61,811 nucleotides of DNA, from positions 1 through 61,811 of the forward strand of contig JAGQHJ010000006.1 in the NCBI GenBank assembly GCA_020431915.1, read 5' to 3'. Position 1 is the first letter of the stretch. Each line of letters begins with the position of its first letter. The notes beneath the pieces were generated by a model that did not search any database, was not told the origin of the DNA, and worked only from the letters and a program-made list of their open reading frames with translations. The position numbers and the translations under genes were made by a program. This document shows, one piece after another, positions 1 to 61,811 of the stretch. The DNA comes from Cyanobacteria bacterium HKST-UBA04 (lineage in GTDB: Bacteria > Cyanobacteriota > Vampirovibrionia > Vampirovibrionales > JAGQHJ01).

Positions 1-1182
1 TTCAAGTCGCTGTTCTTTTCGATGTGGGTGACGCAACGGGGCCTGCTGGTAGCTGTACCAGCCGGTCTGCTGTGCCTGATGAGCTGGCGGTGGCGCTGGT
101 TGGTGGGACAGGAATCGCGGGCCCTGCCATGGGTTGTCGAGGCCCTGTTAGTGGGGCTGATGCCGCTTTTTCATATGCACACGGCCCTGGTACTGGTCAG
201 TACCTGGCTGTTGTGGGTACTGCTGGCCGCCTTTCGCGATGAGGTGCCTACTGCCCCCGGCCGGGTTTTTTACTCGGTTTGGCGCGGGTGGGTATTGGCA
301 TGCGCGGTGGGCCTGGGGCCAGCTGCCATGCTGTTGTCGGCCAACCCGGCGGCAGCGGTGGGGGCGGGGGCCTATGCCACGGGGCTGCTTCGCTGGCATG
401 TGGGCTGGCAGGCAGCTACGTTTGGCCAACCCCTGCTGTTGTACCTAGTGCAGAACATGGCACCGGTTGGCTGTTGGGTAGGGCTGGCCTGGGGGTTGTT
501 GCTGCAGAGGCCTACCCTGGCACATCGCTTTGCTGGCAGAAGCCTGTTGTTGACGGCATGTACCTGGGGGGCACTGGTATTGCTGTTTCAAATCAGCCCG
601 TGGGATTGGGACAACAGCAAGCTGTGGCTGTGGGCGGTGCTGCTGGTGCTGCCCCTCATGCCAATGGGTGTGTCGGTGCTGTTGCCGTACCATAAGTGGG
701 GGGTGGCGATACTGGTGTTGGCCACACTGGTGCTGCCTGGTGGTTTGGCTGTGACCCAGTTTGGGGGGCAACGGCTACTGACGGGCCATGGGTACACGGT
801 GGCGGTTCGTTCCGACATTGACCATGCCTGCGGGCAATTGGCCATGTTGTCCGTCAATAGCCGGGTGGCGGTGGCCCCCGTTTTTAACCACCCGGTCATT
901 CTGTGCGGGCAACCCGTGTGGTTGGGCTACGAACAACACTTGTGGTCCCACGGCTACGGGGCACGGGCGCGGGTACAGGCCCAGGCTTTGGATGCCTTTA
1001 TGGCAAAGCGTCATTCGGTTCAGGTGGCTGATGCGGCTCAGGCAGCTCAGGCGCCTGGGTCGGTGAGGGCCATGTGGTGGGGGCCCATGGAACGGCAGCG
1101 CTGGGCTGACGGCAGCTTAAACCGACATGACCCGAATCCTGATGAGGGGGGATCGGGCGGACTGTGTTTACTTGCCCCCTAG
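1..1182 (+). CDS. Polytopic membrane protein, GT-C glycosyltransferase-like, 5'-truncated
   Basis: The reading frame is open from base 1, so this is the C-terminal part of a longer protein; the first ATG inside the window is at 22. Many hydrophobic helices alternate with short loops. A loop reading PWDWDNSKLW is followed by more helices and a soluble tail with HPVILCGQ, LGYEQHLWSHG and an R-x-R stretch. This arrangement (aromatic-Asp-Asn-Lys loop, then a tail with an H-P-V and a W-S-H-G motif) resembles integral-membrane mannosyl/glycosyltransferase-like proteins, but I cannot name the family firmly. It would act in the inner membrane, perhaps on lipid-linked sugars. The gene ends 19 bp before the convergent stop of the next gene. 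Alternative: an uncharacterised membrane protein with no enzymatic role. Confidence 0.6.
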   Translation, partial: FKSLFFSMWVTQRGLLVAVPAGLLCLMSWRWRWLVGQESRALPWVVEALLVGLMPLFHMHTALVLVSTWLLWVLLAAFRDEVPTAPGRVFYSVWRGWVLACAVGLGPAAMLLSANPAAAVGAGAYATGLLRWHVGWQAATFGQPLLLYLVQNMAPVGCWVGLAWGLLLQRPTLAHRFAGRSLLLTACTWGALVLLFQISPWDWDNSKLWLWAVLLVLPLMPMGVSVLLPYHKWGVAILVLATLVLPGGLAVTQFGGQRLLTGHGYTVAVRSDIDHACGQLAMLSVNSRVAVAPVFNHPVILCGQPVWLGYEQHLWSHGYGARARVQAQALDAFMAKRHSVQVADAAQAAQAPGSVRAMWWGPMERQRWADGSLNRHDPNPDEGGSGGLCLLAP

Positions 1183-1201
1183 GTTTGGAGCTCATTAGGT
1201 T

Positions 1202-1750
1202 CTAGATGGCGTAGCCGCCGTAGAAACGCATTTGCCCAATGCCGACGGGACCAATGAATTCCATTTGGTTGCCGGTGCCGTAGTGGTACGAGGCTTGGTT
1301 GTCATAGTTGTTAAAGTCGGTGACGACGATATTCTGGTGGGCCATGACGGCAGAGGCACGGTAGGCGCCGGTTGCACCACTGTTGGACGGATCGGCCTGC
1401 GGGCTTTGGGCGGCCCCAAAGGGAACGATCATCGGAGACGGGGCGGTGCTGCTGCCAAAGGGGGCGTACCCGCCAAAGATGGACTGGGCCAGCGAAGGGG
1501 CGGGGCTGGCCGGTGACGGGGCGGTTTTTTGGACGGCAATGTCGCTGTCCTTGTCATTGCCCACAAAGGCCATTACCAGGCTTAAAAGCGGATCCCCGTA
1601 GGCCGGGTTGCCGTAGTTGCTCCAGGCATAGGCAAAGGGGGACGAGGCATAAGCTCCGAAAGCGGTTTGTGGCACGCTGTTTTGCCCGGATGACGGGTCG
1701 GCGGCGTTGTTGGCATAAGCCTGTGGCTGTGGGTAAGGGTTAATGTCCAT
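1202..1750 (-). CDS. Hypothetical low-complexity Asn/Pro/Ala/Tyr-rich protein
   Basis: This 182-residue protein has no family I recognise. A GAGGAG ribosome-binding site lies about 6 bases upstream of the ATG, which supports the start. The N-terminal half is rich in Asn, Pro, Ala, Tyr and Ser. The C-terminal third looks more ordered, with DFNNYDNQASYHYGTGNQ followed by short hydrophobic strands. No signal peptide or membrane helix is evident. It is convergent with the membrane protein on its left. The composition resembles that of other proteins in this window (for example at 58543 and the N-terminus of the protein at 32263), suggesting a shared class of structural or exported proteins. That link is inference only. 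Confidence 0.6.
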   Translation of the reverse strand: MDINPYPQPQAYANNAADPSSGQNSVPQTAFGAYASSPFAYAWSNYGNPAYGDPLLSLVMAFVGNDKDSDIAVQKTAPSPASPAPSLAQSIFGGYAPFGSSTAPSPMIVPFGAAQSPQADPSNSGATGAYRASAVMAHQNIVVTDFNNYDNQASYHYGTGNQMEFIGPVGIGQMRFYGGYAI

Positions 1751-2122
1751 CCAATGTACTCCTCAAGGCGAGAAAAAAGCTGTCGGTTATTTGTTTTACA
1801 GGCAATGGGCCGGTACGGGCCCTAAAAGGAGATGCGGCTCGTTTCCCCAAGGCGGGTTGCTGTAAAACAGCCAAAAGTCACCAATAATATTTATATAAAA
1901 ATAAAAACAAAATTATAGCCGAATTGCCTGAATCGCCCCGGATTTAAGAAAGTCTTTATAATTGTAGTGCCCCATGGCCGGAATTGCACTGGTGAGTATG
2001 GTAGCGAAGGTTATGAAAGCTAAAAGTCGGGTGAACAGAGGGGTTGATTCCACCAAAAAGGTCGTACACTGGGGTAATATGCACCATCAGGTCTTGTTGA
2101 AGGGGTTGATGTGTGTTTGTAG

Positions 2123-2151
2123 TGGTAATCCTGATGCCGACTCCCTATAAT
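2123..2151 (+). promoter_or_regulatory. Candidate promoter -10 in the metH upstream region
   Basis: A consensus TATAAT lies at 2146-2151. A weak TGGTAA at 2123-2128 gives a 17-bp spacer. It lies 180 bp before metH. The 581-bp stretch 1751-2331 otherwise holds no supported gene, and I saw no convincing cobalamin or SAM riboswitch consensus in it. Confidence 0.3.
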
Positions 2152-2331
2152 AAAGCGGTGTGGTTACGCCAGGCGGGTTGCCGATCCGCATCTGCCTTTC
2201 TGCCCCACCATCACTGGGCCTGTGCCTCATTGGATTCGTGCATTCGGTCGAATTCGTCCCCGGTTCGGTTTGGTCCTAGATGTTAAGCCCGGTGTGATGC
2301 CTAGTGTGATGACCGGTGCGACGCCCCTAAG

Positions 2332-5300
2332 TTGAAGCCTTCTGTTTTGTTGAAACCCGCCCCAATCGAGAATATTGTTTTGTCTGATACGGACGCCAAC
2401 GTGCATAGTGCCGGCCACCCCACCATGCGCGAGGCTCTTAAGCAGCGCATTGTGGTGTTTGACGGGGCCATGGGCACGAACGTGCAGACCTTCAACCCGG
2501 TGGCCGAGGATTTTGACGGCAAGGACGGGTGCAACGACTACCTGTCCATCACCCGGCCCGATATCATCCAGACCATTCACGAGCGGTTTATTGCCGCTGG
2601 CTGCGACGTGCTTGAAACCAACTCGTTTGGGTCGAACCGTATCAAGCTCGAGGAATACGGCCTGGCGGATCAAATCGAGACGATTAACACCACCCATGTG
2701 CGCGTGGCCCAGGCCGCCATTGCCGCTGCCAACGACGGCAGCAAGCCAAGGTACATTGTCGGTTCGCTGGGGCCTACCGGCTACCTGCCTTCCTCGAGCG
2801 ATCCCACCCTGAGCAACATGGACGTCGATACGCTGCAGGAAACCTATTACGAACAGAGCCGGTTGTTGATTGCTGCCGGCGTTGACGGGTTGCTTATCGA
2901 GACGGGCCAGGACATTCTGGAAATGAAGCATGCCGTGGTTGGGGCCAAGCGGGCCATTGCCGAGCAATCGCGCGATATTTTGCTGATGGCACAACCCACC
3001 CTCGACCTGAGCGGGCGCATGCTGCTGGGGACCGATGTGCAGGCCATTGTGGCCCTGTTTACCGATCTGCAGGTGGACGTGCTTGGGTTTAACTGCAGCA
3101 CCGGCCCGGACGAAATGCGCGAGAGCATCCGCTACCTCAGCGCCCATGCCCCCATGGCCTTGTCGGTTGTTCCCAATGCCGGCCTGCCTGAAAACGTGGA
3201 TGGTTGTGCCCATTACAACCTGGCTCCCGGACCATTCAGGGAGCGGCTGCTGGAGTTTGTCAACGACTTTGGCGTCAACATCATCGGGGGCTGTTGCGGC
3301 ACCAACCCGGCGCACATCCAGGCCCTGGCCCAGGCGGTGGCCGGTATTCGGCCCAAGGTTCGCGATGTCCGGCAGCGGTTTATGGTTACCAGTGCCATCG
3401 ACTCGGTGGATCTGGACATGGACAACCGTCCCATCGTGATTGGCGAACGCCTGAATGCTCAGGGCAGCCGAAAGTTTAAGCAGATTTTGCTTGACGACGA
3501 TTACGATACGATGGTGGCCATGGGCCAGGAACAGATTGATCGGGGGGCCTACCTGCTTGACGTATGCGTGGCCGTCAACGAGCGGGACGACGAAAAAGCC
3601 CAGATGTGCGAGCTGGTACGGCGTCTGTCCTATTCCGTGTCGGCACCGCTGGTTATCGATTCGACGGAATACGACGTCATTGAGTCTGCCCTTAAAATCG
3701 TGCCGGGTCGGCCGGTTATCAACTCCATTCACCTTGAGGGTGATGGTGAGCGGGTGCACAAGGTGCTGCCCCACCTCAAAAAATACGGCGGGGCTGCCGT
3801 GGCCATGCTTATTGATGCGCAGGGCATGGCCAAAACGGCCGATCGCAAGAAGGAAGTGGCCCAAAAGCTCCATGACGTCGTGGTAGGCCAGTACGGCATG
3901 CGGCCCGATACCCTGATTTACGATGCCCTGACCTTTACGCTGGCCACCGGTGAAGAAGAGTTTCGCAATTCGGCGGTCGAAACCTTCGAGGCCATCCGGT
4001 GGATCAAGGAAAACCTGCCTGGGACCTATACGGTGCTGGGGGTCAGCAATGCCTCGTTCGGCTTGAAACCCCAGGCCCGCAAGGTGCTCAACAGCGTGTA
4101 TCTGTACCACGCCGTGCAGGCGGGTCTGGACACGGCCATCATCAACGCCCGTGACGTGATTCCCTACCCGGCCCTCAACGAGCAGGAACGGCAGCTGGCC
4201 GATGCACTGGTGCTTAACCAGCACGAGCAGGCTCTGGCCGAGTTTATTGAGTACTTTGAAACCCATCAGGTCAGTGCGTTGTCGCAGGATGACGAGGCGG
4301 ATGTCGAGCGCAGTGTCGAGGAGCAGATTCACTGGCAGGTCTTGAACCGCAAGAAGGAAGGCATCGAGGCGGTATTGGATGAGGCGCTGAAAAACTACAC
4401 CCCGGTTGAGATCCTCAACCGTATTCTGTTGCCGGCCATGAAAGAGGTGGGCGACAAGATGGCTACCGGCGAGTTGATTCTGCCTTTTGTATTGCAGAGC
4501 GCCGAGGTCATGAAAAAGTCGGTGGCCCACCTGGAGCAGTTTCTGGACAAGGACGATGCCACGAGCAAGGGCAAGCTGGTGCTGGCCACCGTGTACGGCG
4601 ACGTGCACGACATTGGCAAGAACCTGGTTAAGACCATCTTTAGCAACAACGGTTACGAGGTGTACGATCTGGGCAAGCAGGTGCCCCTGAACACCATTTT
4701 GGAGAAGGCCAAGGAAGTGGGGGCCGATGCCATTGGCCTTAGTGCCCTGCTGGTGACGACGAGCAAACAGATGGCCTACTGCGTGGACGAGTGCTACAAG
4801 CAAGACCTTAAATACCCCATTATTGTGGGGGGCGCGGCCATTAACCGCGATTACGTGCTGCGCATTTCGTGCATTGATGGCGAGGTGGTCTACCCGGCTG
4901 GCGTGTTCTACACCAAGGACGCCTTCGAGGGCCTGAATGTGATGAACCGCCTGCAGGATCCCGACGAGCGCGACAAGCTGATGGCCGAGTACCGAGAGCA
5001 AATTGCCCAGCGCAGCCAGAAGCAGGAACAGTACGCCGCCATTCGGGCCGAACAAGAGGCCAAGGCGGTTGCCTCGGTTGTCGAGCCTGCCACCACTATT
5101 CCCACGCCGCCCTTCTGGGGCATGCGTTTGCTTGAAGGCGATGACATTCCCATTGATACGGTCTTTAGCCTGATGGACTTCCAGTCGTTGTACCGGTTGA
5201 GCTGGGGCTTGAAGAACAAAAGCAAGGATGAATTTGAGCAGTTGGTGCGCAACGAGTTTGAGCCGTTGCAAAACGATTTGATGGCGTACTGCAAACAGGA

Positions 5301-5859
5301 AGGGATTTGGCAGCCCCAGGTCTTGTACGGCTATGTGCCCTGCTATCGCGAGGGGCATCAGTTGGTGGTGATGAGCCCCGATTTGAAGACCGAGCGGGGG
5401 CGCTTTACTTTTCCGCGCCAGACGGATCGCGACAAGCTGTGCCTGAGCGATTACTTTGCCGGCAAGCCCGAGGACGGGCAGTCGTACGATGTGCTGCCGC
5501 TGCAACTGGTGACGATGGGGCACCGGGTCAGCGAGGTTTGCGAAGCACTCGACAAGCAGGATGAGTACTCGCGCAGCTATTACCTGCACGGCTTGGCCAC
5601 ACAAATGGCCGAGGGCCTGGCCGAATGGAACCACCGGCAGATTCGTGCCGAGTTGGCCATGACCCCCGAACAAGGCAAGCGCTACAGTTTTGGCTACCCG
5701 GCATGCCCGGATTTGTCGGCGCAGGTGCTGCAGTTTGCCTTAATGGACGTGGCCCAGCACACCACCATTCAACTGACGGATCACCACCAGATTGTGCCCG
5801 AGCAAAGCACCAGTGCGTTTATCGTGCATCATCCCAAGGCCAAATACTATTCGGTGTAA
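2332..5859 (+). CDS. metH: Cobalamin-dependent methionine synthase (MetH)
   Basis: Transfers a methyl group from 5-methyltetrahydrofolate to homocysteine via methylcobalamin in the cytosol. At 1175 residues it has the full four-module length. The homocysteine module carries the zinc cysteines C255, C321 and C322 (GGCCGTNP). The folate (pterin) module begins near VIGERLNAQGS. The B12 module has the cobalamin-ligand motif D757-x-H759-x-x-G (DVHDIG). The C-terminal AdoMet reactivation module shows RYSFGYPACPD near residue 1117. The track start is a TTG with no clear ribosome-binding site; the ATG at 2425 (residue 32) fits the start of the conserved domain better and may be the true start. The gene stands alone, without metF. 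Its last 32 bp are repeated just downstream (separate entry). Identity is secure; only the start is doubtful. Confidence 0.97.
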   Translation: MKPSVLLKPAPIENIVLSDTDANVHSAGHPTMREALKQRIVVFDGAMGTNVQTFNPVAEDFDGKDGCNDYLSITRPDIIQTIHERFIAAGCDVLETNSFGSNRIKLEEYGLADQIETINTTHVRVAQAAIAAANDGSKPRYIVGSLGPTGYLPSSSDPTLSNMDVDTLQETYYEQSRLLIAAGVDGLLIETGQDILEMKHAVVGAKRAIAEQSRDILLMAQPTLDLSGRMLLGTDVQAIVALFTDLQVDVLGFNCSTGPDEMRESIRYLSAHAPMALSVVPNAGLPENVDGCAHYNLAPGPFRERLLEFVNDFGVNIIGGCCGTNPAHIQALAQAVAGIRPKVRDVRQRFMVTSAIDSVDLDMDNRPIVIGERLNAQGSRKFKQILLDDDYDTMVAMGQEQIDRGAYLLDVCVAVNERDDEKAQMCELVRRLSYSVSAPLVIDSTEYDVIESALKIVPGRPVINSIHLEGDGERVHKVLPHLKKYGGAAVAMLIDAQGMAKTADRKKEVAQKLHDVVVGQYGMRPDTLIYDALTFTLATGEEEFRNSAVETFEAIRWIKENLPGTYTVLGVSNASFGLKPQARKVLNSVYLYHAVQAGLDTAIINARDVIPYPALNEQERQLADALVLNQHEQALAEFIEYFETHQVSALSQDDEADVERSVEEQIHWQVLNRKKEGIEAVLDEALKNYTPVEILNRILLPAMKEVGDKMATGELILPFVLQSAEVMKKSVAHLEQFLDKDDATSKGKLVLATVYGDVHDIGKNLVKTIFSNNGYEVYDLGKQVPLNTILEKAKEVGADAIGLSALLVTTSKQMAYCVDECYKQDLKYPIIVGGAAINRDYVLRISCIDGEVVYPAGVFYTKDAFEGLNVMNRLQDPDERDKLMAEYREQIAQRSQKQEQYAAIRAEQEAKAVASVVEPATTIPTPPFWGMRLLEGDDIPIDTVFSLMDFQSLYRLSWGLKNKSKDEFEQLVRNEFEPLQNDLMAYCKQEGIWQPQVLYGYVPCYREGHQLVVMSPDLKTERGRFTFPRQTDRDKLCLSDYFAGKPEDGQSYDVLPLQLVTMGHRVSEVCEALDKQDEYSRSYYLHGLATQMAEGLAEWNHRQIRAELAMTPEQGKRYSFGYPACPDLSAQVLQFALMDVAQHTTIQLTDHHQIVPEQSTSAFIVHHPKAKYYSV

Positions 5860-5927
5860 GTGTGTCCGACCGGCGGTCAGCCGGTCAATGCTTGGGTGCA
5901 TCATCCCAAGGCCAAATACTATTCGGT
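5824..5927 (+). repeat. Direct repeat of the metH 3' end
   Basis: A 32-bp sequence at 5824-5855, encoding the end of MetH just before its stop, recurs exactly at 5896-5927. The offset is 72 bp, a multiple of three, so the copy is in the metH frame and is also followed by a stop codon (TAG instead of TAA). The 40 bp between copies is unrelated. Confidence 0.9.
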
Positions 5928-6083
5928 CTAGTGCGTCAACGTTAATCTGGCCGGGCTTAAGATTTTCTTTGCGCAACAGCAAGTGTCTTTGGTTACTTTA
6001 TATAAACGAGTGTGTAGGACGATTCGGCCCGGCTTAGACGCCTAGATGACAGGCGCTATGAAACCGTTTAGGAGTAACCGGGT

Positions 6084-6452
6084 ATGCTTAATTTTCGTGC
6101 GATTCCGTTTTTAACAGGGGCCATGACCAACGTGACCAATGCCGCCGTGATTGGGGCCACCCCAGGTGGATCGGCTGTCGGGGCTGGCGCGGGCCAGGGT
6201 ATTGGTGCCGGGGCCGTGTTTGGCGGTGCCCGTGGACTGCCCATCACGGCAGGACCGGGACAAACCGTGGGGCTGGGTAACGGGGCGGCCTTGTCACGTG
6301 GGCTCAATGCCTTGAATGCAGGTGGCGGCAAACCACCGATTTCGGCGCCGGCCAGCGCGCCGGTTAACCAGGTACCGCGTGGGGTCGGGGCCAACATGTG
6401 GGCCCAGTCTTCAAGCAGCGTGGGCCGTGGGGCCAACATGTTCAAGCGTTAG
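6084..6452 (+). CDS. Hypothetical Gly/Ala-rich small protein
   Basis: A 122-residue protein with no recognised domain. An AGGAG site about 9 bases before the ATG supports the start. After a short hydrophobic opening (MLNFRAIPFL) the protein is dominated by Gly and Ala with Asn, Val and Pro, and ends in a Ser-rich segment and FKR. The motif RGVGANMW / RGANMF occurs twice near the C-terminus, a small internal repeat. There is no classical signal peptide. Low complexity suggests a structural, surface or disordered protein rather than an enzyme. It lies alone downstream of metH. Confidence 0.55.
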   Translation: MLNFRAIPFLTGAMTNVTNAAVIGATPGGSAVGAGAGQGIGAGAVFGGARGLPITAGPGQTVGLGNGAALSRGLNALNAGGGKPPISAPASAPVNQVPRGVGANMWAQSSSSVGRGANMFKR

Positions 6453-7475
6453 AGGGGTCTCGAATTGAGTGGCGGACGGCCGTGGTTTGATCAAGGATCA
6501 GGGCCGTCTGTGGCATGACCGAGTCCGTGGGCGCCGCCCATGACCCAAATGGATTAGGACACTTGTAATGAACAAGTGAATAGGCCGTCAAGACACGGCA
6601 TATCCAGAGGCTTTAATTGGCGCTGGGCCATTCATATTTCTTCAAAACCCCTGGTCAAAGCGGTCTTGATTTACTACGATTTAAGTGTAGTAGTTGAGTC
6701 GTTCCCCCCATCTACTACCATATGTTTTAACAGGTTGGATTATAACGACAGGTGGGGAGACCAAACACGGTTTACGCTACATGCTTTTAGCGATACCCCT
6801 TTTCGCGATACACCCTTTCGCGATGCGCCAGTGAACCCAAGTACGACGAGTGGTCATTGGCCATGGGCGCCAGCAACCAGCATGGCGCCTGCCGATACCT
6901 TATTGGCAACACCCGTTTTTTTTAAACCATAACCATTCACGAAACTCAAAGAACAAACCTAAACAACCAAACGCATATTATCCTGGCACCGTTTGACTTA
7001 CCACCAGGCGGGTGTACAGGTAAATCCAGCTACGGTGCCGTTGGTGCCGCAGTTGGTTGTGGGCTCCTTTTTTCTTTTTTTGGTTATTACCGTGTCAGGC
7101 GGCACGCCTGTCCAATCAATCTTGTCGAATCCCAAATCAACTTAGCGACGCGTTTCCTCTTCCCCTTGTCTGGATACCTGCCGGCTTTAGACGCCTCGTC
7201 CATGTAGAGGTTTTTTCCAAGGGGTTGGATTCGGTATAACGGGGAGGAAACGATAAACCACAGTGAACCAAGGTAAACCAGGGGGCAGATGTTTAAAGTC
7301 GAGGCCCGGGAATAAGGCCCCCTGACTACAGAATACACGGTGTACAGTGCATCGAGACGGCTCCTGTCGGAACCTTTATAACCCCTTTAAATCCTGTACA
7401 AACCGTTCGACCTTGATCCATTTCATCACACCGGGTTCATTGCCGAGACACTTAAGCCGAGGGGAAATATCAACC
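6453..7475. other. Long intergenic stretch with a small palindrome and a 15-bp repeat
   Basis: No gene is supported here. An inverted repeat CACTTGT-n5-ACAAGTG lies at 6560-6578 and could be an operator. Two 15-bp direct copies (CGATACxCC-TTTCG type) lie at 6791-6805 and 6806-6820. A 118-codon open frame (6576-6932) reads through these as repeated DTPFR but has no ribosome-binding site, so I do not call it. No tRNA-like or riboswitch-like consensus was seen. Confidence 0.5.
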
Positions 7476-7763
7476 ATGTCCATTCGACCCATTACCTTTA
7501 ATGTTGCCGGTACCGTCAATGCCGCTAGCCTGTTGGGCCGTAAGCTGCCCGACTGGCTGGATCCCAACCGTCACAACTGCCCTTGCCCGTCGTTCAAGTT
7601 TGACGACCCCGGCGATGTGATGTGGCCCAACCCGGTTCCCATGTTTGGGCGGTTTGAGCAAAATGGCACGCGTTATCCGGGGGATGAGACGCATGGGTTG
7701 CGCCGCCGTTTAGAGGCGTTGGTTCAAGGGCTGGCCGGGGCCCGGTTGAACCGGTTGGCCTAG
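7476..7763 (+). CDS. Hypothetical 95-residue protein
   Basis: The open frame extends upstream to 7347. The ATG at 7476 is preferred because a GAGGGGA ribosome-binding site precedes it by about 8 bases and the protein from there (MSIRPITFNVAG) opens like several other small proteins in the window. It holds a Pro/Cys segment (HNCPCPSF), a DDPGD turn and a basic C-terminus (LRRRLEALVQGL). There is no signal peptide, membrane helix or recognised family. The next gene is fusA, 197 bp downstream, probably transcribed separately. Confidence 0.55.
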   Translation: MSIRPITFNVAGTVNAASLLGRKLPDWLDPNRHNCPCPSFKFDDPGDVMWPNPVPMFGRFEQNGTRYPGDETHGLRRRLEALVQGLAGARLNRLA

Positions 7764-7869
7764 TTCAGCCCCGGTAACCACGCAAGCGGGTCATGCGCGG
7801 CAAGGCCGTGCCCTATGGCGGTGTCAGGAGGGGCAATAGGGGCTTTTTTTCTGGGGCGACTGTGGTAGG

Positions 7870-7884
7870 CTACTGATACAGTAG
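7870..7884. promoter_or_regulatory. Short palindrome upstream of fusA
   Basis: CTACTG-ATA-CAGTAG is a perfect 6-bp inverted repeat with a 3-bp centre, 77 bp before the fusA start. It could be a regulator site or chance. Confidence 0.2.
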
Positions 7885-7960
7885 AACGGCTTGGTCCTTG
7901 ATCCACCCAAGCGCCTCGCCAAGCCCTGCCATGAGTCAGACACAGGAAGGAAATAAACCC

Positions 7961-10054
7961 GTGCCTCGTAAATATCCGCTAGAAAAGGTTCGTAACATCG
8001 GGATTGCCGCCCACATTGACGCCGGTAAGACCACCACCACCGAGCGTATTCTGTTTTACACCGGGAAGGTGCACAAGATTGGTGAGGTGCATGAAGGCAC
8101 CGCTGTTACCGACTGGATGGAACAGGAACGTGAGCGCGGTATTACCATTACCTCGGCTGCCATCAGCGCGTTTTGGAAAGATTATCAGGTTAACATCATC
8201 GATACCCCTGGCCACGTAGACTTCACCATCGAGGTGGAACGCTCGTTGCGCGTACTCGACGGTGTAGTTACGGTATTCTGTGCCGTGGCCGGCGTGCAGT
8301 CCCAGTCCGAGACCGTATGGCGCCAAGCTGAACGCTACAGCGTGCCGCGTATGGTGTTTGTCAACAAGATGGACCGGGTCGGTGCCAACTTCTTCCGGGT
8401 GGTCGAGCAGATTAACGAGCGACTGGGTGCCAACGCCGTGCCCATCCAAATGCCCATCGGCGCCGAGGACCAGTTCGAAGGCATCGTGGATCTGATTCGC
8501 ATGCAGGCCCACATTTACAAGGACGACCTGGGCAAGGAAATTGAGGTGGTCGATATTCCTGCCGAACTGCAGGACCAGGCCCAGGAGCTGCACACGGCTG
8601 TTATCGAAGCCGCCTGCGAATACGACGATGCTTTGATGGAAAAATACCTTGAAGGCAACGAACCCACCCCCGATGAAATCACGGCGGCCCTGCGTAAGGG
8701 CACCTGTGCCAACCAGATTATTCCGGTTACCTGCGGGACAGCCTTCAAGAACAAAGGGGTGCAAATCCTGCTCGATCGCGTGGTCGACCTGCTGCCTTCG
8801 CCCCTTGACGTACCTGCCATTAAAGGGGTAACACCCGACGGCAACGAGGAATTGCGCAAGAGCGACGACTCCGAACCGTTTAGTGCCCTGGCCTTCAAGG
8901 TCATGACCGACCCGTTCGTGGGCCGTTTGACCTTTACCCGCGTGTACAGCGGCACGATGAAAGCCGGTAGCTATACCCTCAATGCCACGAAGGGCAAAAA
9001 GGAACGCATCAGCCGGATGGTGATTATGCATGCCGACCAGCGCGAAGAGGTGGATGAAGTGTACGCTGGCGACATCTGCGCCGTGGTGGGCCTGAAGGAT
9101 ACCACCACCGGTGACACGCTGTGTGCCGAAAACAAGCCCATCATTCTCGAAAGCATCCACATCCCCGAACCGGTTATCTCGGTTGCCATCGAACCGAAAA
9201 CCAAGGCCGACCAGGAAAAACTGTCTATCTCCTTGGCCAAGCTGTCCGAGGAAGATCCGACCTTCCGGGTGCATACCGACGAAGAAACGGCCCAGACTGT
9301 TATCAGCGGCATGGGCGAGTTGCACCTCGACATCATCGTCGACCGTCTCCTGCGCGAGTTCAAGGTGGATGCCAACGTGGGTAAACCCCAGGTGGCCTAC
9401 CGCGAAACCATTACCAAGGAAGCCGATGTGGAAGGCAAGTACGTCCGGCAATCCGGTGGTAAGGGTCAGTACGGTCACGTGGTCATCAAGGTTGAGCCCA
9501 ACGAAACCGGCAAGGGCTACGAGTTCATCAACAAGATTGTTGGTGGGACCATTCCCAAGGAATACATCGGCCCGGTCGACAAGGGTATTCAGGAAGCCTT
9601 GCTGGGCGGTATTATTGCCGGCTACGAGGTAATCGACGTTAAGGTGACCCTGTACGACGGTTCGTACCACGATGTGGACTCGAACGAGATGGCCTTCAAG
9701 ATTGCCGGCTCGATGGCCGTCAAAGAAGGGGTTCGCAAGGCCGGACCGCAACTGCTTGAACCGATGATGAAAGTCGAGATCGAGACCCCCGAGGATTTCG
9801 TGGGCGACGTTATCGGCGACATCTCAAGCCGTCGGGGCCGGGTTGAAGGTATGATGCCGCTGGAAGGTACGGGGATGACCCAAATCCGTTCCGTCGTGCC
9901 TTTGGCCGACATGTTCGGCTATGCCACGGACATCCGCAGCAAGACCCAGGGCCGTGGAACCTTCACCATGGAGTTTGAGCAATACGAACCGGTACCGACC
10001 AATATTGCCGAAACCATTATTGCCAAATACAAAGGGACCGAAGCGGCCGTTTAA
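7961..10054 (+). CDS. fusA: Translation elongation factor G
   Basis: GTPase that drives tRNA-mRNA translocation on the ribosome. The G domain is complete: P-loop [12 protein letters not shown], switch regions around [17 protein letters not shown], and NKMD for guanine specificity. The downstream domains (II to V) are present through a typical C-terminus. I start at the GTG at 7961 because AGGAAGG lies 10 bases upstream and the protein then begins [14 protein letters not shown], as EF-G proteins usually do, giving 697 residues. The longer open frame from 7898 would add an atypical leader, and the ATG at 7931 is a second choice. There is no rpsL, rpsG or tuf beside it, so the usual str operon is broken up here or this is a separate copy. 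Confidence 0.97.
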
Positions 10055-10106
10055 GGCACCGCTGCCGGTTGTCGCTCCATAGCGGTTTCATCCCACTCTT
10101 TTTTCA

Positions 10107-10152
10107 GAATCCCCTCAATCTCCCCCCTCAAGGGGTGCTCTTGAGGGGATTC
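10107..10152 (+). terminator. Inverted repeat downstream of fusA
   Basis: Perfect 12-bp arms GAATCCCCTCAA (10107-10118) and its complement (10141-10152) enclose a 22-base loop that itself contains CCCCTCAAGGGG. It lies 52 bp after the fusA stop. No T-run follows on the + strand, so it may be a weak terminator or an mRNA 3'-end stabiliser. Confidence 0.45.
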
Positions 10153-10241
10153 TGCATGCTTGGCGCGCCTATGCCGGGTGCCCCTGTTATCGATGCTTCC
10201 TGGCGTCTCTATGCGTACGGGGGTGGTGTCGCGTGCGGTTC

Positions 10242-11417
10242 TTAGGAATCGTCCTCGATGCGGTGTATCATGTGCCGTTTCTGGGCGGGCCAGAACGTCA
10301 GGTTGGACAACCCCACGGCCCAGTCATGCTGGGCGTTGGGGGCTACGAGAAACCACTCCATGGGGATGGTGATAAAAAACAGCATGTCCTTCCGCTTGGC
10401 GGCCAGCACCAGGTTGGTTAGGTGGCTTGGCGTGGCAGCGACAGCCCCGATCTTCATCAACTGGGCCACCATTTCCGGGTTGTCTCCCTGCCATACCATC
10501 AGCGTAGACAGGGTTAGTGCGGTTAATGCCTGCAGGCGCAACAAGAGGGGGGAATGAAGGATGTCGGGCGGGGTGTCGGTTTGCCCCCGGATAAATTGCT
10601 TGAGTTGCTGCCCCGACTGTCTTAGCGAATCGGCCAGGGCCTGCCGGTTGTGTTGGGCAAACAGCTTGAAGGGCGCCGTGGAAAGATGGTAAGTGGCTTT
10701 GAGTCCTGTCCTGGCCAAAACCAGTGGCTCGGTGGCCAGCAGCCCGATGGATTGCAGCCATGTGCGCAGGGAGTGGGTTTTGATATGGTCGGCATCCAGG
10801 CAAACCTGACGCTGGCCGGCCACCGAACCGCGCCGGGCGTGGTCGTCGTTTTCCTCGGCGTTGGCAAAGGCCGCCGACATCATGGCACCACATAACCCCT
10901 GGGCGCCCCGCCACCGCATAAACGTGTCGGCAGAGGCAAAGGGGACCATGCATGAGGTGATCAGATTTCCCGCAGCACCGGCCAGAAAGCCGGGCTGTCC
11001 TTTTTTTATCCCGAAGGCGCCATCAATCAACGAGGCCGGAATCAGGTTCACGGCCAGCAGTGTCCAGCCGGCCCGGTGTAGCCAGTCTTTGAGATCGTAG
11101 CCCAGTGATTGCAGGCTATCGGAAGGATTGACGGTGGTGGATGCGGTGGCTCTAACCGAGGCGTTGGCTTCTGTCGGTGCGCTTGTCTGTGTAACGGGGG
11201 AAGTCGTATCAGTGCTTGGCCGGGCAGGCAGCAGGCCCGAGCCCAGCAGCATGGTGCCGGCCAGCATGTGCACGTAAATAGCCGTTCGGCTGGCCAACCG
11301 TGCCCAACGGTTTTTAACAGGAGGGGCGGTGCTGGGGGGCGGTGGTTGGCTGGCTGAGAATAGGGGCATGGCAGCAGTGGGCATGGTCGTTGGGTGCCGT
11401 GGCTGGCTGGCGCCCAT
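10242..11417 (-). CDS. Hypothetical membrane-associated protein
   Basis: The frame opens with a TTG at 11483. I prefer the ATG at 11417 (MGASQPRHPT), though neither has a clear ribosome-binding site. An N-terminal Pro/Ser/Ala-rich segment is followed by a hydrophobic helix (YVHMLAGTMLLGSGLL), a Thr/Ser linker, and a long region with several further hydrophobic stretches (for example WTLLAVNLIPASLIDGAFG and LQALTALTLSTLMVW). No catalytic motif is recognised. The layout suggests a protein that spans or lies against the inner membrane. It is divergent from the transporter/sialyltransferase operon, sharing a 297-bp intergenic region that contains TATAAT at 11525-11530 on the + strand. Confidence 0.6.
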   Translation of the reverse strand: MGASQPRHPTTMPTAAMPLFSASQPPPPSTAPPVKNRWARLASRTAIYVHMLAGTMLLGSGLLPARPSTDTTSPVTQTSAPTEANASVRATASTTVNPSDSLQSLGYDLKDWLHRAGWTLLAVNLIPASLIDGAFGIKKGQPGFLAGAAGNLITSCMVPFASADTFMRWRGAQGLCGAMMSAAFANAEENDDHARRGSVAGQRQVCLDADHIKTHSLRTWLQSIGLLATEPLVLARTGLKATYHLSTAPFKLFAQHNRQALADSLRQSGQQLKQFIRGQTDTPPDILHSPLLLRLQALTALTLSTLMVWQGDNPEMVAQLMKIGAVAATPSHLTNLVLAAKRKDMLFFITIPMEWFLVAPNAQHDWAVGLSNLTFWPAQKRHMIHRIEDDS

Positions 11418-11714
11418 GGAACCGATCCACGAGTGAGGCCACCCCTGGTTTGTTGGTCCATAGATCACGGAGACGGTGTTCAAATCGGATAGCTCGGCTT
11501 ATTTCGGTTGCATCAAGTCATGCTTATAATGCTACGAATTTAACATAAAGAAGACCTGCCCGACCATTTGCGACACTGTGGCAGTGCTTTGCATTGTTGT
11601 ACCCCTATAAATCGGGTAAACGGGGCTCTGGGCGACGGCCGGTCTGGGCTCTTGCTGTTTGTCCATTTGCGTGGTCGAATGAACCCAACGGTTTGATGGA
11701 ATGGGTTCTTCTCC

Positions 11715-12692
11715 TTGTCTGCTGATGCGCTGCTCTACTATAGCCTGATTTTGACCAACACCTTTTTAACGGCGTTATACCTGGTGTTGACGTCAGGGGC
11801 CATGAAAGCCCGGCACTTGAGCCCCAATGGCAGTATTGCCGTGATTCACCTGATTGCTGCCGGGGTACTGCTGCCGTTTTGGCTGGTATTGGCGGCAGGC
11901 CATGCCGGAGGCCATGTGGCTGCAGACGGTGGGGGCTTAATGGGGTTGCCTACACTGCCCACACTTGCCATTACCGGCCTGGTGCTGGTGTCGGTGGCCC
12001 TGAAACTCCTGAGCAAGGAGCTGCAATACTACGCCTACGCCCATACGGATGTTGCCAACGTGACGGTGTTTTCGGCCTTCGTGCCTATTCTGGGGCTGGT
12101 GTCTGGTTGGGCGCTGCTGGGCGAAACGCCGGGTACATGGCAGGTGGCCGGCACGGTGATTATTTGCCTGGCCGTGTATGTGCAGTTTGTGGATGTCGGG
12201 GTTGGTGGAGAAGGGAGGCGCTTGTGGACCATCAGTACCCTGTTTTCGCCCTTTGGTCGGCTGGCCCATTCGCGGGCCATCCAGACCGGCTTTGCCTCTA
12301 TTTTTCCACCGGCCGTGGCGGCCGTGGCCATCAAGCAGGCGGCCCTGGGGTGGCATCCCCTGGGATATGCCACGATGGCTTCCTTCCTCATTGGCCTGGG
12401 GGCCCTGGGCATCGAGGCGGTTATGCATCGCCCGGGTTTGGCGGCGGTGTTTCGGCAGTTGTTGACGGGGCGCTTCTTGTTGGTGGGGCTTATTTTTAGT
12501 GCCGCCCACCTGTCCTTCGTGCTGGCCTTGTCCATGCGCGACATTGGGCCGACCATGGCCCTGGAACGCTTCAGCATCGTGTTTCAGACACTGCTGGCCA
12601 GTGTTATCCTGAAGGAGTCAACCGCATTGCCAAAGCGGCTGATCCTGGGGCTGGTGATGATTGCCAGCGTTTTGTTGTTGGAATGGTCATAA
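11715..12692 (+). CDS. DMT-superfamily (EamA-like) membrane transporter
   Basis: A 325-residue protein of about ten hydrophobic helices in two halves, the size and rhythm of EamA/DMT transporters. The first half ends with VFSAFVPILGLVSGWALLGETP and the second with ALERFSIVFQTLLASVILKES, the duplicated helix-GE/KES feature of the family. The start is a TTG with only a weak upstream purine stretch, so the first residues are uncertain. The stop lies 19 bp before the ATG of the first GT29 protein, so the genes are very likely co-transcribed. The DMT superfamily includes nucleotide-sugar transporters as well as amino-acid and drug/metabolite exporters. A role in moving a sugar or sialyl donor is suggested by this context but not shown by the sequence. 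Confidence 0.8.
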   Translation: MSADALLYYSLILTNTFLTALYLVLTSGAMKARHLSPNGSIAVIHLIAAGVLLPFWLVLAAGHAGGHVAADGGGLMGLPTLPTLAITGLVLVSVALKLLSKELQYYAYAHTDVANVTVFSAFVPILGLVSGWALLGETPGTWQVAGTVIICLAVYVQFVDVGVGGEGRRLWTISTLFSPFGRLAHSRAIQTGFASIFPPAVAAVAIKQAALGWHPLGYATMASFLIGLGALGIEAVMHRPGLAAVFRQLLTGRFLLVGLIFSAAHLSFVLALSMRDIGPTMALERFSIVFQTLLASVILKESTALPKRLILGLVMIASVLLLEWS

Positions 12693-12711
12693 GCGCGCGT
12701 GTGATGCCGGA

Positions 12712-13575
12712 ATGATGTCGAAACTGGATGCCTGCTTAATTAAGCACCTGAGCCTGATCAAGGTGATTTTGGCTGTCAACCTGCTGGTGCTGGCGGTGCT
12801 GCTGGCGGTAGCAGCAGGGGTGTTGCATGCCCGTTACGAAGGAACGTTACCCCTGTATCGCCTTTGGCTGGGTGGCGGGTTGCCCTTGCCTGGGCCGGTG
12901 GTGCTGGGACGCGACGAGCTGATGTCGGCTGATTACCGCGATGCCAACGTCGCTTTGCACCGGGCCTTTTACCAGTCAATGCCCGATCGGCTCCACCGAC
13001 CGTTGCACATGCCGGCCCATGCGTCGTGTGCCGTGGTGGGCAGTTCCGGCAACCTTCTTAGCAGTGGCTATGGCCCGCAAATTGATGCCCACTCGGTAGT
13101 CTTTCGTATCAACGAGGCTCCAACCAAGGGGTATACGGCCGATGTGGGCCAGAAAACCACAGTTCGGGTGGCATGGGTGGGGGCAGTGCACAAACTGGCG
13201 GCTGGGCCCGGTCAAGATTTGGTGTTAACCGGGGTCTTGCCTGAATATGCTTCGGTGCTGCTGGATCATGCTTCGCTTTTTGCCACGTATGGCAGTGTTC
13301 ATAAGGTGCATGAACACTACATTCAGCGTGTCCGTCGGTATACGCGGGCCAAAACCTCGACGGGCCTGCTGGCGGTTTTTATGGCCACGACCCTTTGCGA
13401 TCGGGTCGATGTGTACGGGTTTGGCCAAAGGGCGCCCGGCCAATGGGATCATTATTTTGATTCGACTGTCTCGATGCCGAACCAGGGACAGGGGCATGAT
13501 ACGGTGAATGAAACCGGCCTGCTCAAGACGTTGCAGCAGTTGGGCTATATTCGTCTTCATGCCGGTGTACGGTAG
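12712..13575 (+). CDS. GT29-type sialyltransferase-like protein, copy 1
   Basis: A 287-residue protein with one N-terminal membrane helix (about residues 16-38) and a catalytic domain, a type II layout like animal Golgi sialyltransferases. All four family motifs are visible. Sialylmotif L starts at C106 (CAVVGSSGNLLSSGYG, IDAHSVVFRIN, ADVGQKTTVR). Motif S is near 215-237 (TSTGLL, TLCDRVDVYGFG, C229). Motif III is HYFD at H247. Motif VS is H262-x4-E267. The L and S cysteines form a disulfide in animal enzymes, and the motif III or VS histidine is catalytic. The acceptor cannot be predicted. I start at 12712 (two ATGs in a row) rather than the longer frame from 12661, which would overlap the transporter. 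The next gene is a paralog. No CMP-sialate synthesis genes are in the window. Confidence 0.88.
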   Translation: MMSKLDACLIKHLSLIKVILAVNLLVLAVLLAVAAGVLHARYEGTLPLYRLWLGGGLPLPGPVVLGRDELMSADYRDANVALHRAFYQSMPDRLHRPLHMPAHASCAVVGSSGNLLSSGYGPQIDAHSVVFRINEAPTKGYTADVGQKTTVRVAWVGAVHKLAAGPGQDLVLTGVLPEYASVLLDHASLFATYGSVHKVHEHYIQRVRRYTRAKTSTGLLAVFMATTLCDRVDVYGFGQRAPGQWDHYFDSTVSMPNQGQGHDTVNETGLLKTLQQLGYIRLHAGVR

Positions 13576-13599
13576 GGTATACGGTAGGGTGTACGATAG
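13564..13599 (+). repeat. Triplicated 12-bp stop-codon repeat at the end of GT29 copy 1
   Basis: The last four codons (Gly-Val-Arg-stop) occur three times in a row, in frame: GGTGTACGGTAG, GGTATACGGTAG, GGTGTACGATAG. Each copy carries its own TAG, so the gene has three successive stops. It ends 3 bp before the start of GT29 copy 2. Confidence 0.9.
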
Positions 13600-13602
13600 T
13601 TT

Positions 13603-14547
13603 GTGTGGGTTGGTGAAGCAGAAGGCAATACGGTGACCAACACGGTGACCAACACGGTGACGAATACAGTGACGAATACAGTGACGAACAAGCCACGACC
13701 TTTCACAACCTGGTGGTTCTGGTTGCTTGCGGGGTTGCTGGTTTTTAATGCGGCCCAGTTGGTGGGGCTGTTGATTGTGGGCCCTGCACTGGTGGATGCC
13801 GTTCGTTTTGATGCGCTGGTGGTGTATACCAAGTGGCTAAAGGGAAAAATACCGGTTGAGCAGCCGATGTTTGTGGATGACACGGTGCTGACTTCCGCGT
13901 TTTATCGCAAGCATGCCCCAGCTGGGCTTGAGGCGATGATAACCGGTATTCCCAAGGCCCAGCGCCAGGCCCTGCACATACCGGCCCATGCGTCGTGTGC
14001 GGTGGTGGGCAATTCGGGTAACCTTCGGCAAAGCGGTTATGGGCCACAAATTGATGCCCACTCGGTGGTGTTTCGCATGAACCAGGCACCAACCAAGCAT
14101 TTTGAAGCGGACGTGGGCCGGCGCACCACCGTGCGCTATACGGCCCTGCACCATGTGGCGGCGCTCAAAGCGGAGCCCGGCGTGGACTTGATTGTTTCGG
14201 GCGAGCTGAACCGCTTTAACATGTTTGCTGCCCAGGCCCTGCCCCGGCTGGGCGATTTCCGTTCGGTCCATATTATCAATAAGCGCTTTACGGATGAAGT
14301 CAGGGCGTTTACCACCCACCATACCTCGTCCGGCATCGAGCTGGTGTTTTTGGCCATCGGGCTGTGCCAGTCGGTGGACGTGTATGGCTTTGGCCACCAG
14401 GCGCCGGGTTTGTGGGACCACTATTTTTCGTCGGCCGTTACCAACCTGAACCTGCAGGCGTACCCCCATGATTCCAACAACGAGGCCGCCACGCTGCGGG
14501 CCCTCGATCGGCTGTCCTACGTCCGGCTGTTTGGGGGTGTTCGGTAA
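13603..14547 (+). CDS. GT29-type sialyltransferase-like protein, copy 2
   Basis: A 314-residue paralog of the preceding protein. It begins with a five-fold Asn-Thr-Val-Thr repeat (residues 9-28), then one membrane helix (about 38-60), then the catalytic domain. Sialylmotif L starts at C132 (CAVVGNSGNLRQSGYG, IDAHSVVFRMN, ADVGRRTTVR). Motif S holds C255 (SSGIELVFL, GLCQSVDVYGFG). Motif III is HYFS at H273. Motif VS is H289-x4-E294. All key residues are kept, so both copies look active. The GTG start is 27 bp after the first stop of copy 1; later GTGs in the repeat could also be used. The two copies share long identical runs around motif L but differ in the stem, suggesting duplication followed by divergence in acceptor choice or localisation. 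Confidence 0.88.
   Translation: MWVGEAEGNTVTNTVTNTVTNTVTNTVTNKPRPFTTWWFWLLAGLLVFNAAQLVGLLIVGPALVDAVRFDALVVYTKWLKGKIPVEQPMFVDDTVLTSAFYRKHAPAGLEAMITGIPKAQRQALHIPAHASCAVVGNSGNLRQSGYGPQIDAHSVVFRMNQAPTKHFEADVGRRTTVRYTALHHVAALKAEPGVDLIVSGELNRFNMFAAQALPRLGDFRSVHIINKRFTDEVRAFTTHHTSSGIELVFLAIGLCQSVDVYGFGHQAPGLWDHYFSSAVTNLNLQAYPHDSNNEAATLRALDRLSYVRLFGGVR
13627..13686 (+). repeat. 12-bp tandem repeat coding for Asn-Thr-Val-Thr
   Basis: Five 12-bp units of the type AAYACRGTGACS lie in the N-terminal cytosolic segment of GT29 copy 2. Because the unit is a multiple of three, changes in copy number would alter length without shifting frame. Confidence 0.9.
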
Positions 14548-14592
14548 GCCAGTAGGCTTTTAATGGGAGAGTAACCGGGCGCTGTCTTTGCG

Positions 14593-15135
14593 TTAGTCGG
14601 GGGCAGTCGTCGGGAAGGGGCCAAAGGCCTCCAGGGCCAGCGATGAAAGAAAGAGCAGGCTGTTCTTGAAACTAAGCCGCAGGTTGGCCCAGTCCAGCAG
14701 CGGGCCGGTTAATGCCGAGTCAACCCGGTGGCTGGGTTCCTCCAATACCGGGTTTCGGCCTTCAGTGGCGCTCAGGACGGGGTAAATCTGGGACCAGGTG
14801 TCTTGGATGAATCGCCGGGTAATGTGGTGATCGCCGATGTCCTGGTTTTTATCTCCAAGCTGGGCCAAGGCCCTTCTGCTGACGGTATGTTGGGGACGAC
14901 CCACGGCCTCAATAGGCACGAGGGTAAAATTCAGCATGGCTTCGTCCTCGCTTTGGGCGGTTGACGGGGTATAGGTATCCACCGCCACATCCAGACCGTA
15001 CTGGTTTTCAAAGGTTTGGACGATGGTCTGGTTGGTATAGTCGCCTTGCATCATCATGTCAAACGCGGCTCGAAGCGGTTCGAGCGACTCGCCCAGTATT
15101 AAACGGCCAAAACCGACCCGGTTTATGTGTACCAT
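14593..15135 (-). CDS. Hypothetical protein with N-terminal FGR motif
   Basis: A 180-residue protein without a recognised domain. The ATG is preceded by CAGGGGAT about 10 bases upstream. It opens MVHINRVGFGRLILGES, a short beta-like hydrophobic stretch centred on Phe-Gly-Arg. This is similar in kind to the start of the hypothetical protein at 48150-48785. The rest is a mixed soluble sequence with many Thr, Gln and Asp residues and a hydrophobic stretch near the C-terminus (SLLFLSSLALEAFG). It is convergent with the GT29 pair (45 bp between stops). No signal peptide is seen. Function unknown. Confidence 0.6.
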   Translation of the reverse strand: MVHINRVGFGRLILGESLEPLRAAFDMMMQGDYTNQTIVQTFENQYGLDVAVDTYTPSTAQSEDEAMLNFTLVPIEAVGRPQHTVSRRALAQLGDKNQDIGDHHITRRFIQDTWSQIYPVLSATEGRNPVLEEPSHRVDSALTGPLLDWANLRLSFKNSLLFLSSLALEAFGPFPTTAPD

Positions 15136-15935
15136 CGATCAGGACATCCCCTGTGTATGTGTGTGTGAGTGTGGTCTCGTTAATAAACGACAATAATAGC
15201 ACATAAACAAATGCCCTAGGCCAAGACCGTTGAGGGGCAAAAGAAAACCCTTTCTCCTGGGGCAAACTCGCCTTGTAGCAAGCGCGTGCGTTGGGAGAAA
15301 GGGCGTTTATTGCATCGGTTATTGTTTCCTACCACAGGCAAAAAAGAGGGTTGAATGCAGGCTTGAAGGTTGAATTCAATAAGGAGTATAAGCAGGCCGA
15401 GGGAGGATGAGGGGGTGATTCGCTTCAAGGAGGAGCAGGTATTAGGTATAAGTTGTATATAATCAATATAAATAATCCGTGAGACACGGGGTGTCATACA
15501 GATGACATGAGGTAGAAAAGCCACTTGGCACGCCGTTTTATGGGCTTTACGATTTGTAATATGACGGTGTGCTGGTGGGGCTGAGGGTAAAAGAAGCGGG
15601 TCTGCCTGTTGGTGTTACCGTACGTAACACTTTGCCGGTCCTGGCTGTGCTGTGGGGCTGGCGGTGCCGATACCCGGTATATAAGCAGGTTCGTTTGTTT
15701 CACGCGTTACCCCCTTCTCCAGATTCTCCCCAGATTTTGCTAGGTCTTGCTAGGCATTGCCAGAGGGCCTTTTCTTCCGGGTATGGGGCAGGGCTTCTCT
15801 GGGCATCTATTGTTTATTGGATCCCATGGTATTCTCAGGAGGCGGGCACGGCGGTTGTCCGCAGTGGCGTGGTGTCAGAAACGATCACTGCCCTCTCAAC
15901 GCATTTGTTCAGCTGAGGAATCATTGTAGACAGCC
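15136..15935. other. 800-bp intergenic region with a minus-strand terminator
   Basis: No coding sequence is supported on either strand. The left part holds a terminator-like hairpin for minus-strand transcripts (separate entry), although no minus-strand gene lies to its right. An AT-rich block around 15441-15478 could contain a minus-strand promoter (TTGATT-16-TAATAC, weak). The two together could delimit a small RNA of roughly 170-180 nt. The right part (15700-15935) leads into the Crp-type gene. Confidence 0.35.
15239..15303 (-). terminator. Intrinsic terminator on the minus strand
   Basis: Read on the minus strand, CCCTTTCTCC (15303-15294) pairs with GGAGAAAGGG (15257-15248), and is followed at once by TTTTCTTTTG. 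The loop is 36 bases and contains a smaller hairpin. The nearest minus-strand gene (15135-14593) starts downstream of it, so it must end some other transcript. Confidence 0.6.
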
Positions 15936-16682
15936 ATGGATCAGAAAACCCGCCAATGGAAAACCAAGAAGGCTGAAATTTTGGGTCAGCTTGGTGAGGA
16001 TGAGATCAAGCAGTTGTATGCCCACAGCATTCGCTTGCTCAAGAAGCGGGGCGATGCGCTGTGGGCCGACATGGACATTGACACGAAGGGCCATGTCTAC
16101 ATTCTGGACCAGGGGTTCTTGCGGGTATGCGAGCTCAACGACGACGGCAAGCGGTTTATTGTGTCGTTGCTGGGGCCAGGCGATTTTTTTGGGGCCATTC
16201 TGCCCGACACCCAGGCCCGCGAAACCGAAGACTACCTGGAGGTGGTTCGTGATGCCCGGATTATTGCCATTGATGCCGGCATTTTCCAGCGTGTTCTGGG
16301 GCATCATCCCCGGCTGGTTATGCGCATGGCCAACGTGATTATGGCGCGGCAGGAACAGTTTAAGCGGCGTATGACCAGCTTTTTGTTCAAGGATGTCAGT
16401 GCCCGGTTGGCCGAATTGCTGCTGCAGTACATTAGTGACTATGCCGAAACCCTGCCGTCGGACCCCGAGGATGCCAATGCCCCGGCCTACCCCATTGTGT
16501 CGTTAACCCACCAGGAAATAGCCGATTTGATTGGGGCCGCCCGGCCGGTGGTCAGCGGTATTATGAGCGACTGGACCAAGCGCGGCGTACTGAAAAAATG
16601 TGGCCGGCTGCTCGTCGTTCATGACGAGGACCGGCTTCAGGATCTGTGTGAGCTGGGCAGCAAGGCGTTTGAAGAGGCTTAA
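15936..16682 (+). CDS. Crp/Fnr-family transcriptional regulator
   Basis: A 248-residue protein with an N-terminal cyclic-nucleotide-binding-type beta-barrel (about 25-130; GHVYILDQGFLRVCELNDDGKRF, LLGPGDFFGAIL), a dimerisation helix and a C-terminal winged helix (SLTHQEIADLIGAARPVV, about 188-235). The canonical cAMP phosphate-binding GE-x6-R-S cassette is not evident: the segment after GDFFGA reads ILPDTQARETEDYLE. So cAMP binding is doubtful and another signal is likely. No Fnr-type cysteine cluster is seen at the N-terminus. The ATG has only a distant purine-rich site (TGAGGAA). Its stop codon overlaps that of the convergent next gene by three bases. Confidence 0.85.
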   Translation: MDQKTRQWKTKKAEILGQLGEDEIKQLYAHSIRLLKKRGDALWADMDIDTKGHVYILDQGFLRVCELNDDGKRFIVSLLGPGDFFGAILPDTQARETEDYLEVVRDARIIAIDAGIFQRVLGHHPRLVMRMANVIMARQEQFKRRMTSFLFKDVSARLAELLLQYISDYAETLPSDPEDANAPAYPIVSLTHQEIADLIGAARPVVSGIMSDWTKRGVLKKCGRLLVVHDEDRLQDLCELGSKAFEEA

Positions 16683-17404
16683 CCGTTGCCAATCGTCAGC
16701 AGACTGTCGGACGAGATGGGTTTGCGGCTCTCTTCCTTGAGGAAGAGGATGGTTTCCGTGTCTTGGCGGGTGATGTAGCCGAGGTTAATCATGATGTTGG
16801 CAATCCCCGAATGCTCGTTGAGGGCCTCTTTAATGTACACCTGGGTTCTAAGGGCCTGCTCGAGCTGTTGGTCCGAGATGCTGCCCATTTGCACCAGGTA
16901 CTCGCCCAGCCGAATCTGGTTGCTGAGGTAGGCCAGTGTAGCCATGGCCTTGGGCGAAACCGGTGGGCTGATCCAATCCTGCGCGATATGGGTGTAGAGG
17001 TGAATACAGCAGGCCTCCAGGGTCCAGTCATAATTCAGGCACATGTCCAGTACGGTCATCTCCTGGCTGGCAGCCCGGATGATAAGTCGGGTTATGTCGG
17101 CCCCCTCGTTATTCGGCGGGTTGGCAATGGCCATGCCCTCAAGCCGATCCTCTGCCTGCCGGGTTAGGCGGGGAATGAACAGGGCGATGGCGTCCTGGGG
17201 CGTAATGTCGAGCAGTGACTGGCTGGAAAAATAGCTTTTAAACTCTTCCTGAAGCCCAATGTACAACACCTGCTTGACCCACAGGGGCATAGCCCGTATG
17301 TGGTCAACCAGCCGACGGGACTGGGCGACCTGGTAGTCGGGCATGGGGTCGGGCAAGCCGGTGGTGGTTCGGGACGGATCGAAGGCGTCGGCAGGTTCAA
17401 TCAT
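16679..17404 (-). CDS. Hypothetical protein with a GspE/MshE-N-like C-terminus
   Basis: The frame opens with a TTG at 17419; I choose the ATG at 17404. The first 150 residues are helical and unrecognised. The last third (LGEYLVQMGSISDQQLEQAL ... IMINLGYITRQDTETIL) resembles the small helical domain at the N-terminus of type II secretion/type IV pilus ATPases, which in MshE binds cyclic-di-GMP. No ATPase domain is present, so this would be a stand-alone sensor or adaptor. It is convergent with the Crp-like gene, the two stops overlapping in TTAA at 16679-16682. The domain match is from memory of the motif pattern and is moderately confident at best. Confidence 0.6.
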   Translation of the reverse strand: MIEPADAFDPSRTTTGLPDPMPDYQVAQSRRLVDHIRAMPLWVKQVLYIGLQEEFKSYFSSQSLLDITPQDAIALFIPRLTRQAEDRLEGMAIANPPNNEGADITRLIIRAASQEMTVLDMCLNYDWTLEACCIHLYTHIAQDWISPPVSPKAMATLAYLSNQIRLGEYLVQMGSISDQQLEQALRTQVYIKEALNEHSGIANIMINLGYITRQDTETILFLKEESRKPISSDSLLTIGNG

Positions 17405-17419
17405 GGCAGAAAGGGGCAA

Positions 17420-17796
17420 TCGGGCGGTTGGGGAGGGCTAGGGCAGGGTGAGAGCACGCTGTGGTGTTTATTGTACTGGTTGGCCGGGGTGGGCCGGATC
17501 CCTCAAACCCTGTAGTTCGAAAGGGCGTTCGAAGGGGGGTTAAGGGCGGCCTGGCCGGGTGAAGGGATCCGTTGGGTTTGGGCGTGGAACTTTTTACATG
17601 TGTCGTGCGTCATAAAGGCCCACGGAAGCCGGTCTGGCTGTAGCCTTTGTAGGGCATAACCGGACAGCTACTGGCTTTCATTACGGCTTGGCTTCTATTA
17701 AACTAATGCGTAATGATTCGGTTGCCCCCCTCCCCATGTGTTTAGGTTTTATATGGGGCAGACGGCACCCCAGAGAACCAGGAGGTCCTAATCCCG
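17420..17796. other. Intergenic region before the exported Q/G-rich protein
   Basis: No gene is seen in these 377 bp. A strong GGAGGT ribosome-binding site at 17781-17786 belongs to the next gene. A possible but weak promoter pair (TTGGCT at 17688, TAATGA at 17711, 17-bp spacing) lies upstream. Confidence 0.3.
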
Positions 17797-18717
17797 ATGA
17801 TCACTTCTACCCAGCACTCAAAAGCCTTATCTGCCGTTTCCCCGTTGCGTTTAACCAGTGCAGCCCTGGCCTTGGCCATGACCATAGGTTTGGCGCCAAT
17901 CTTGCCGATAGCTCATGCCCAAAACGACCCGTATTGGGATAACAGCCAGAATTCTACCTACTATGACCCGGCCCCTGCCCAACAGCAACAGCCTTACAAC
18001 GGCTATGCCCAGCAGCAACAGCAGCCGCCCCAGCAGTATGGGGCCTACCAACAGCAGCAGCAGTATGGTGGTGGCTACCAACAACAACCTGATCTCAGAG
18101 GCTATGTGGCCACGGCCCCGGCTGGTACCCAGATGAACGTCACGAGCAATGTGATGGTTTCCAGCGAGTATGCCCAAATTGGCGATATGGTGCAGTTTCC
18201 CTTGGCCGGCGATATCTCGTCGGGGGGGCAGACCATCATTCCGTCCGGTAGTACCATTGTTGGCCAGGTGGTTCACGTGCAAAGTGCCGGTCGTACCGGG
18301 CGCCATGGCGAACTGGCCTTCCGCTTTAACTCTGCCCAGTTGCCGGATGGCCGTACCATTCCGCTTTCGGCCCGTATGGTTACCCCGGATGGCTCTGGTA
18401 CCCTTAAGGGTGGTACGGGCAAGAACCGTGTCGGTAACGCTGCCGGCCGTACCGTTGGTGGTGCTGCTTTAGGTGCCGGTGCCGGTGCCTTGATTGGCCT
18501 GATTAGCGGCGGTGGCCGTGGTGCCGGTCGTGGCGCCCTATACGGGACGGCCATTGGTGGCGCCACCGGTGCCGGTTCGGCCGTATACAACAAGGGCCAC
18601 GAGGTTGTGGTTCGTCCCGGCCAGCCCATCAATATTGTGCTTGACCAACCCCTGACGGTGAATAACGCCCCGAACAACAACTATGGCGGCGGTGGCGGCT
18701 ACGGCGGCGGCTACTAA
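17797..18717 (+). CDS. Exported Gln- and Gly-rich protein with glycine-zipper region
   Basis: A 306-residue protein translated from a consensus GGAGGT site 10 bases before the ATG. A Sec signal peptide covers about residues 1-41 (hydrophobic SAALALAMTIGLAPIL, then AHA-Q cleavage). A Gln/Tyr-rich segment follows (about 55-98). Next is a beta-rich domain (about 105-205) with IPSGSTIVGQV, a pattern seen in pilus/conjugation and outer-membrane proteins that hold a substituted SH3-like or TrbI-like fold. Then comes a glycine-zipper stretch (GGAALGAGAGALIGLISGGG) and a Gly/Tyr tail. It probably sits in the periplasm or outer membrane. The glycine zipper could insert into a membrane. Strong translation signals suggest abundant expression. 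Confidence 0.75.
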   Translation: MITSTQHSKALSAVSPLRLTSAALALAMTIGLAPILPIAHAQNDPYWDNSQNSTYYDPAPAQQQQPYNGYAQQQQQPPQQYGAYQQQQQYGGGYQQQPDLRGYVATAPAGTQMNVTSNVMVSSEYAQIGDMVQFPLAGDISSGGQTIIPSGSTIVGQVVHVQSAGRTGRHGELAFRFNSAQLPDGRTIPLSARMVTPDGSGTLKGGTGKNRVGNAAGRTVGGAALGAGAGALIGLISGGGRGAGRGALYGTAIGGATGAGSAVYNKGHEVVVRPGQPINIVLDQPLTVNNAPNNNYGGGGGYGGGY

Positions 18718-18868
18718 GGCCGCCCCGGTAGGGAGAGGCTCGTGCCTATGGCGCATCTCGCTGTTTTGGTTAAAGGATACCGACTGCCTTCACTTGGCTT
18801 GAGGGTGTATATCTCTTGTATCCCTTTCGCCGGTAGGGGCGCATGCGCGATTAGCGAGGGTGCCCCTC

Positions 18869-18934
18869 CATATCATTACTTTTGTAATAATATGAGAAAC
18901 GCCCGTTACCCCGTCCTTGCTCTTGCGCTATGAT
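18869..18934 (+). promoter_or_regulatory. Palindromic operator and promoter upstream of the tonB cluster
   Basis: An 11-bp inverted repeat (CATATCATTAC-TTTT-GTAATAATATG, one mismatch) lies at 18869-18894. It is followed by TTACCC at 18906 and TATGAT at 18929-18934, with a 17-bp spacer. The palindrome ends 11 bp before the -35 hexamer. The position suits a regulator controlling the tonB-exbB-exbD genes, but the sequence is not a clear Fur box. Confidence 0.4.
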
Positions 18935-19072
18935 AGGGTTGGACAGGAATTTGCCCCCTATGGCGCACGCACGGTCAATCAGTTAGAGTCTCTCCGGCCC
19001 TCAACGTTTGGTATCTTGTCGCTGCAACTGTTTTATCCCTTCCCTTTCTGTCGATTCTGATCTGGCCCGTAT

Positions 19073-20374
19073 GTGTGCCTGTCCGGCCCTGTCCCAACCT
19101 TACGAGAAAGTGGTTTTGCCTTCGTGAATAAAAACCGTTTCCTATTGCAGCCCCGATCGCGAGACAAATCGCAACGAACCCGGCAGAAGCTGACCGGTAC
19201 GAGTGGTATGGACGTGCCTAAACCCGAGGTAACCCCGATGCCGGAACCGGATTTGAGCCATTTAATCCCTGATCCCCTCGACAGGCCGGAGGCCTATTGG
19301 GATGACACGGTTTACCAGCCCCAGGCGCGTGCCGCCCAGTATGACGATGACGGGGAAGGCGGCATTGTGTATATGGATATGCGCTATGCCACGGCCCTTT
19401 CGACGTTGGCCCATATTGTCACCCCCATTGGGGTGTTGCTGGCGTCCATTCTGGTGATGATTCTGCTGGGTATCGACTGGATGAAGCTGTTTGTGCAGCC
19501 CGAACCGGAGGTCAAGGACATTGAGTTCGTGATTGCCTCGCAGCCCGAAGCCCCGCCTATCGACAAGCACACCAAAATCGAGGCCATGCATGACATGCAG
19601 GCCGGTGGCGAGCATGACCCCACGCGCCGGGTGGCTCCGCCCGACCCTTCTACGGCGGCCAGCCAGGCGTCCGATTCGGCAAAGGCCAGCAAGCCGCAGC
19701 CCAAGGTCGTCGAACCGCCTCAACCCAAGCCTCAACCAAAACCCCAGCCAAAACCTCAACCGGTTGATCCCAAAGTGCAGCAGATCAAGGATCTGCAAAA
19801 AAACATCAAGGTAAAGCCGCCGCCAAAGCCAGCACCCAAGGCGGCTATTCAAACCCCCGTCAGCAAGCCGGCCCCGGTCTCGCCGCAGCCGGCCGTGCCC
19901 GACAAACCAAAGGTGAACCCGGTGCTTGCTTCCGCGCTGGCCATGACCCGGGGAACAACCCCGTCTCCTGACTCGTCTCCTTCCATGGCGTCGGTGCCCT
20001 CCATTGGCCATGTGGGCAGTGTGGCGAACCCTAGCCCCGGCAACCCCCATGCCCCAAGCGGTATTGACGCCAAGCGGCAACTGGCCGATTACGGGCCGTA
20101 CCGTGACAAGCTGGCTCGGGCCATCAAGAACGCCTGGAAGCCGCCACGGGATAACCGTAACCGCGATGTGGTCGTTTTGTTCCGTATTTACCAGGATGGC
20201 CGGATCGAGGATATCAAAATCAAGACTTCCTCCGGTGTTCCGGCTTCCGATTCGGCGGCGGTTGCCGCACTGGTTGCGATTTCTCCCTTTGATCCCTTGC
20301 CCGATAGTTTTACCCAGGATTCTATTACCGTCGAGTTCACCTTTGATTACAACGTTTTTAACGGAAAGAAGTAA
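19073..20374 (+). CDS. tonB: TonB-family energy-transducing protein
   Basis: The protein has a cytosolic N-terminus, one membrane helix (about residues 112-134, HIVTPIGVLLASILVMILLG), a long Pro/Lys-rich linker with (KPQP)n repeats that could span the periplasm, and a C-terminal TonB/TolA-type domain (YRDKLARAIKNAWKPP ... VVLFRIYQDGRIEDIKI ... FDPLPD). It would couple the proton gradient from ExbB/ExbD to outer-membrane transporters or act as a Tol-type envelope factor. The start is uncertain: ATG 19073, GTG 19124 and ATG 19208 are all in frame, and the last gives a more usual short cytosolic N-terminus. ExbB follows 118 bp downstream. The final domain could equally be called TolA-like. Confidence 0.85.
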   Translation: MCLSGPVPTLRESGFAFVNKNRFLLQPRSRDKSQRTRQKLTGTSGMDVPKPEVTPMPEPDLSHLIPDPLDRPEAYWDDTVYQPQARAAQYDDDGEGGIVYMDMRYATALSTLAHIVTPIGVLLASILVMILLGIDWMKLFVQPEPEVKDIEFVIASQPEAPPIDKHTKIEAMHDMQAGGEHDPTRRVAPPDPSTAASQASDSAKASKPQPKVVEPPQPKPQPKPQPKPQPVDPKVQQIKDLQKNIKVKPPPKPAPKAAIQTPVSKPAPVSPQPAVPDKPKVNPVLASALAMTRGTTPSPDSSPSMASVPSIGHVGSVANPSPGNPHAPSGIDAKRQLADYGPYRDKLARAIKNAWKPPRDNRNRDVVVLFRIYQDGRIEDIKIKTSSGVPASDSAAVAALVAISPFDPLPDSFTQDSITVEFTFDYNVFNGKK

Positions 20375-20492
20375 CCCCTTGCCTTAGTGGCACCGTATTG
20401 TCTCTGGCGTTTGTCCCTGTCGCCTTGGTTTTTTCGCCGTCCTTGCTTTAGTATTAGGTTTAATCGTTTCACAATTAGGAGAGCTTCCCCCT

Positions 20493-21116
20493 ATGGAATT
20501 GCTATGGTTTACCATTAAAGAAGACTGGGCCATTCTGCTGCCCATTGTCATATGCTCGATTCTGACCGTGGCTGTCGCCATTGAGCGCTTTTATTTTTAC
20601 AGTCAGAACAAACGGGAAGTGGTGCAGTTTATTCACCATATGCAGCGCGAACTGCAACGGGGGCAGTTGGAAAATGCCCAGGTGGTCAGTTCACAGCTTG
20701 GCGGCATTATTGGCGAAGTGGCCGAAGAGGGGATTCGTATCCTGTCCGAGCGCAAGGGCAACTTTTCCGGCCAGTTCGATATTACTGCTAACCTGGCGGC
20801 CCGCAAGCTGGAAAAAGGCTTGAGCGTGCTAGGGACCATTGGCGGTATCGCCCCCTTTCTCGGGTTGCTGGGTACGGTTATCCGTATTCTGTTGACCTTC
20901 GGTGAACTGGCCAATGCAGGTGGTCAAAGTGCCCAGGTGGCTTTTGGTATTGGTTCGGCCCTGATTGCCACGGCGTTTGGTTTAGGGGTGGCCATTATTG
21001 CGGTCGCCTTCTACAACTACTTCTCCACCATTGTTCGCCGCTTCGAGGACGACTTCCAGTTGCTCAAGCTCTTGTTTATCAACTATGCCGATCAAGGTTC
21101 GCCCCTCCACGCGTAA
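20493..21116 (+). CDS. exbB: MotA/TolQ/ExbB-family proton channel protein
   Basis: A 207-residue inner-membrane protein. An AGGAGAG site 9 bases before the ATG supports the start. Three helices are visible: near the N-terminus (WAILLPIVICSILTVAVAIERFYFY), then LSVLGTIGGIAPFLGLLGTVIRILLTF, then AFGIGSALIATAFGLGVAIIAVAFYNYF. The A-P-x-L-G-L-L-G-T-V motif is the signature of the family. With ExbD it forms the proton-driven motor that energises TonB. The two ExbD genes follow closely, so the four genes form a functional unit. Confidence 0.92.
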   Translation: MELLWFTIKEDWAILLPIVICSILTVAVAIERFYFYSQNKREVVQFIHHMQRELQRGQLENAQVVSSQLGGIIGEVAEEGIRILSERKGNFSGQFDITANLAARKLEKGLSVLGTIGGIAPFLGLLGTVIRILLTFGELANAGGQSAQVAFGIGSALIATAFGLGVAIIAVAFYNYFSTIVRRFEDDFQLLKLLFINYADQGSPLHA

Positions 21117-21176
21117 GTTGACGTTGCTGCCTGCCCTGTGCACACGTGCACGGCACGCATAAAGGAATAAAGACCG

Positions 21177-21659
21177 ATGGGAATCTCTGGAAGTGGCACT
21201 GAAGGCCACGGCGCCCTATTTACCGAAATCAACATCACACCGCTCACCGATATTTTTCTGGTGCTGCTTGTGATGATGATGGTCATTGCCCCCGGTTTCC
21301 AAAAGCAGCAGGACATTAACGTGCCGGAGGTCGAGTCGGGGTCCAACCTCAAGTCCACGCCGTTTACGCTGGAAGTGGTCAAGGACGGCACCTTTTTCAT
21401 CGACGGCCAGCCCGTGGCCGAAGCCGAGCTGGAATCGGCCTTGTCGAGCAAGGTGCCCGAGCTGAACGAAAAAATGGTGGTGGTGCGTGCCGACGCCGAC
21501 ACCCCCAGCGAGGTGGTGTTAAAGGTGTTCTCGGCGGCCTCGGCGGCCGGTTTCGAGAAACTGACCGTGGCCGGCCAACCCCTCTCCGAATCGCGGCAAA
21601 ACGAGCTGCGTGATGGTGTTGGTATTGGCGATGACGCCCAGCCGGTAGAGGAGCCCTAG
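21177..21659 (+). CDS. exbD: ExbD/TolR-family protein, copy 1
   Basis: A 160-residue protein with one N-terminal membrane helix after a cytosolic segment (EINITPLTDIFLVLLVMMMVIAP). The Asp in PLTDIFLVL is the conserved proton-conducting residue. The periplasmic domain (about 60-150) has the usual ExbD/TolR strands, ending with VLKVFSAASAAGFEKLTV. An AAAGGAA site lies about 9 bases upstream of the ATG. It is 60 bp after exbB and 9 bp before a second exbD, so they are co-transcribed. Confidence 0.92.
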   Translation: MGISGSGTEGHGALFTEINITPLTDIFLVLLVMMMVIAPGFQKQQDINVPEVESGSNLKSTPFTLEVVKDGTFFIDGQPVAEAELESALSSKVPELNEKMVVVRADADTPSEVVLKVFSAASAAGFEKLTVAGQPLSESRQNELRDGVGIGDDAQPVEEP

Positions 21660-21668
21660 AGACCCCCG

Positions 21669-22112
21669 ATGAAAGCCAGTAACCGGAAACCGTTTAACCA
21701 AATCAACATTACACCGCTGACCGACATCTTTCTGGTGCTGATGATTATGATGATGGTTATTGCCCCAATGTTGGATGCCCAGGGCCTGAAATTGGCGGTC
21801 CCCACCGTCTCGGAAAACGATCAGGTGGAGGAGGAGCCCAAAACCATTCGCCTGGAAGTGCACGCCGATGGATCCTACGCCATTGGCGAACAGCCCTTGA
21901 GCGCCGGTCAGCTTCGGCAGCATTTGCGGAAAATCCAGGCAGAGTACCCGGATGGCCTGCTGATTGAAACGGATCCTACGGCTACGCACGGTATGGTGGT
22001 TAAGGCGATGGATGCTGCCCGTGGTGCGGGCATTGACAAAATTGCTGTTACCCAAAGCGATGGTGCTGACGCCGACGCGGCCCAGCAGGATGCGGGGGAT
22101 GCTGCCGAATAG
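21669..22112 (+). CDS. exbD: ExbD/TolR-family protein, copy 2
   Basis: A 147-residue paralog of the preceding gene (NQINITPLTDIFLVLMIMM; the key Asp is conserved). The periplasmic part is closer in length and strand pattern to a minimal ExbD and ends in an acidic Asp/Ala tail (GADADAAQQDAGDAAE). Two different ExbD subunits with one ExbB occur in several bacteria, where they may form a mixed dimer in the motor. The intergenic gap of 9 bp shows tight coupling to copy 1. The hairpin GCATTTTGCT / AGCGAAAATGC just after its stop (22123-22147) may mark the operon end, although no T-run follows. Confidence 0.92.
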   Translation: MKASNRKPFNQINITPLTDIFLVLMIMMMVIAPMLDAQGLKLAVPTVSENDQVEEEPKTIRLEVHADGSYAIGEQPLSAGQLRQHLRKIQAEYPDGLLIETDPTATHGMVVKAMDAARGAGIDKIAVTQSDGADADAAQQDAGDAAE

Positions 22113-22148
22113 CGGGGCGTACGCATTTTGCTGATGAGCGAAAATGCA

Positions 22149-22177
22149 TACACAGCTCTCACCCGCCTCGTTATAAT
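22149..22177 (+). promoter_or_regulatory. Promoter for the copper ATPase gene
   Basis: TACACA at 22149-22154 (4 of 6 to the -35 consensus) and TATAAT at 22172-22177 are separated by 17 bp. They lie 90 bp before the copA start. No CueR- or CsoR-type operator was recognised. Confidence 0.5.
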
Positions 22178-22266
22178 AGTAAAACAGGATGCATCGGCAA
22201 GGGCATTCTGTTGTAACTGGTATGACGTGGTGTTAACCGCGCTGGTACAAGGCAGACCTGCATCGG

Positions 22267-24531
22267 ATGCAACAAAACCTGACCCTGCATATCCATGGCA
22301 TGACCTGCGCTGGCTGCGAGCAGACGATTCGCCAGGGGCTTGAGCAACTGGACGGCGTTGAGGAGGTGGCTGTCAGCGTGTCGACCAACGATGCGCAGGT
22401 GGCGTTTGACGATTCCACGACCAGCCTCGACACCATCGCCCGGCAGATTGGCCGGTTGGGCTACCGAATGGTGCATGCCGAGTCTTTTGAGGGGTTTGAT
22501 CATACCAGTGCAATGACCTACGTGGCCCGACTGGGGGGCCAGGCAAAATCGGCCCTGACATGGCTGGGGGCCCGGACGATATTCTGTGCGGCCCTGACCT
22601 TGGCCATGTGGCTGATCCCGGATCGCTTCGGGATTGACGGGTTGGCTATCTGCAGCACCGTGGTGTTGATTATCGGGGGTGGCCCCATGATCATGCGGGC
22701 CGTCAAGGCCTTTGGGCTGGGTAGTTTGACCATGGACACCCTGGTCAGCGTTGGGACGCTGTCGGCGTGGGGGTACAGTATTTTGGCGGCCTACGGCCGC
22801 AGTACCCTAGGGTTGGATCTGGCTCGCCAGGCCGATGTGTTTAACACGCCCTACTTTGTGACGGTGGCGACCCTGATTACCATTGTGCTGCTTGGTCGTC
22901 TTATTGAGCAATGGGCCCAGTTCAGTAGCCAGTCGGCTGTTCGAAAACTGGTGGGCCAACCGGTTGCCGAGGCCACCCGGATCGGCCCCGGCGGTGACGA
23001 GGTGGTAGCCTTGGACGCCGTGGTTGTCGGGGATCGGCTCCGGGTCAAATCCGGCCAGCGGGTGCCTCTGGATGGCACGGTGGTGGCCGGTTCGACGGAA
23101 GTGGACGAATCACTGCTGACGGGCGAAAGTTTGCCGGTGCCCAAGACGGTCGACAGCCGGTTGATTGGGGGCTCGATTAACCTGGCCGAGCCGGTGGAAA
23201 TGGTCGTAACGCACCTGAATCACCAGGGGGTGCTGCACCAGGTGGTATCGCTGGTGTTGTCGGCGCAGCGCAGCAAGCCGCCGGTTCAGCGCCTGGCCGA
23301 CGAGTGGAGCAAACGCTTCGTGATGGGCGTGTTTGCCGTGGCCCTGCTGACGTTTATCTTATGGACGCTGTTTGCCAAGCCGCCGCAGGGTGTGGCGGCC
23401 GAGGTCATTGCCTTGAACCGCATGGTCAGCGTGTTGATGATTGCCTGCCCCTGTGCGCTGGGCTTGGCTACCCCCGTGGCCGTGGTGATGGCCATTAGCC
23501 AGGTGGCCCGGCAAGGCATACTGGTTAAGCAGGCCGCCAGCCTGGAGCAGCTTGTGCAGATTGACACGGTTGTTTTCGACAAGACGGGCACCCTGACGGC
23601 CGGTGGTGGGCTGGACAAATACCATATCGATTTTGTGATGAACCCGGACCTGGTTGGTATGACGCGCCAGGACGCGTTGTTTTACCTGGGTTCGCTCGAG
23701 CAGGGGTCACCCCATCCGTTTGCCCGGCTTATTACGCGTATGGCCCACAACGAGGCTAATCGGGGCCTGGTGTCGCCCGACGAGTTTCGCACCGTCGACC
23801 GTGAGGGCATTGGTGGCAAGGTGGACGGGGTAAACGTGTGGTGCGGCAACCAGTACCTGCTTGATACGGTAGGCGTTGCCATTCCCGATTCGTTGAAACC
23901 GGACGGCCAGCGTTTGTCGCGTATGGGCCGGAGCCTGGTGTACGGGGTTGTCGATGGTCAGGTGGTGGCCCTCGTTGGGATTGGAACGGCCTTGCGCAAC
24001 GAGGCGGCCGACGTGATTGCCACCCTGAAAAGCAAGGGGCACCATGTGGTGCTGCTGACGGGTGATATGGCCGAGGCTGGCCAGGCCGTGGCCGATGCGC
24101 TGGGTATTGCCGAGGTGATTAGCAACGTGGCGCCTGACGAGAAACGCGAGGTCATCAAGACCCTGCAGGACGAAGGCAAGCGGGTGATGATGCTTGGTGA
24201 CGGCCTGAACGATGCGGTGGCCCTGGCCCAGGCCGATGTGGGGGTGGCCGTGGATATGACCAGTGATATTGCCGCGATGTCCTCCGACGTGGCTTTTCTG
24301 ACGCCCAAGCTAAGCAACGTGCTGGCGTTGTTTACCCTGGCCCAGCGTACCCGTCGGGTGATTCGCCAGAACCTGATGTTTGCGTTTGCCTATAACGTGG
24401 TGGCCATTCCCGTGGCTGCCGGTGTGTTGGTGCCCGTCATCGGCGTGTCCGTTAACCCGATGGTGGCCGGGCTGGCCATGGCTGCCAGCTCCATTATCGT
24501 GATTTTCAACAGCCTGAAGCTGCGCTTATAA
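22267..24531 (+). CDS. copA: Copper-exporting P1B-type ATPase
   Basis: A 754-residue inner-membrane pump that exports Cu(I). It has one N-terminal metal-binding domain (GMTCAGCEQTI), then transmembrane helices with the CPC metal site (C394-P395-C396), the TGES actuator motif (LLTGESLPVPK), the phosphorylated D438 in DKTGTLT, the HP motif (GSPHPFA) and the MLGDGLNDAVAL hinge. The C-terminal helices carry NVVAIPVAAGVL and MAASSIIVIFNSLKLR, typical of Cu(I) pumps. The ATG has a poor ribosome-binding site, so expression may be modest. No copper chaperone or regulator gene is adjacent. Ag(I) is a possible alternative substrate. Confidence 0.95.
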   Translation: MQQNLTLHIHGMTCAGCEQTIRQGLEQLDGVEEVAVSVSTNDAQVAFDDSTTSLDTIARQIGRLGYRMVHAESFEGFDHTSAMTYVARLGGQAKSALTWLGARTIFCAALTLAMWLIPDRFGIDGLAICSTVVLIIGGGPMIMRAVKAFGLGSLTMDTLVSVGTLSAWGYSILAAYGRSTLGLDLARQADVFNTPYFVTVATLITIVLLGRLIEQWAQFSSQSAVRKLVGQPVAEATRIGPGGDEVVALDAVVVGDRLRVKSGQRVPLDGTVVAGSTEVDESLLTGESLPVPKTVDSRLIGGSINLAEPVEMVVTHLNHQGVLHQVVSLVLSAQRSKPPVQRLADEWSKRFVMGVFAVALLTFILWTLFAKPPQGVAAEVIALNRMVSVLMIACPCALGLATPVAVVMAISQVARQGILVKQAASLEQLVQIDTVVFDKTGTLTAGGGLDKYHIDFVMNPDLVGMTRQDALFYLGSLEQGSPHPFARLITRMAHNEANRGLVSPDEFRTVDREGIGGKVDGVNVWCGNQYLLDTVGVAIPDSLKPDGQRLSRMGRSLVYGVVDGQVVALVGIGTALRNEAADVIATLKSKGHHVVLLTGDMAEAGQAVADALGIAEVISNVAPDEKREVIKTLQDEGKRVMMLGDGLNDAVALAQADVGVAVDMTSDIAAMSSDVAFLTPKLSNVLALFTLAQRTRRVIRQNLMFAFAYNVVAIPVAAGVLVPVIGVSVNPMVAGLAMAASSIIVIFNSLKLRL

Positions 24532-24584
24532 TGGTTTCCTGGTAACGGTTTGCTGGCGTCTAAACAAACGAGATTTTTTTGCCC

Positions 24585-25586
24585 ATGGCCAATTCCAATC
24601 CCCACCTCAACCTGCCCTACCGCGCCAGACGCCTGCGTCAGTCCGCAGCGTTGCGCGACATGGTGGCCGAAACGACACTGTTGCCGCAGCACCTTATTGC
24701 GCCGTTTTTTCTGCTCGACGGGGCCCACCGTCGCGATGCTGTGGCGAGTATGCCGGGTGTATGGCAGCAGACTCTCGATCATGTCCTCATTGAGATAGAC
24801 CAGGGCCTGAAGCTTGGCATTAAGGCGTACATGCTCTTTGGGGTGCCCGAGGCCAAGGATGCCCAGGGGACCAACGCCCATATTCAGGATGGATTAATTC
24901 AGCATGCCTGTGCCGAAATCAAGAAACAGTTCGGCCAGGACGTGGTGCTGATGGCTGATACCTGTCTGTGCGAGTATACTTCCCACGGGCATTGTGGCCT
25001 GGTGATGGACGGGCAGGTGGTCAACGATCCCAGCGTGTCCGTGCTGGCCAAGATTGCCGTCAGCCAAGCCGAAGCCGGGGCCGATGTGGTGTGTCCTTCC
25101 GACATGATGGATGGGCGCATTGCCGCCATACGTGAGGCCCTGGATGAAGCCGGGTTTGAGAACACCGTGATTATGGCCTATGCCGCCAAGTATGCCAGTG
25201 CTTTTTATGCCCCGTTTCGCGATGCGGCAGCCTCGGCCCCCAGTTTTGGCGATCGCCGCAGCTACCAGATGGATCCGCGTAACCTGAAAGAGGCTCTGCG
25301 CGAGACGATGCAGGACATTGACGAGGGGGCGGACATGATCATGGTCAAGCCGGCCTCGGCTTATGGCGATGTAATTAAGGCCACGGTTGAACTGGTTGAA
25401 GTGCCGGTGGCGGCCTATCATGTGTCGGGCGAGTACAGCATGGTAAAGGCTGCAGCGGCCAATGGCTGGATAGACGAGCGGGCGGTGGTGCTGGAACTGA
25501 TGACCGGACTGCGCCGAGCCGGGGCGACCATGGTGGCCACCTACCATGCCTTTGACGTGGCCCGCTGGCTGCAATCCCATGACTAG
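24585..25586 (+). CDS. hemB: Delta-aminolevulinic acid dehydratase (porphobilinogen synthase)
   Basis: Condenses two 5-aminolevulinate molecules into porphobilinogen in the tetrapyrrole pathway. The three zinc cysteines are present in DTCLCEYTSHGHCG. The two active-site lysines are K202 (AYAAKYASAFY) and K255, the Schiff-base residue (MIMVKPA). Length is normal (333 residues). The ATG at 24585 is preferred over the in-frame TTG at 24579. There is a 53-bp gap after copA. The product feeds heme, siroheme and cobalamin; MetH in this window needs cobalamin. Confidence 0.96.
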   Translation: MANSNPHLNLPYRARRLRQSAALRDMVAETTLLPQHLIAPFFLLDGAHRRDAVASMPGVWQQTLDHVLIEIDQGLKLGIKAYMLFGVPEAKDAQGTNAHIQDGLIQHACAEIKKQFGQDVVLMADTCLCEYTSHGHCGLVMDGQVVNDPSVSVLAKIAVSQAEAGADVVCPSDMMDGRIAAIREALDEAGFENTVIMAYAAKYASAFYAPFRDAAASAPSFGDRRSYQMDPRNLKEALRETMQDIDEGADMIMVKPASAYGDVIKATVELVEVPVAAYHVSGEYSMVKAAAANGWIDERAVVLELMTGLRRAGATMVATYHAFDVARWLQSHD

Positions 25587-25603
25587 CCGGGGCGGTTAAA
25601 GAG

Positions 25604-26674
25604 ATGGGCCCCATGCGGTTGTCCGTTGCCCCCTTTGACCTGGTGCCGGAGTTTGCGTTTAACATTGCCACGGGCGGCGATCTCAACACGAGCCACCACG
25701 TGTTGCTGTGTTTGGAATACGAGGGTCTGACGGGCATGGGGGAAGCGGTACCGGTGACCATGTATGGCCAAAGCCGGGCTGAAACCATGGCCTTTCTCGA
25801 GTCGCTTCGGGGGCACGACTGGCTGAAAACCGCCACGCCCTTTGACATGCAGGCTTTCTGGTCATGGATGGACACCGTGCCTGGGCAGTTACCGGCCAAG
25901 TCGGCGCTGGACATGGCCATGTGGGACTTGCAGGGCAAGGTATTGGGCCAACCGGTGTGGCGCTTGTGGGGCCTTGAGACAAGCCAGCCCTTTGAGTCGG
26001 CCTATACCATCGGTATTGATTCGCTCGACGAAATGCAGCGTAAAACCGAGCTGGCTCTGGGCCGGGGCTATACTATCCTCAAGCTCAAACTGGGGGGCGA
26101 CACGGTGGCACGCGACCAAGCCATTTTGACCTCATTGCGCCAATGTGTGCCTGCCGACGTGCCCTTTTGGGTAGATGCCAACACGGGCTGGACCTTTGAC
26201 GACTTTGTTCAACTGCTGCCGGTAATGATGGACACGGGGGTGGCGTTGATTGAAGAGCCGTTTGTGGCCGGCGTCGGTGCAAATCGTCGTTGCGAGGCCA
26301 AGCACCTGGCCCCAATGCCCCTGGTGGCCGACGAAAGCTGCCATACGGCGGCCGATGTGGTAGCCGTGCGCGAGCAGGTAGACGGCATCAACATTAAGCT
26401 GACCAAATGCGGGGGGCTGTCCAAGGCTTGGCCGATAGTGCACACGGCTCGGGCTTGTGGCCTGCAGGTGATGCTGGGCGGGTTTGTGGAGACCTCGTTG
26501 GCGGTCACGGCCATGGCCCAGTTGGCGCCGGTTGCCGATTTTTTGGATCTTGATGCCGCCCTGCTTTCGGGCAACGACCCGGCCGAGGGGATGCGTTGGG
26601 CCGGCAGCCGGTTTACCTTGCCCGATGTGCCGGGCCTGGGGGTCTGCCTGACCGAGCCACTGGGCTTCCAATAA
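25604..26674 (+). CDS. Dipeptide epimerase, enolase superfamily
   Basis: A 356-residue enzyme of the mandelate-racemase/enolase superfamily, most like L-Ala-D/L-Glu epimerases (YcjG/YkfB). After a capping domain (about 1-125) comes the barrel: the K-x-K catalytic pair in TILKLKLGGD, then the metal ligands Asp (WVDANTGW), Glu (ALIEEPFVAG) and Asp (PLVADESCH), then the second catalytic lysine in INIKLTKCGG. It would interconvert epimers of dipeptides released from cell-wall peptides, placing it in peptidoglycan recycling. It starts 17 bp after hemB, so co-transcription is likely. Substrate preference (Ala-Glu or another dipeptide) cannot be read from the sequence. The ATG at 25613 is an alternative start. 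Confidence 0.88.
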   Translation: MGPMRLSVAPFDLVPEFAFNIATGGDLNTSHHVLLCLEYEGLTGMGEAVPVTMYGQSRAETMAFLESLRGHDWLKTATPFDMQAFWSWMDTVPGQLPAKSALDMAMWDLQGKVLGQPVWRLWGLETSQPFESAYTIGIDSLDEMQRKTELALGRGYTILKLKLGGDTVARDQAILTSLRQCVPADVPFWVDANTGWTFDDFVQLLPVMMDTGVALIEEPFVAGVGANRRCEAKHLAPMPLVADESCHTAADVVAVREQVDGINIKLTKCGGLSKAWPIVHTARACGLQVMLGGFVETSLAVTAMAQLAPVADFLDLDAALLSGNDPAEGMRWAGSRFTLPDVPGLGVCLTEPLGFQ

Positions 26675-26801
26675 ATATCGCGACTGTGAAGTGAAACAGT
26701 CGCGATCTCGGATCAAGTTCTATCCACAAGCGTTCCAGGCCATCTGCTCGATAAGTCAATCAAGCGGGCTTAAACAACTTGTTGTTGTCAGCAAGAGGGA
26801 C

Positions 26802-26969
26802 TTAGCCGAATAAGTTCAGGCCGTTGTTTTCGTTCCGGTTTTCGGCGGTAAACCCGTAGAGGCCGGTTACCAGTTGGTTGGTTGCACTCTTGGGTTTGGC
26901 ATCCTTATTCGCGTTCGTCCCCACTGCAAAGGCACTTGCAATATTCAGTTTTGCTGCCAGTGGATTCAT
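26802..26969 (-). CDS. Small hypothetical protein, 55 residues
   Basis: This frame is below the usual length cutoff. It reads MNPLAAKLNIASAFAVG, continues through a Lys/Asn-rich segment (NANKDAKPKSATN) and ends NNGLNLFG. A very good AGAGGAAGAA ribosome-binding site lies about 7 bases before the ATG, in an otherwise AT-rich non-coding stretch, which is the main support. There is no signal peptide, although the N-terminus is mildly amphipathic. It stands alone between the epimerase and the amidohydrolase. No family is recognised. Secreted or regulatory peptide roles are possible but unproven. Confidence 0.6.
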   Translation of the reverse strand: MNPLAAKLNIASAFAVGTNANKDAKPKSATNQLVTGLYGFTAENRNENNGLNLFG

Positions 26970-27634
26970 GACGTATTCTTCCTCTTTCCCTTTATCAACC
27001 GCTACGGGACGCTGATTCGTTCTCAGTGGCTTGTAGGGTGTGATATATAAATAAAAAATAAACGAAATATAAAATTGCCTCAGAATCTCTTATTGTTTGT
27101 TTATTTTTACAAATTGTTAAATAGTATATACTATAGATATTTATTCTGTCGAAACGGGCCGGTCGGTCGCCCCCCAGCAAAGAAAAAAGCAAGACTGTGA
27201 AAGTCTTGCTCTAGGTTAGTGTACGATGTTGAGAGTTATTCCGTCCTGTATTCCCTTTTTCACCGCTGTCCGTGCAGTAAACTTGCTTCTGGCTACAATA
27301 ACGAAGCGTGTTTAAGCGGTGACCCACTTTAATGGGAATGGCAGGTTTGAACCGGAATGGTTTGCTACCCTATTACGTTGTTTGGTTGTCGCTTGTCGTG
27401 ATGGTGTGTTTGCTAACGTGTGTGATGAACCGTTGGTAATTCTGGTGTGTCGTTTGTTATATCTATATAAAAAATATATCCTTTTAAGAATTGCTTAATT
27501 ATTCGGGTATATTAAATATTCGTTACATTTATAAAAACGGTAAACAGGAGTGGTGCGGCTCAAGGCGCGGGGTTTCATTGTTTGGGGCCTGTGTTTACAG
27601 TACAACTAATCCTGGTTCCCTTTGGCAGTACAGG
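26970..27634. other. AT-rich intergenic region before the amidohydrolase
   Basis: No gene is supported. The stretch is more AT-rich than its surroundings (for example TATATAAATAAAAAATAAA near 27041). The amidohydrolase frame extends back to 27491, but that part lacks a ribosome-binding site and family similarity. Confidence 0.35.
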
Positions 27635-29050
27635 ATGTCTCGAATGAGTTGGTCGTTTTTCGGTTCCAGTGATCCGGACAGGATGGGTGAAGGCGATGGC
27701 GGGTTTGAGTCGTTATTTATGGGCGAGTCGCGCTGGTACAGTGCCGAGTTTTTGTATACAGACAACCAACGTCTGCCCGATACGGCCTTTGAGGTGCAGG
27801 GCGGGGTTATCCTGCAGCGCAAACCCATTTCGGCACTAAGCGACGAGGAGTCGGCCAAGCTGGTGCACTACAGTGGCTGCGCCATTACGCCCGGCTTCGT
27901 CAATTCCCACAACCATTCGTTCCAGTCTCTGCTAAAGGGCATTTGCGACGATGCCGACTTTTTTACCTGGCGAGATGACGGGTTGTACAAGTATGCCCGG
28001 CTGATGACAGCCGACGACTTGTACGCCGGGGCCATGTTTGCCTTTGCCGAAATGCTTAAGTGCGGTATTACGACGGTCTGCGATTTCTTTTACATTAACG
28101 ACCAGGCCAACGACAATGCCAAGGCCATTATTGCAGCCGCCCGCGATTTGGGCATTCGCCTGACGATGGCCCGTACCTTGTATGACTGGGATGGGGCACC
28201 CGACCGGTTTATCGAATCGGTGGACGTGGCTGTGGCCAATACCCAGGCCCTGATGGACGACTATGCCAACGACCCGCTGGTCCATGTCGTGCCGGCCCCT
28301 CACAGCCTGCATGGGGCCAGCGAGGCCCTGATTAAGGCCGGCTGCGAATTAAGTGCTGCCTACCACCGGCCCTTCCATATGCATATTGCCGAAGGCCAGT
28401 ACGAACGGCAAATGATGCTCGACAAGCATGGCCTGACCCCGATTCAATACCTCGACAAACTGGGCGTGCTCACCGATCGACTGGTGGGCATCCACTGCGT
28501 TTGGCTCGATGACACGGATATTGACCGGATGGCCGGGGCCGGCACCAAGCTCTCCTATAACCCGTCGTCCAACATGGCCCTGGGCGATGGCGTGACCAAG
28601 ATTCGGCAAATGCTCGATGCCGGTATTACCATTTCGCTGGGGACGGACGGGGGCAGCAGCAACAACCGCGCCTCGATTATCGAGGAAATGCGCATGTGCA
28701 ACCTGCTTCAGAAGGTAGTGCTGTGCGACGCCACCCAGTCGACGGCCGAAGAGGCGTTTTTAATGGGCACGCGCCACGGTGGCACGAATCTGGGCCTGCC
28801 GTTGGGCTCCTTGTCGGCCCAGCATGCCGCCGACTTTGTGGTGTTTAACCTCGACGATCTGTCTCTGCAGCCGGACCCGCAACTGCATTTTGGCAAGCAC
28901 GTGGTGTATGCCGTGCAGCCCGAGGCCATTGATGCGGTGTATGTGGCCGGCCAGCGGATTGTGGAGCGGGGCCATATTGTGACGGTGCCCGATACGGTGG
29001 TGGTGGACCTGGTGAAAACCACCATGAACGGCATGCGCGAACGGCTGTAA
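27635..29050 (+). CDS. Amidohydrolase, S-adenosylhomocysteine/methylthioadenosine/guanine deaminase type
   Basis: A cytosolic metal-dependent deaminase or hydrolase. The amidohydrolase signature is complete: H-x-H in NSHNHSFQSL, the His in HMHIAE, the His in GIHCVWLDDTD, and the metal Asp in SLGTDGGSSNN. The sequence around it (SYNPSSNMALGDG, EEAFLMGTRHGG) resembles the SAH/MTA deaminase-TrzN-AtzA branch. It may act in nucleoside or methylthioadenosine turnover, or on a pterin or triazine-like ring. The frame begins at 27491; I choose the ATG at 27635, with 27644 as close alternative (AGGATG 6 bases before it). The exact substrate cannot be read from the sequence. Confidence 0.85.
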   Translation: MSRMSWSFFGSSDPDRMGEGDGGFESLFMGESRWYSAEFLYTDNQRLPDTAFEVQGGVILQRKPISALSDEESAKLVHYSGCAITPGFVNSHNHSFQSLLKGICDDADFFTWRDDGLYKYARLMTADDLYAGAMFAFAEMLKCGITTVCDFFYINDQANDNAKAIIAAARDLGIRLTMARTLYDWDGAPDRFIESVDVAVANTQALMDDYANDPLVHVVPAPHSLHGASEALIKAGCELSAAYHRPFHMHIAEGQYERQMMLDKHGLTPIQYLDKLGVLTDRLVGIHCVWLDDTDIDRMAGAGTKLSYNPSSNMALGDGVTKIRQMLDAGITISLGTDGGSSNNRASIIEEMRMCNLLQKVVLCDATQSTAEEAFLMGTRHGGTNLGLPLGSLSAQHAADFVVFNLDDLSLQPDPQLHFGKHVVYAVQPEAIDAVYVAGQRIVERGHIVTVPDTVVVDLVKTTMNGMRERL

Positions 29051-29125
29051 CGCGACGGCCGCTAAATTATAGGTACCGATGCTTCTGGTTACAGCGGCAT
29101 GGGCGGTGGTGGCGGGAAGAGACGC

Positions 29126-30292
29126 TTACTTGTAGCGCCGTGTTTTTTTGAGCTTCCCTGTGGTTTTTTTAGGCGCTACAAACGGGGATTGAGCGCTGTC
29201 GGCGGCTTTGGGAAGGAGAGGCCCAGCAACAGCACAGGGCGGTTTTCGTTTTCGTTTGGGTTTTGGGCGCACCTCTCGGATGGCTTCCAGGTATTCCTCC
29301 TCCCCGACCAGCAGCTTGCCCACGTAGGCCAAGGCCTCTGCTTCCAGTTGACGAACCCGTTCGCGGGTCAGCCCCATTTCCTCGCCAATGGTTTTCAAGA
29401 TTTTGGGATCGGCACCGAATAAGCCAAAGCGGTTGGCTAGAATAAAGCCGTACCGCTGCTCATTGGCATCGGGACTTTCCATCAACTCGGGAATCAGGCT
29501 GCTTAACCCCGTCAGTAGTTCTTGTTTGTCCAGGCCTTCAAGGGCCTGATCCGCACTGCCTTCGCCGAGCAGGGCCATTGGGTCATGGCTATCGTCGTCT
29601 GCATGGGCCTGGCCATTACCATTACCATTGGTACCGGCTGCATTGGCCAAGGCCTTTGCAAGGTATCCGCGCTGTCTCTTCTTGATACCCAAATGGTCAC
29701 AGACGGCATCAAAGGTGGGTTCAGGGGTATTGGGTTCCTGCAGGGTTCGCTTGGCTTGCCTGAATTTGCCCATCAGCTCCACCATGTAGGCGGGTATCCG
29801 AACGGTTCTGCCCTGATTAATAAGGCCGATTTTAATGGCCTGTTTAATCCAGTAACTGGCATATGTGGAAAACCGGGTGCCGAATTTCGGGTCGAAGCCA
29901 CTTACGGCGCGTATCAGCCCCAGGTTACCCTCTTCGATTAAATCCTGTAGACCAAGGCCCTTGCCCTGGTAGCCCCGGGCAATGTTGACCACCAGCCGTA
30001 AATTGGCCCGGGTCATGTGCTCTCGGGCTTGGGCATCGCCGGTCTTGATTCGCTTGGCCAGCTCGACTTCCTCGTCGGCGCTTAGCAGGGGGACGGCATT
30101 AATCTCCCTAAGGTAGGTTTCCAGGGGGCTCTGGGCGGCCTTGGCCTGCTTTTGGGCAGGCTTGGCTCGTGCTTTTTTAGCTCCCGAAAAAAGCGGTTGC
30201 CCCGCCTTGGGCATGGGGGTTTTTGCCGGGCTTTGGTAGCCTGGATGACGGGGTAAAACGGGTAAAATGAGCGAAACGGGCGGAATAGACAC
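29126..30292 (-). CDS. Sigma-70-family RNA polymerase sigma factor (alternative)
   Basis: A 388-residue sigma factor. Region 1.2 (SPLETYLREINAVPLL), region 2 (LRLVVNIARGYQGKGLGLQDLIEEGNLG spread, RFSTYASYWIKQAI), region 3 and region 4 (EMGLTRERVRQLEAEAL) are all present, so it is RpoD-like in layout but shorter. It starts with a GTG; the in-frame ATG at 30214 is an alternative. A Gly/Asn-rich insert (NGNGNGQAHADDDSHD) separates region 3 from region 4. A basic tail of about 50 residues (KPKRKRKPP ... TTGKLKKTRRYK) extends beyond region 4, unusual for the family. It is probably a group 2/3 stress or stage-specific sigma factor. No anti-sigma gene is adjacent. Confidence 0.92.
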   Translation of the reverse strand: MSIPPVSLILPVLPRHPGYQSPAKTPMPKAGQPLFSGAKKARAKPAQKQAKAAQSPLETYLREINAVPLLSADEEVELAKRIKTGDAQAREHMTRANLRLVVNIARGYQGKGLGLQDLIEEGNLGLIRAVSGFDPKFGTRFSTYASYWIKQAIKIGLINQGRTVRIPAYMVELMGKFRQAKRTLQEPNTPEPTFDAVCDHLGIKKRQRGYLAKALANAAGTNGNGNGQAHADDDSHDPMALLGEGSADQALEGLDKQELLTGLSSLIPELMESPDANEQRYGFILANRFGLFGADPKILKTIGEEMGLTRERVRQLEAEALAYVGKLLVGEEEYLEAIREVRPKPKRKRKPPCAVAGPLLPKAADSAQSPFVAPKKTTGKLKKTRRYK

Positions 30293-30530
30293 GAGAACAG
30301 ACCACAGGGTAAAGCACTAAATAAAGATGGAAACACCTTAAAATGGTGGTACAAACACGGGCTGTGTCAAATAAAACCCCTGGCCAGCTATAAATTGCAG
30401 CGCTGGATTACATGCCAAGGAGCGAGAGAGGGAGGGAGAACCCGTTCAGGGGCTATGGTATCGCAGCTAGGGTGCTGCAACTAGGGTGCTGTAGCGAACC
30501 GTGGCGGTTTTTGATATTGATCGACCGCAA

Positions 30531-30574
30531 TAAAAAAAGGAAGGCACCGGGCTTGGGGCGGAGGTACCTTCCTT
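30531..30574 (-). terminator. Strong intrinsic terminator on the minus strand
   Basis: On the minus strand AAGGAAGGTACC pairs (one mismatch) with the complementary arm across a 14-base G/C loop, followed by seven T residues (complement of 30531-30537). No minus-strand gene lies immediately to its right, so it ends an unidentified transcript. On the + strand it is followed only by ATTT. Confidence 0.75.
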
Positions 30575-31228
30575 ATTTAGTGGTTGAGCAGACAAGCGTC
30601 AAGTGGTTTGATGAGAGGGTAAAAAGGGGGAGGGTGTGGCGAGGCTTTTTCGACTCGTCTAAAGAGAGAGACACTGTGTGAGCATATATCAGGTAGGTTA
30701 AATCTTAGGGGAGGAGATGTGTACCCCTGTTTTCAAGCAGGTATTTTTATAGTAACAAGTCGCCGTGTCTGATACATTCTGCCGGCGATTACACTTTTTA
30801 TGGTCAATCGGATCAGCAGGGAGGGTGTTCTGACGGTTAGGCACCTGCCGGTTCGGGTTAATGCAGGTACGCCCGTTGGGCCGGCAAACACCTAGAAAAA
30901 CGGGAGGATGAGGGGTGATAGACATGGGCGTTGATCAGATCCTCCGAACAAAGGACTTCAGTTTGGAAAAACTTGGACGATACGGTCAAGGAAAACGTCT
31001 TTGACTGCTTCGGTACAGCTGCGTTAAAGGTCTTTTCTGTTTCATTCTTTTTCTAGCGTTCACTCTCTTTTACTATCTTTCACTAGTTGTCTCTCACGTT
31101 TTATCTGTCACATCGTTGTTTCCCGTTTCGCCTTTTGGTTGTGGTGGGAGTACGCGTACTTATGTGCTGACAGAGTCTTTGTATACTGTCTGTTATTTGT
31201 TGGTAATACCTGATATTGCGAGGTCATT
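30575..31228. other. Intergenic region that may encode a minus-strand RNA
   Basis: No coding region is supported; the longest minus frame (30698-30925, 75 codons) has no ribosome-binding site. The terminator at its left edge implies a minus-strand transcript arising within this region. I saw no tmRNA, RNase P, SRP or 6S consensus. The far right end carries the GAGG ribosome-binding site of the response regulator. Confidence 0.35.
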
Positions 31229-31933
31229 ATGGGACTGCATCGTTTTCTGCATCAATCGGCTCACTTGGCATCCAGTCACCCTGTACGGGTTATGGTGGTT
31301 GAAGGCTCGGACCTGATACGGGCCGGGTTGGTACAACTGCTGGGCGCCCAGCCCGGTATTTCGGTGGTGGGCGAAGCTGGCGACGGCATGGGGGCCGAGC
31401 AGGTGTTTACCCAATGCCACCCGGAAGTGGTGCTGATGGACATTAACCTGCCCGACACCAACGGCATTGCATGCACGCAGCGGCTGCGACAATTAAACCC
31501 GGCGGTTCGGGTGGTGGTTTTGACCGAGTCCGACACGGAACACCACGTCCTGCAATCGCTTAAGGCAGGGGCTTCGGCTTATTGCCTGAAACGGACCAAA
31601 CCCAGCCTGTTGGCCCAGATTATTGCCATGGTGTTTGACGGGGGCACATGGCTTGATGCCACCGTGGCCCCGATTGCCCTGAACTGGTTTCAGCAAACGG
31701 TGCCCGACCGTAACCAACCCCATTCGCTTGGGGTTGAACATGTTCAATTAACGGTCAGGGAACGGGAAGTTTTGCAGTTAATGGCCCAAGGGGCCAGTAA
31801 CAAGGAAATTGCCCAGCGTCTCGACGTGACCATTCATACGGCCAAGGCCCATGTCCACAAAATCATCAACAAGCTTGGGGTGGATGATCGCACCCAGGCA
31901 GCCCTGATGGCCATTAAGGAACGACTGGTTTAA
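31229..31933 (+). CDS. NarL/FixJ-type response regulator
   Basis: A 234-residue protein with a receiver domain (about 18-135) and a LuxR-type helix-turn-helix (about 170-230; LTVREREVLQLMAQGASNKE, HTAKAHVHKIINKLGV). The phospho-acceptor is D71 in VLMDINLPD, with Thr in VVVLTESD and Lys in AYCLKRT, as expected. The acidic pair near the N-terminus that binds Mg2+ is altered: VVEGSD has E25 followed by G26, so only one acid is in place. Phosphorylation may be weak or the protein may respond without it. No histidine kinase is nearby, so it is an orphan. A GAGG site lies 6 bases before the ATG. Confidence 0.92.
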   Translation: MGLHRFLHQSAHLASSHPVRVMVVEGSDLIRAGLVQLLGAQPGISVVGEAGDGMGAEQVFTQCHPEVVLMDINLPDTNGIACTQRLRQLNPAVRVVVLTESDTEHHVLQSLKAGASAYCLKRTKPSLLAQIIAMVFDGGTWLDATVAPIALNWFQQTVPDRNQPHSLGVEHVQLTVREREVLQLMAQGASNKEIAQRLDVTIHTAKAHVHKIINKLGVDDRTQAALMAIKERLV

Positions 31934-32262
31934 CAAACGGTTGGTTTAACCCGAAACGGGCTTATTTAGCGTCGCTCGTGGTTGCCCGATACCGGATCTG
32001 CCCATGGAAGGGGGGGCTGGACGAGTTGAATACTGGCCAAAGAAGGCTTTTTTTACCGGGTTTTAGCCGGTTCACCGGGTCGAGAGCATCCGTTTGATGG
32101 GGGGTAGGGGTTATTTAAACATCCTGTTACAAAAACTAAACAATTAGTCGAATTTGCCTATATCTAAACTATAGGAATTAAGAGCCGTAATCAGTCTGGT
32201 TCACCCGAGAAAGACTCAATTGCCTGGTTACACTTTACACTGCGTCAGGGAGAAGCGAATCA
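31934..32262. other. Intergenic region before the RTX/VWD-like gene
   Basis: No gene is seen in these 329 bp. A small hairpin CCCG-AAA-CGGG followed by CTTATTT just after the regulator stop may be a weak terminator. The 3' part is AT-rich and contains the GGGAGAAG ribosome-binding site of the next gene. Confidence 0.3.
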
Positions 32263-34569
32263 ATGTTCCCCAACCCGTTTTTCAATTTTTCAGGCCAATC
32301 GTACAACCCGTTTATGCAGAATGGGCAACAAGGGGCCATGCCGTATCAGGTCAACACCAATCGCCAAACCTTTTCGACGGGTGGCGTGACGGTTGGCTAT
32401 AACAACTACGCTTTGGGTAATAACCCTGCTACCGCTTTGGATGCCCTTAACGCGGCTGCCAGTCAAAACCAGAACCAGGCTTATTTTAACAACTCCTATG
32501 GGTTCTACAATCCGTATTTTATGATGCCGCCCACGCAGCAGCAGCAACCGCTTTATAATCCGTTTGGCTGGATGTCGAGCTGGTTGATGAGTTTGCTCGA
32601 CAACGCCAAAACCACGACCGACACGACTGGCACAACGGCGTCGCAGAATGATACCACGTCGAATACGAGCACCGGTTCGACGACGAGCCAGACTGATCTG
32701 CAGTCCAGCTACACCAGCCTGTTCAATGGCTTCTTCAGCCAGTTGACCGATGCGCTGAAAACCTTCAAGGATGCCGTCAAGCAAGGTAGCGGGAGTACCA
32801 CCGGCAGTACAACCACCACCACTACCACCACTACCACCCCGGCCAACCAGAACTTTGGCGATGTGGTGAACGACGACGTGTATTTCAAGGGTAAAGCCAC
32901 CTTCGGATCGGTGGGGAACAGCTCGCTTAACGGTAGCCGTGACGAAGACGATGTTACCATTGCCAAGGCCGAGAACATGACCATTGACACGGGCCGTGAT
33001 GACGACATCATCAAGGTTGACCAGATGGTTTCGAGCAAGGTAACCGGTGGCGACGGCTACGATGAAGTGCACGTTAAGGTTTCCCGTAACTCCTACGTGT
33101 ACGGGGGCGAGGGCAATGACACCATTTACCTCGATGCCAGCGACAAGCTGTCGTCGGGTAGTACCTATTATGGTGACAATGGTAACGACAAGTATGTCCT
33201 GAGCAAGGATCACCAGTTCGATACGATGACCCTCCATGGGGGTGGCGGCACCAACATTCTTGAAATTCAGGGTTACACCCGTGAGCAGGTGAAGGTTGAG
33301 CGGATTAATGGTAGCACCGCCCACTTCTACTTGACCTTGCCCAACGGCAGCAAAATGACGGTCTACAGCGTCCAGGAGTTTCAGTTTGATGACGGGCCGG
33401 TGGCCTACAGCGAGCTGCTCGACAAGTTTGACGTTGGGGCCGACAACGTGAATGCCGAAAAATCCCTGAAGTTTACCGCCGAGGATGCCAAGGACTTTAT
33501 GGCTAAGGCCTTGGGTGATTCGCCCAACCTAAGCCGTGCCGGTATCCAGGCCAAGCTGATTCACCTGAACAAGCCCAGTGTGGATGCCGATCCGCGCTTC
33601 GTGCAGTTCCTGCAGTCCTTGCAGGATGAGCAGGTGTTTGCCGACATTGCCGGGGTCAAGGTAGACCAGTTGACCATGGACACCGTCATTACGGCAGACC
33701 AGTTCAACAAACGCCTGGCCAAGGACGGGTACGATCGCGACTTTACCGCCCAGTACAGCGAGTTTGACGTTCCGCCGCTGCCGGTGGTCGAATACGCGGC
33801 CACGGACAAGAGTGCCTATTCCTGGGGCGACCCGCACTATGTTACCTACACCAACGGGGCCACCGTCAACTGGCATGGCGACCCGACCAAGACCGACGAG
33901 TTGGTAATGTACGTCAAGGAAAGCCATTTTTCCCTGGGATCGTCGCTGGCCAGCTGGAACGGCACCGCCGACACGGTGACCGTCAACCAGGAAGACTATG
34001 CCATTTTTAACACGGAAAAAGGCCAGTACCGCGTTGTGGCCGATCCGACCAACAAGACGGTGACCATGTTCAGCCCCGACGGAACCCAACGTAACCTGGT
34101 GGCCGGCGAAAAAGTGGACTTCGTGTTCAGAACCGAAGATCTGTTTGGCCAGAGTGGCGATGTAGATAACCGCGTCTCGGGCTTCGTGCAGTTTGATGCC
34201 AACGGCAACGGCTTGGTGCTTAACGCCGGTACCACCGTTAACCAGATTACGTTTAACGGCAGTGGCCAGCAAAGCTACACCAATATTCGGACCGCACCCA
34301 CCGAGCTGTTGTTCCAGCAGAAGAGCAATGATCCGGATGGCGTGCTGAACCGCTCCGACGGCTTGCACGGCGCCCAGTTTAATGCGGACTTTGAAGCCTT
34401 TGATGGCACGAAGCTCTGGTTCGACACGGACAATGACCATACGAAGGACGCCAACGAGTTAAACGTCGACTTCAAGGATTACATTGCCTACCTGCCCGAG
34501 ACCGATGCGCAGAAAACCTCGGCCCTGTACTTTGCTGCAATGGAAGCCTTTGACCGGGTGCGCGGCTAA
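32263..34569 (+). CDS. Secreted RTX-repeat and VWD-like protein
   Basis: A 768-residue protein with no Sec signal peptide. The N-terminal 100 residues are rich in Asn, Phe, Tyr and Gln (PNPFFNFSGQSYNPFMQNGQ). A Thr/Ser-rich linker (about 115-195) contains a run of ten Thr. RTX-type calcium-binding nonapeptides follow at about 262-312 (TGGDGYDEV, GGEGNDTIYL, GDNGNDKYV). Further on, SWGDPHYVTY (GDPH at 522-525) matches the start of a von Willebrand D-type module. RTX proteins are usually exported by type I secretion with an uncleaved C-terminal signal; no such transporter genes are in the window. GGGAGAAG supports the ATG. It probably acts outside the cell as an adhesin or matrix protein. Confidence 0.8.
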   Translation: MFPNPFFNFSGQSYNPFMQNGQQGAMPYQVNTNRQTFSTGGVTVGYNNYALGNNPATALDALNAAASQNQNQAYFNNSYGFYNPYFMMPPTQQQQPLYNPFGWMSSWLMSLLDNAKTTTDTTGTTASQNDTTSNTSTGSTTSQTDLQSSYTSLFNGFFSQLTDALKTFKDAVKQGSGSTTGSTTTTTTTTTTPANQNFGDVVNDDVYFKGKATFGSVGNSSLNGSRDEDDVTIAKAENMTIDTGRDDDIIKVDQMVSSKVTGGDGYDEVHVKVSRNSYVYGGEGNDTIYLDASDKLSSGSTYYGDNGNDKYVLSKDHQFDTMTLHGGGGTNILEIQGYTREQVKVERINGSTAHFYLTLPNGSKMTVYSVQEFQFDDGPVAYSELLDKFDVGADNVNAEKSLKFTAEDAKDFMAKALGDSPNLSRAGIQAKLIHLNKPSVDADPRFVQFLQSLQDEQVFADIAGVKVDQLTMDTVITADQFNKRLAKDGYDRDFTAQYSEFDVPPLPVVEYAATDKSAYSWGDPHYVTYTNGATVNWHGDPTKTDELVMYVKESHFSLGSSLASWNGTADTVTVNQEDYAIFNTEKGQYRVVADPTNKTVTMFSPDGTQRNLVAGEKVDFVFRTEDLFGQSGDVDNRVSGFVQFDANGNGLVLNAGTTVNQITFNGSGQQSYTNIRTAPTELLFQQKSNDPDGVLNRSDGLHGAQFNADFEAFDGTKLWFDTDNDHTKDANELNVDFKDYIAYLPETDAQKTSALYFAAMEAFDRVRG

Positions 34570-34587
34570 GAATACACGTACACGTTT

Positions 34588-36591
34588 CTAAACAGGCTTC
34601 TGTTTTTGAGGCATGGTTTCCGGCGTTTCTTCTGTCGGTTCAACCGGCTGCCGAGGTGGCGATGCCTGGGCAATCAAACCGGCGCTTTCGCATGAGTAGC
34701 AGGTTAGCAATACCGCCCCATAGCCGCTGAGGTAGGTTGTAAAATCCTGCTTCATGGCTGCTTCGTCCCAGTCGAACCGGCCCCCTGGTGCTGCGTTGTT
34801 AAGGGCAATCGTGCTGGTTTGGGCCCCTTGCCGGAAACGTTCTTCTTTGGGGATACCTGGTTCGGTGCCGGTGGTACACCCGTGGCCAATGACGTACACC
34901 ATGGCTTCGGCGTTACAGTGGCCGTGGGCATCGGTATGCTTGTCGGCAAAGGCTTTCATGTCGGCCAGGGCATGTTTGACCGTATCGGCCGTGGGGTGCT
35001 CGAGAAGGGTAACATCGTCCTCGGCCAGACCACGGCCCTGGTAGGCGTGGGTAATGGCCTGTTTGAACATGGTGGCGTTTAGGCGGAAGCGTTCGTAATC
35101 CGCGCCGTCAAAGCCGTCATGGCCGTTGCCTAATACAATCAACACCTTTCGGGGTACGGTTTGGGCCGGATCCCATAAGTCGGGGGGAAAATCGCTTGAG
35201 GTAATAGGCCAGGCCGTGGTGTACCCAGACACACGGATATTTTCGACAGGGGTGTCGTAGGTTTCGCTGTACCCGAGGCGAACCGGGGCTTGGCGGTTCA
35301 GGCTGGGGTATTCCTGGGCAAAGGGTTGGGGGGTGTCGTCCATCAGGCGGCTGGTTAGCTGGTGGACGAGTCCACTGGCCTGAGTCACCGCTTCCCAATC
35401 CACCTCGTCCTCGTTTTGGTTGTGCCAGTGCGTATCCCAAACCACAATTTCCTGAAACACCGGGGTAATGACGTGGGTGTTGGCCGGCCAGTGCGTTGTA
35501 AGCCTGGGGTCGTTTTTAGCGAGCCGAGGTATTTTGGCCATAACGCTTTCAAACGTTTGCTCGGTCGTGGCGGCATCGGGCAGGGCTGCCAGTTTTTTAT
35601 CGGTCTCGGCCAGCTGTTTGTCGAGCTTGACGATGCGGGCCTTAAGCTTGGCCAGGGGTAACAAGGTGTCGCGTTCGGCTAGGCAATGGTTGTGCGTCAG
35701 TTCGTCAACCGAATATGAGGCCAGCTGGTAGCGGGCATGGAGCTGTTCGGCCATGGACGGGTAGCTGGCTTTCAATTCGGTTTTGTAGGCTCGTTCGGCC
35801 CGTCGCTTCTCTCGGCGGTAACGGGCCTGCTCTATTTTTAACGCCATCAGGTCCTGGTAGGCCTCGTTGGCCGCTTCTACCGGTGCAAGCCGGGCCGAAA
35901 AATTATAGGGGGCATCGGCCTCGGGTAAAAAGCCGGGGGGTTCGATGGGGCCATGGGTGCTGGCAAAAGGGTTTGCCCAAGGCAAAAACCCGCCGGCGCC
36001 GGGTTCTCGGAAAAACAGGTTGTCCGTCGTGTCGTCCGAGCCGAAGGGGGTAAAAAGGGGTGGGGGAGTATCGTGGCCAAACCGGCCGAAGGGCCCCAGG
36101 TGGTCTTGGGCCGTGTTGACGTGGGTGGGGTAGGTGGGCTCCCAGAGGGTGAGTCCGCGTTCGACGGTACCGGATCGCTGGAAGGCGTTCTGGTAATAGA
36201 CCCCGGTGGTATAGGCGATGAGGGCCAGCAGCAGTGGTTGTATCCACGAAGGGGCCTGGGTACCGGGCATGGGGGGCATGCTTGCTTTGGGCGCCGCGTA
36301 TCGTTTTTTGGATCGGTGGCGGTCTGCAGAGTGGGGCGAGGCTGTTTTGTGGCGGGTTTGTTTTAGCTGCTTGCGCAGCAATCGACGAAACTGTTGCCGG
36401 GCTTTTTGTTGTTTGCGCTGGTTGCGTTTTAGACCAAAAGCCACTGTGTCGACTGTGCCGTTGGTCGGCCCGGCAAGCGGAAGGCTTGTAAGCGCGTGGG
36501 TATGGCCGTTGTGTTTGCGTTGCGGTGCCGGCAAACGCAACGTCATGCCTGTACCCATGCCTAGCGTGTGTTGAAGTGATTGAATATCCAT
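34588..36591 (-). CDS. Caspase-like (clan CD) peptidase candidate
   Basis: A 667-residue protein. The N-terminal part is basic and low-complexity, with one hydrophobic segment near residues 113-130 (SWIQPLLLALIAYTTGVYY). A long charged helical region follows (about 230-330). The C-terminal 190 residues look like a clan CD cysteine peptidase: strand KVLIVLGNGHDGFDGADYERF, then the His-Gly dyad in VIGHGCTTG (H570), then the Cys strand AVLLTCYSCESAG (C634 with S-C-x-S), the order found in legumain, caspase and metacaspase folds. It would cut proteins after specific residues. The upstream ATG has no clear ribosome-binding site. It is convergent with the RTX gene (18 bp between stops). Activity is inferred from motifs only. 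Confidence 0.6.
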   Translation of the reverse strand: MDIQSLQHTLGMGTGMTLRLPAPQRKHNGHTHALTSLPLAGPTNGTVDTVAFGLKRNQRKQQKARQQFRRLLRKQLKQTRHKTASPHSADRHRSKKRYAAPKASMPPMPGTQAPSWIQPLLLALIAYTTGVYYQNAFQRSGTVERGLTLWEPTYPTHVNTAQDHLGPFGRFGHDTPPPLFTPFGSDDTTDNLFFREPGAGGFLPWANPFASTHGPIEPPGFLPEADAPYNFSARLAPVEAANEAYQDLMALKIEQARYRREKRRAERAYKTELKASYPSMAEQLHARYQLASYSVDELTHNHCLAERDTLLPLAKLKARIVKLDKQLAETDKKLAALPDAATTEQTFESVMAKIPRLAKNDPRLTTHWPANTHVITPVFQEIVVWDTHWHNQNEDEVDWEAVTQASGLVHQLTSRLMDDTPQPFAQEYPSLNRQAPVRLGYSETYDTPVENIRVSGYTTAWPITSSDFPPDLWDPAQTVPRKVLIVLGNGHDGFDGADYERFRLNATMFKQAITHAYQGRGLAEDDVTLLEHPTADTVKHALADMKAFADKHTDAHGHCNAEAMVYVIGHGCTTGTEPGIPKEERFRQGAQTSTIALNNAAPGGRFDWDEAAMKQDFTTYLSGYGAVLLTCYSCESAGLIAQASPPRQPVEPTEETPETMPQKQKPV

Positions 36592-36960
36592 TGCTTGTGC
36601 TGTCAGCGGCCTGAGCCGGTTAAACGCCTAATCCGTGTGGTCCCGTTGCCCGTCTTGCGAGACGAAGGGTGTTGGGGTCGTTGGGTTAACTCGCTTGAAT
36701 AACCATGGTCAATAACCAAACCGGGGGCGGGGCCAAGCTGCAAAAGCATGCGCTGTACCTTTCCAAAGCTTTGAAAAGCTTTGGAAAGCCTGCAAAGGGG
36801 ACCCATGTCGTTGCATGTTTGTTGCCCACCCCGTTTTTGCCACTATCTAGGCTACTGTCAGATCAGTGTTACGCCAAAGCCTTGCCGGGTTCATCGGCAT
36901 CCCCAGTTGATGGCCCCATTATAGCGATTTGCCCGGCGCTTGTCATGTGCCAATCGCGGG
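36592..36960. other. Intergenic region with a long perfect palindrome
   Basis: No gene is supported in these 369 bp. The notable element is a 30-bp palindrome at 36759-36788 (separate entry). Confidence 0.5.
36759..36788. repeat. Perfect 14-bp inverted repeat
   Basis: CTTTCCAAAGCTTT (36759-36772) and AAAGCTTTGGAAAG (36775-36788) are perfect complements separated by only GA. It lies upstream of the minus-strand peptidase-like gene (start 36591) and downstream of the AIM24 gene. The tight spacing suggests a dimeric regulator site or cruciform rather than an RNA terminator. No T-run follows on either strand. Confidence 0.7.
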
Positions 36961-37773
36961 TTAAAAACCGCGATCGCCGGCCAACACCGAACCGAGGTGG
37001 CCCAGCACACTGCCTTCGCCCTGGGTTTGCGTACTGCGAATTTGGTCGGGGGGAATGGCGGCAAAAACGTTGCTGGCCAACCGGCTGAAAGGCAGCGATT
37101 GGAGCCAGACGGTGCCGGGGCCTTCGAGGGTAGCCAGAAACAACCCTTCCCCGCCGAAGAGCATGGTTTTAATGCCCTTGGCCAGGGTAATATCGTAGGA
37201 GACACTCCCCGTCAGTGCCACCAGACAGCCGGTGTCCACTTTAATCTGCTCGCCGGCCGCCAGTTCGCGCCGTACGATGGTGCCACCGGCATGGGCAAAA
37301 GCCAGGCCGTCGCCTACCAGTTTTTGAAGGATAAACCCTTCCCCGCCAAAGAAGCCGGCCCCCAGGCGCTTGGTAAAGCCCAGGCTGATGCCCACCCCCT
37401 TGGCGGCGCACAGAAACGAATTTTTTTGGCAGAGAATTTCGCCCCCCATGGTGCTTAGGTCCAGGGGAATGATTTTACCGGGGAAGGCGGCGGCAAACGA
37501 CACGGTTTGCTTGCCCTGGCCCTGGTTGGTAAAGATGGTCATAAACAGCCGTTCGCCGGTCAGCAGGCGTTTGCCGGCACCCAGCAGCTTGCTGCCGAGC
37601 CCCTCGTTTTCCTGGCTACCGTCGCCGAAAATGGTGTCCATGTGGATACCTGCGTCCATCATCATCATGGTTCCGGCTTCGGCCACCACGCTTTCCTGCG
37701 GATCCAATTCGATGGTGACCAGCTGCATGTCGTCGCCGAGCAACTGGTAATCGATGTCATGACTGTTTCCCAT
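36961..37773 (-). CDS. AIM24/TIGR00266-family protein
   Basis: A 270-residue protein of the AIM24 (TIGR00266) family, a conserved beta-rich cytosolic protein of uncertain role, with mitochondrial relatives in yeast. Typical sequence is seen: QLVTIELDPQESVVAEAGTMMMM, GAGKRLLTGERLFMTIFTN, GKIIPLDLS and GGEGLFLATLEGPGTVWLQS. The longer frame from 37815 is possible, but the ATG at 37773 begins the conserved part (MGNSHDIDYQLLG); AGGAG lies 14 bases upstream, rather far. The gene is co-directional with the peptidase-like gene but separated by 369 bp with a palindrome. Confidence 0.88.
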   Translation of the reverse strand: MGNSHDIDYQLLGDDMQLVTIELDPQESVVAEAGTMMMMDAGIHMDTIFGDGSQENEGLGSKLLGAGKRLLTGERLFMTIFTNQGQGKQTVSFAAAFPGKIIPLDLSTMGGEILCQKNSFLCAAKGVGISLGFTKRLGAGFFGGEGFILQKLVGDGLAFAHAGGTIVRRELAAGEQIKVDTGCLVALTGSVSYDITLAKGIKTMLFGGEGLFLATLEGPGTVWLQSLPFSRLASNVFAAIPPDQIRSTQTQGEGSVLGHLGSVLAGDRGF

Positions 37774-37985
37774 ACGGCGGTGTTTCACTCCTGTGTTTGG
37801 TGTTGGTAAGCCCATACAGGCCCACTATACCCCAAGGCCGTGGGTGGTTATACCTGGAATCTGTGTGACGTCGTACAAGAGCGTTTAGGGTATTTACTCT
37901 GTACCCACCAGCTTCATGGCTATTTTGCAATCAAGCTAGAAATAATATTACAATAGTATCCTAAGGTATTTTTTGGTGATTACAA

Positions 37986-39038
37986 ATGTCAAGAAATATT
38001 AAACCCGAACACAGCAGAGAAAGAGTTAATAGAGCGGGCCATAATGTTAGGAGTGGTTCGCTAACTTCTGAGGATATTGATGTAATAGAGAATTGGAGAG
38101 CGGCGCATAACAAAATTTTAAATGACTGGCAGTCTAATTTACGCAACAGATGTAAGAAAAATAAAAAGATAACTTTTGCCCAACGATTGAAACGTAGAAA
38201 TACTATTTTTGATAAATTAACTCGACAGCCCGAAATGCAATTATCAAGAATGCATGATATAGCAGGCTGTAGGCTTATATTTCCAGATATAGCCTCTCTT
38301 CATGAGTATAGAAATAGCTTACATGAATCTAGAATGAAACATGTTCTTAGAAAAGCAGATGAAGCTCCTTATCCCTATGATTACATGGAACATCCTCACC
38401 CAGATAATAGTGGGTATAGAGGGATACATGATGTTTTTAAATATTGTGCAAGGCCTGGCCGATCTCAGGAGTGGAATAACTTGCTTGTAGAGATTCAGTA
38501 CCGTACGAGTAGTCAGCACGCTTGGGCTACTGCTGTAGAAATTGCCGGCCATATTACGGGTAATTATTCAAAATTTGATCAAGGTGATGAACAGCAGAAA
38601 GAGTTTTTTAGGCTTACTAGCGAAATAATAGCTCGGGCACATGAGGGTATGACGTCTTGTTACCCTACAGCAACTAATAGAGAGATAATTCAGAGGTTTA
38701 CGAGTTTAGAACAAGAGCTACACCTCTTAATGAGGTTGAAAAGTTTAAAAATTGCTGGTGATCTAGAGAACTTTACCAAGCAGAATGTAATTTTACTATT
38801 GTCTAATGTTGAAGATGAAAGAGGGCAGCTAACTTTTACAGCTTATTCTTATGAATATTTACCAGAGGCGACGAATAAATATTTTGAACTAGAAAAAAAA
38901 TATGGGGAAAAATATGATATCGTTCTTGTTCGTGCGCCATCTAAAGAAAGCTTAATGCATGCCTACAAAAACTATTTTTCTGACTCACAAGACTTTGATC
39001 GTTTGGTTATTGAGGGATTGGAGCTTCTCAAAAAGTAA
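37986..39038 (+). CDS. RelA/SpoT-domain (alarmone synthetase-like) protein on an AT-rich island
   Basis: A 350-residue protein with the RelA/SpoT nucleotidyltransferase motifs in order: basic RLKRRNTIFDKL, HDIAGCRLIFPD, the G-loop NSGYRGIH whose Tyr stacks on the guanine in (p)ppGpp synthetases, and LVEIQYRTSSQHAWA. No HD hydrolase domain precedes it, so it would be a synthetase only. About 170 residues follow the catalytic core. Known small synthetases of this kind include housekeeping SAS proteins, toxSAS toxins and CapRel-type fused toxin-antitoxins; the C-terminal extension fits the last group in length, but I cannot align it. The gene is visibly AT-rich against G+C-rich neighbours and lies 28 bp from a duplicated tRNA-Val end, strong signs of horizontal transfer. 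Confidence 0.85.
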   Translation: MSRNIKPEHSRERVNRAGHNVRSGSLTSEDIDVIENWRAAHNKILNDWQSNLRNRCKKNKKITFAQRLKRRNTIFDKLTRQPEMQLSRMHDIAGCRLIFPDIASLHEYRNSLHESRMKHVLRKADEAPYPYDYMEHPHPDNSGYRGIHDVFKYCARPGRSQEWNNLLVEIQYRTSSQHAWATAVEIAGHITGNYSKFDQGDEQQKEFFRLTSEIIARAHEGMTSCYPTATNREIIQRFTSLEQELHLLMRLKSLKIAGDLENFTKQNVILLLSNVEDERGQLTFTAYSYEYLPEATNKYFELEKKYGEKYDIVLVRAPSKESLMHAYKNYFSDSQDFDRLVIEGLELLKK

Positions 39039-39066
39039 TAATTGATTGTTTGGTCAGAAATCAAGA

Positions 39067-39105
39067 AATGGTGGGCGTTGAGGGACTTGAACCCCCGGCA
39101 TCCTC
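39067..39105 (-). repeat. Duplicated 3' end of tRNA-Val (attachment-site-like)
   Basis: A 39-bp sequence exactly repeats 39179-39217, which covers the last 37 nt of the tRNA including its encoded CCA plus two flanking bases. The offset is 112 bp and the orientation is the same. A 3'-end tRNA duplication is the usual trace of tyrosine-recombinase integration. Confidence 0.85.
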
Positions 39106-39123
39106 ATGGGCAAATAGGGAAGG

Positions 39124-39143
39124 GCGGCGCTTTTGAGCGCCGC
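39124..39143 (-). terminator. GC-rich hairpin downstream of tRNA-Val
   Basis: GCGGCGC (39124-39130) pairs with GCGCCGC (39137-39143) around TTTTGA. Read from the minus strand it is followed by a pyrimidine-rich tail (CCTTCCCTATTTG). It is one of two consecutive hairpins after the tRNA. Confidence 0.45.
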
Positions 39144-39154
39144 TGAAGTAATTG

Positions 39155-39176
39155 TTCTCTCCTTCAAAGGAGAGAA
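39155..39176 (-). terminator. Hairpin immediately downstream of tRNA-Val
   Basis: TTCTCTCCTT (39155-39164) and AAGGAGAGAA (39167-39176) are perfect complements with a 2-bp centre, four bases beyond the tRNA 3' end. It may help to end or process the tRNA transcript. Confidence 0.4.
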
Positions 39177-39180
39177 GGAA

Positions 39181-39256
39181 TGGTGGGCGTTGAGGGACTT
39201 GAACCCCCGGCATCCTCCTTGTAAGGGAGGCGCTCTACCAACTGAGCTAAACGCCC
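39181..39256 (-). tRNA. tRNA-Val (anticodon TAC)
   Basis: The minus strand gives a 76-nt cloverleaf: acceptor arm starting GGGCGTT, D-arm GCTCAGTTGGTAGAGC, anticodon stem CCTCC/GGAGG with loop CTTACAA (anticodon TAC, reading GUA/GUG-type Val codons), variable loop, T-arm with GGTTCAAGTCC, and an encoded CCA at the 3' end. Its 3' half is repeated 112 bp downstream (separate entry). Confidence 0.95.
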
Positions 39257-39445
39257 ATCCGTGTTGCTCTGTGCGATTGCGCATGCGCGGGTGTGTGTGT
39301 GCGCGCTGAGAGGCGGGGGATGGTCTGTGGGTGTGAAGCCAACCGAAGCCAATCGACGCCAAGGAAAGACACATCGGATTGAAATCAGGTTTCAGAGTGT
39401 AACAGCATAGACAAGGCCGTGGTAAAAATCAAGCGAGTGGCTCAA

Positions 39446-40057
39446 TCAGGGGCCGGTTTGGGTAAGCCCATGTTCGGTGGCCACCCACTGTATGGGGACA
39501 TCGGTTAAATCGGCGGGCAGGCGTTCAACCCAACACGCGGCCGGGACGGCACAGAGGGTTTTGTGCTGGAGGGGGGCCGATGCGAGCAGACGATCGTAGT
39601 ACCCCTGGCCGTACCCCAGCCGGTTGCCCTGGTGATCGACGGCCAGGGCCGGGACGAGGATCAGGTCCAGTTCGGTTAAATCAAGCAACTGGGGTGCCTC
39701 GGGCAGGGGTTCGCTGACCCCGAAAGGGTTGGTGGTTTGTAGCGGATCGCCGGGTTGCCAGGCGTGGACGGTCAGTTGCCGGTGGTCGCTGATGCGGGGT
39801 AAGTAGAATTGGGGGTGGGGGGCCGCAAAATGTTCGGAAATACTGGCCAGGGCCAAAAAATTGAGCTCTCCTGGTAGTGGGTGGTAGAGCAGAATTCCTG
39901 TAGACTGGGTATAGGCTGGCCACTGCACAATGTGCTGTTGGATTTGTTGGCTCAGCACAGAGAGATCCAGCGTTTGGCGGGTTTTCTTAGCCAATAATCG
40001 CCATTCGTCTTTGTCTTGAGGCAATTGACCTGGTTCAGATGGAATAAAATCGGTCAT
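39446..40057 (-). CDS. 5-formyltetrahydrofolate cyclo-ligase
   Basis: ATP-dependent enzyme that converts 5-formyl-THF (folinic acid) to 5,10-methenyl-THF, salvaging the stored folate form. The family motif is clear: LILVPALAVDHQGNRLGYG followed by QGYYDRLL. Length (203 residues) is normal. The N-terminal basic part (KDEWRLLAKKTRQTL) fits the ATP/substrate-binding start. The ATG has no strong ribosome-binding site. It shares the folate one-carbon pool with the MetH of this window but is not beside it. The 182 bp to the divergent XRE gene probably holds both promoters. Confidence 0.92.
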   Translation of the reverse strand: MTDFIPSEPGQLPQDKDEWRLLAKKTRQTLDLSVLSQQIQQHIVQWPAYTQSTGILLYHPLPGELNFLALASISEHFAAPHPQFYLPRISDHRQLTVHAWQPGDPLQTTNPFGVSEPLPEAPQLLDLTELDLILVPALAVDHQGNRLGYGQGYYDRLLASAPLQHKTLCAVPAACWVERLPADLTDVPIQWVATEHGLTQTGP

Positions 40058-40239
40058 GGACAGGATTTAACCTTTACGTACAACCCGTTATGCTGGAATG
40101 CCCCCAATTTTCCTAAGCGAAGGCGGTTGCCTAACGGGACTGGGATCGACTTATCGTAACAAATTTGTAATATATAGGCGACCATGGGTTTAGGCTTTTT
40201 GCACCACGTCGATAGCAAAGGTAGGAGAAAGGCAAAGGT

Positions 40240-40605
40240 TTGACCGGGAGTAAATATACCGCTTCTATGTTGCTTTCAGAGAAACTGAAAGAAGCCCGTG
40301 TTGAGGCTCATTTAAAGCAGCGCCATGTTGCTGAGTACCTTCATGTCTCAGTATCGGCGGTGTGTGCCATGGAAAACGGCCAACGGCGTATTGATGCCGA
40401 CGAGCTGTTTCGTTTAAGCAAGCTTTATGGCAAGCCGCTGGACTGGTTCTTTGATGACCCGCATCCGCTGCCCAAACGCGAGGGCAGCCGTTGGTACGAC
40501 AGTGACCCGTTGCTGCGCGAGTGCATTCACCTGCTTAAAAACGCCCCCGACACGATTCGGCGTCGCGCGGCGTATGGGCTGTTGGGCTTTTTAAGCGATC
40601 GCTAG
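40240..40605 (+). CDS. XRE-family helix-turn-helix regulator
   Basis: A 121-residue DNA-binding protein. The helix-turn-helix is at about residues 14-70 (LSEKLKEARVEAHLKQRHVAEY, VSVSAVCAMENGQRRIDADELFRLSKLYGKPLDWFF spread over five helices). The C-terminal 50 residues end in a basic helix (IRRRAAYGLLGFL). It starts with a TTG preceded by GGAGAAAGG; the ATG at 40267 is an alternative. The WFF pattern resembles regulators that control a short-term peptidase or toxin, but none is adjacent. The last 42 bp of the gene are repeated (with changes) just downstream, and both copies contain the GCGATCGC octamer. Confidence 0.88.
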   Translation: MTGSKYTASMLLSEKLKEARVEAHLKQRHVAEYLHVSVSAVCAMENGQRRIDADELFRLSKLYGKPLDWFFDDPHPLPKREGSRWYDSDPLLRECIHLLKNAPDTIRRRAAYGLLGFLSDR

Positions 40606-40690
40606 GGTATTTATGCGCTCCATGCTCGCCGCGCGCCATTAAACATGCGCGGCGTATGGGTTGCTTAAGGCTTTTTGCGCGATCGCTAGG
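40565..40690 (+). repeat. Direct repeat of the XRE gene's 3' end
   Basis: The 42-bp segment 40565-40606, covering the last 13 codons, the stop and one base, recurs as a diverged 44-bp copy at 40647-40690 that begins GCGCGGCGTATGGG and ends GCGATCGCTAGG. The offset is 82 bp, so the copy is out of frame. Between them lies a hairpin with CGCCGCGC and GCGCGGCG arms. Confidence 0.8.
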
Positions 40691-40717
40691 TGTCCCTGGC
40701 CTGGTGGCCACAGGCTC

Positions 40718-41209
40718 TTACCGGGCGTAGGCGCCTAAATAGGCACTGGCCAATCCGTCCTGGGGCCAAAATTTGGCTTGCCAGTGCGTGAGCAGACGTT
40801 CAAACACCAATGTCGGCTTCAGCAGGCCTTTTTCCGACAGGCCAATCACATCGGCCAGGCCGAAAAAGGCCATTTCATCAATATTCTCGGTGGTTTCCAT
40901 CACCATGGCCGACGGGTCACTGTCGAGCTTGACCTTAAAGACCACATCCACCGCTTGTTTCGGGGGGGTCTGGGTCGGGTCGACCAAAAAATCGGCAATA
41001 AACAGCAGCTTGGGGTCGCTTACCACCAGGTTGGCTTCTTCCTGAAGTTCCCTGACGGCGCAGTCGGCCATGGTTTCGCCGGGTTCGAGCGTGCCGCCCG
41101 GCAGCACCCAAAACGGGTTTTGGTTTTGCCGAACCAGCAGCAAGTTGCCGTGGGCGTTAAAGACGACCACGCCCACCCGAATTTTGAAACTGTAGCGGTT
41201 TTGGCTCAT
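40718..41209 (-). CDS. Nudix hydrolase
   Basis: A 163-residue Nudix protein. The Nudix box runs G-x5-E-x7-R-E-x2-E-E (GGTLEPGETMADCAV-REL-QEE); Ala follows the final E where many members have Gly. It hydrolyses a nucleoside diphosphate linked to another moiety, which the sequence cannot specify. The C-terminal part (KGLLKPTLVFERLLTHW) is family-typical. The only start in frame is the ATG at 41209; the AAGGAGG site lies 15 bases upstream, further than usual, and can pair with CCTCCTT further 5' in the leader (separate entry). Confidence 0.9.
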   Translation of the reverse strand: MSQNRYSFKIRVGVVVFNAHGNLLLVRQNQNPFWVLPGGTLEPGETMADCAVRELQEEANLVVSDPKLLFIADFLVDPTQTPPKQAVDVVFKVKLDSDPSAMVMETTENIDEMAFFGLADVIGLSEKGLLKPTLVFERLLTHWQAKFWPQDGLASAYLGAYAR

Positions 41210-41224
41210 CGGGTTGGTCCGGGG

Positions 41225-41274
41225 CCTCCTTACGTTACGGCAACTAGAAGGGCACCACTTGGCCTGAAAGGAGG
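41225..41274 (-). promoter_or_regulatory. Possible RBS-masking hairpin in the Nudix leader
   Basis: In the minus-strand leader, CCTCCTT (complement of 41268-41274) can pair with the ribosome-binding AAGGAGG (complement of 41225-41231) across about 36 bases. The upstream arm extends to ACCTCCTTTC, matching the 16S 3' tail. This could hide the ribosome-binding site. Structure is inferred, not folded. Confidence 0.3.
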
Positions 41275-41698
41275 TGGGCGCTTCTGTTTTCTTTATAACA
41301 TTTTTTTAATAATGGCGTGTTGCCGTATCACAAGGTTTGGGCTCGCACGGTTTTATGCATGCAGAAGGGATATTGGGCCATCGTGCCATTTTACTATTTT
41401 GCCACTTTGTTAATGGTTGCCAGTTATGGCCGCCAAGCGGTGAGAATTGTTTGAAACCGATGTATCGGCTATCAGGCAGTTACTTCCACCAAGGCATTCG
41501 GTCGCCCGATCCAACATCCCGTTCACTTAGTTTCCGTTCGAATTGTTTAAGCGAAGATCAATAGTCACCGTGGTCCACCGTTGGCCGCTGCTTTCCTTGT
41601 GTTGCCCATGACCCGACGAGGGGGATTGGGGCAGATGCATACGAAAAACGGCTGGCATAAGGCCTGCGGGGCTTACTTGAAACAGGAGGGTTTGCGGA
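41275..41698. other. Intergenic region with no gene
   Basis: Both strands have open frames of 75 to 87 codons here, but none has a plausible ribosome-binding site or composition. I see nothing else in this stretch. Confidence 0.4.
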
Positions 41699-41833
41699 TT
41701 GATTAAACCCATTCTCGGGATCCTGCAGCATGTACGGGCGTTCCTGGCTGGTGCCATGTTTTCCAGTGCCATGTTTTCCGGTGCCGTGGTGCCGGTAAAG
41801 GCGCTTGCTCTGCACCATCACCGCCGTCGATGA
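41699..41833 (+). CDS. Small exported-peptide-like ORF, 44 residues
   Basis: This frame is too short for the usual cutoff. A TTG start is preceded by AGGAGGG with 8 bases of spacing, a near-ideal arrangement. The product begins with a basic N-terminus (IKPILGILQHVR), a hydrophobic core with a doubled AMFS (FLAGAMFSSAMFSGAVV), and a possible signal-peptidase site ALA-L before a His/Arg-rich tail. That is a signal peptide with little after it, so it may be a secreted or membrane micro-protein. The repeated GTGCCATGTTTTCC units are visible at DNA level. Support is the ribosome-binding site and signal-like pattern only. Confidence 0.35.
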   Translation: MIKPILGILQHVRAFLAGAMFSSAMFSGAVVPVKALALHHHRRR

Positions 41834-41963
41834 AGTCTTCTGCCGGCCTTATGGTTCGGCCTAGCCGATCAGCACCCGTGCCAACCGGTTCGGGGTGCCG
41901 TTCGTTTTTATGCTGCTTCAGTTACTGATGGAGACCACCGCGTATTAAAGACAGGATAAAGGT

Positions 41964-43085
41964 ATGACAGGTGTTCGAAGCACCGTGCCGGGGATGACCA
42001 TGCCCCTGGCCCATATCAGTCAGGTGCCCTTGCAACCGGGTGCCATGCCTGTGCTGACTGCGGAAACCGAAACCCACAGTTATTACACCATTCAAAATCC
42101 TACCGACCAGCAAAGCCTGTGGCATCGGCAGCAAGCGAACCAGATGCAGCAGGGGTACACCGGTAGTGTGGTTGACGGGTTACGCGGCCAGAGTCGTATT
42201 TTGGGTATGTTTCGTAACCCGCTGGCCGATCCCGATTTGGCACCGGGCTCGACGGTACTGCAAAGCAGTACCGGGGTTTTGATTCGTACCATGGCGGGCC
42301 GTACCGGCGAGTTGTTTAGCACCGGGGCGAGCGAACTGTCGCGAAACCCAGGGGGGTTCTGGAATCGCATGGCCAATGTGCCGATGCTTGATCAACGCCT
42401 GGGCTTCAACGCCCGTCCGGGTAGCTGGCTGGGTGGGTTTAACCTGGCCGAGAATGCCACCCGGGTTGGTAACCTTCATGGCGGCTGGAGTGTGGGCGGA
42501 GTAATCAGCGGCGAATTCAAGAACCATTGCCAGGGCCTGATTCGCTATATGGACACGGGGGCCATGCGGCATTTGCCTTCGGCCATTATTGGGGTGGCCA
42601 ATACCGCGCTGGCTGTGGCATGTGCGGGTATGGCCTTTAGCCGGCAATACAGCGTGTCGATGCAGAAAGGCGATAGCACCGGCGCGTTTGGTAGTGCCTT
42701 GACGGCAGGAGGCATGGAGTTGGCCAAGTTTGCCGGGGGCTATGCCGTCGGCAGTATTGCATATGGGGCCGTTGGTGCGCTGGGGGTTGGTGCCATTGCC
42801 GGTATCCCCGTATTGCCGTTGCTGGCTGCCGGGTTTGCCGGGGTAATGTTTGCCAAGCTGTTTACCTCTGTTTTTGGTCCTTCGGTCGAGTCGTTGCCGC
42901 ATTATGAGGCACCTCCCGTGACCTACAAAATTCAAAAACCGGGTGCACGGGCTTCGCATGGCAGTGGGCAGGGTGACTCGATGTTTGCCCAGCTGACCAA
43001 CCCGGAGTTTTATCAGCAGGGCTTCAGCGATGCCTTTACCGAATCGGCCAACCCCACCCTGATTACGCCGGTGCAGTCCTATTAA
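41964..43085 (+). CDS. Hypothetical Gly-rich membrane-associated protein
   Basis: A 373-residue protein with no recognised family. AGGATAAAGG just before the ATG supports the start. The first 170 residues are soluble with many Gly, Asn and Thr. A hydrophobic, Gly/Ala-rich C-terminal half follows (SAIIGVANTALAVACAGMAF; GAVGALGVGAIAGIPVLPLL; LLAAGFAGVMFAKLF), enough for two or three membrane helices or a glycine-zipper pore-like segment. A polar tail of about 70 residues ends the protein. It is convergent with the next gene (3 bp between stops). The pattern of a soluble head and glycine-zipper tail is shared by some exported effectors and colicin-like proteins, but no specific function follows. 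Confidence 0.55.
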   Translation: MTGVRSTVPGMTMPLAHISQVPLQPGAMPVLTAETETHSYYTIQNPTDQQSLWHRQQANQMQQGYTGSVVDGLRGQSRILGMFRNPLADPDLAPGSTVLQSSTGVLIRTMAGRTGELFSTGASELSRNPGGFWNRMANVPMLDQRLGFNARPGSWLGGFNLAENATRVGNLHGGWSVGGVISGEFKNHCQGLIRYMDTGAMRHLPSAIIGVANTALAVACAGMAFSRQYSVSMQKGDSTGAFGSALTAGGMELAKFAGGYAVGSIAYGAVGALGVGAIAGIPVLPLLAAGFAGVMFAKLFTSVFGPSVESLPHYEAPPVTYKIQKPGARASHGSGQGDSMFAQLTNPEFYQQGFSDAFTESANPTLITPVQSY

Positions 43086-43088
43086 ACT

Positions 43089-44264
43089 CTATCGGGCATG
43101 TAGCGGTCTGAGACGTTGATCGATGTCAAAAATGGTTCTGGCCAGCAGGTAGCCGGCATTGACCACCAGCACGGACACCCGTTCGCCACGCTCCATTGAA
43201 ACTTGCTGTTTGTCGGCACTGCGTGTGGCCCCTTTGAATCCGGCGGCTCCCACAGGCATGTCGTCCTGGAAGAGATCGGGGCGTTGTTGGGTGGCCGATG
43301 AAGCGGCAGAAGTGGTAGAGGCCGCCTTGGCCTGCTTAAATGGTTGCGGATCGAAGAAAATCGGGGGCAGGCCGTCCATGGCCAACCCTTCGTTGACGCG
43401 TTCCTCGATGGCTTCGAGGTAGGGCTCGGCCTCGGGATCATGCTTTAAGGTAATGTGCAGCTGCAGGGCTTCGGCTTGCTGAATGACAGCCTTGAACTTG
43501 CCCATAACGTTTGTGTCGAGGTAAAGCACCACGCAAATGGCGGCTTCCTGTCCGCCTTCTTCTTCGTCCTCGCCGCCCTCGAACTCCAGTTGCATTTTTT
43601 GTCCCGGAGGCAGGGGGGACCATGGCAGGTACAGCAATATCAGGGTTTCGGCAGCACGCTGCGGCGATTGCAGGGCGGCTTCGCCAATCTGTCCCAGGCG
43701 ATGGGCTACCTCCATAATCTGGTGGCCGTTGCTGAGTTGCAGGGCCCGGTTGTTTTGCAGCATTTTAACCAGTTTGCTGGCGGCTTCCTTCGAGTTGCCG
43801 TCAAGCAGCTGGGCCACGTCCTCGGTGGACAGCTTGAGATCCCCCTGATTTTCGAGCAGGGTGCGCAGCATTTCCTTAACCTGTTGCTGTTGGGTCTTGC
43901 CGCCCGATTCGGAGGCCAGTTGCATTAGCAGTTGCTGAAGGTCCTTGGGCAGGTCCAGGGCCACCTTCATGAACTCGGCGGTTTGCTGGTTGTTCATCAG
44001 CAAGCCGTCCTGCTGTAGCAGTTTGGCCAAGGAGACCCGCTGTTCGACGAAGGCCTGGTTGCTCAGGGGCACCTGCCCTGCTAGGTTGGCGGCCTGGTTA
44101 AGCAGCGAATTGGCGGGGACCAGTGAGCCGCCCCGGTTAACCAGGGTGCTGTTTAGCGGGTTGAAGGGCTGGTTTTCAGAACGATCCTGGCCCAGGTTAA
44201 CCGACCCCCTCAGGATTTGGCTGAGTTGGGCCATGATCAGGTTGATTCCGAAATTGCTCGACAT
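43089..44264 (-). CDS. Hypothetical protein, possibly FliK-like hook-length control
   Basis: A 391-residue protein. The N-terminus is Asn/Gln/Leu-rich with long amphipathic helices (LLQQDGLLMNNQQTAEFM, LPKDLQQLLMQLASE). The C-terminal part contains LLYLPWSPLPPGQKMQL followed by an acidic stretch and the strand pattern VVLYLDTNVMGKFKAVI, LQLHITL. This resembles the C-terminal domain of FliK/YlqG-type flagellar hook-length proteins, where a P-W-x-P-L-P motif is followed by a 'L-T-x-x-L-G-x-V' strand. FlhB, its usual partner in the substrate switch, lies 8 kb away (52053-53159). The match rests on my memory of the pattern and should be treated as tentative. Otherwise it is an uncharacterised helical protein. 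Confidence 0.55.
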   Translation of the reverse strand: MSSNFGINLIMAQLSQILRGSVNLGQDRSENQPFNPLNSTLVNRGGSLVPANSLLNQAANLAGQVPLSNQAFVEQRVSLAKLLQQDGLLMNNQQTAEFMKVALDLPKDLQQLLMQLASESGGKTQQQQVKEMLRTLLENQGDLKLSTEDVAQLLDGNSKEAASKLVKMLQNNRALQLSNGHQIMEVAHRLGQIGEAALQSPQRAAETLILLYLPWSPLPPGQKMQLEFEGGEDEEEGGQEAAICVVLYLDTNVMGKFKAVIQQAEALQLHITLKHDPEAEPYLEAIEERVNEGLAMDGLPPIFFDPQPFKQAKAASTTSAASSATQQRPDLFQDDMPVGAAGFKGATRSADKQQVSMERGERVSVLVVNAGYLLARTIFDIDQRLRPLHAR

Positions 44265-44350
44265 ACTTGTAGTATCGGTCTATTTGGGCAAAACAACAAG
44301 ATCAACGGCCGATATCTTTGGCGTTGGCCGGGCCAAGGGGTTAGCGACGG

Positions 44351-44379
44351 CAGACGTCCGGCCAAAAAACGGCTATAAT
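44351..44379 (+). promoter_or_regulatory. Promoter giving a probable leaderless transcript
   Basis: CAGACG at 44351-44356 and a perfect TATAAT at 44374-44379 are 17 bp apart. The ATG of the first binding-protein gene is at 44386, only 6 bases after the -10, so transcription would start at or next to the start codon. No ribosome-binding site fits in that space. Confidence 0.5.
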
Positions 44380-44385
44380 AGTCCT

Positions 44386-45273
44386 ATGTTCAAGGTGTTT
44401 TGCGAGCTTGTTTGTCCCATGTGCCTAAAGCCGGCCCGTGCCAACCGAATGGTTTTGTGGGTGGCTTTGGCTGCCACGGCCTTGTTGGCAATGGCGGCCA
44501 TGGTTTTTGGCGGCTGCCAACCCAAGGGCGAGCCAGCCCCCGACAATCAGCTTGAAGCGGTCCGGCAACGCGGGTATTTGGTGATTGGCTGCAAGTACGA
44601 CTCGCCCCCGTTTGGTTACCTGGACACGGATGGCCACGTCAAGGGGTTTGAAATCGATCTGGGTCGCCTGTTGGCCGACAAGGTGTTGGGTGACCCCAAT
44701 GCCGTGAAGTTTGTCCAGGTTAATACCTCCACCCGGATTGCCGCCCTCGATGCCAAGCATGTGGATCTGGTCCTGGCTACCATGACCATTACCGAGGAAC
44801 GCAAGGAAAAGGTGACGTTTTCCCCCACCTATTACACGGCGGCTCAGGCCGTTATGGTCAAGGCCGACAGCGCCTACCGGCGTGTGGCGGATTTGGACGG
44901 CAAGCCGGTGGCCTTTGTGCTGGGGGCTACCAGCGAGGCCCGGCTCAAGAAAAACATTCCCCAGGCCAAGCTGTTGGGGTTCAAGGCAACCACCGAGGCC
45001 TTCAGTGCCTTTAACGCCGGTCGTGCCCAGGCTTTCAGCACGGATGATTCGATTTTGTACGGCTTTGTGTCGGAGTACTGCGGCGTTAAGCTGCTTGAAG
45101 ATCGCCTGAGCGAGGAGCCTTACGGTATGGCCTTTCGCAAGGATGATTCGGCAAAGCCTTTGGTGGCGGCGGTTTCTTCAGCCCTGGAGCAACTGCTGGC
45201 CGCTGGCGAGGTGGCACAACTAAAAGCCAAGTGGATGCGCACCAACCCGCCCGACACGTGCGCCAAACCGTAG
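44386..45273 (+). CDS. Amino-acid-type solute-binding lipoprotein, copy 1
   Basis: A 295-residue family 3 periplasmic binding protein (SBP_bac_3). A hydrophobic leader is followed by a lipobox ending in FGGC-Q, so the mature protein is a lipoprotein anchored in the periplasm. The binding domain follows with RQRGYLVIGCKYDSPPFGYL, VKGFEIDLGRLLAD, and VDLVLATMTITEERKEKVTFS, all typical of amino-acid binding proteins. The frame extends back to 43945, but that part lies antisense to the preceding gene; 44386 is chosen for the leader and the abutting promoter. It is the first of three paralogs. No permease or ATPase gene is nearby. Confidence 0.88.
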   Translation: MFKVFCELVCPMCLKPARANRMVLWVALAATALLAMAAMVFGGCQPKGEPAPDNQLEAVRQRGYLVIGCKYDSPPFGYLDTDGHVKGFEIDLGRLLADKVLGDPNAVKFVQVNTSTRIAALDAKHVDLVLATMTITEERKEKVTFSPTYYTAAQAVMVKADSAYRRVADLDGKPVAFVLGATSEARLKKNIPQAKLLGFKATTEAFSAFNAGRAQAFSTDDSILYGFVSEYCGVKLLEDRLSEEPYGMAFRKDDSAKPLVAAVSSALEQLLAAGEVAQLKAKWMRTNPPDTCAKP

Positions 45274-45356
45274 CGGCCCGTTGCGGCTTTTTTGTTTTGT
45301 TCGTCTCTGCCTTGTTACCGTCTGCCTTAACCTAAATTTTTGAGCGGTACCGTTTG

Positions 45357-46220
45357 ATGAGATTACTGGGCTTTCTATCACGAGATTGGTCGGCTGGGCG
45401 TTGGCCCGGTTTGTTGGTGGCGGGAGTATTGGGGCTGGTTTTATTGATGGCCGGTCTGCAGGCTTGTCGCCTGCCGGGTCAGGGCGGGGGCGATCAATTG
45501 GCCCAGGTCAAGGCACGGGGGTACTTGCGGGTGGGTACCCTGTATACCATTAAGCCCTTTGGCTATCTCGACGATACCGGCCGGCCCGTCGGCTTTGACA
45601 TCGACTTGATTAAGGCCATTAGTCAACGGTTGCTGGGGCAATCCAGCCATGTCGAGTTTGTTGAAACCCATGTCCCGAACCGGGTCAGTGCATTAAACAG
45701 CAAGCAGGTGGATTTCATTTTGGGCGTGGTCGTCATCACGCCGAGTCGCATGGCCCGGATGGAGTTTACGCAGGCCTACCACCATGCCCCGCTTCGGTTG
45801 GTGGTGCGCAAGGACAGTCTCTATAAAACCGCTGCCGACTTGACGGGCAAGCCGGTCGGGTTTTTGCTGGGGGGCACCAGCGACACGGCCCTGCATCGGC
45901 ATCATCCCGGTTATAAACTAAGCGGGTTTAAAAACGTGCCGACGGAATACCATGCCCTGCTTGATGGTCGCCTGCAAGCCTTTGGGGTACCCGAGGGGGT
46001 AGGGTACGGGCTAATGGCCCGTTCCTGCCAAATTCGTTTGTTGCCCGATGCCATTGAGGCCCAGCGCTATGGGGTGGCTTTCCGAAAGGACCCGGCCACC
46101 GACACGTTGCGCCAAGCCGTCAATACCATTATTGCCGAGCTGGAGGCCGACGGGACACTTAAGGCCCTGCGTGAAAAGTGGCTCCAGGAACCTTCCCCTG
46201 ACCGGTGCACGTCTTCCTAG
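45357..46220 (+). CDS. Amino-acid-type solute-binding lipoprotein, copy 2
   Basis: A 287-residue paralog. The leader ends in LMAGLQAC, a lipobox-like site before Cys. The binding domain reads KARGYLRVGTLYTIKPFGYL, PVGFDIDLIKAISQRLL, NSKQVDFILGVVVITPSRM. In the ligand region AHHH-type residues replace the usual Ser/Thr-Asp pair (QAYHHAPLRLVV), so the ligand may differ from that of copy 1. I start at the ATG at 45357, one codon after a TTG. The last part overlaps the track frame of copy 3, but the real start of copy 3 is 128 bp after this stop. Confidence 0.88.
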   Translation: MRLLGFLSRDWSAGRWPGLLVAGVLGLVLLMAGLQACRLPGQGGGDQLAQVKARGYLRVGTLYTIKPFGYLDDTGRPVGFDIDLIKAISQRLLGQSSHVEFVETHVPNRVSALNSKQVDFILGVVVITPSRMARMEFTQAYHHAPLRLVVRKDSLYKTAADLTGKPVGFLLGGTSDTALHRHHPGYKLSGFKNVPTEYHALLDGRLQAFGVPEGVGYGLMARSCQIRLLPDAIEAQRYGVAFRKDPATDTLRQAVNTIIAELEADGTLKALREKWLQEPSPDRCTSS

Positions 46221-46347
46221 CCCTTGCTGGTGGTTGTCTTTGGCCGATCTGGTGTTGTACGGCATTAAATGGGATGATAAAAAAATCGGGCGGCTGGTTT
46301 TCATGCAAACAGACCCAAGTCGTCGACAGCTTCCGTTTAGGATACAG

Positions 46348-47289
46348 ATGATGCGGCCAAGTTGTTTCATTCGTCAGGTTTTGTTCGGGGATGCCGAGTA
46401 TACCGGGTATGCCGGGTGCTTTGTGCGTTTTGTGCATTTTGCGCGTGTTGGCCTTGCGTCAGGCCGTTGCCTGTTGGTACGGACGGTTGCCCTGCTGTTG
46501 CTGGGGTTGCTTGTTGTGTCGTTGCCATGCCTGACAGGCTGTGGTGAGAACCCGAACCAGGATCGCCTCGAGCTGATTCGGCAACGGGGTTATATTCGGG
46601 TAGGCACCGAGATGGCCTTGCCCCCGTTTGCCTATATGGACGAGTCCGGGCAGTTGCAGGGGTTTGACATCGATTTGATTAAGGCCATTAGCCGGGCCCT
46701 GGTGGGCCGTGACGATAACATCGAATTTGTCGAGGTACGCACGGTCAACCGTGCCGCTGCCCTCAATGCCCGGCAGGTGGATTTTGTCGTGGCGGTTTGC
46801 ACCATTACCGAGCCCCGAAAAAAAATCTATCGGTTTACCAAGCCCTACCATGTGGCCTATTTTCGGCTGCTGGTTCGAAAAGACAGCCCGTACCAGGACG
46901 TGGCCGATTTGCATGGGCGGAAGGTCGGGTTTTTGGTTCCGGGCGTGGCCAACATGGTGCTGCATGAAACCCATCCCGAGTTTGATTTAATTGGGTTTAA
47001 CACGGTGCCTGCCGAATTTAAGGCCCTGCTGGGCAAGCAAATTGAGGCGTTTGGAACCCAGGAGGCCACCATATACGGGTATGTCCGTCGCAGTGATTGC
47101 CAGGTTCGGTTTTTGCCCAACAAGGTGAAGGAGCAGCCTTACGGGGTGGCCTTGCGCAAGGACCCGACCACGGATGCGCTGACTGACCTCCTGAACCAGA
47201 AGATTGATGCGTGGCAGACCGACGGGTTTTTGCAGGGCCTGCGCGATAAATGGTTGCGCATGCCGGATTGTCATACCGCCGCCCCATAA
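46348..47289 (+). CDS. Amino-acid-type solute-binding lipoprotein, copy 3
   Basis: A 313-residue paralog. The start is taken at two adjacent ATGs (46348/46351), with AGGATACAG just upstream. The leader is long (about 45 residues) and ends with the lipobox LTGC-G. The binding domain is closest to copy 2 (IRQRGYIRVGTEMALPPFAYM, LQGFDIDLIKAISRAL, NARQVDFVVAVCTITEPRK). Together the three genes form a duplication series pointing the same way. The longer track frame from 46048 begins inside copy 2 and is not the real start. Confidence 0.88.
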   Translation: MMRPSCFIRQVLFGDAEYTGYAGCFVRFVHFARVGLASGRCLLVRTVALLLLGLLVVSLPCLTGCGENPNQDRLELIRQRGYIRVGTEMALPPFAYMDESGQLQGFDIDLIKAISRALVGRDDNIEFVEVRTVNRAAALNARQVDFVVAVCTITEPRKKIYRFTKPYHVAYFRLLVRKDSPYQDVADLHGRKVGFLVPGVANMVLHETHPEFDLIGFNTVPAEFKALLGKQIEAFGTQEATIYGYVRRSDCQVRFLPNKVKEQPYGVALRKDPTTDALTDLLNQKIDAWQTDGFLQGLRDKWLRMPDCHTAAP

Positions 47290-47621
47290 CCGTCCCGTCC
47301 CTGCACGCGTGCGCAGCCTTAATCTTTTTATAAGGGTTCAGGGGGCAATTGTGCGGCCATGCGGGGTTTAATTTATATATAAGATATAAATAAGATAAGC
47401 GACAACCAGCGACATACAGGATAAACCGCACCCGACTGCGGTGGGACATCTTAAACGCCAGTTAGCGACTCCAGTTAGCGACTATAGTGTAAAACGTCAA
47501 AGGGACACCCAAAACCGAACCAGCCGCGGCACCCGTGCTTTCCATGCCGTGGCGGCTTGGTAACAAGCGACGCGGCACCATGGACCCGGTGCCCTACCCC
47601 GGTAAGGGGCAAGCAACCCCC
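47290..47621. other. Intergenic region, no gene
   Basis: Nothing coding is supported. A run of TATATATAAGATATAAATAAG near 47373-47395 is AT-rich and could hold a promoter. TTAGCGACT occurs twice at 47462-47482 as a short direct repeat. Confidence 0.3.
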
Positions 47622-47942
47622 CTAGTGAAGGGAACGAGATTGAGCGTTATTCCATCCCCTATTCCATCCCCTATTCCATGCCTTATTCCATGCGTGTCCC
47701 GACCACGGCCTTGTGCCGGTCCCAGGACCATTCAAGATACAACTCAAGGTACCGTCCATGCAGACCGGCTGATTGATGCCCTGCGGGCTATCGTGCTTTG
47801 TGCCCAAAACTTGCTGCTGTGGCTGATCGCCTGCCGCCCATCCTTGGTGCCATTGCCATGCCGGGTTTGTGTTGGCCCCACCCCCTTTATTGCCGTCTCC
47901 CGTTTTCACCGCTGAAGTGCCTTGGCCGTACTCCTTAGCCAT
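47622..47942 (-). CDS. Small Trp/Gly-rich hypothetical protein
   Basis: A 106-residue frame. AGAGGAG lies 5-8 bases before a cluster of starts (GTG-ATG-ATG at 47948, 47945, 47942); I take the last ATG. The product is polar with Gly, Gln and Thr (GDGNKGGGANTNPAWQWHQG) and ends in a tandem Arg-Gly-Trp-Asn repeat that corresponds exactly to the 12-bp DNA repeat at 47649-47696. Keeping the repeat in frame, and the good ribosome-binding site, argue for a real gene. There is no signal peptide. No family is recognised. Confidence 0.45.
   Translation of the reverse strand: MAKEYGQGTSAVKTGDGNKGGGANTNPAWQWHQGWAAGDQPQQQVLGTKHDSPQGINQPVCMDGTLSCILNGPGTGTRPWSGHAWNKAWNRGWNRGWNNAQSRSLH
47649..47696 (-). repeat. 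12-bp tandem repeat, four copies
   Basis: Units 47649-47660, 47661-47672, 47673-47684 and 47685-47696 share ATTCCAT and a variable end (CCCCT, CCCCT, GCCTT, GCGTG). On the minus strand they encode RGWN-type repeats. The unit is a multiple of three, so copy-number change would lengthen rather than disrupt the small protein. Confidence 0.9.
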
Positions 47943-47976
47943 CATCACTCCTCTTCAGGCCGACAAGCTTCAGCAT

Positions 47977-48096
47977 GGGTCACCCAGGGCGTCCTGTCCT
48001 AGGTTTGTTTCACAGCCCCTAACCTCACCCTTGGGTGACCCCCCTTTTACCGTCGCTTTCTTCCCACAGCCCTGACTCTCCTCTCGGGGCTGTGGG
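47977..48096. other. Two successive inverted repeats
   Basis: GGGTCACCCA (47977-47986) pairs with TGGGTGACCC (48032-48041), and CCCACAGCCC (48063-48072) pairs with GGGCTGTGGG (48087-48096), both perfect over 10 bp. They lie between two minus-strand genes. Neither is followed by a T-run, so they may be RNA-processing sites, operators or mRNA-stability elements. Confidence 0.5.
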
Positions 48097-48149
48097 TCGT
48101 GCACGGTTTGTATGGTCGTACACGGCCCCGCTTATTGAGCCCGTGGCGG

Positions 48150-48785
48150 TTATGCGGTTGTTGTTCTTGCGTGTTGCAACTGCCACGCCGATACCCCATG
48201 GGCCACCCGGGCGGCAATCGTTTGTTCCACCGCAAGTTGATCTGCGTCGGGGCCCAGGTCGAAATACCGGTAGCCCGTCTCGTGGCCAAAGTCCTTGGGC
48301 GCTGCCGTCATGCGTTCAAAGGCATTGAGCCAGCTAGGCTTCTTGGTATTGAACAAGGCCAGGGCCTTGGCCGATCCGTTGGCATGGGCCAGCATCTGGA
48401 AGGTATCGGGGCTAAAAATTAACCGGGCGATGCGACGGGCCTGAATGTCGTCAAACAGATGAGTGGATCGCTGGTCAGCTGGTAAATCCAGCAGGCCACC
48501 CGGTGCACGAAAAGGCTTGGCCAGCAGTGGGCTATGGCCAATGACCTTGGGCTGGAATAAATCGGCGGTCTGCAACCGCTGGGGCAGGGTATCGGCCGTC
48601 AGGCCAAAGGCTTCGAGCACAGCCGTGCCAAAGGTGTTTTTGGAAAAATCCATGGCTACCGCTACGTCGGGTTTTTGATCATCGATCAGGTCCACCCCGA
48701 TTAGGGCGCCGGTGGGTTTGACACGGAAGGTGAACCGGCCAAACGAAGGCTGGTACTGTGGCAGAAAGGTAGGAATCGTAATCAT
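48150..48785 (-). CDS. Hypothetical protein with N-terminal FGR motif
   Basis: A 211-residue protein. It opens MITIPTFLPQYQPSFGRF-TFRV, then a soluble body with mixed strands (ALIGVDLIDD, VAVAMDFSKNTF) and C-terminal helices. The Phe-Gly-Arg motif near the N-terminus is also found in the hypothetical protein at 14593-15135. No catalytic motif or signal peptide is seen. The ATG lacks a strong ribosome-binding site. Function unknown. Confidence 0.6.
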   Translation of the reverse strand: MITIPTFLPQYQPSFGRFTFRVKPTGALIGVDLIDDQKPDVAVAMDFSKNTFGTAVLEAFGLTADTLPQRLQTADLFQPKVIGHSPLLAKPFRAPGGLLDLPADQRSTHLFDDIQARRIARLIFSPDTFQMLAHANGSAKALALFNTKKPSWLNAFERMTAAPKDFGHETGYRYFDLGPDADQLAVEQTIAARVAHGVSAWQLQHARTTTA

Positions 48786-49331
48786 GACATCGCACGCCCA
48801 AACTTAATTTAAACCCAGGGACAATGAGAAAACAGGTTAGCCAAACAACGTTGGTAAAGTAAAATTACTAAATATATAGTTTCTATATCACAGCACAGTG
48901 TACTGATGACACGAAGGTATACTATAGCCAGTTTTCCCAGCAAATGCAAGGGGATTGTATCGGCTCGTAAACAGGGCGGGGCGCGACGAAGAGGGCGGTG
49001 CTGGTTGTTTTGGCTGTATTGCTTGGCGTTTGTAAAACTGTCGCGTTACTTTATTTTTTGCTTGTATTATCGTGGTACAACTATTACCCAGGTTTACTGC
49101 TGTTGCCGTTTGCCCTGTTTCTGGCTGTCCGTGGACGGTGGGATGTTTGATAAAGGGCGAATTCGGCCGGTGAATCGGGGGTTTTGGGGGATGTGTCGCG
49201 ACCCAAAACCCGTTTGGCCCCTTTAGCGATTTTACCGATGCGGTCTGGCCATGGCGTTCTTCCCTTCCCCCTTTTCCCATGCACTTCCGCCATGGTTGCT
49301 TTAATTCAATCCTAGCGAGCTGTCCGAGTTG
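48786..49331. other. Intergenic region, no gene
   Basis: No coding frame is supported over these 546 bp. An AT-rich patch at about 48858-48895 could hold a minus-strand promoter for the gene to its left. The plus-strand ORF at 48906-49226 lacks a ribosome-binding site and is not called. Confidence 0.3.
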
Positions 49332-50705
49332 ATGACCAACCCCGTTGCGTTACCGTTGTTGGTGCGTGCCACCGAAAAATTCCAGGAATACGGCCTGGTG
49401 AACAAAGGCGTATTGGAGGTGGTTGGGGTGGATGTGCCCATGATCGGGTTGGCCCGTAATCCGGCGGAACGCAAGGAGGTGCTGTTTCGCCAGACGGTTA
49501 TTTTGGTGGCGGCGTTTATGCTGGCCCCGTTGCATGCCTATTTCTTTCGCAACCACTATGCCCGCCGTGCCCGTATTCCCAAGGAGCTGATGCGCTTCAG
49601 TTACGAGCACCTGCTTTCGGGCAAGGCGTTTGCGCATGGGCTGGGCGATTTCTTAAAAACCGTCACCCCAAAAACCCGACGCGCTATTCGGCGGTTGGCG
49701 CAGACCACGGTGGTCTCTCCCCACGGCAGCCTGCACAAGCGTATTCTGGATGCCAAAACCAACATGATGACGGTCGACTTGATGCTGGAAGGGTTGATTT
49801 TCGCCAACCTTGGGTTTATCAAGAATGCCTTTGGCCGCTTGATTACGGGCAAGAAACAGTTTACAGGCGAAATGGGGGTGGTCAGCCAGAACACCCTCGA
49901 TGCGATGTATGCCCGCCGGCACAACCAGGCCGGGCAGCAGAATCCGATTGCCCAAAAATGCCTGTCCCTTTTCCAGCGTTGGGGCCCCACGGCCATGGCC
50001 GTTGCCGGTACCCCCTTGTTGGCTCAGGCCATGAAACGGGCGGTCTACAAGCAGGCTTCGCCTAACCCGGTATTGAACCGGATGTACCGCTTTCTTAGAA
50101 GCCATGCCCGCCATTTTGACTACAAGGAAGGCTTGATGCTGGGGTTGGGGCCCATCCTGTTCATCGGGATTCTCAACGACGTGGGGGACGTGATGGCAGC
50201 CAGAAGCCCCCATGAGCGACGCGAGGTGTTTCTCAAGCGCCTGCCGGTCACGGTTACCTTTTTCTTTGGCGATCTGATCTGGATGGGCCTGATGGCCAAG
50301 GCCTTCAGTAAGCGGCTTGGCGTGCCCGTGACCCGGTGGATTACCCATGCCATTGCCAAGGCCCCGGCGGGCAAAAAAGTGAAGGCTGGAAAATGGGCCA
50401 GCCTGTTTTATGCCGCCAGCTTTCTGCTCAACGTAGCCACGGTTAGTGCCGTTATTGTGGCCAACAACCGGTTGACCACGCGAAAGGTCCGACAAGAGGC
50501 CAAAGCCCTTAAGGCGCCACCCATGCCCATGCCTCCGCCTCTGCCTCTGTCTCCGCCTCCGGTTTTGGTGCCGTCACGCCCGCCGGGGGTTGCAACCCAA
50601 TGGTCGGGTTATCCCCTGGTTCGTTCGTTGGTGCCGGTCTATTGGGGTGTACCCATGAACGTGAATATGAATGGAGAAAACGCACCGGCCAGCTCAAAAA
50701 CCTAA
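49332..50705 (+). CDS. Hypothetical multi-pass membrane protein
   Basis: A 457-residue protein; the ATG at 49332 is preferred to the TTG one codon earlier. Hydrophobic segments occur near residues 50-75 (QTVILVAAFMLAPLHAYFF), 145-165, 270-290 (LGLGPILFIGILNDVG), 305-335 (VTVTFFFGDLIWMGLMAKAF) and 365-385 (LFYAASFLLNVATVSAVIVA), separated by basic loops with many Arg and Lys. A Pro-rich C-terminal tail (PPMPMPPPLPLSPPPV) follows. No transporter signature is recognised. It lies upstream of the minus-strand sigma factor (82 bp between convergent stops). Confidence 0.65.
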   Translation: MTNPVALPLLVRATEKFQEYGLVNKGVLEVVGVDVPMIGLARNPAERKEVLFRQTVILVAAFMLAPLHAYFFRNHYARRARIPKELMRFSYEHLLSGKAFAHGLGDFLKTVTPKTRRAIRRLAQTTVVSPHGSLHKRILDAKTNMMTVDLMLEGLIFANLGFIKNAFGRLITGKKQFTGEMGVVSQNTLDAMYARRHNQAGQQNPIAQKCLSLFQRWGPTAMAVAGTPLLAQAMKRAVYKQASPNPVLNRMYRFLRSHARHFDYKEGLMLGLGPILFIGILNDVGDVMAARSPHERREVFLKRLPVTVTFFFGDLIWMGLMAKAFSKRLGVPVTRWITHAIAKAPAGKKVKAGKWASLFYAASFLLNVATVSAVIVANNRLTTRKVRQEAKALKAPPMPMPPPLPLSPPPVLVPSRPPGVATQWSGYPLVRSLVPVYWGVPMNVNMNGENAPASSKT

Positions 50706-50787
50706 AAGGAAAGAGAAGGTCGATGCGTTTCAATGGAAAGAGGAGAAGGAAGGAGGAAGAAAAAAATTAGGTAGGGGCTGCCGAGGG

Positions 50788-51531
50788 CTAGTCCATCTGG
50801 TCCATTTCGCGCAGGTTGTCGCGAACCATGTCCAGCGAGGCTTGAACGATTCGGGTAACCCGGCTTGAGGAGAGACCGACGATGGAGGCAATTTCCTTGA
50901 CCTGCATGTTTCGGTAGAAGCGGTATTCCACGATGGTGCGCTCCTTGGGCGGCAGGTTCTCAATGGCCCGGCGGATGGCTCGGCCCAGTTCAACCACCTC
51001 AAGATGTTCTTCGGGGGTGGCGTTGCCGTCGCTAATGCAGTCGTAGCTCGAGTCGCCATCTTGGCCGTCGACAATGCTGTCGATCGACAGGATGGTTTCA
51101 TAGACGGCTTCACGGACTTTTTCCGGCGACTCCTTGTCGTCGTCGTCCTTGGCAGCCGCCTTGTTCTCTTCGGTCTTTTTCTCCTCAACCACTTTGCTGT
51201 GCTTCATCGTGTACCATTTGTAGCGGGCACGCAGCTCGTTACGAATGGCCCAGCGGGTTGCCGTGGCGATGTAGGAGATATTCAGCTTCTCGATGTCCTG
51301 GGCGGTTTTGCCCTCAAAAATATTTTGCACGGCAATCGTGCCAATGCTGACCAGTTCCTCGTAGTCAATCATATGGTTGGGAACCCGGCGATACTCGACC
51401 TTGGCAACGCGCTCGATGAGTTGCAGGTACTTGGCAATATAGCGATCGACCACCGTCAGTCGGCGGGCGCCGCCTCGGGTTAGGTTGTCAGCTTGGGGTT
51501 GCTTTTCCACTTTGGCCGTACTTCTTTCCAT
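50788..51531 (-). CDS. FliA/sigma-28-like sigma factor with an acidic insert
   Basis: A 247-residue sigma-70-family factor starting at 51531, where AAGGAGA precedes the ATG by 11 bases; the longer frame from 51612 is less likely. Region 2 is present (DYEELVSIGTIAVQNIF, ISYIATATRWAIRNELRARYKWY), as is region 4 (LPPKERTIVEYRFYRNMQVKEIASIVGLSSSRVTRIVQ). Between them, where FliA proteins have region 3, lies an acidic, Lys/Asp/Glu-rich linker of about 35 residues (EEKKTEENKAAAKDDDDKE). Order and length resemble FliA, and flhB lies 440 bp upstream in the same direction. It may direct flagellar or envelope genes. No anti-sigma FlgM was found. Confidence 0.88.
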   Translation of the reverse strand: MERSTAKVEKQPQADNLTRGGARRLTVVDRYIAKYLQLIERVAKVEYRRVPNHMIDYEELVSIGTIAVQNIFEGKTAQDIEKLNISYIATATRWAIRNELRARYKWYTMKHSKVVEEKKTEENKAAAKDDDDKESPEKVREAVYETILSIDSIVDGQDGDSSYDCISDGNATPEEHLEVVELGRAIRRAIENLPPKERTIVEYRFYRNMQVKEIASIVGLSSSRVTRIVQASLDMVRDNLREMDQMD

Positions 51532-52052
51532 TGTTTGGTGGGTCTCCTTGAGGGGTCGCACCCTGTGCTGGCACTGATGAAGTGGCGCAGAACTCCGAGG
51601 GGACTGGTTCAAGGGATCGTTTCGTCAGGAGTGTTTTAATGATGTATTTCGGCAAAACGGGGATGGGGAAAGCCGAGAGAGAATCATTACACTGGACAGG
51701 TTGACGTGATAAGGGGACTGCAAGAGGTTGTGGCTACAATTGACTTTGTTGGGAAGCGAACGAATCACGCGTGTCCTGGCGAAAGACTCCTTGACCTGCT
51801 GCTGCCGTGGCTTTTAAGTAACTTAAAGCCCTGGCAATCCGCAGAGGTCGCACTTCGCAGAACGGTTGGCCCACTCTATTAGGTACTAGACCTTAACATA
51901 CCAGTTCATCCTGCACAATTATCAGGTAACAATTGTTTGAGAGAGGATATAACCGGGATATGAGGGGTTGGCCGTTTGCTTCAGGCTGTAGGGTGGAGGT
52001 GTTTCATTTCGTCGGCACAAAAGGCTGTGAATAAAAGTTTGTGCTACCGAAA
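51532..52052. other. Intergenic region between sigma factor and flhB
   Basis: No gene is supported. These 521 bp include the possible upstream extension of the sigma-factor frame. No promoter stands out on the minus strand, and no repeat is visible. Confidence 0.3.
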
Positions 52053-53159
52053 TCATGATTCTGTTGCGTTTTGTGTAGTTTCTGGGCTACCTTGCCCTGG
52101 AACCGACTGTCCGGTGATTTTCCAGGCAAACATCAGAATCTCGGCAACGGCCTGATACAGTTCGGGCGGGATTTCCTGATCGATATCGACCGTGCGAAAC
52201 AGAGTCCTTGCGACCGCCTCGTTTTCGACAATGGGGATCCCATGGTCACGAGCGATCTCTTTAATTTTTTCGGCAAAAAGTTCCGTACCTTTAGCCACCA
52301 GTTTGGGGGCTTCCATCTCCTCGTGCGTATACTGTACGGCACAGGCAATGTGGATGGGGTTGGTTATGACCACATCGGACAACGGAACGGCTTCGAGCAT
52401 GGATTGCTGCAGCATCTGCATCCGTTTTTGCCGTAACTGGGCTTTGACATGCGGATCGCCCTCGGTGTTCTTGAATTCGTCTTTCAACTCTTTGAAGGAC
52501 ATTTTCTGGTCTTTCAGGAATTTCCACCGCTGAAACAGGTAGTCCATGGCGGCAATAATAAAGAACACAACCATGGCCTTGATCATGAACGCGAACAGGA
52601 TTTCGCCAAGCAGGGTGGTCATGGCAAACAGGTTTTCGGTTAGCCCGATGACGAGCACCTCGCGGCGGTGGTCCCAGATGCTCATAAACCCGAGCATCCC
52701 CAGGATTGAGATTTTAATGATGTTCTTGACCAGCTCAAACAGGCTTTTCATGGTAATTAGGTTTTTAAGGCCCTTGACGGGGTTGAGCTTGTCGAATTTT
52801 GGCTCGATGGCCTTAACGGCAAGCAGGGGTCCTACCTGGAAAAAATCGCCAATAACCGCCACGATAAGCGCCAACAGCAGCATGGGGCCAATGACACTGA
52901 CCAGCGTGATGATGACGATGGTCATCACGTACATTTCCCCAATGTTTTCCACGCTGATAAGCGGGATTTCGTCGTACAGCAGCACGAACATCCGCAACAG
53001 CTGTTTCCAGATAAAGGGAAACATGTAGTAGAGGAACATGAACATCACGATCAAAAAGATGGCGGTGCTGATGTCCTTGCTTTTAATGACCTGCCCTTGC
53101 TCGCGCGCTTTCTTGATCTTTTGCGGCGTGGCCTCAAACTGCTTGTCCTCGTCGCCCAT
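52053..53159 (-). CDS. flhB: FlhB, flagellar export apparatus switch protein
   Basis: A 368-residue FlhB/SctU protein. The N-terminal ATPQKIKKAREQGQVIKSKDI is the family signature. Four membrane helices follow (about 32-48, 78-108, 140-160, 178-205). The cytosolic C-domain has the region where FlhB normally cuts itself between Asn and Pro in NPTH. Here it reads N267-P268-I269-H270, so Thr is replaced by Ile (see finding). Length (E. coli FlhB 382 aa) is normal. It belongs to the flagellar branch rather than virulence SctU by length and context (FliA-like sigma factor next door). The other export genes (fliP, fliQ, fliR, flhA) are not in the window. Confidence 0.93.
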   Translation of the reverse strand: MGDEDKQFEATPQKIKKAREQGQVIKSKDISTAIFLIVMFMFLYYMFPFIWKQLLRMFVLLYDEIPLISVENIGEMYVMTIVIITLVSVIGPMLLLALIVAVIGDFFQVGPLLAVKAIEPKFDKLNPVKGLKNLITMKSLFELVKNIIKISILGMLGFMSIWDHRREVLVIGLTENLFAMTTLLGEILFAFMIKAMVVFFIIAAMDYLFQRWKFLKDQKMSFKELKDEFKNTEGDPHVKAQLRQKRMQMLQQSMLEAVPLSDVVITNPIHIACAVQYTHEEMEAPKLVAKGTELFAEKIKEIARDHGIPIVENEAVARTLFRTVDIDQEIPPELYQAVAEILMFAWKITGQSVPGQGSPETTQNATES

Positions 53160-53471
53160 GGGTGGGGTTGACGTCCCTTCTAATCAATAAACTATGGTGT
53201 CCCCCGGTTTTTTTCAGGGGGGGGTACCGTTGACACACACACGACACTACGTACGACGCACCGCTACAGCCATTTACCGGCGCAGGAGATGCTTAGGCTA
53301 TTGTAGGTGGATTGCCGCTGAAAAAAAAGCCGACGATCCCAGGTTGTTGCCGAAGGCAGCCGACGGCTCCCCTTTAAAGGATAATTCCCTGTAGAATAAG
53401 GGGGTGGGCTGCGGTTCGCGTGCGCCCATTTGGAGTTTTGTCATTGGTGAGTTTGCCCCGTATCGGGTGCA
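53160..53471. other. Intergenic region, no gene
   Basis: Divergent promoter region for flhB and the ATP-grasp gene; no clear promoter motif or repeat was recognised in these 312 bp. Confidence 0.3.
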
Positions 53472-54455
53472 ATGTCTGCAGGGAAGGGCCCGCTTGACCC
53501 CATGATCCTGATTCTTGATCGAAAACGCCCCCATGCCAACGACGACACCCTGAGCCACCAGGAGCGGGTGTACCAGGCCATTGTCCGGCTCGGCGGCCAT
53601 GCGGTCAGGCTGTACCTCGAGGAGGTGCCCAAGCCGGTTCAGTTTGCCATGGTGCCGGGACGCCCCGGCCAGGGCCACCTTCGGCCCGAAGCCGGCATGC
53701 CGGCCATTCCGCTGGCCGACATTAATGTCGTCTACTCGCGGTACATGATTGACACCATTAACCCCAACACGGTTCGGTCCGAGGATGCCAAACTGAACCA
53801 GTCCCTTTTCCGGGAAATCGATTCGGCCTTTGGCAGTCTGTTGCGGGGGATGGACGTGGTTTGGGTCGACCATCCCGATGCCTACCACCAGCACATGTTC
53901 AAGTCCTACCAGTACCAGTTGATGATGCAGGCCGGCCTGCCGGTACCCGATACGGTGATAACCAATGACCCGGATACGGTGATCGCATTCTGGCAAAAGC
54001 ACCAGGGGCGGGTGGTCTATAAACCCTGCTGGTTCGGGGCGTTTACGTCGCGCTTAACCGAGGCCGATTTGACGCCGGAACGGCTGGCCAACCTGGGTGA
54101 GGCCCCGGTTAACTTTCAGGAGCTGATTGACGGGACGGACGTGTGGATTTATGCCGTGGGGCGTCAGTTGTTTGCCGCCGAGGTTTGCAGTAACCGCCTT
54201 GACAGTCGCGAGCCTGACGAGGCCCTGGAGTACCGGCCTATTGAGTTGCCGGAGCCGGTCAAGCACCAGTGCTTTGAATTAATGGATTTGCTTAACCTGC
54301 GGTTTGCTGCCATTGATACCCGGCGCCGCGATTCGGACGGCACCTATTTCTTTTTCGAGGGGAACCCAAGCCCGGTTTTCGAGTACTTTGAAGGGCAGAC
54401 CGGTTATCCCGTTTGCCAAACCCTGGCCCAGTACCTCATCGATCACGATCGCTAG
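53472..54455 (+). CDS. ATP-grasp ligase, RimK/MvdD-like
   Basis: A 327-residue ATP-grasp protein. After an N-terminal domain (ILILDRKRPHANDDTLSHQE) come the ATP-grasp motifs: LPVPDTVITNDPDTVIAFW, VVYKPCWFGAF for the ATP lysine, FQELIDGTDVWIYAVGRQLFA, and the metal-binding FFEGNPSPVFEYFEGQTGYP. Order and spacing match RimK-like and graspetide (microviridin) ligases, which join an amino group to a carboxylate side chain or peptide C-terminus. The substrate is not evident: no adjacent precursor peptide with a TLKYPSD-type motif was seen, so a RimK- or glutathione-like role is as likely. The ATG at 53502 is an alternative start. Its last codons share CGATCGCTAGG with the XRE gene. Confidence 0.85.
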   Translation: MSAGKGPLDPMILILDRKRPHANDDTLSHQERVYQAIVRLGGHAVRLYLEEVPKPVQFAMVPGRPGQGHLRPEAGMPAIPLADINVVYSRYMIDTINPNTVRSEDAKLNQSLFREIDSAFGSLLRGMDVVWVDHPDAYHQHMFKSYQYQLMMQAGLPVPDTVITNDPDTVIAFWQKHQGRVVYKPCWFGAFTSRLTEADLTPERLANLGEAPVNFQELIDGTDVWIYAVGRQLFAAEVCSNRLDSREPDEALEYRPIELPEPVKHQCFELMDLLNLRFAAIDTRRRDSDGTYFFFEGNPSPVFEYFEGQTGYPVCQTLAQYLIDHDR

Positions 54456-54471
54456 GGGGCTTTGGGTTGCC

Positions 54472-55614
54472 TTAGCTGTAACGGGAGAGCCGGTTAAATA
54501 CGGTATTCTGCTTGGCGGTGGCGTCGGCCTGGCTCAGGTTGCGGTTAAACGACACATGGGCCGTGTCGGCCAGATCAATGAGGGGGGCCGGTGTCGTGAC
54601 AGCAACAGGCTGTTCGGTTGGCTGGACAGGCGCTGCAACGGCAACGGGAGCTGTGGTAGCGGCGGCCGCCATGGCTGGCGTGGGCTGGGTTTGGGTAGGT
54701 GACAGCAACGATTCGAGGGCACCGACCAGCTCGCCGAGGTTGCCCAGGTTGAGTCCCAACAGGTTGCCGTCGTTGGCGCTTTGGCCGTTTGCGGCAACGG
54801 GGGCGGCAGGCGCTGCGGGGGTGGTTGTGGTTGCTGTGGGAGCCTGTAGGTTGCCGTTTTGAAGCCCCAGCGCGGTGAACAGATCCTGGACAAAGTGCCC
54901 GTCGTCCGTGCTGGCAAGGTTGTTGTGAAAACTGGATTGCTGGTAGTAGGCCAGCGATTCGTTATGGTGGCGGTTAATCAGGGCCAGGTCGATGGCCGAG
55001 TTGGTGAGCACTTTGCCTTCGTAGCCATAGCGGGCAATCCAGCCAATGGTGTCTACGTGAACCTCTTCGGCCATGCTGTTGTGGCCGGGGGTGCCGGCGT
55101 GGGCCAGTTCGTGGGTCAGCAGTTTAATGGAAAACCCGTTCTGGTTCAGCACGATTTGCTTGGTGCCGTTGTTCTCTTCGTACTTGCCGTCTACCCCGTC
55201 CGGGAAGGGAGCGGTGGCAAAGGTAACGCCCTGGTTGATGGCGTTGCGCATCAGTGCCAGGGTAATGCCGGTTTGGTCGTGGTTGGCGTAGTCGAGCAGG
55301 GTTTGGGCCAATGCCGGTTCCGTTGTAACCCGGTCAAGCTCGGCCTGGGTCATCGGGTTGTTCTTCAAGGTCTGTTGCAGGGTGGGAATCCCGTTGAGCA
55401 GGGCCTCGATCAAGGGACGGTTCAGGTTGGTCTGGACGGGGCCGGTAGCAATGTCCGTGCCAAAGGCCGTGGCTGACAGCGCACTGGCTGTATCCACTCC
55501 AAACCCGTTGCCCGATGCCGTCGTGGAGACGGGGGCACGGCCCGATAGGCTCGATAAGGCCGATGAGCGGGTATATGAATGGGGGGTTAACCCATGCAGT
55601 CCGGGTAGTTGCAT
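54472..55614 (-). CDS. Hypothetical protein with an HExxH metallopeptidase-like motif
   Basis: A 380-residue protein. A Ser/Ala/Thr-rich N-terminus is followed by a helical region and then THELAHAG (H168-E169-L-A-H172), the HExxH zinc signature, with Glu residues 11-12 residues later (NSMAEEVHVD) that could be the third ligand of a gluzincin-type site. Context residues (LLTHELAHAGTPGHNS) look like a peptidase active-site helix. The C-terminal 110 residues are Ala/Pro/Thr/Val-rich and disordered-looking. There is no Sec signal peptide. HExxH also occurs by chance, so the call is tentative. It is convergent with the ATP-grasp gene (16 bp). Confidence 0.55.
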   Translation of the reverse strand: MQLPGLHGLTPHSYTRSSALSSLSGRAPVSTTASGNGFGVDTASALSATAFGTDIATGPVQTNLNRPLIEALLNGIPTLQQTLKNNPMTQAELDRVTTEPALAQTLLDYANHDQTGITLALMRNAINQGVTFATAPFPDGVDGKYEENNGTKQIVLNQNGFSIKLLTHELAHAGTPGHNSMAEEVHVDTIGWIARYGYEGKVLTNSAIDLALINRHHNESLAYYQQSSFHNNLASTDDGHFVQDLFTALGLQNGNLQAPTATTTTPAAPAAPVAANGQSANDGNLLGLNLGNLGELVGALESLLSPTQTQPTPAMAAAATTAPVAVAAPVQPTEQPVAVTTPAPLIDLADTAHVSFNRNLSQADATAKQNTVFNRLSRYS

Positions 55615-55800
55615 AGTGGGAACGAACGAACTCTTCTCTACTTGTTACGCAATAGGGGGGTGCTAAGCGAAATCACGCTCAACATCGTACGGGTACGGTC
55701 AATAGACCGAAACCGAAAGGACGAACGAATAACATCTTATTAATTATAAAAACAATATTATGAGGACTTGTGCCATGGCCCGGTGCAATTGTTACAGATG

Positions 55801-57171
55801 TTACAGAATCGAGGCAAACGAGGGGCTGAACTGGACCACGGTGCCGGTGGGGTAGGGGGCTAGTTCGTTGTCGCGCATGGCTATGCGGCCACCCACAATG
55901 GTGGCAACGGGTTGGCCGGTGGCTTGGAAACCGTCGAAGGGGGTCCACCCGGACCGGTTGGCCATAGCGGTATGGGTAATGGTGTGTTTGGCCTTCAGGT
56001 CTATCAGAGTCAGGTCTGCATCAAAGCCTGGGGCAATTTGGCCCTTGTGGGCAATGCCGTAGAGCCGGGCCGGGTTGGTGCTGGTTAGCCGAACCAGTTG
56101 CTCCAGGCTGAGCCGGCCTTCATTGACATGGGTGAGCATGACCGGCAACAGGGTTTGTACACCGGGCATGCCCGATGGGCTCTTGGGGTAGGGTTGGGCT
56201 TTTTCGGCCAGCGTGTGGGGGGCATGGTCCGAGCCGATGGTCTCGACCACGCCGGCCTGGACGGCTTGCCACAGCGCATCGACGTGGTGCCGCTCGCGCA
56301 GCGGTGGATTCATCTGGGCCAGCGTACCCAGGCGCTCGTAGACTTCGGGGCCGTGCAGGGTCAGGTGCTGCGGGGTTACCTCGCAGGTTACCAGCGGCTT
56401 GTGGTTGGCCAGAAAAGCGGCTTCCTCGGCCGTGGTCATATGCAGAATATGGGCGGGGCGTCCGGTTTGCCATGCCAGGGCGGTGAGGCGTTTGGTGGCC
56501 CTGAAGGCCACTTCGGCATTGCGCCACTGCTCGTGGGCCAGCACATCGGGACCGTAAGAACAACCGGCTTCGGCAATGGGGCGACGTGCATGCAACAGTG
56601 GCTCGTCTTCGGCATGGACGGCCACGCGGCGATGCCCGGCTTGCAGTACGCGCTTGATGGTGGGGTCGTCGCCGACGAGCATGCCCCCGGTCGAGCAACC
56701 CATGAAAAGCTTGATGCCGCAGCAGCCTGGCTGTTGCTCCAGCCACGCCAACGTGTCGATGTTGTCGGGCATGGCCCCGGCAAAAAAAGCAATATTGGAC
56801 CAGCTTCGGCCGACGCTGGCGGCCACTTTGGCGGCCAGTGCGTCGCTGGTGGTGGTCAGCGGCCAGGTGTTGGGCATTTCAAAGACCGTGGTGATGCCGC
56901 CCAAGACGGCCCCGCGTGTGCCGCTTTCGATGTCTTCCTTGTGGGTAAAGCCCGGTTCGCGGAAGTGGGTGTGGGTGTCCATGATGCCGGGGCATACGTG
57001 CAGACCGGTGGCGTCAAGGGTTTCGGCAACGGGGCCGTAACCGTCGGGACAGCGGCCCAAGCCGATAATCCGGCCTTGGCTGATAAAGACGTCGGTGGTG
57101 GTTATCCCATCGGGCAGTACCACATGGCCGTTTTTAATCTGCAAATCGAGGGGGGGGAGGCAAGGGGTCAT
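55801..57171 (-). CDS. pyrC: Dihydroorotase
   Basis: A 456-residue cyclic amidohydrolase that closes carbamoyl-aspartate to dihydroorotate in pyrimidine synthesis. The zinc site is DTHTHFREPG; the bridging carboxylated lysine is in GIKLFMGCSTG; later ligands are in AVHAEDE, HILHMTTAEE and SDHAPH. Length and the C-terminal SGWTPFDGF, VGGRIAMRD match bacterial type I dihydroorotases. Hydantoinase-like relatives share the fold, but the HTHFREPG and SDHAPH combination favours dihydroorotase. The ATG is 165 bp from the divergent iminopeptidase start. No other pyr genes are nearby. Confidence 0.93.
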   Translation of the reverse strand: MTPCLPPLDLQIKNGHVVLPDGITTTDVFISQGRIIGLGRCPDGYGPVAETLDATGLHVCPGIMDTHTHFREPGFTHKEDIESGTRGAVLGGITTVFEMPNTWPLTTTSDALAAKVAASVGRSWSNIAFFAGAMPDNIDTLAWLEQQPGCCGIKLFMGCSTGGMLVGDDPTIKRVLQAGHRRVAVHAEDEPLLHARRPIAEAGCSYGPDVLAHEQWRNAEVAFRATKRLTALAWQTGRPAHILHMTTAEEAAFLANHKPLVTCEVTPQHLTLHGPEVYERLGTLAQMNPPLRERHHVDALWQAVQAGVVETIGSDHAPHTLAEKAQPYPKSPSGMPGVQTLLPVMLTHVNEGRLSLEQLVRLTSTNPARLYGIAHKGQIAPGFDADLTLIDLKAKHTITHTAMANRSGWTPFDGFQATGQPVATIVGGRIAMRDNELAPYPTGTVVQFSPSFASIL

Positions 57172-57335
57172 AGGATTAAGGCATACTCAAAATAGCTGTA
57201 TAGACACGGAACGGAGACAGAACGGAGACAGAATCGATCCCATGGACAGGGACGATGGGTTTTGACTAGCATGATGCTAGCAAAAACCGGTTGCAATCAA
57301 CCTGTGTCGTCGCAATGCCAGAGAACGTTGTTGTT

Positions 57336-58352
57336 ATGACCGCTACGCCCACCCCGCCCGTTAACCTGCAAGTGCCCACCCCGCCCTCCCAGCGGCTGGG
57401 CCTGTACCCGTCCATTGAACCCTACCAGACCCATCACGTACGGGTGTCGTCCGTGCATACCCTGTATGTCGAGGAAGTGGGGAATCCCAATGGGTTGCCG
57501 GTGGTCTTTTTGCACGGAGGGCCCGGTGGTGGTATCAGCGCCGATCACCGGCGGCAGTTTGACCCGGACCTCTACCGCATTATTCTTTTTGATCAACGCG
57601 GGTCGGGCAAGAGTACGCCCCACGCCAGTCTTCAGGATAACACCACCTGGGATTTGGTCGCTGACATCGAGCAGCTTCGCAAGCAATTGCATATCGATCA
57701 GTGGCTGGTGTTTGGCGGATCGTGGGGCAGCACCTTGGCGCTGGCCTACGCTCAAACCCACCCGGCGTCCGTTAGCGGGTTGATTTTGCGCGGCATCTTC
57801 CTGTGCCGTCCCGACGAAATTCAGTGGTTTTACCAGGCTGGCTGCCACCGGCTTTTTCCCGATGTTTGGCAGCATTACGAAGCGGTTATTCCGCCCCAAG
57901 AGCGCGATGATATGCTCTCGGCCTATTACCGACGCCTGACGAGCGACGATGAGGCCGTACGTCTGCAAGCCGCCAAGGCGTGGAGCGTGTGGGAGGGTAG
58001 CCTGTGCCATTTGTTGCCGAACCAGACGACCATCGATCATTTCGAGTCGCCCGAGGCTGCCCTGGCCCTGGCCCGTATTGAATGCCACTACTTTGTGCAC
58101 AACTGCTGGTTTAAAAAGGACAACCAGTTACTGGCCGATGCCCATCTGCTGTCGGCCATCCCGATGTGGATTGTCCATGGCCGCTACGATGTGATTTGTC
58201 CGCTGGAGAATGCGTGGCAACTGGCCCAGGCATGTCCGCATGCCCACCTGACCATTGTGCCCGATGCCGGCCATTCCTTTAGCGAACCGGGGATTCTCGA
58301 TGCCCTGATTCGGGCCACCCAGGCTTATGCCGCGCGGTTTGTTCCGGTTTAA
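57336..58352 (+). CDS. pip: Proline iminopeptidase
   Basis: An alpha/beta-hydrolase (peptidase family S33) that removes N-terminal proline from small peptides. HGGPGGGISADHRRQF gives the oxyanion loop, FDQRGSGKSTPH follows, then the nucleophile elbow GGSWGS with S129, and the catalytic His in PDAGHSF. WIVHGRYDVICP holds the acid. The open frame starts with a TTG at 57291; I choose the ATG at 57336 because AGAGAA precedes it and the conserved sequence (YPSIEPYQTHHVRV) follows. Length (338 residues) is normal. It is cytosolic and stands alone, divergent from pyrC. Confidence 0.93.
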   Translation: MTATPTPPVNLQVPTPPSQRLGLYPSIEPYQTHHVRVSSVHTLYVEEVGNPNGLPVVFLHGGPGGGISADHRRQFDPDLYRIILFDQRGSGKSTPHASLQDNTTWDLVADIEQLRKQLHIDQWLVFGGSWGSTLALAYAQTHPASVSGLILRGIFLCRPDEIQWFYQAGCHRLFPDVWQHYEAVIPPQERDDMLSAYYRRLTSDDEAVRLQAAKAWSVWEGSLCHLLPNQTTIDHFESPEAALALARIECHYFVHNCWFKKDNQLLADAHLLSAIPMWIVHGRYDVICPLENAWQLAQACPHAHLTIVPDAGHSFSEPGILDALIRATQAYAARFVPV

Positions 58353-58464
58353 TAGAAAACCGATCGGGCTCGTCTGTTCCTGAAAACCATTGATTTTGGG
58401 CGTCTTTGGCCATAGCCCGCTCGTGTCCTTAACATCCTGTAACCTGCTACAGGTTTACAAGCAC

Positions 58465-58494
58465 TTGATGGTCTGGACGGTTTTCATTTATAGT
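58465..58494 (+). promoter_or_regulatory. Promoter for the Pro-rich protein gene
   Basis: TTGATG (58465-58470) and TATAGT (58489-58494) are 18 bp apart, and the -10 ends 48 bp before the ATG at 58543. A GAGGAA ribosome-binding site follows. Confidence 0.5.
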
Positions 58495-58542
58495 AACTGC
58501 TTCCTGTGTGGTCAAAGCGATTGATTTGAGGAACTTCTCCAG

Positions 58543-59484
58543 ATGACAGTACAACCCTTTGCTATGGCGCCCGCGGCTATGGGCCCTTTTATGCCGGTGG
58601 TGCCTTACCAAGCTCCCCCTTTCCAGCAGTCCAGTCCACCACTGTTGCCCCCCATGCCCCAATTGGGTGGTCCCAACAGCTACGGTGACGCGTTTAGTTA
58701 CGGCGCGCCCGGTATGGCTGTAAACCAGGCCCCAGTGACCTTGCCGTCGACCATGGCCATGGCTGCCCCTGCTCCTAACTATCCCCAAGCCTATGTGCCT
58801 GGGCTAACCCCCTCTTTTGCCCCGGGCTTTGATTCGGCCGTGCTGGCCCAGCCCGAGCTGAATTATGCTGTGGCCACCATGCCCCAGTCGGTAGCTCCGT
58901 TTGGTGCACCGTCTAACCCGTATGCTCCCCCGGCTCCGGTTGCCCCGTTTGGTGCGCCGAACCCGTATGCCGCTCCGGCACCGGTTGCCCCGTTTGGTGC
59001 ACCGCCGAGTCCGTATCCCACCCCCGGCTTTGCGCCGTTTAACCCCATTGCGCCGGGTGCTTTGCCACCGGCCTATCCGGCCCCGCCGGCTCCGCAACCC
59101 CAGTTTGGACCGGCGCCGATGCAGTCCCCGTTTGCCTCACCGGTCCCGGCGCCAATGACGGCCTACAACCAGGCCCCTTCGCCGACGCCGTTTTTTAACC
59201 CAGGGTTTAACGCCAGCCTGCCGGCCAATCCGTTCTCCGCTGTGGCCCAACCGGCCCTCGCTTCCAACGGCGCTGGCTTAAGCAGTCAACGGGCCGCCGC
59301 GCCTTCACTGGTTAGTGTGCCCGAATCTGCCCGGCTCAAATCCATTGCCGCCAACTACGACCAGGTGGCCCAACGATACAAGGAAGCAGCCACGGTCTAT
59401 GAATCGGCCGAAAGCGTGAACCAGTACAACCCGCAATTGGCCCAGACCATTATTAGCGATCACTTCCAGCGCCATCCTTTCTAG
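58543..59484 (+). CDS. Hypothetical Pro/Ala-rich repeat protein
   Basis: A 313-residue low-complexity protein. Pro, Ala, Phe, Gly and Asn dominate, with a repeated APVAPFGAPNPYA unit (about residues 115-165). The C-terminal 60 residues (ESARLKSIAANYDQVAQRYKEAATVYESAE) look like one long coiled-coil-like helix, and the protein ends FQRHPF. No signal peptide is seen. A promoter, a good ribosome-binding site and a strong terminator bracket it as a single-gene unit. The composition suggests a structural, cell-surface or matrix protein, or a disordered scaffold. Confidence 0.65.
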   Translation: MTVQPFAMAPAAMGPFMPVVPYQAPPFQQSSPPLLPPMPQLGGPNSYGDAFSYGAPGMAVNQAPVTLPSTMAMAAPAPNYPQAYVPGLTPSFAPGFDSAVLAQPELNYAVATMPQSVAPFGAPSNPYAPPAPVAPFGAPNPYAAPAPVAPFGAPPSPYPTPGFAPFNPIAPGALPPAYPAPPAPQPQFGPAPMQSPFASPVPAPMTAYNQAPSPTPFFNPGFNASLPANPFSAVAQPALASNGAGLSSQRAAAPSLVSVPESARLKSIAANYDQVAQRYKEAATVYESAESVNQYNPQLAQTIISDHFQRHPF

Positions 59485-59541
59485 GCGTGGCAAGCGGTTC
59501 GTTCCGCTCCGGCTCAATTTTATTTCCTCAAATCTGTGAAT

Positions 59542-59580
59542 CCGTGCCTGCTACCACACGCAGGCACGGTTTACTTTTTT
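59542..59580 (+). terminator. Strong intrinsic terminator
   Basis: CCGTGCCTGC (59542-59551) pairs perfectly with GCAGGCACGG (59560-59569) around an 8-base loop, followed by TTTACTTTTTT. It ends the Pro-rich protein gene on the + strand, between two convergent genes. Confidence 0.9.
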
Positions 59581-61612
59581 AGGCGGGGGTGTGTTTGGTT
59601 GCCGGCTCGGTTTGGAAACGGTAGCCTAGCGTCTCAAGGGGGGCCTTGAGTGTCCAGAGCGTATCGGCTTGTTCGGTAGGCATGTGGGCCACCGCCTCCG
59701 TCTCAAGGGTGCTAAGGTCCGGGGCATCGTAAAGCGCCAGTACCCTTTCCAGGCAACGTTGTGCATAGTGGCGCAGGTCGGGTTGTTTGGTATGTGCATC
59801 GGCAGGGCCATTTGGCAAAGGATTGGGCTGGGTTTGGGCAGGCAGGTTGTTTAGCGATTCAAAGGGCTGGCCGGGTTTTATGCAGCGCAGCAGCCCCATC
59901 GACACGTCGGTATGATCGTCATGGGGCTGGCGCCGGAACGTGGGGATGACCCAGCTTTGACCCTCGTATAACTTGGGCACCTGCCACGGTTGAAAATGCC
60001 ATGCGTTGGCGGTGACGAGCATGGCCGGGTCTTTCATCATGGCCTGGTAAGCGGCTTGAAGGGCCTTGAGGTTCAGGCTAGGGTTAACCCATGCGGCCCG
60101 CTTGCTACCCGACGCTTCGTGGTTAAAGCACACAAACGGAATGGGGGCCTCGTTGAGCATGGCAATGAGGTTGAAGATTTTGCGTTCCCTGGTTCGTTGC
60201 CCCATGGTGTCGGGCAGGGGGAAGCAGTCGGCCATGGTGTTGACGGGTTGCCAGCGTTTCATGGCCACCGAATCGGGGGTGACCTCTGTCAGCCATTGAT
60301 GCAGGTACTGTGTCTTGGGGGCCCAACCGCTGACCACCAGCGTTGCCAACTGCTGTGGGGTGGGGGCCTGCTTGAGCCGGTAAATGGGCGATCCCGGGCT
60401 ATTGCGTTCAACCAGGCCCATGGCAATCAGCTGCTGCTTGGCCTCATAATAGCCTTTGCTGGTGTTGCCGTATCGTTCTTTTAGGGCCCTGTCGGTTGGC
60501 AACGGCTTGGCGGGCGGGGCGGGGCCCAAGTAGCCATGTTGGTTGAGGTCGTACAACAGTGCGGCCATGGCCGAATAGGGGGCGCGCCGTTCGGGGGCGG
60601 GGTCGGCTTCGTCGGGCATGCGCACCACGTACCCCCGGCGTGTGGTGCTTAACCCTTTGACACCCTTGGTGGGTTTTTTCGTCGGCAGGTTTCGAGCCTT
60701 GCGCAGCAGCCGGGTATGGGCCAACAGCCATTCGAGGGCTTCGGCCCGGGTGCTGCGGGCAATGTGTTTGCCCTGATAACTGAGCGTGGTGGGAATGACT
60801 TGGCCGGGGGCTATTTGGCCCGCTTGAATGTGCTGCCCCAGGTGACGGGCCACTTGCAGGTATTTTGCCAGGTTCTGGATCAGAATCGGTTCAATCCCGG
60901 TCTGGCGGCTGTACCGAAACTGATCGAGGGGCCGGATGATTTGGATGGACAGATCCGTATTGCCCTTGCTGGGGTAGTCAACGAGGGTGATCCAGCCCGA
61001 TTGCTCCAGACGGCTCAGGGCCTTGCGAAGCTGGTTGGTGCTGGCCAGCCGTTGTACAATCACGTCCACGTCGTCCGGGCTCAGGCAGATGTAGTCGTTT
61101 TGGTGCATGCGCACCATCTGCTGCAACTGTTCGGTAATGGCCGAGGAGGTGGTACGCCAGTACAGGGTATAGGGGGAAAGGGACGATGGGGCCGTGGTAT
61201 CCGTGCCAGATCCCGTACCGGATCCGGTGCCAGCGCCTGTGCCTGTGCCGTGGATCATGGCATACAACACCAGCTCGCCGGCCACCTGCTTGATGTCGGC
61301 CTTGCCCAACTCGGCAGCCAATCCCGTGTGTCGGCGGGGCTTGGCTGCAGCTTGGGTCGCAGACCCGTTACGTTGACAGTCTCCATTTCCGCTTCTTTTT
61401 CCAGGCTCATGGCCATTCGGAGGCACCAAGGAGGGTTGAGTTTCGCTTTCAGCCGGCATGTCATGGGAAAGCGCCTGTATATCCACCACATCCGTCTGGG
61501 CTGAGTCTACGCCAAAACGGGGTGGCGCTGGCGCCCATGCGGCCATGGGTTGCCGAAACGCCGGCCTGGCCCCAAGGGCTGTTGTCGTTGGCTGAACCGA
61601 TCGGAGCCTCAT
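59579..61612 (-). CDS. Large hypothetical protein with helix-turn-helix-like regions
   Basis: A 677-residue protein with no firmly recognised family. Regions such as QLRKALSRLEQSGWITLVDYP and RYGNTSKGYYEAKQQLIAMGLVERNSPGSPIYRL have the helix-turn-helix-wing rhythm of winged DNA-binding modules, suggesting two of them. A Gly/Thr tandem stretch (TGTGAGTGSGTGSGTDTT) and a Ser/Pro-rich N-terminus are low complexity. The C-terminal 150 residues contain soluble helices with Trp and Pro. Replication initiator and multi-module regulator roles are both possible. The ATG has no clear ribosome-binding site. Confidence 0.55.
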   Translation of the reverse strand: MRLRSVQPTTTALGARPAFRQPMAAWAPAPPRFGVDSAQTDVVDIQALSHDMPAESETQPSLVPPNGHEPGKRSGNGDCQRNGSATQAAAKPRRHTGLAAELGKADIKQVAGELVLYAMIHGTGTGAGTGSGTGSGTDTTAPSSLSPYTLYWRTTSSAITEQLQQMVRMHQNDYICLSPDDVDVIVQRLASTNQLRKALSRLEQSGWITLVDYPSKGNTDLSIQIIRPLDQFRYSRQTGIEPILIQNLAKYLQVARHLGQHIQAGQIAPGQVIPTTLSYQGKHIARSTRAEALEWLLAHTRLLRKARNLPTKKPTKGVKGLSTTRRGYVVRMPDEADPAPERRAPYSAMAALLYDLNQHGYLGPAPPAKPLPTDRALKERYGNTSKGYYEAKQQLIAMGLVERNSPGSPIYRLKQAPTPQQLATLVVSGWAPKTQYLHQWLTEVTPDSVAMKRWQPVNTMADCFPLPDTMGQRTRERKIFNLIAMLNEAPIPFVCFNHEASGSKRAAWVNPSLNLKALQAAYQAMMKDPAMLVTANAWHFQPWQVPKLYEGQSWVIPTFRRQPHDDHTDVSMGLLRCIKPGQPFESLNNLPAQTQPNPLPNGPADAHTKQPDLRHYAQRCLERVLALYDAPDLSTLETEAVAHMPTEQADTLWTLKAPLETLGYRFQTEPATKHTPA

Positions 61613-61780
61613 ACCCTGAAATAACCCACTTCGTTGGCCTTTGATACGGAATCCGAAATCCGGGATCGGGGCCCGTGCCGAAGGCGTCGTTTTATTCGTA
61701 TACTGTAGTAATATTCAAGCATAAAGTCGCAACCTCCCTCAATAGGGGGCTTGACCGGGTGGATGCCTGCTGACCCTCTC

Positions 61781-61811
61781 TTAGAGGACTTAGAGGACTT
61801 AGAGGACTTAG
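61781..61811 (+). repeat. 9-bp tandem repeat running off the right end
   Basis: TTAGAGGAC is repeated at 61781, 61790 and 61799 with a partial fourth copy (61808-61811) at the window edge, so the array continues beyond it. It is non-coding here. Confidence 0.9.

Follow-up and report, generated by a model that had tools for sequence, protein, structure and literature searches.

The closest described relative of the protein analysed here is CapRel(SJ46) from Salmonella phage SJ46, whose structure is available as 7ztb (PMC11782079). Its C-terminal strand-strand-helix-strand fold has been published as the CapRel pseudo-zinc-finger, and mutations at the interface of the protein cause constitutive toxicity (PMC9712102). 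Among the triggers published for CapRel proteins are capsid proteins (PMC9712102), another phage protein, unrelated to these (PMC11578894), and one that works together with FtsZ (PMC13423816). Across the toxSAS enzymes, neutralisation at the donor site through a YXXY motif goes with targeting of tRNA, and neutralisation at the acceptor site goes with synthesis of (pp)pApp (PMC11782079). Here we analyse a gene in a 61,811-nt stretch of DNA from Cyanobacteria bacterium HKST-UBA04 (the window), which very probably encodes a monocistronic CapRel, consisting of an N-terminal toxSYNTH domain and a C-terminal pseudo-zinc-finger antitoxin and sensor, that would pyrophosphorylate tRNA upon phage triggering; the gene was acquired horizontally and lies at a recombination-prone tRNA-Val locus.

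A first-pass annotation of the window had placed an AT-rich RelA/SpoT gene at 37816-39256. The gene does lie there; the open reading frame itself takes up only part of that span (Table 1), the rest being upstream gap and tRNA. Its low G+C content relative to its neighbours, also pointed out at that stage, is borne out by comparison with 36 other ORFs of the window that are 200 aa or longer, both overall (0.367 versus 0.582 +/- 0.028, z = -7.8) and at GC3 (0.293 versus 0.693 +/- 0.049, z = -8.2), and the AT-rich block comprises the gene and about 100 bp upstream of it. A sigma-70-like promoter ahead of the gene is possible, the candidate being a weak one from a search that returned five such sites where 3.5 are expected by chance. 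The neighbours are an AIM24 gene and, past the tRNA-Val gene, a 5-FTHF cyclo-ligase gene. Neither a small antitoxin-like gene next to the CapRel gene, as already stated in the first-pass annotation, nor an integrase or any other mobile gene among the flanking genes was found. The ten neighbours at 27-43 kb form no defence island and give only partial, domain-sharing matches to defence genes (MzaA, RmrA HTH, CARF HTH and NUDIX). A 667-aa protein encoded nearby (34588-36591, minus strand) has no Pfam or PADLOC match; by eye, its C-terminal VIGHG ... CYSCESAG has the look of a caspase/gingipain-type peptidase.

Table 1 Features of the CapRel and tRNA-Val locus in window coordinates.
Feature	Position	Strand	Basis
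AIM24 gene, neighbour of the CapRel gene	36961-37815	-	
Sigma-70-like promoter candidate (weak), TTGCAA-18-TACAAT, 5' of the CapRel gene	37925-37954	+	
Putative CapRel-type fused toxin-antitoxin gene, 350 aa	37986-39038	+	PADLOC PDC-S33, PDB 7ztb/9erv, SJ46 gene and Foldseek matches
N-terminal toxSYNTH (pyrophosphokinase) part, residues 28-218	38067-38639	+	Pfam RelA_SpoT, alignment A3, SJ46 mapping
C-terminal beta-beta-alpha-beta unit, residues 267-316	38784-38933	+	AlphaFold2 secondary structure, full-length 7ztb match
YXXY neutralisation switch, YKNYF, residues 327-331	38964-38978	+	Alignments; motif role from PMC9712102
Exact 39-bp copy of the tRNA-Val 3' half, GAGGATGCC...CCACCATT	39067-39105	-	
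Interval between the two tRNA 3' halves, 75 bp, two hairpins	39106-39180	.	
Intact tRNA-Val(TAC), 3' end toward the CapRel gene	39181-39256	-	ARAGORN

The first-pass annotation had described a synthetase without an HD domain and with about 170 extra C-terminal residues, and had proposed an HMM search of the RelA_SpoT and CapRel families as a check. RelA_SpoT, at residues 66-182 (E 2.9e-12), is the sole Pfam domain above cutoff; no Pfam match to an HD hydrolase domain was found, and about 168 residues extend beyond the RelA_SpoT domain, in agreement with the earlier count. Matches of greater length come from other sources: PADLOC PDC-S33, the phage-defence candidate model PDLC04999, covers residues 5-342 (E 1.6e-100), PHROG 4773 likewise matches over the full length, the best PDB matches 9erv and 7ztb cover residues 6-341 (E 5.7e-26), and the product of the RelA/SpoT-family (CapRel) gene of phage SJ46 is 27.8% identical over 97% of the protein. 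Phrann gp29 aligns with residues 4-248.

Structure prediction of the C-terminal part, another check proposed at the outset, points the same way. The AlphaFold2 model, built on an input alignment of 47 relatives (mean pLDDT 89.9, pTM 0.86), orders the chain as synthetase domain, linking helices, strand-strand-helix-strand and a long C-terminal helix, so that residues 267-316 are predicted to match the CapRel pseudo-zinc-finger (antitoxin and sensor) domain and, by AlphaFold2 and Foldseek, this domain and the anchor helices share one chain with the synthetase. The top Foldseek matches are three CapRel chains, aligned over 360 columns that span the whole chain; below them come canonical small alarmone synthetases, which match the N-terminal part only. 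A TM-score of 0.68 and an rmsd of 9.5 Å to the open CapRel crystal suggest that the two domains are placed differently in the model and in the open crystal form, or that their arrangement is uncertain. Taken at the level of sequence and modelled fold, these matches support the window protein as a full-length homologue of CapRel(SJ46), in line with the fused toxin-antitoxin suggested earlier.

The counter-case named in the first-pass annotation, a housekeeping small alarmone synthetase, here with an unrelated C-terminal extension, would equally show RelA_SpoT without HD, and canonical structures do match its N-terminal half. We nevertheless regard it as scarcely credible: the score against the canonical-SAS equivalog NF053588 is 31.1 bits, far below the cutoff of 320 bits, the C-terminal part aligns lengthwise with CapRel, the distribution is patchy and foreign-looking, and the genome, in which the CapRel gene is present as a single copy, also encodes a distinct long RSH (763-aa open frame).

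Residue mapping extends the homology to the active site and to the switch. By alignment A2, the adenine-coordinating R79 and R116 of SJ46 CapRel correspond to R67 and R96, the G-loop tyrosine Y155 to Y144, and Y352 and Y355 to Y327 and Y330, so that the YXXY neutralisation motif is present as Y327-K-N-Y330. The synthetase motifs that were judged intact in the first reading (R67, D91, R96, Y144 and E169) are indeed all kept, giving a toxSYNTH domain that lacks the HD hydrolase and retains its catalytic and donor-site residues. Among the SJ46 interface residues that give constitutive toxicity when mutated, A77, V338, L339 and A351 are retained as A65, V313, L314 and A326, and A341 is replaced by R316; L280 and L307 of SJ46 fall in alignment gaps and lack a counterpart. 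Across the 48 sequences of alignment A3, all of which match PDC-S33 (window protein included), R67, D91, R96, Y144 and E169 are invariant, as are V313, N329, Y330 and F331. Residue 327 (window 38964-38966) is F in 36 of the 48 and Y in the other 12; the switch motif of the clade is thus better given as [FY]xNYF and is mostly FXXY. Mean pairwise identity among the 48 is 0.58 in toxSYNTH, 0.55 in the switch and 0.39 in the sensor-like unit, the low last value being in line with the published view of the pseudo-zinc-finger as the variable, phage-facing part.

The donor-site motif also bears on the chemistry of the enzyme. A fused toxSAS of CapRel architecture might instead make a toxic nucleotide, (pp)pApp or (p)ppGpp, and leave tRNA unmodified, given that the donor-site residues are common to all toxSAS and SAS enzymes and that identity to the SJ46 protein is so low. 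With a donor-site YXXY motif in the window protein we consider this very unlikely, although, at less than 30% identity, the protein could depart from SJ46 CapRel in its trigger and in its substrate (tRNA or nucleotide).

By analogy with the CapRel studies, a tRNA-pyrophosphorylating CapRel in the window would rest with its YKNY segment occluding the ATP donor site. Binding of a phage protein to the variable C-terminal domain would free the active site and open the enzyme, which would then move pyrophosphate from ATP onto the 3' CCA ends of tRNAs; the pyrophosphorylated tRNAs would halt translation, and infection would be aborted with failure of phage production. Toxicity, tRNA pyrophosphorylation and phage triggering are accordingly all attributes that we infer from the studied homologues. 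Which protein would act as trigger is not predictable, because the published triggers vary and because the window protein has nothing aligned with the two leucines on which activation of SJ46 CapRel by Gp57 depends.

The distribution of the gene argues for a foreign origin. Full-length CapRel matches occur in four of the 382 genomes of the class, the window genome being one; the other three are order-mates whose proteins are 26-30% identical, and a strict threshold leaves three matching genomes among the 386 of the phylum, again including the window genome. CapRel is absent from the genomes of the same family. The closest relative, at 53% identity, is encoded by an alphaproteobacterial MAG, and the loosely supported tree group also holds a Gastranaerophilales MAG and two more alphaproteobacterial MAGs. 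With its nearest kin alphaproteobacterial, the CapRels of order-mates distant and family genomes devoid of the gene, sequence comparison supports horizontal acquisition, and composition, patchy distribution and tree position together point to a foreign source. The first-pass annotation had allowed that the same gene, with native composition, might turn up at this site in all related genomes; its absence from the family and a z of about -8 speak otherwise. Composition alone cannot date the transfer, because the clade as a whole tends to low G+C: across 80 related loci the CapRel gene averages 11.6 points of G+C under its flanks, lying more than 5 points below them in 81%, and low G+C thus marks the CapRel family as much as the window transfer. 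A scan of viral contigs gave no match with the single CapRel protein and many matches with the alignment. In the Gastranaerophilales MAG (L132:277-3250), the related CapRel lies immediately after two genes, one of them cytosine-methyltransferase-like, which, named by eye from sequence alone, are a probable restriction-modification system, i.e. a defence cluster.

The tRNA-Val locus next to the gene carries the duplication reported by the first-pass annotation. The exact 39-bp copy, which comprises the tRNA-Val 3' half plus two bases, sits between the CapRel stop codon (28 bp off) and the tRNA-Val gene; the repeat as reported is 43 bp at 98%, with a start-to-start spacing of 112 bp. An exact repeat of 39 bp is much longer than chance allows. 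An element that inserts at a tRNA 3' end comes to lie between the intact tRNA on one side and a copy on the other. Here the copy and the intact tRNA bracket 75 bp, with the CapRel gene outside; no third tRNA copy was found in the window, the far side of the CapRel gene included, and the 75-bp interval has no meaningful match elsewhere in the window genome or in four relatives. The tRNA-targeted integration scar proposed earlier therefore holds in part: the duplication is real and a link to integration only plausible, and the duplication does not enclose the CapRel gene and is accompanied by no integrase.

Related genomes show what else befalls this site. In G003, of the same family (G003:C33, L109:7018-7310, L110:8520-8565), tRNA-Val(TAC) is interrupted at the anticodon loop, just ahead of where the window copy begins, by a 42.7-kb prophage that encodes a T7-like terminase and tail fibre as well as two tyrosine integrases; the prophage supplies a complete tRNA-Val of its own next to the junction, apparently in place of the gene it disrupts. 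G002 (about 265 bp, L108:7680-8130) and G015 (about 1.1 kb, L113:8015-9531) carry tandem duplications that begin within tRNA-Val and take in its 3' half together with downstream DNA. The G015 duplication unit includes a pilin-like gene, one of several similar genes arranged consecutively. Related genera keep the genes upstream of tRNA-Val (5-FTHF ligase and an HTH protein) and differ in those downstream of it; AIM24 is located elsewhere in relatives, so that an exact empty site is not definable. One relative with a prophage and two with tandem duplications of the 3' half mark tRNA-Val as a recombination-prone site across the order. A collapsed insertion and a local rearrangement could each account for the window scar, and neither is tied to CapRel.

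We give nearly an even chance to the view that CapRel came as cargo of a tRNA-Val-integrating element, the 39-bp copy being a remnant of that or a later insertion. The G003 prophage provides a precedent at the same tRNA. Five related loci have a tRNA no more than 1 kb from the CapRel gene, and in every one its 3' end points toward that gene (at 61, 73, 348, 376 and 847 bp), a hint that, small as the numbers are, links the scar to the gene. At L121, the nearest relative, CapRel directly follows a gene that reads as guaA, a common integration site. Against cargo delivery stand the position of CapRel outside the repeats, the missing second att copy past the gene, the missing integrase and the G002 and G015 duplications, which yield similar repeats without any element. 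A search for tRNA 3'-end repeats at the other CapRel loci found none. The G002 and G015 duplications favour reading the copy as the trace of a local tandem duplication or of recombination that had nothing to do with CapRel, which would have arrived otherwise; to this we assign a chance slightly short of one half. Against it, a plain tandem duplication would repeat the post-tRNA sequence after the copy, and past the copy the window sequence does not repeat that found past the intact tRNA. An improbable but more general conjecture is that PDC-S33 CapRels are a minimal defence cargo that the integrases of other elements move in trans, and that in unrelated bacteria they repeatedly settle as single genes directly behind the 3' ends of tRNA genes or guaA, the window tRNA-Val scar being one docking site.

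The fused CapRel family is already known, and the addition of a member in a distant host, a genome remote from the enterobacteria whose CapRels have been studied to date, is well supported. In most members of its clade the switch reads FXXY and not YXXY, and the low identity of the new protein makes it useful for testing the generality of sensing and tRNA modification in the CapRel family. The locus also illustrates how one tRNA-Val gene has been hit repeatedly by phage integration and duplication within a single bacterial order; the scar is typical of the locus, and a link between it and the arrival of CapRel is only plausible.

Compared with the described systems, the window protein shares with CapRel(SJ46) (7ztb, 9erv; PMC9712102) the domain order, the toxSYNTH residues, the ATP-coordinating arginines, the G-loop tyrosine, the YXXY switch and the C-terminal beta-beta-alpha-beta unit with its helix, and both are single genes without a separate antitoxin. 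It differs in being only 28% identical, in its shorter C-terminal loops, in having gaps at the Gp57-activation positions, and in being encoded by a solitary chromosomal gene in no recognisable prophage. PADLOC PDC-S33, which matches it, is a candidate label only, and a search of the accessible literature found no paper naming PDC-S33. The split toxSAS systems (Phrann gp29/gp30 and FaRel2/ATfaRel2) have toxSYNTH and donor-site YXXY neutralisation in common with it (PMC11782079), but their antitoxin is a separate gene, whereas that of the window protein is fused. The canonical small alarmone synthetases RelQ and RelP resemble its N-terminal part in their synthetase fold and, unlike the window protein, are without an antitoxin-like C-terminal domain.
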